A model generated the notes under the pieces. That model saw nothing but the letters and a program-made list of their open reading frames with translations. It did no database searches and was not told where the DNA came from. A stretch of 9,234 bases of DNA from contig JACPGN010000057.1 in the NCBI GenBank assembly GCA_016182435.1, positions 1 through 9,234 on the forward strand, given 5' to 3'. Positions 1 through 9,234 of the stretch are shown here, piece by piece. Positions within the stretch are counted from its first letter, which is position 1. Every line of letters starts with the position of its first letter. A program made the translations under genes and the position numbers. Source of the DNA: Lentisphaerota bacterium. Its GTDB lineage: Bacteria > Verrucomicrobiota > Kiritimatiellia > JAAZAB01.

Positions 1-1
1 T

Positions 2-1696
2 CTCCTGCCTATCCGTGGAGATATCGAAGACCGTCTCGCCCAGCTTGATGCCGGGGCCTATGATCTGGCGCTGATGGCCGGCGCGGCCCTGCGGCGGCTC
101 GGCTTGGACGACCGGATTGCCGAGTGGATTCCATTGGCAGACCTGCTTCCGCCGGAAGGGCAGGGCGTCCTGGCGCTGACCTTCCGGGCCGGCGACCCTT
201 TTTTTCTGCGCTTGCGCAGCCTGTTCGTGAAGGCCGTGGCCTTTGTCGGCGCCGGAACAGGCGATGCGGCGGCGTGCACGCTCGCCGGGCTCAGCGCCAT
301 GCGCCGCTGCGAAGTGTGCCTCCACGATTCATTGCTGGATTCAGCGTTGCTGGAGGCGCTGCCCAATGGCGCGCGACGCTTTGATGTGGGCAAACGCTGC
401 GGACAACATGCCTTAAGCCAATCCGAAATCAGCGCCCTGATTGCAACGGAAACGCGCAAGGGCTATTCCGTTGTCCGGCTCAAGGGTGGGGACCCCGGCT
501 TGTTCGGCCGGTTAGCCGAAGAAATTGAAGAGCTCGATCGTCTGCATTTGCCTTACCGGGTTATCCCCGGCGTAAGCAGTCTCAATGCCGCAACCACCGG
601 AACGGGAATGCTGCTGACCCGGCGCGGCCTCTCGCGCGGGTTCTGTGTCTTGACACCGCGGCAGCAGGGGGGAACTTTCGGGCCGGTAACGGGCCAGGAG
701 CGCGCCAGGCTGCCGGTGGTTTTTTTCATGGCTGCCGGTGTGGTCAAGGAAGTCGCGCAGCAGTTGATCGGCGATGGCACGCCGCAGAATTGTCCGGCCG
801 CCATGGTGTTCAATGCCGGGAGCGATGATGAAACTGTTATCCGCGCTGAAATCGGCCGACTGGCCGCGGCGCTGGCTGGCCGCCAGGATGATCTGCCGGG
901 GGTGCTTATCGTTGGCGAGGTAACCGCTTTTGGTTTCCGGAAGGAAGCCGGCGCTTTTGCCGGCCGGCGTATTCTCCTGACCTGCAGCCGGGATCTTCAG
1001 GACAAGGCCGCCGACCAAGTCCATGACCTTGGCGGTGTGCCGGTCCGGCGTCCCCTGATCCGGCTCACGCCCAATCCGGAAGCGCTTGAATGTGTCCGCC
1101 ATATTGGACAATATGACTGGGTTGTCCTGACTTCGCCCGCGGCGGTTCGCTGTTTCAATGAGATAATGGAGCAATTGGGAACCGATGCGCGCGCGATCCC
1201 CAAACTCATGGCCGGCGGACCGGGCACGTCCGGGGAAATGCGGAAGTTCCGGCTCATGCCTGAGGCGGAACCGCCCGAGAATTTCGGCGCCGGCGGGCTG
1301 CGCCAGACGGCCGGGGATCTGATTAAGCGGGGCGATAAGGTCTTGCGCTTGAGGTCCGACAAGGCCGGCGGCGAGCTGGCCGAGGCCTTGAGCCGGATGG
1401 GCGGCGTGGTGGACGATTGCATCTTGTATCGGAACGAGGCTGTGACGTATGATGCGCTGCCGGAGTTCGATGCGGCATTTTTTGCCAGCGGCTCGGCGGT
1501 GGAGGCCTTTGATGAGCTGTGGGGCAAGGAGGCGCTCAAAGGCAAGACCATTCTGGCCATTGGCCAGCCGACCGTGGCGGTCCTGAAAGCGCATGGTCTT
1601 TCCGCGGACGTGATCGGTCCGGAACCGACCGTTGAAGCCAGCCTGGCGACGCTCGCCGGAAGGTATGTGCGTCAGGCCTTGGGAGACCTTTTATGA
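2..1696 (+). CDS. Fused HMB synthase (partial, domain 3 missing) - uroporphyrinogen-III methyltransferase - uroporphyrinogen-III synthase
   Basis: The frame is open from the window edge, so the N-terminus is missing; 564 residues are visible. Residues 1-75 match the end of domains 1-2 of hydroxymethylbilane synthase (HemC): LPIRGDIEDRLAQLDAG, LMAGAALRRLGLDDRI, then PPEGQGVLAL. The usual third domain, with the cofactor cysteine in a GGC context, is absent; after LRLRSLF the protein passes straight into the methyltransferase. Residues 76 to about 315 are SUMT/CobA-like (SAM-dependent methylation of uroporphyrinogen III at C2 and C7): VGAGTGD, DVGKRCGQH, VVRLKGGDPGLFGR, VIPGVSS. Residues from about 318 to the end resemble HemD, which closes and inverts ring D (GRRILLTCSRD, YDWVVLTSPAAV, AAFFASGSAVEAF, AIGQPTV). 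The protein would act in the cytosol on the common siroheme/heme/cobalamin trunk. The SUMT section begins at an in-frame GTG (227) that could be an old independent start, though no Shine-Dalgarno site is evident. The stop overlaps hemB (ATGA). CobA-HemD fusions are known; HemC joined without domain 3 is odd. Confidence 0.85.
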   Translation, partial: LLPIRGDIEDRLAQLDAGAYDLALMAGAALRRLGLDDRIAEWIPLADLLPPEGQGVLALTFRAGDPFFLRLRSLFVKAVAFVGAGTGDAAACTLAGLSAMRRCEVCLHDSLLDSALLEALPNGARRFDVGKRCGQHALSQSEISALIATETRKGYSVVRLKGGDPGLFGRLAEEIEELDRLHLPYRVIPGVSSLNAATTGTGMLLTRRGLSRGFCVLTPRQQGGTFGPVTGQERARLPVVFFMAAGVVKEVAQQLIGDGTPQNCPAAMVFNAGSDDETVIRAEIGRLAAALAGRQDDLPGVLIVGEVTAFGFRKEAGAFAGRRILLTCSRDLQDKAADQVHDLGGVPVRRPLIRLTPNPEALECVRHIGQYDWVVLTSPAAVRCFNEIMEQLGTDARAIPKLMAGGPGTSGEMRKFRLMPEAEPPENFGAGGLRQTAGDLIKRGDKVLRLRSDKAGGELAEALSRMGGVVDDCILYRNEAVTYDALPEFDAAFFASGSAVEAFDELWGKEALKGKTILAIGQPTVAVLKAHGLSADVIGPEPTVEASLATLAGRYVRQALGDLL

Positions 1697-2579
1697 ACGT
1701 ATTTCCCGAAGTCCGCCTGCGCCGGTTGCGGCGCACGAGGGCCTTGCGTCGGATGTTCGATGCGCCTTTGCCCGGCCCGGAGAAGTTCATCTGGCCGGTG
1801 TTTGTCGTGGAAGGAAATCGCCGCCGGGAACCGATTGAGGCCATGCCCGGGCAAAGCCGCCTGAGCGTGGATCTGCTCAAGGCCGAGCTTGACCGGGTCG
1901 TGCGCATGGGCATCGGCGGCATTCTGGTCTTCGGTGTTACGGAAGAAAAGGATAAGGACGCTACCGGCGAGGCCGCTTACCATGAGAACGGCGTGGTGCA
2001 ACAAGCGCTGCGCGCGCTGCGGCCGGCCTTTCCGGACCTGGTGATTTTTACCGACGTTTGTCTCTGCGCCTATACGCGGCATGGTCATTGCGGGCCTTTG
2101 ACGGCGTCCGGCGACGTGGATAATGACCAGGCCAATACGATCCTGGCGAAGGTCGCTCTCTCGCATGCATGAGCTATTCCTCGAAGTTCGCTTCGGCGCT
2201 TTACGGGCCCTTCCGCGAGGCGGAGAAATCGGCGCCGCAGAGCGGCGACCGGCGCGGCTACCAGGCACCCTACCGCGACTTGCGCCAAGCGCTCCGCGAA
2301 TCGCTCCTGGATGAAGCCGAAGGCGCCGATATTCTCATGGTTAAGCCCGCGCTCTTCTACTTGGATATTATCACGCGCCTGCGCTCCGCCAGCCACCTGC
2401 CCATTGCCGCTTACCATGTCAGCGGAGAGTATGCCATGCTCATTGCCTCCGCCGAGCGGGGTTGGGGCGACCTGCGTGAAATGGCGCGGGAAGCCACGGC
2501 GGCGATTATGCGCGCCGGCGCCGATCTCATCATTTCCTACTGGGCCAACCGCTACGACGAAATCTTCAAGGAGCTTTGA
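1693..2579 (+). pseudogene. hemB: Delta-aminolevulinic acid dehydratase (porphobilinogen synthase), disrupted by an internal deletion
   Basis: HemB condenses two 5-aminolevulinate molecules to porphobilinogen. The first frame (1693-2172, 159 aa) holds the N-terminal half: RRLRRTRALRRMF, WPVFVVEG, EAMPGQSRLS and the zinc-binding pattern DVCLCAYTRHGHCG (Cys123, Cys125, Cys133), so a zinc-type enzyme. It runs to GDVDND and ALSHA, then stops. The second frame (2169-2579, 136 aa) resumes at MSYSSKFASALYGPFREA and has both family active-site lysines (K6 and the Schiff-base K59 in MVKPALFYLD), then YHVSGEYAM to the end. Compared with E. coli HemB, about 34 residues between ALSHA and MSYS are missing, including the GAD-IAPS-MDG strand and its substrate-contacting residues, and the frame changes. 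The halves meet at GCATGCATGAGC, giving an ATGA stop/start overlap. The start has GGGAG seven bases upstream and overlaps the preceding stop. As written it should not make a normal enzyme. A deletion in the organism and an assembly error are both possible. Confidence 0.85.
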
Positions 2580-2586
2580 GCGGGGT

Positions 2587-3906
2587 ATGGATTCCCAAGC
2601 GTGGTTTGAGCGGGCGTGCCGGGTGATTCCGGGCGGGGTGAATAGTCCCGTCCGGGCCTTCAAATCGGTAGGCGGCCATCCCGTGTATATCGCCGGCGGC
2701 CAGGGCGCGCGGATGACCACGGTGGAAGGACGCGAACTGACCGATTTCTGCGGCTCATGGGGACCGCTCATCCTGGGCCATGCCCGGCAGGAAGTCATTG
2801 AGGCCGTCTGCCAGGCCGCGCGCCAGGGGACCAGTTTCGGCGCCAATACGCCCCGGGAGGTGGAATTCGCCGAATGCCTGTGTGAAATGGTTCCTTATTT
2901 GGAGATGGTTCGCTTAGTCAGTTCCGGCACGGAAGCGGTTATGACCGCAGTGCGCTTGGCGCGCGGCTTTACCGGGCGGAACAAAATCATCAAGTTTGAC
3001 GGCTGCTACCACGGCCATACGGATGCCATGCTGGTCGCCGCCGGCAGCGGTCTGCTAACGGGCGGGATTACCTCATCGGCCGGCGTGCAGTCGGCGGTGG
3101 CGGCCGATACCATCGTATTAGCCTATAATGATCTTAGCGCCGTGCGCGAAATTGCCGGCCGCTTGGGCAAGGACTTGGCGGCAATTATTGTCGAGCCAGT
3201 GGCGGCGAATATGGGGCTGGTCCTCCCGGCGCCGGGCTTTTTGCAGGGATTGCGCGAAGTCGCCAGCCGGAGCGGCGCGCTATTGGTTTTCGACGAAGTT
3301 ATCACCGGGTTCCGCTTCGGGGCTACGACCTATGGCGCTCTGTGCGGGGTCACGCCGGACTTGACCTGCCTGGGCAAGATTATTGGCGGCGGTTTGCCGA
3401 TCGGCGCCGTGGGCGGACGCAAAAAAATCATGGAGCTGCTGGCGCCGCTGGGTCCGGTTTATCAAGCCGGCACGCTGAGCGGCAACCCAGTGGCGGTCGC
3501 CGCCGGACAGGCCACGCTGCGGCTCTTGAAGAAAGAGAATCCTTATCCCGCTTTGGAACGGCTGGGGACCGAGCTTGCCGACGGCCTGAATGCAGCGGCC
3601 CGCGAGAAGGCTATGTCGCTGCAATGTATCCGCCTCGGCGGGGTCTTCACGCCTTTCTTCTGCTCCGCCGTGCCCACCGATCTGAGCGGCGTCAAGCAGT
3701 GTGATACAAAACAGTATGCCGCCTTCTTTCGCGGGATGCTGGCGCGCGGCTTTTATCTGGCGCCGTCCCAGTTCGAGGTCGGCTTCATCTCGGCGGCGCA
3801 TAGCGATGCTGATATTGAAGGCTATCTGGCAGCGGCTGATGAAACGCTGGGCGAAATGAGTTCGTGCCACAAAAGTGCCACAAAAGCAGTTGACAATGCA
3901 AAATAA
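2587..3906 (+). CDS. hemL: Glutamate-1-semialdehyde 2,1-aminomutase
   Basis: A PLP enzyme that converts glutamate-1-semialdehyde to 5-aminolevulinate, the last step of the C5 pathway, in the cytosol. The 439-residue product spans the whole family: IPGGVNSPVRAFKSVGG near the N-terminus, SSGTEAVMTAVRLAR, DGCYHGHTDAML, IVEPVAANMG, the PLP aspartate segment FDEVITGFRFG, and the cofactor lysine K264 in GKIIGGGLPIGAVGG, followed by AGTLSGNPVAVAAG. The ATG at 2587 fits the usual N-terminus (DSQAWFERACRVIPGG) and lies 7 bases after the hemB stop. The nearest strong Shine-Dalgarno match, AAGGAG at 2568-2573, is 13 bases away, so translation may partly depend on coupling with hemB. The last 15 or so residues (SSCHKSATKAVDNAK) go beyond the usual end; they are encoded by the tandem repeats at 3864-3885 and the promoter at 3890. 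Presence of HemL implies ALA synthesis from glutamyl-tRNA. Confidence 0.96.
   Translation: MDSQAWFERACRVIPGGVNSPVRAFKSVGGHPVYIAGGQGARMTTVEGRELTDFCGSWGPLILGHARQEVIEAVCQAARQGTSFGANTPREVEFAECLCEMVPYLEMVRLVSSGTEAVMTAVRLARGFTGRNKIIKFDGCYHGHTDAMLVAAGSGLLTGGITSSAGVQSAVAADTIVLAYNDLSAVREIAGRLGKDLAAIIVEPVAANMGLVLPAPGFLQGLREVASRSGALLVFDEVITGFRFGATTYGALCGVTPDLTCLGKIIGGGLPIGAVGGRKKIMELLAPLGPVYQAGTLSGNPVAVAAGQATLRLLKKENPYPALERLGTELADGLNAAAREKAMSLQCIRLGGVFTPFFCSAVPTDLSGVKQCDTKQYAAFFRGMLARGFYLAPSQFEVGFISAAHSDADIEGYLAAADETLGEMSSCHKSATKAVDNAK
3864..3885 (+). repeat. Two exact tandem copies of an 11-bp unit, GTGCCACAAAA
   Basis: GTGCCACAAAA occurs twice head to tail (3864-3874 and 3875-3885), inside the extra C-terminal codons of hemL. 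Four bases separate the second copy from the TTGACA at 3890. The one-turn spacing and position suggest a pair of regulator sites on the same DNA face, but no known regulator is recognised. Confidence 0.6.
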
Positions 3907-3917
3907 CCTGTTATATG
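3890..3917 (+). promoter_or_regulatory. Sigma70-like promoter with extended -10
   Basis: TTGACA (3890-3895) is a perfect -35 hexamer. After a 16-bp spacer comes TATATG (3912-3917, 4 of 6), preceded by TG at 3909-3910, an extended -10 arrangement. The predicted transcription start, about 7 bases further on, would coincide with the ATG at 3925, giving a leaderless transcript. It lies within the end of hemL and would read the remnant ORF. Confidence 0.45.
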
Positions 3918-3924
3918 GCATGGC

Positions 3925-4077
3925 ATGTATATCAAAAGGATAGCCGAAGCTGCTCTTATAAAATTGCTGGCTGGAAATAAGGTCGGAATCGTGCTTGAGG
4001 TCGAACTCTTCACTGCCGGCAATCCTTTTGTTGGTCACCAGGCCCTCGGCGCCGGGCAGTCGGGAATCGGGAATTGA
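3925..4077 (+). pseudogene. Short remnant resembling the N-terminus of an AAA ATPase (DUF4143-type)
   Basis: A 50-codon frame starts with MYIKRIAEAALIKLLAGNK followed by VGIVL. This resembles the first residues of the common bacterial ATPases of the type M-x-IKR-x-(L/I)E-x-x-LL-x-LL-x-GNKV-x-x-LxGxRQ(V/T)GKTT. The resemblance stops just where the Walker A loop (GARQVGKTT) should begin. The rest (from EVELFTAGNP) is unrelated, and the frame ends at TGA. No Shine-Dalgarno site precedes the ATG, but a promoter is placed so that a leaderless message could start there. The best reading is a truncated relic of a longer gene. The family assignment is from memory and rests on about 24 residues, so it is tentative. 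Confidence 0.35.
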
Positions 4078-4098
4078 CCGGCAAGGCCGCGGTCTTAA

Positions 4099-4125
4099 AG
4101 GGGCGCCGACGCCCTTAATTTTTTT
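4099..4125 (+). terminator. Rho-independent terminator downstream of hemL and the ATPase remnant
   Basis: AGGGGCG (4099-4105), loop CCGA, then CGCCCTT (4110-4116) form a 7-bp stem with one G-U pair, followed by AA and seven T, with a further T-rich stretch to 4133. It would end transcription from the hem operon or the 3890 promoter before the Fur-controlled promoter. Confidence 0.65.
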
Positions 4126-4136
4126 ATATTTTTATC

Positions 4137-4166
4137 TTGACAATGATTATCATTTTCAGATAGGCT
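4137..4166 (+). promoter_or_regulatory. Promoter of the outer-membrane protein gene, overlapped by the Fur box
   Basis: TTGACA at 4137-4142 is a perfect -35. The -10 is poor: GATAGG at 4159-4164 or TAGGCT at 4161-4166, at spacings of 16 or 18. The Fur box lies between and over these elements, as expected for repression by blocking RNA polymerase. Transcription would give a leader of roughly 145 nt before the start codon. Confidence 0.45.
4139..4157 (+). promoter_or_regulatory. Fur box (ferric uptake regulator operator)
   Basis: GACAATGATTATCATTTTC agrees with the classical 19-bp Fur consensus GATAATGATWATCATTATC at 17 of 19 positions. The mismatches are symmetric and near the ends, and the core AATGATTATCATT is a perfect dyad. 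The site overlaps the -35 hexamer of the gene downstream. From established Fur biology, this predicts repression with iron and expression when iron is scarce. Confidence 0.8.
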
Positions 4167-4312
4167 CTCCGGCGAATGGGCAAAATCCGCCCCGGGGTTT
4201 GACCGTCCCAGCGGGAGAAAAGGCCCGGGAAAGGAGGCATAAAAGCAGGCATTCAGCCGAGGGGTCGGGAAGGCAGAACACGAGGTTTTCACTAAAAATG
4301 GAGGTAAAAAGC

Positions 4313-5026
4313 ATGAACGCGAAGCGGATTGCGACCATGATTCTTTGGGTCGGCCTGGCGGCCGGCGGTTATGCCGATCACCGCAGCTATGTCTGGACCT
4401 ACGAGTACCTGACCATGCCGGCGGGAACCGCGGAGGTGGAGTATTATTTTACGGCGAAAGTGCCCGATAGCAGCGTGAGCAAGGCCAGCACCTGGGAACA
4501 TTGGGGCGAGCTCGAATATGGGCTTACCGATAATTGGGACTTGAGCCTCTACCAGACCTGGAAACAGAGCTTCAGCACCAACGCCAGCAGCTTCAAATAT
4601 GAAGGCTTCAAGCTCCGCACGCGTTACAAGCTGTTCAAGAGCGGCGCGTTCCTGGTGGACCCCGTGCTTTACCTTGAATACATCCGCAAGGCCGGCCTGG
4701 AGCAGGCCAATGTGCTCGAGGGCAAGTTGATCGTGGCCAGGGATATCGGCAAGGTCAACCTGGCCTACAATGCGATTGTAAAGAGCGAGCTGGAGAGCGG
4801 CGGCGAAACCGAACACGAATACGCCGCCGGAATGAATTACGATCTTCCGGCGGGCCTGAGCGTCGGACTCGAATCCAAAGGGAATTATACGGAAAATAAA
4901 TATGCGCTGGGTCCGACTGTATCCGTGGAAACCGGCCCGTTCTGGGTTACCGCCGGCGCGGTTTTGGGCCTGAATGAGCGCACCGAGGATGTGCAGGCCC
5001 GCATGCTGGCGGGCTTTGGGTTCTAA
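4313..5026 (+). CDS. Putative outer-membrane beta-barrel protein of unknown function, Fur-controlled
   Basis: The 237-residue product begins with a signal peptide (MNAKRIATMILWVGLAAGGYA, cleavage probably after A21). The mature part starts DHRSYVWTYEYLTMPAGTAEVEYYFT. The rest alternates short polar/hydrophobic stretches rich in Tyr, Trp and Gly (LEYGLTDNWDLSLYQTW, FKLRTRYKLF, YLEYIRKAG, GKVNLAYNAIV), ending in GFGF with a terminal Phe, the usual beta-signal of barrels folded by BamA. The ATG at 4313 has GGAGG eight bases upstream; an in-frame ATG at 4298 overlaps that site and is less likely. It stands alone between the terminator at 4099 and the repeat region. The Fur box suggests a part in iron or siderophore/heme handling, or a protein shut down when iron is plentiful. 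I do not recognise the family function. It is not a TonB-dependent receptor: it is too short and has no plug domain. Confidence 0.75.
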   Translation: MNAKRIATMILWVGLAAGGYADHRSYVWTYEYLTMPAGTAEVEYYFTAKVPDSSVSKASTWEHWGELEYGLTDNWDLSLYQTWKQSFSTNASSFKYEGFKLRTRYKLFKSGAFLVDPVLYLEYIRKAGLEQANVLEGKLIVARDIGKVNLAYNAIVKSELESGGETEHEYAAGMNYDLPAGLSVGLESKGNYTENKYALGPTVSVETGPFWVTAGAVLGLNERTEDVQARMLAGFGF

Positions 5027-5066
5027 CGGGGTCGGTGTGTTAATCAGCAATCCGGCGGAGACCCCG
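5027..5066. repeat. Inverted repeat directly after the outer-membrane gene
   Basis: CGGGGTC (5027-5033), starting right after the stop codon, is matched by GACCCCG (5060-5066) across a 26-base spacer. It could fold as a hairpin at the mRNA end, but no T-run follows, so it is not a standard intrinsic terminator. Confidence 0.35.
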
Positions 5067-5130
5067 CTGTGGGATGGGCAGGTAGGGATCGCTCGCCGAG
5101 CAAGTCCGTCAAGCGTTTTGCCTTTTGTCG

Positions 5131-5208
5131 GTCATTCCCGCGCAGGCGGGAATCCAGAATAGACTTGATTTGTTCTGATCCTGGATTCCCGATTAGATCG
5201 GGAATGAC
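5131..5208. repeat. Interspersed inverted-repeat element with GTCATTCCCG ends (REP/MITE-like)
   Basis: The 78-bp unit has inverted ends GTCATTCCCG and CGGGAATGAC and two internal hairpins: ATTCCCGC-GCAG-GCGGGAAT (5134-5153) and ATTCCCGAT-TAG-ATCGGGAAT. It also has an inner inverted pair, GGAATCCAG / CTGGATTCC. The two halves are thus mutually complementary as well as self-complementary. Elements with this GGTCATTCCCGC...GCGGGAATCCAG pattern are dispersed through many environmental genomes. No coding capacity is seen. It sits between the outer-membrane gene and the YHS-type gene. Confidence 0.75.
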
Positions 5209-5274
5209 AAACGCAGCGCTCTCGCCGCATGGTACTGAACGACGACCGTGCCAACAAGTCGGGAAGCCGAATTC

Positions 5275-5290
5275 GACCCACGGACCCACG
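5275..5290. repeat. Tandem 8-bp duplication GACCCACG x2
   Basis: GACCCACG is repeated exactly at 5275-5282 and 5283-5290, directly before the CTTCG-type inverted repeat. It may be a target duplication or slippage product at the edge of that element; no function is evident. Confidence 0.4.
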
Positions 5291-5325
5291 GTAGCATCTG
5301 CCTTCGCTAAGAAGCTACGGCAGAT
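5291..5325. repeat. CTTCGCTAAGAAG-type palindromic repeat
   Basis: ATCTGCC (5296-5302) pairs with GGCAGAT (5319-5325). Inside, GTAGC (5291-5295) can instead pair with GCTAC (5314-5318), so two alternative foldings exist around TTCGCTAAGAAGC. Units built on GCCTTCGCTA..GAAGCTACGGC recur widely in uncultured PVC-like and related genomes (recalled, not searched). It ends 27 bases before the start of the YHS-type gene, so it lies in that gene's leader or promoter region. Confidence 0.6.
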
Positions 5326-5352
5326 CAATTGCTATAGAGGAGAGCATAAGTA

Positions 5353-5655
5353 ATGCAACTCCCAATTGCAATCGCGGTCCTGGTAATGCTGGCGGCGCGT
5401 GCCTTAAGCCAGGAGACTAACGCGCCGCCAGCGGCGGCAGCCGACCGCAAGCCGCAGACCACCTGCCCGGTGATGGAAGGCAAGCGGATCGAGAAGATTT
5501 TTTACGTGGACTATGAGGGCTATCGCATTTACTTGTGCTGCAAACCCTGTGTAAAAGCGGCCAGGAAGAACCCGGAAAAGTACCTGAAAATATTGCAAGC
5601 GCAGGGTGTGACCCTGGAAAAAGCGCCGGAAAATACTGGAACCACTAAACGGTAG
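5353..5655 (+). CDS. Small exported YHS/TRASH-like metal-binding protein
   Basis: The 100-residue product has an N-terminal signal segment (MQLPIAIAVLVMLAARALSQ), then an Ala/Pro linker. The domain from residue 37 on reads CPVMEGK, FYVDYEGYRIYLCCKPC, NPEKYLK, with Cys38, Cys62, Cys63 and Cys66. A CP motif followed by Y-x-x-Y-x-G-x-x-x-Y-x-C-C-x-x-C and NP-x-K-Y(L/I) is typical of YHS and TRASH-like domains that bind copper or other soft metals, here outside the cytoplasm. GAGGAG at 5337-5342 gives a 10-base spacing to the ATG. It converges with the hicBA pair, whose last stop is 20 bases away on the other strand. The copper redox operon nearby on the minus strand makes a copper-related role plausible, but there is no shared transcription. 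Family-level call is good; the metal and the function are inferred. Confidence 0.8.
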   Translation: MQLPIAIAVLVMLAARALSQETNAPPAAAADRKPQTTCPVMEGKRIEKIFYVDYEGYRIYLCCKPCVKAARKNPEKYLKILQAQGVTLEKAPENTGTTKR

Positions 5656-5681
5656 AAAAAAGAATGCAGAGCAAACTACCG
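5650..5681. repeat. Inverted repeat spanning both convergent stop codons
   Basis: CGGTAG (5650-5655) and CTACCG (5676-5681) face each other over 20 bases. Each arm contains the TAG stop of one of the two converging genes (the YHS-type gene and hicA). An A-run/T-run lies in the loop. It might act as a weak shared transcription end; a 6-bp stem with a long loop is not strong evidence. Confidence 0.25.
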
Positions 5682-5903
5682 CTCCCGTAGATAGTCATCC
5701 ACCGAAAAACCGGCATCCTTCAAAATACGGATAGCCAAACCGCGTCCCATATCGCAACCTGTGTGCACTGGCACTGTGACCATGACCTTTCTATCAGAGT
5801 GATATAATGTCAGATGACTTCCTGACTGATGTTCTTCCGCAAAGCCCTGCGTTTTCAGAAAGCGGATCAATTCACGGGCTGTAACCTGCGGCATGCGCCC
5901 CAT
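5676..5903 (-). CDS. hicA: HicA family mRNA interferase toxin
   Basis: HicA is a small dsRNA-binding-fold ribonuclease that cuts mRNAs when not held by HicB. The 75-residue product shows the family pattern: VTARELIRFLKTQGF, then the catalytic histidine in QSGSH (H30), LTLYHSDRKVMVTVPVHTG, and AIRILKDAGFSVDDYL. The length is normal. Two starts are possible: the ATG at 5903, whose A is shared with the hicB stop (TAATG), or the ATG at 5894, three codons on, which gives the more usual MPQVT start. Either way translation is coupled to the upstream antitoxin. All parts needed for activity appear present, so the toxin looks functional. Confidence 0.92.
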   Translation of the reverse strand: MGRMPQVTARELIRFLKTQGFAEEHQSGSHLTLYHSDRKVMVTVPVHTGCDMGRGLAIRILKDAGFSVDDYLRER

Positions 5904-6139
5904 TAGCCCACCCCGATGGAAAGCTCTTCGACGTGCACAATCTGTTCTTTCTGCGGAATGGCCAGTGACCGTTCCCGCAAGGCCGCCACGTGCTGTTGAA
6001 TGGCAGAGCGGATGTTGCGGCGGGCGGATTCAATGGTTTTGCCGTTGCTGAAGCAGCCCGGCAAGGAGGGGCTATAAGCGCTGTACCCATTGCCGTCTGC
6101 TTCCTTCTCGATCACGATTTCAAAGTTAAAAAATTTCAT
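5903..6139 (-). CDS. hicB: HicB family antitoxin
   Basis: The 78-residue product has the partly degraded RNase H-like fold typical of HicB: FEIVIEKEADGNGYSAYSPSLPGCFSNGKTIESARRNIRSAIQQHV. It neutralises HicA by direct binding. The ATG at 6139 is chosen because GAGGA (complement of 6148-6152) sits eight bases upstream and the family normally begins M-K-x-F. An in-frame TTG at 6160 lacks such support. It lies upstream of the toxin, the reverse of the E. coli hicAB order but common elsewhere. It belongs to the short HicB class: there is no room for a C-terminal helix-turn-helix or ribbon-helix-helix domain, so self-repression by direct DNA binding is not obvious. Confidence 0.9.
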   Translation of the reverse strand: MKFFNFEIVIEKEADGNGYSAYSPSLPGCFSNGKTIESARRNIRSAIQQHVAALRERSLAIPQKEQIVHVEELSIGVG

Positions 6140-6182
6140 ACGCCGGATCCTCAATGGCAATTATGACCTGCATTTCTTTGAT

Positions 6183-6211
6183 AGAATAAGCCTTCCCGCG
6201 AAACGATACAA
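6183..6211 (-). promoter_or_regulatory. Possible hicBA promoter
   Basis: On the minus strand TTGTAT (complement of 6206-6211) and TATTCT (complement of 6183-6188) are spaced by exactly 17 bp. The -35 has 3 consensus bases and the -10 has 4, so the match is moderate. It would start transcription about 36 bases before the hicB ATG. Confidence 0.3.
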
Positions 6212-6231
6212 GTGTTTTCTATTGGGGAGTT

Positions 6232-6247
6232 TCGGAACATGTTCCGA
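6232..6247. repeat. 16-bp perfect palindrome TCGGAACATGTTCCGA
   Basis: A perfect dyad with no spacer, 93 bases upstream of the hicB start and about 20 bases above the putative -35. This size and symmetry suit an operator for a dimeric regulator. The GAAC..GTTC spacing (2 bp) is too tight for the Bacillus-type LexA box. Confidence 0.5.
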
Positions 6248-6356
6248 TCCGATCCCAAATGTTCTTGGGGACCACGATGCGTTCCACGAGAGAAACAGTA
6301 ATGAGGAATTGCATAATCGGGTCGCGGGGAGTGATTGTCGCCCCAGAGGACTCGTG

Positions 6357-6380
6357 CTTCGTAGCGAAGGTTTACTTCGC
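6357..6380. repeat. Overlapping CTTCG/CGAAG hairpins
   Basis: CTTCG-TAG-CGAAG (6357-6369) overlaps GCGAAG-GTTTA-CTTCGC (6364-6380), so the middle arm can pair either way. The core CTTCG..CGAAG resembles the repeat at 5291-5325, suggesting related elements. Confidence 0.4.
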
Positions 6381-6424
6381 AGAGTAACATCGGCCAAGGT
6401 GTAAACTCACTGCTCACACATTTA

Positions 6425-6441
6425 TCCCGCTGTTAGCGGGA
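6425..6441. repeat. Hairpin TCCCGCT-GTT-AGCGGGA
   Basis: A perfect 7-bp stem with a 3-base loop, followed at 6451 by another ATCCCGC. It resembles a short REP-type hairpin. No T-run follows on either strand, so it is not a clear terminator. Confidence 0.4.
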
Positions 6442-6468
6442 CCACTGATCATCCCGCGTTGCGGAAAT

Positions 6469-6498
6469 CTTCGGTTCGAAGCGCCTGCGCCGGCGCTT
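6469..6498 (-). terminator. Hairpins immediately after the CuA cupredoxin stop
   Basis: AAGCGCC (6479-6485) and GGCGCTT (6492-6498) form a 7-bp GC-rich stem with a 6-base loop, starting two bases after the minus-strand stop. A second small hairpin, CTTCG-GTT-CGAAG (6469-6481), overlaps its outer end. The place suits transcript end formation or mRNA protection, but the T-tract expected of an intrinsic terminator is missing. Confidence 0.35.
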
Positions 6499-6499
6499 G

Positions 6500-6886
6500 C
6501 TACTGGACGATAAGCGTTCCGGTCATTTCCGGATGGCGGTCGGAGCACCAGACGGTGCACAGCCACGGGAAATGTCCGCGCTTATCGGGAGTGAAACTCA
6601 CGGTTTCCACGTGGCCGGCCTTGATCTCGCGGATGGCCACGTTAAATTCCGGCAGGGCAAAGCCGTGGCTGACGGTTTCGATGTTGCGCACGAGGATGCG
6701 GACCGGCTGGCCCTGCAAGACCGTAATGCTGCGCGGATACCAGTTGCCGTGTTCGGGCGCGCGGGCGATCAGCTCGACGGTATAGAGCTGCGCGCGGCGG
6801 TGATGCTCGAAGGCCAGTATGCCGGCCACCGTGCCGGCGGAAGCCAGGATAACCAGCGCAATAGCCAACCACTCGCTCTTATTCAT
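6500..6886 (-). CDS. Membrane-anchored CuA-type cupredoxin
   Basis: The 128-residue product has one N-terminal membrane segment (residues 5-25, WLAIALVILASAGTVAGILAF) and a periplasmic cupredoxin domain. The copper ligands match the CuA pattern of cytochrome c oxidase subunit II and N2O reductase: His74 in VSHGF, then C-x3-C-x3-H-x2-M as CTVWCSDRHPEM (Cys110, Cys114, His118, Met121). PEFNVAIREIKAGHVETVSFTPDKRGHFPWLC aligns well with the CuA domain of N2O reductase. It lacks the two-helix N-terminus of oxidase subunit II and the NosZ propeller, so it is a stand-alone electron carrier rather than a catalytic subunit. The ATG at 6886 has AGAGG (complement of 6897-6901) ten bases upstream; that site overlaps the stop of the preceding gene. 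It is the last gene of the copper operon. Confidence 0.85.
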   Translation of the reverse strand: MNKSEWLAIALVILASAGTVAGILAFEHHRRAQLYTVELIARAPEHGNWYPRSITVLQGQPVRILVRNIETVSHGFALPEFNVAIREIKAGHVETVSFTPDKRGHFPWLCTVWCSDRHPEMTGTLIVQ

Positions 6887-6899
6887 GGCTGAAAAGCCT

Positions 6900-8730
6900 C
6901 TAACCGACAAACAGTTTCAGAAAGAATACATGCGCCAGGACCAGGAAAATGACGATCGGTACCCAGCCACGCTTGGCCTGGTTCAGCGTAGGATAAGTCT
7001 GTTGCGCGAACTTGAACCCGAAATCGAGGGCAAAGGCCAGGCCAATCAGAATTATCAGGATCTGGAGATAAGGCATGCTGCCGGTCAGAAACGGGGTCCA
7101 GGGGAAGTTGGCGGTGCCGATCAGGTTCCAACCCCAGGCGAAAGGATCGGATAAAGCTGAAGGCGCCCCAGACGGCCAGGCCCACCGGGACCAGGCAATA
7201 GGAGAAATTGACAAAGACCTGTTTGAGGGGCACCTCTTTATTGCCGCTCAGTTTGCGCGAGAGCCAGGCGGCTGACAGCAGGGCCAGCGGAATGAGGGCA
7301 AAATCAATCAGCAGCGATTCCGCCACATAGGCCGCGTAACCGCCCGCGGTCTTGGCCGTGACCATGTCCTTAAGCGCGGCGGAAGGTCCCTGGAAGGCGG
7401 TAAAGAACAGCAGAAAAATGCCGATCATGGTCAGCGCTTTGAAAGCCTCATCGGTGCCGCGCCGGTGGTAGATGTCGTCGGTGCGGCGTCTCGGGGCCAG
7501 AAAATCCTGGCCAAAGGGCCTGAGAAAGAAATCCATATTGTCGTAAGGACAGGTCTTGAAGCACTCTAAGCACAACCCGCAGTAGGTATTGCGATTCATT
7601 TCAAAAGGCATTTCCATCCAGGGGCAGCCGTAGCCCTTTTCGTTGCCGATGAAACAGGTTTTCTGTTTATGGTTCTTGCAGACCTCCGGGTCGCGCGCGC
7701 GCACGGCAAACAGGGAAAAATTCGAATATAATCCCTGGAATCCGCTCACCGGGCAGACAAACAGACAGAACGAGCGTTTTTCAAAGATCAGGCCGATGAT
7801 AACCGCCAGCAGGATTACAATGCCCAGCAGCAGAAAAGTAGCCAGCGGCTTGACCGTGAAAAACGCCGAGAACCAGGTCGCGATCCAGAACAGGATAACC
7901 AGCGGCCACAAGTTCCGCCATTTGTTCGGCCAGCGTTTGGCCAGGCCCCATGATTTTTGCCGGCCCACGCTGGCGAGCCTCCCGCGCTGGATCCAGTCGC
8001 CAAAGAGCGGGAAAGGGCACACCATGCACCACAACCGGCCCACGATCGGCACCATAAAGAGCATCAGCAGCACCCACCAGAGGATCCAGACGATCATGAC
8101 GCCGAAGTTGTAATTGCCCGCGCTGATTCCGCCAACGACGGCCGCCATGAGAATGACTGTGAAAATGAAGAGGTTGATGATCAGGCCGATGAGCGGCATC
8201 CAGCGGCTCTTGAACACCGGCCGCAGCCAGGGGAATTTGGTCAAGAGCGGCAAGCGCCAGCTCAGCGGGATTAAGCCAAAGAGCTTGAATTCGCCGGCAC
8301 CTTGCCGCTGGCGCACGGCACAGAGCAACGCCAGCAATCCCATCAGGATGACCGCGGCCATTGACGCATAAAAATTCCGGTTGTGCTCTACGTAGAGGTA
8401 ACCAATCATGTAGGGATGCAGCGCCCCGCAGGTAACCGAGCAGCGGAAGGAGAATCGCCCGGGCTTATCCGCCACAAACTTGAGTTGGCCTTCCCGCCCC
8501 GGCAGCGCGGAAGTCTGGATGTCGTAGCCATCCAGGTACAGGCCGTGGTGCACATCCTCGCTGAGAAGCCGGATGCGGACGTTGTCGCCCTTGTTGACCT
8601 TGATGATGCTGGGCGTGTAGGAAAACTTCCGGGCCTTAAGTTCAATGAATTTCTCTTCGGCGCGGCCAAGGCAAAGGCCGGCAAGCCAAAGCGTGGAAGC
8701 AATTATTATTCTACTTGAGAAGTATTTCAA
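6900..8730 (-). CDS. CuA cupredoxin fused to a NosR/NapH-like 4Fe-4S membrane polyferredoxin (one frameshift)
   Basis: TTG at 8730 is chosen as start: GGAGAG (complement of 8737-8742) lies six bases upstream and a signal peptide follows (KYFSSRIIIASTLWLAGLCLGRA). Residues about 27-115 are a cupredoxin with CuA ligands: His62 in VHHGL, then CSVTCGALHPYM (Cys97, Cys101, His105, Met108). Membrane spans follow at about 121-139, 178-200, 208-230, 274-292 and 297-315. Fe-S motifs are LWCMVCP (Cys235, Cys238), FCLFVCP (Cys322, Cys326), Cys351, Cys359 and Cys369, and the ferredoxin pattern CGLCLECFKTCP (Cys384, Cys387, Cys390, Cys394). More hydrophobic segments complete the C-terminus. The frame breaks at AAA 7153-7155 (TTT on the coding strand). 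Removing one T joins GAFS to LSDPFAWGWNLIGTAN and gives 609 residues ending at 6900; as written, a nonsense tail runs past that stop. The likely role is electron transfer between Fe-S clusters and a periplasmic copper centre. NosR and NapH are the nearest known relatives by design, but neither has a CuA domain. The partner enzyme is unknown. Confidence 0.8.
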
Positions 8731-9234
8731 CGGGTGCTCTCCAGCAAGCTGCCAGTATCGGCGCAAAGTTGCTCAGGGGTCCAGGTGTTGGCAAAATACA
8801 TTTTGCGGATGTTGTTGTCCTGATCAACGAGAAAGGTTACCAGCGAATGGCGGATTGTGCGGTCAGCCTGCTGCTCGTGGATGATTTGATATTCACTGCA
8901 GAGTCGGTCAATGACCTCATTACTGCCGGTGAGAAAGTGCCAGTTGGTCCTCGGAACGCCGTAGAGCTCGCCATATTTCTTCAGCGCGCCCGGCGTGTCC
9001 AAAGCGGGGTCGAAGGTGATCATGAGGAAGACCACGTCTTTTTTTCGTGCTTCCGGCAATAAGGCTTGCGCCGCCATGAGCTTTTTCGTGGTCAGCGGGC
9101 ACTGGTCGGCCGCAGCGCAACAGACGTAGAAGAAACTGAGAAGCTTCACCTTGCCACGCAGGTCGCTGAGGCGTACGTCTTTGTTTTCCTGGTTAAGGAG
9201 CTCGAAATCGGGCGCCCTCTGAATTATGGGCAGA
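8727..9234 (-). CDS. SCO1/SenC/PrrC family copper chaperone (5' end outside window)
   Basis: 168 residues are visible; the frame is open at the window edge. The thioredoxin-like fold is clear: APDFELLNQENKDVRLSDLRGK, then KLLSFFYVCCAAADQCPLTT, FDPALDTPGALKKYGELYGV, and the copper histidine in IRHSLVTFLVDQDNNIRKMY (visible residue 129). SCO proteins deliver copper to, and reduce, the CuA cysteines of cytochrome c oxidase subunit II, and some act as thiol-disulfide exchange proteins. The copper cysteine pair here is Cys39-x5-Cys45 rather than the usual C-x3-CP; an extra cysteine (Cys38) precedes it. Its TGA stop overlaps the TTG start of the CuA-polyferredoxin gene (TTGA), so the two are probably translated together. 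This supports a job in loading the CuA sites of the two following genes. Confidence 0.9.
   Translation of the reverse strand, partial: LPIIQRAPDFELLNQENKDVRLSDLRGKVKLLSFFYVCCAAADQCPLTTKKLMAAQALLPEARKKDVVFLMITFDPALDTPGALKKYGELYGVPRTNWHFLTGSNEVIDRLCSEYQIIHEQQADRTIRHSLVTFLVDQDNNIRKMYFANTWTPEQLCADTGSLLESTR

Follow-up and report, generated by a model that had tools for sequence, protein, structure and literature searches.

Organization of the locus

The window, the whole 9,234-nucleotide stretch of DNA analyzed here, carries three tightly packed minus-strand genes at positions 6500–9234, as described in the initial annotation and borne out by open reading frames and Pfam matches. The first encodes a SCO1/SenC-type protein (8727..9233, minus strand) whose start is missing at the contig end; its match to SCO1-SenC (PF02630) scores 85.1 bits against a gathering threshold of 22.8. 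The second begins at a TTG codon at 8730, overlapping the SCO stop, and encodes a fusion protein with Pfam matches to COX2 (35 bits) and Fer4_5 (28 bits). Its N-terminal part is a cupredoxin domain, CuA1 (8380..8664, minus strand), periplasmic by inferred topology, and is followed by a membrane polyferredoxin part (first frame, 7156..8379, minus strand; PF12801, 28 bits). The third gene, CuA2 (6500..6886, minus strand), encodes a single membrane helix and a CuA cupredoxin (Cupredoxin_1, 34 bits), assigned from Pfam, NCBIfam, alignments, and a structural model.

The membrane gene is interrupted on the window contig. Comparison with L001, the locus of the closest relative found (a Lentisphaerae MAG, genome G001), yields three aligned stretches of 83–91% DNA identity in the polyferredoxin region and reveals 41 bp fewer in the window near position 7155, which shifts the frame. 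The rest of the protein, its C-terminal membrane part, lies in a second frame (6903..7160, minus strand) and matches residues 384–469 of the L009 protein. The motifs and domains first described for the fusion stand, but the length of 609 residues is that of a corrected reading rather than of an intact gene; the L001 homologue has 623 residues. HemB of the window is likewise split between frames, so assembly errors are possible. Because the operon of relatives continues upstream of SCO, the window probably holds only its 3' part. NxrA, the first gene in L001, has no match on the window contig, which ends inside SCO, and we infer that NxrA likewise opens the window's own operon.

Tetrapyrrole genes occupy positions 2..3906 on the plus strand: the end of HemC, a methylase, HemD, HemB, and a class-III aminotransferase with a profile match to Aminotran_3, which we take to be HemL. 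Heme and siroheme synthesis genes also adjoin the operon in L001 (14916–20723), and those of the window could provide heme for the gamma subunit described below. An exported-looking protein lies near both operons (window 4157–5026, where it has no Pfam or NCBIfam match; L001 13719–14447), and inspection by eye shows a similar one on L039 (2708–3523), an nxr contig. The window also encodes a small protein (5353–5655) whose YHS match falls short of the Pfam cut-off and a HicA/HicB toxin-antitoxin pair (5676–6160).

Two predicted CuA sites

The copper ligand motifs reported for both cupredoxins are present. CuA1 has H62 (codon 8545-8547) and C97-x3-C101-x3-H105-x2-M108 (codons 8440-8442, 8428-8430, 8416-8418, and 8407-8409), and CuA2 has H74 and C110-x3-C114-x3-H118-x2-M121. 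In an alignment of L001 with 108 of the 120 homologues listed, from which the window's own protein and 11 others (by length) were left out, H62, C97, and C101 are found in 109/109 rows and H105 in 108/109; M108 is kept in 95/109, with Glu in 11. All five ligands of CuA2 are kept throughout 23 aligned copies (22 in a second alignment), a set without L008, L020, and L025, which are cut by contig ends, and without L026–L028, which are of another type. Structure prediction, proposed as a check in the initial annotation, agrees: AlphaFold2 models of CuA1 from the L001 homologue and of the window's CuA2 (pLDDT 91.5) match solved CuA folds, the latter with an rmsd of 1.2–1.8 Å to NosZ CuA domains over 93–94 columns (Foldseek). 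By ligand set and modeled fold, CuA1 and CuA2 are thus predicted CuA cupredoxins. The two window proteins score 42.9 and 30.6 bits against the NCBIfam CoxB cut-off of 147.7, and both also fall below the cut-off of the NosZ model.

These domains share fold and ligands with the CuA domains of cytochrome oxidase subunit II and NosZ, but here CuA is detached from a catalytic oxidase or reductase. The earlier proposal that CuA sits on carriers is supported, as no catalytic oxidase subunit carries CuA at this locus; G001 has no match for heme-copper oxidase subunit I, the NosZ propeller, bd oxidase, or bc-type cytochrome b. A role in cytochrome oxidase assembly is unlikely for the closest relatives, COX1 being without a match in G001 and in 17/28 relatives' genomes overall. 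PmoD similarly has a CuA-type site outside an oxidase. It is a different protein from a different pathway, methane and ammonia oxidation (PMC6189053).

The usual copper motif of SCO proteins is Cys-x3-Cys. The motif here is instead Cys-x5-Cys, in the window as in L001, L006, and L013, with a conserved His. It is plausible that SCO loads copper into both CuA sites.

A NapH-like membrane polyferredoxin

The first frame of the polyferredoxin contains C235-x2-C238-P, C322-x3-C326-P, C351-x2-H354-x4-C359, C369-P, and C384-x2-C387-x2-C390-x3-C394. CxxCP, CxxxCP, and CxxCxxCxxxC are NapH/MauN-type motifs, and their presence in a membrane protein places the polyferredoxin with that type by motif. All 11 Fe-S-type cysteines are invariant in the same 109 rows (L001 and 108 homologues). 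Ferredoxin-type NapH and MauN have four cysteines per cluster, a pattern from which this protein departs: position 354 is His in 105/109 rows and Asp in the other 4, and never Cys, unlike in NapH-like rows. The equivalent residue is Cys in rows L050, L054, L026, L047, and L062, in an alignment that leaves out L033 and L045. The curated NapH model TIGR02163 gives 26.4 bits, below its cut-off of 213.

About ten membrane helices are predicted, and loop charges agree with Fe-S clusters inside and CuA outside. Fold searches with the membrane part returned CuA-domain matches only. The inner clusters and CuA have no predicted cofactor between them to carry electrons across the membrane, which counts against the relay proposed below. 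Four homologues (P0051, P0059, P0063, and P0105) have an AhpC/Redoxin-like domain ahead of the CuA-polyferredoxin, judged by eye to lack a cysteine pair in all four.

These features bear on whether the genes encode factors for copper handling or assembly, a SCO protein and two copper carriers serving some cuproenzyme without any relay. The SCO gene within the operon and the fused AhpC/Redoxin-like domains would fit such a role; however, 11 invariant Fe-S-type cysteines and some ten helices are needless for copper delivery, the fused domains are without the cysteine pair, and SCO is absent from 13 of the 16 operons described next. We regard this explanation as very unlikely.

An NXR-type molybdoenzyme adjoins the proposed relay in relatives

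A search of genome contigs identified 28 loci in relatives; the genomes are MAGs, so absences among them are weak evidence. The gene order NxrA-NxrB-TorD-gamma-(SCO)-CuA1-polyferredoxin-CuA2 is found in 16/28 loci, including L001, with L003, L004, and L008 cut at one end; SCO is present in three of the 16 (L001, L006, and L013). The initial annotation had envisaged a relay on carriers ending in CuA2 or a periplasmic copper/heme enzyme. The relay part holds, but in these 16 loci the partner encoded in cis is a molybdoenzyme of the NXR type, complete with a heme-b gamma subunit. The proposed survey of neighborhoods for nosZ, oxidases, and other copper enzymes likewise finds mainly NXR-type genes, with NosZ-type (L043, L047, and L062) and AioAB-type genes (L026–L028 and L045) elsewhere.

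Several lines of evidence support this enzyme assignment. First, the L009 NxrA matches Kuenenia NXR-A with 921 bits, compared with 206 for 4ydd, which we take to be perchlorate reductase, and 148 for E. coli NarG (1q16). Second, Asn70, Asp71, and Asp275, whose roles in NXR are given in PMC8387239, are kept in 27/27 rows; together with the full-length match they identify the relatives' proteins as NXR-A. Third, gamma has Met and Lys at the heme-ligand positions Met155/Lys305 of NXR-C in 25/25 rows, again with L033 and L045 left out. The L009 and L001 proteins also match the NCBIfam models for type II DMSO reductase alpha, beta, chaperone, and heme-b gamma subunits, all below cut-offs, and exceed the Pfam cut-offs for Molybdopterin, Fer4_11, Nitrate_red_del, and EB_dh. 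In G002, nqrDEF-like genes, menA, and a polyprenyl synthase gene lie directly ahead of nxrAB, head to tail (NqrD and NqrE below cut-offs), and siroheme decarboxylase-type and MoeA-type genes are found near the operon of L004. A second cluster downstream in L002, L012, L015, and L016 encodes a different molybdoenzyme with weak similarity to NxrB and, in some of these loci, to NxrA.

Linkage of the proposed relay to one NxrA subclade

NxrA is detected at E<=1e-60 in 23/28 genomes, in 22 of them with at least 1118 bits. Nine loci have neither an NXR operon nor AioAB; for six, NxrA is encoded elsewhere in the genome, and it was not found in the genomes of L012, L020, and L025. Some operons are cut by contig ends, and G002, G010, and G022 hold the other part at a contig end. 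In the Chloroflexi-type MAGs of L007 and L014, gamma lies with CuA1-polyferredoxin-CuA2, and NxrAB-TorD is on another stretch without a gamma match; the arrangement in L005 is similar, except that a further gamma accompanies NxrAB there. That gamma stays with the relay genes in L007 and L014 hints at contact between gamma and CuA.

Among 384 Omnitrophota genomes, 12 have the polyferredoxin (at least 389 bits), 12 have NxrA (at least 1300 bits), and 10 have both (p=2.5e-16). Without the nine genomes found through the polyferredoxin, the counts among 375 are three, four, and two (p=2.6e-4). In G253 and G012, which have the polyferredoxin without an NxrA match, the stretch starts mid-operon at a contig end; G149 has NxrA only, its stretch ending in TorD, and G040 has a different neighborhood. 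NxrA is common and the polyferredoxin rare in two other phyla. In that of G018 (labelled Planctomycetes), NxrA is present in 63/260 genomes and a polyferredoxin above 600 bits in one; in that of G023 (labelled Acidobacteriota), the counts are 36/262 and two, one of the two being G782, which has no NxrA match. At 300–420 bits, the polyferredoxin is found in three more genomes of the former phylum and six more of the latter. The relay is thus a trait of one NxrA subclade and not of NXR-type enzymes generally.

Kuenenia-type NXR was considered as a partner and rejected: 16/384 Omnitrophota genomes have an NxrA of 758–993 bits, and 0/16 have a polyferredoxin above 300 bits, a contrast that alone is not significant (p=1), with only L029 and L030 of the 16 on the tree. 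No CuA or polyferredoxin match is present in the stretches examined of L029, L030, and L059. The NxrA tree, built from the first 430 residues of 27 rows, with 10 of 24 inner forks open and a midpoint root for drawing only, groups Kuenenia with L029, L030, and L041 (100/100 support) and places the relay-bearing NxrA in the other clade. L031 and L036 lack an adjacent polyferredoxin, yet also fall outside the Kuenenia clade, so the relay is an imperfect marker of that side of the tree.

Other electron interfaces and partners

NXR-type enzymes are found with three electron interfaces: the CuA-polyferredoxin, a b6-type cytochrome set, and that of the Kuenenia-side loci. The b6-type set lies beside an NxrA of 57–60% identity in L036, L056, and L057, and by eye in L058; these four loci combine Rieske-like and multiheme c-type sequences, recognized by eye, with cytochrome b. 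In L029 and L030, a c-type heme motif adjoins a gamma-like sequence (by eye).

Related modules also adjoin other enzymes. L026–L028 (labelled Planctomycetes) contain AioA/AioB-type genes, a ferritin-like gene, and a CuA-SCO fusion; AioAB of L026 exceeds the NCBIfam cut-offs, and L027 and L028 are assigned by likeness to L026. Polyferredoxin relatives of 230–250 bits have NapA-like neighbors in both L050 and L054, joined in L050 by a NapG-like gene; none of these reaches its curated cut-off. NosZ-type genes lie beside polyferredoxin modules in L043 (500 bits, below the cut-off of 625), L047 (871 bits), and L062 (873 bits). The module of G782, which includes gamma, adjoins a NosZ-like gene, and G673 and G701 have a lower-band NxrA, but their polyferredoxin adjoins NosZ.

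It could be argued from the three NosZ-type neighborhoods, and from the Foldseek ranking of NosZ CuA domains as closest to CuA2, that the true client of the module is a copper enzyme, for example nitrous oxide reductase, with the NXR genes as mere neighbors. The NosZ propeller is nevertheless detected in only 2/28 genomes, and not in the closest relative, against NxrA in 23/28, which makes this the least probable of the explanations considered. A NosZ accessory function is accordingly unlikely as the main role and is kept for some relatives.

A putative CuA outlet for a quinol dehydrogenase

The operon probably encodes a periplasmic NXR-type molybdoenzyme with a dedicated NapH-like/CuA membrane relay, in which electrons would flow mostly from quinol to nitrate. 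This reading draws on the enzyme family, its co-occurrence with the polyferredoxin, and the order of genes in relatives, as well as on the conserved ligands and the CuA folds; that most NXR-type enzymes lack a CuA relay counts against it. The ten-helix protein would hold its Fe-S clusters on the cytoplasmic side and CuA1 on the periplasmic side. Menaquinol may be oxidized by the NapH-like Fe-S clusters, which would pass electrons to CuA1 and then to membrane-anchored CuA2 and/or heme b of gamma. From heme b, electrons would reach the beta-subunit Fe-S clusters, the Mo site, and nitrate. SCO may load the copper.

The relay would serve nitrate respiration in most carriers, even though enzymes of this family can run both ways. 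This direction is favored because COX1, bd, and bc cytochrome b are all without a match in 14/28 genomes (MAGs, 12 of which have NxrA), because of the nqr and menA genes of G002, and because the NosZ and NapA-like partners are reductases. Two papers report that NXR reduced nitrate in vitro (PMC8387239) and that Nitrospira NXR reduces nitrate (PMC12342949). Counting against nitrate respiration, NrfA exceeds its cut-off in only 5/28 genomes.

Electrons might instead run in reverse, with the NXR-type enzyme oxidizing nitrite and the electrons leaving by way of heme b and CuA for an acceptor, either the polyferredoxin or some other. The active-site residues equal those of a working nitrite oxidoreductase, PMC8387239 describes NXR as reversible, and heme-copper oxidase family matches occur in 11/28 genomes. 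Set against this are the 15/28 genomes with neither heme-copper nor bd oxidase matches and the nqr-like and menaquinone genes adjoining nxr in G002. Electron transfer from nitrite into quinone is, moreover, strongly uphill, and reverse flow is unlikely.

NapGH is the quinol dehydrogenase of the periplasmic nitrate reductase. NapH is, like the present protein, a membrane polyferredoxin with CxxCP, CxxxCP, and CxxCxxCxxxC, but here a CuA domain takes the place of NapG and one cluster position is His/Asp. NosR is likewise a membrane Fe-S protein feeding a periplasmic reductase, and differs in having a periplasmic FMN domain instead of CuA. Most likely, the relay is a quinol dehydrogenase of the NapH/NosR kind that has CuA as its outlet and would wire an NXR-type enzyme to the respiratory chain. 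According to PMC3578206, the NXR clusters of Nitrospina, Nitrospira, and Kuenenia resemble these operons in having NxrABC, TorD, and two cupredoxin-like proteins, for which a copper route is suggested; they differ in having cytochromes c and a bd-like oxidase protein where a CuA-polyferredoxin is present here. No description of the CuA-polyferredoxin wiring was found among the open-licence PMC papers listed.

The organisms that carry these genes are uncultured and live in groundwater and sediment. Nearly all of the nitrate formed in nature is the work of NXR (PMC8387239). Little is known of how electrons pass between NXR and the membrane, and NXR-like genes of MAGs can be mistaken for nitrifier markers; with a dedicated CuA/Fe-S relay as the mark of one NXR subclade, NXR enzymes that probably act as nitrate reductases would be recognizable at the gene level. 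Such a relay would, in addition, present CuA as a carrier of general use, beyond its part in oxidases. On a broader proposal we are evenly divided: CuA, fused or coupled to a NapH-like polyferredoxin, may have evolved into an exchangeable quinone interface for periplasmic enzymes, among them NXR-type enzymes, NosZ, and AioAB. Many uncultured lineages in which no terminal oxidase is detected would then respire nitrate through an NXR-type enzyme, with CuA acting as a stand-alone carrier and the Fe-S cluster with the His ligand being set to a high potential.

Further copies of the module occur in other settings. L055 and L033 have a second CuA1-polyferredoxin-CuA2 cluster without an NxrA or AioA match, in L055 on the same contig as the NXR operon, and the L055 cluster also encodes a PilJ-type sensor domain, the L033 cluster a CcsB-type protein of cytochrome c maturation. 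In L049, a related module lies near an MtrB/PioB-type porin gene.
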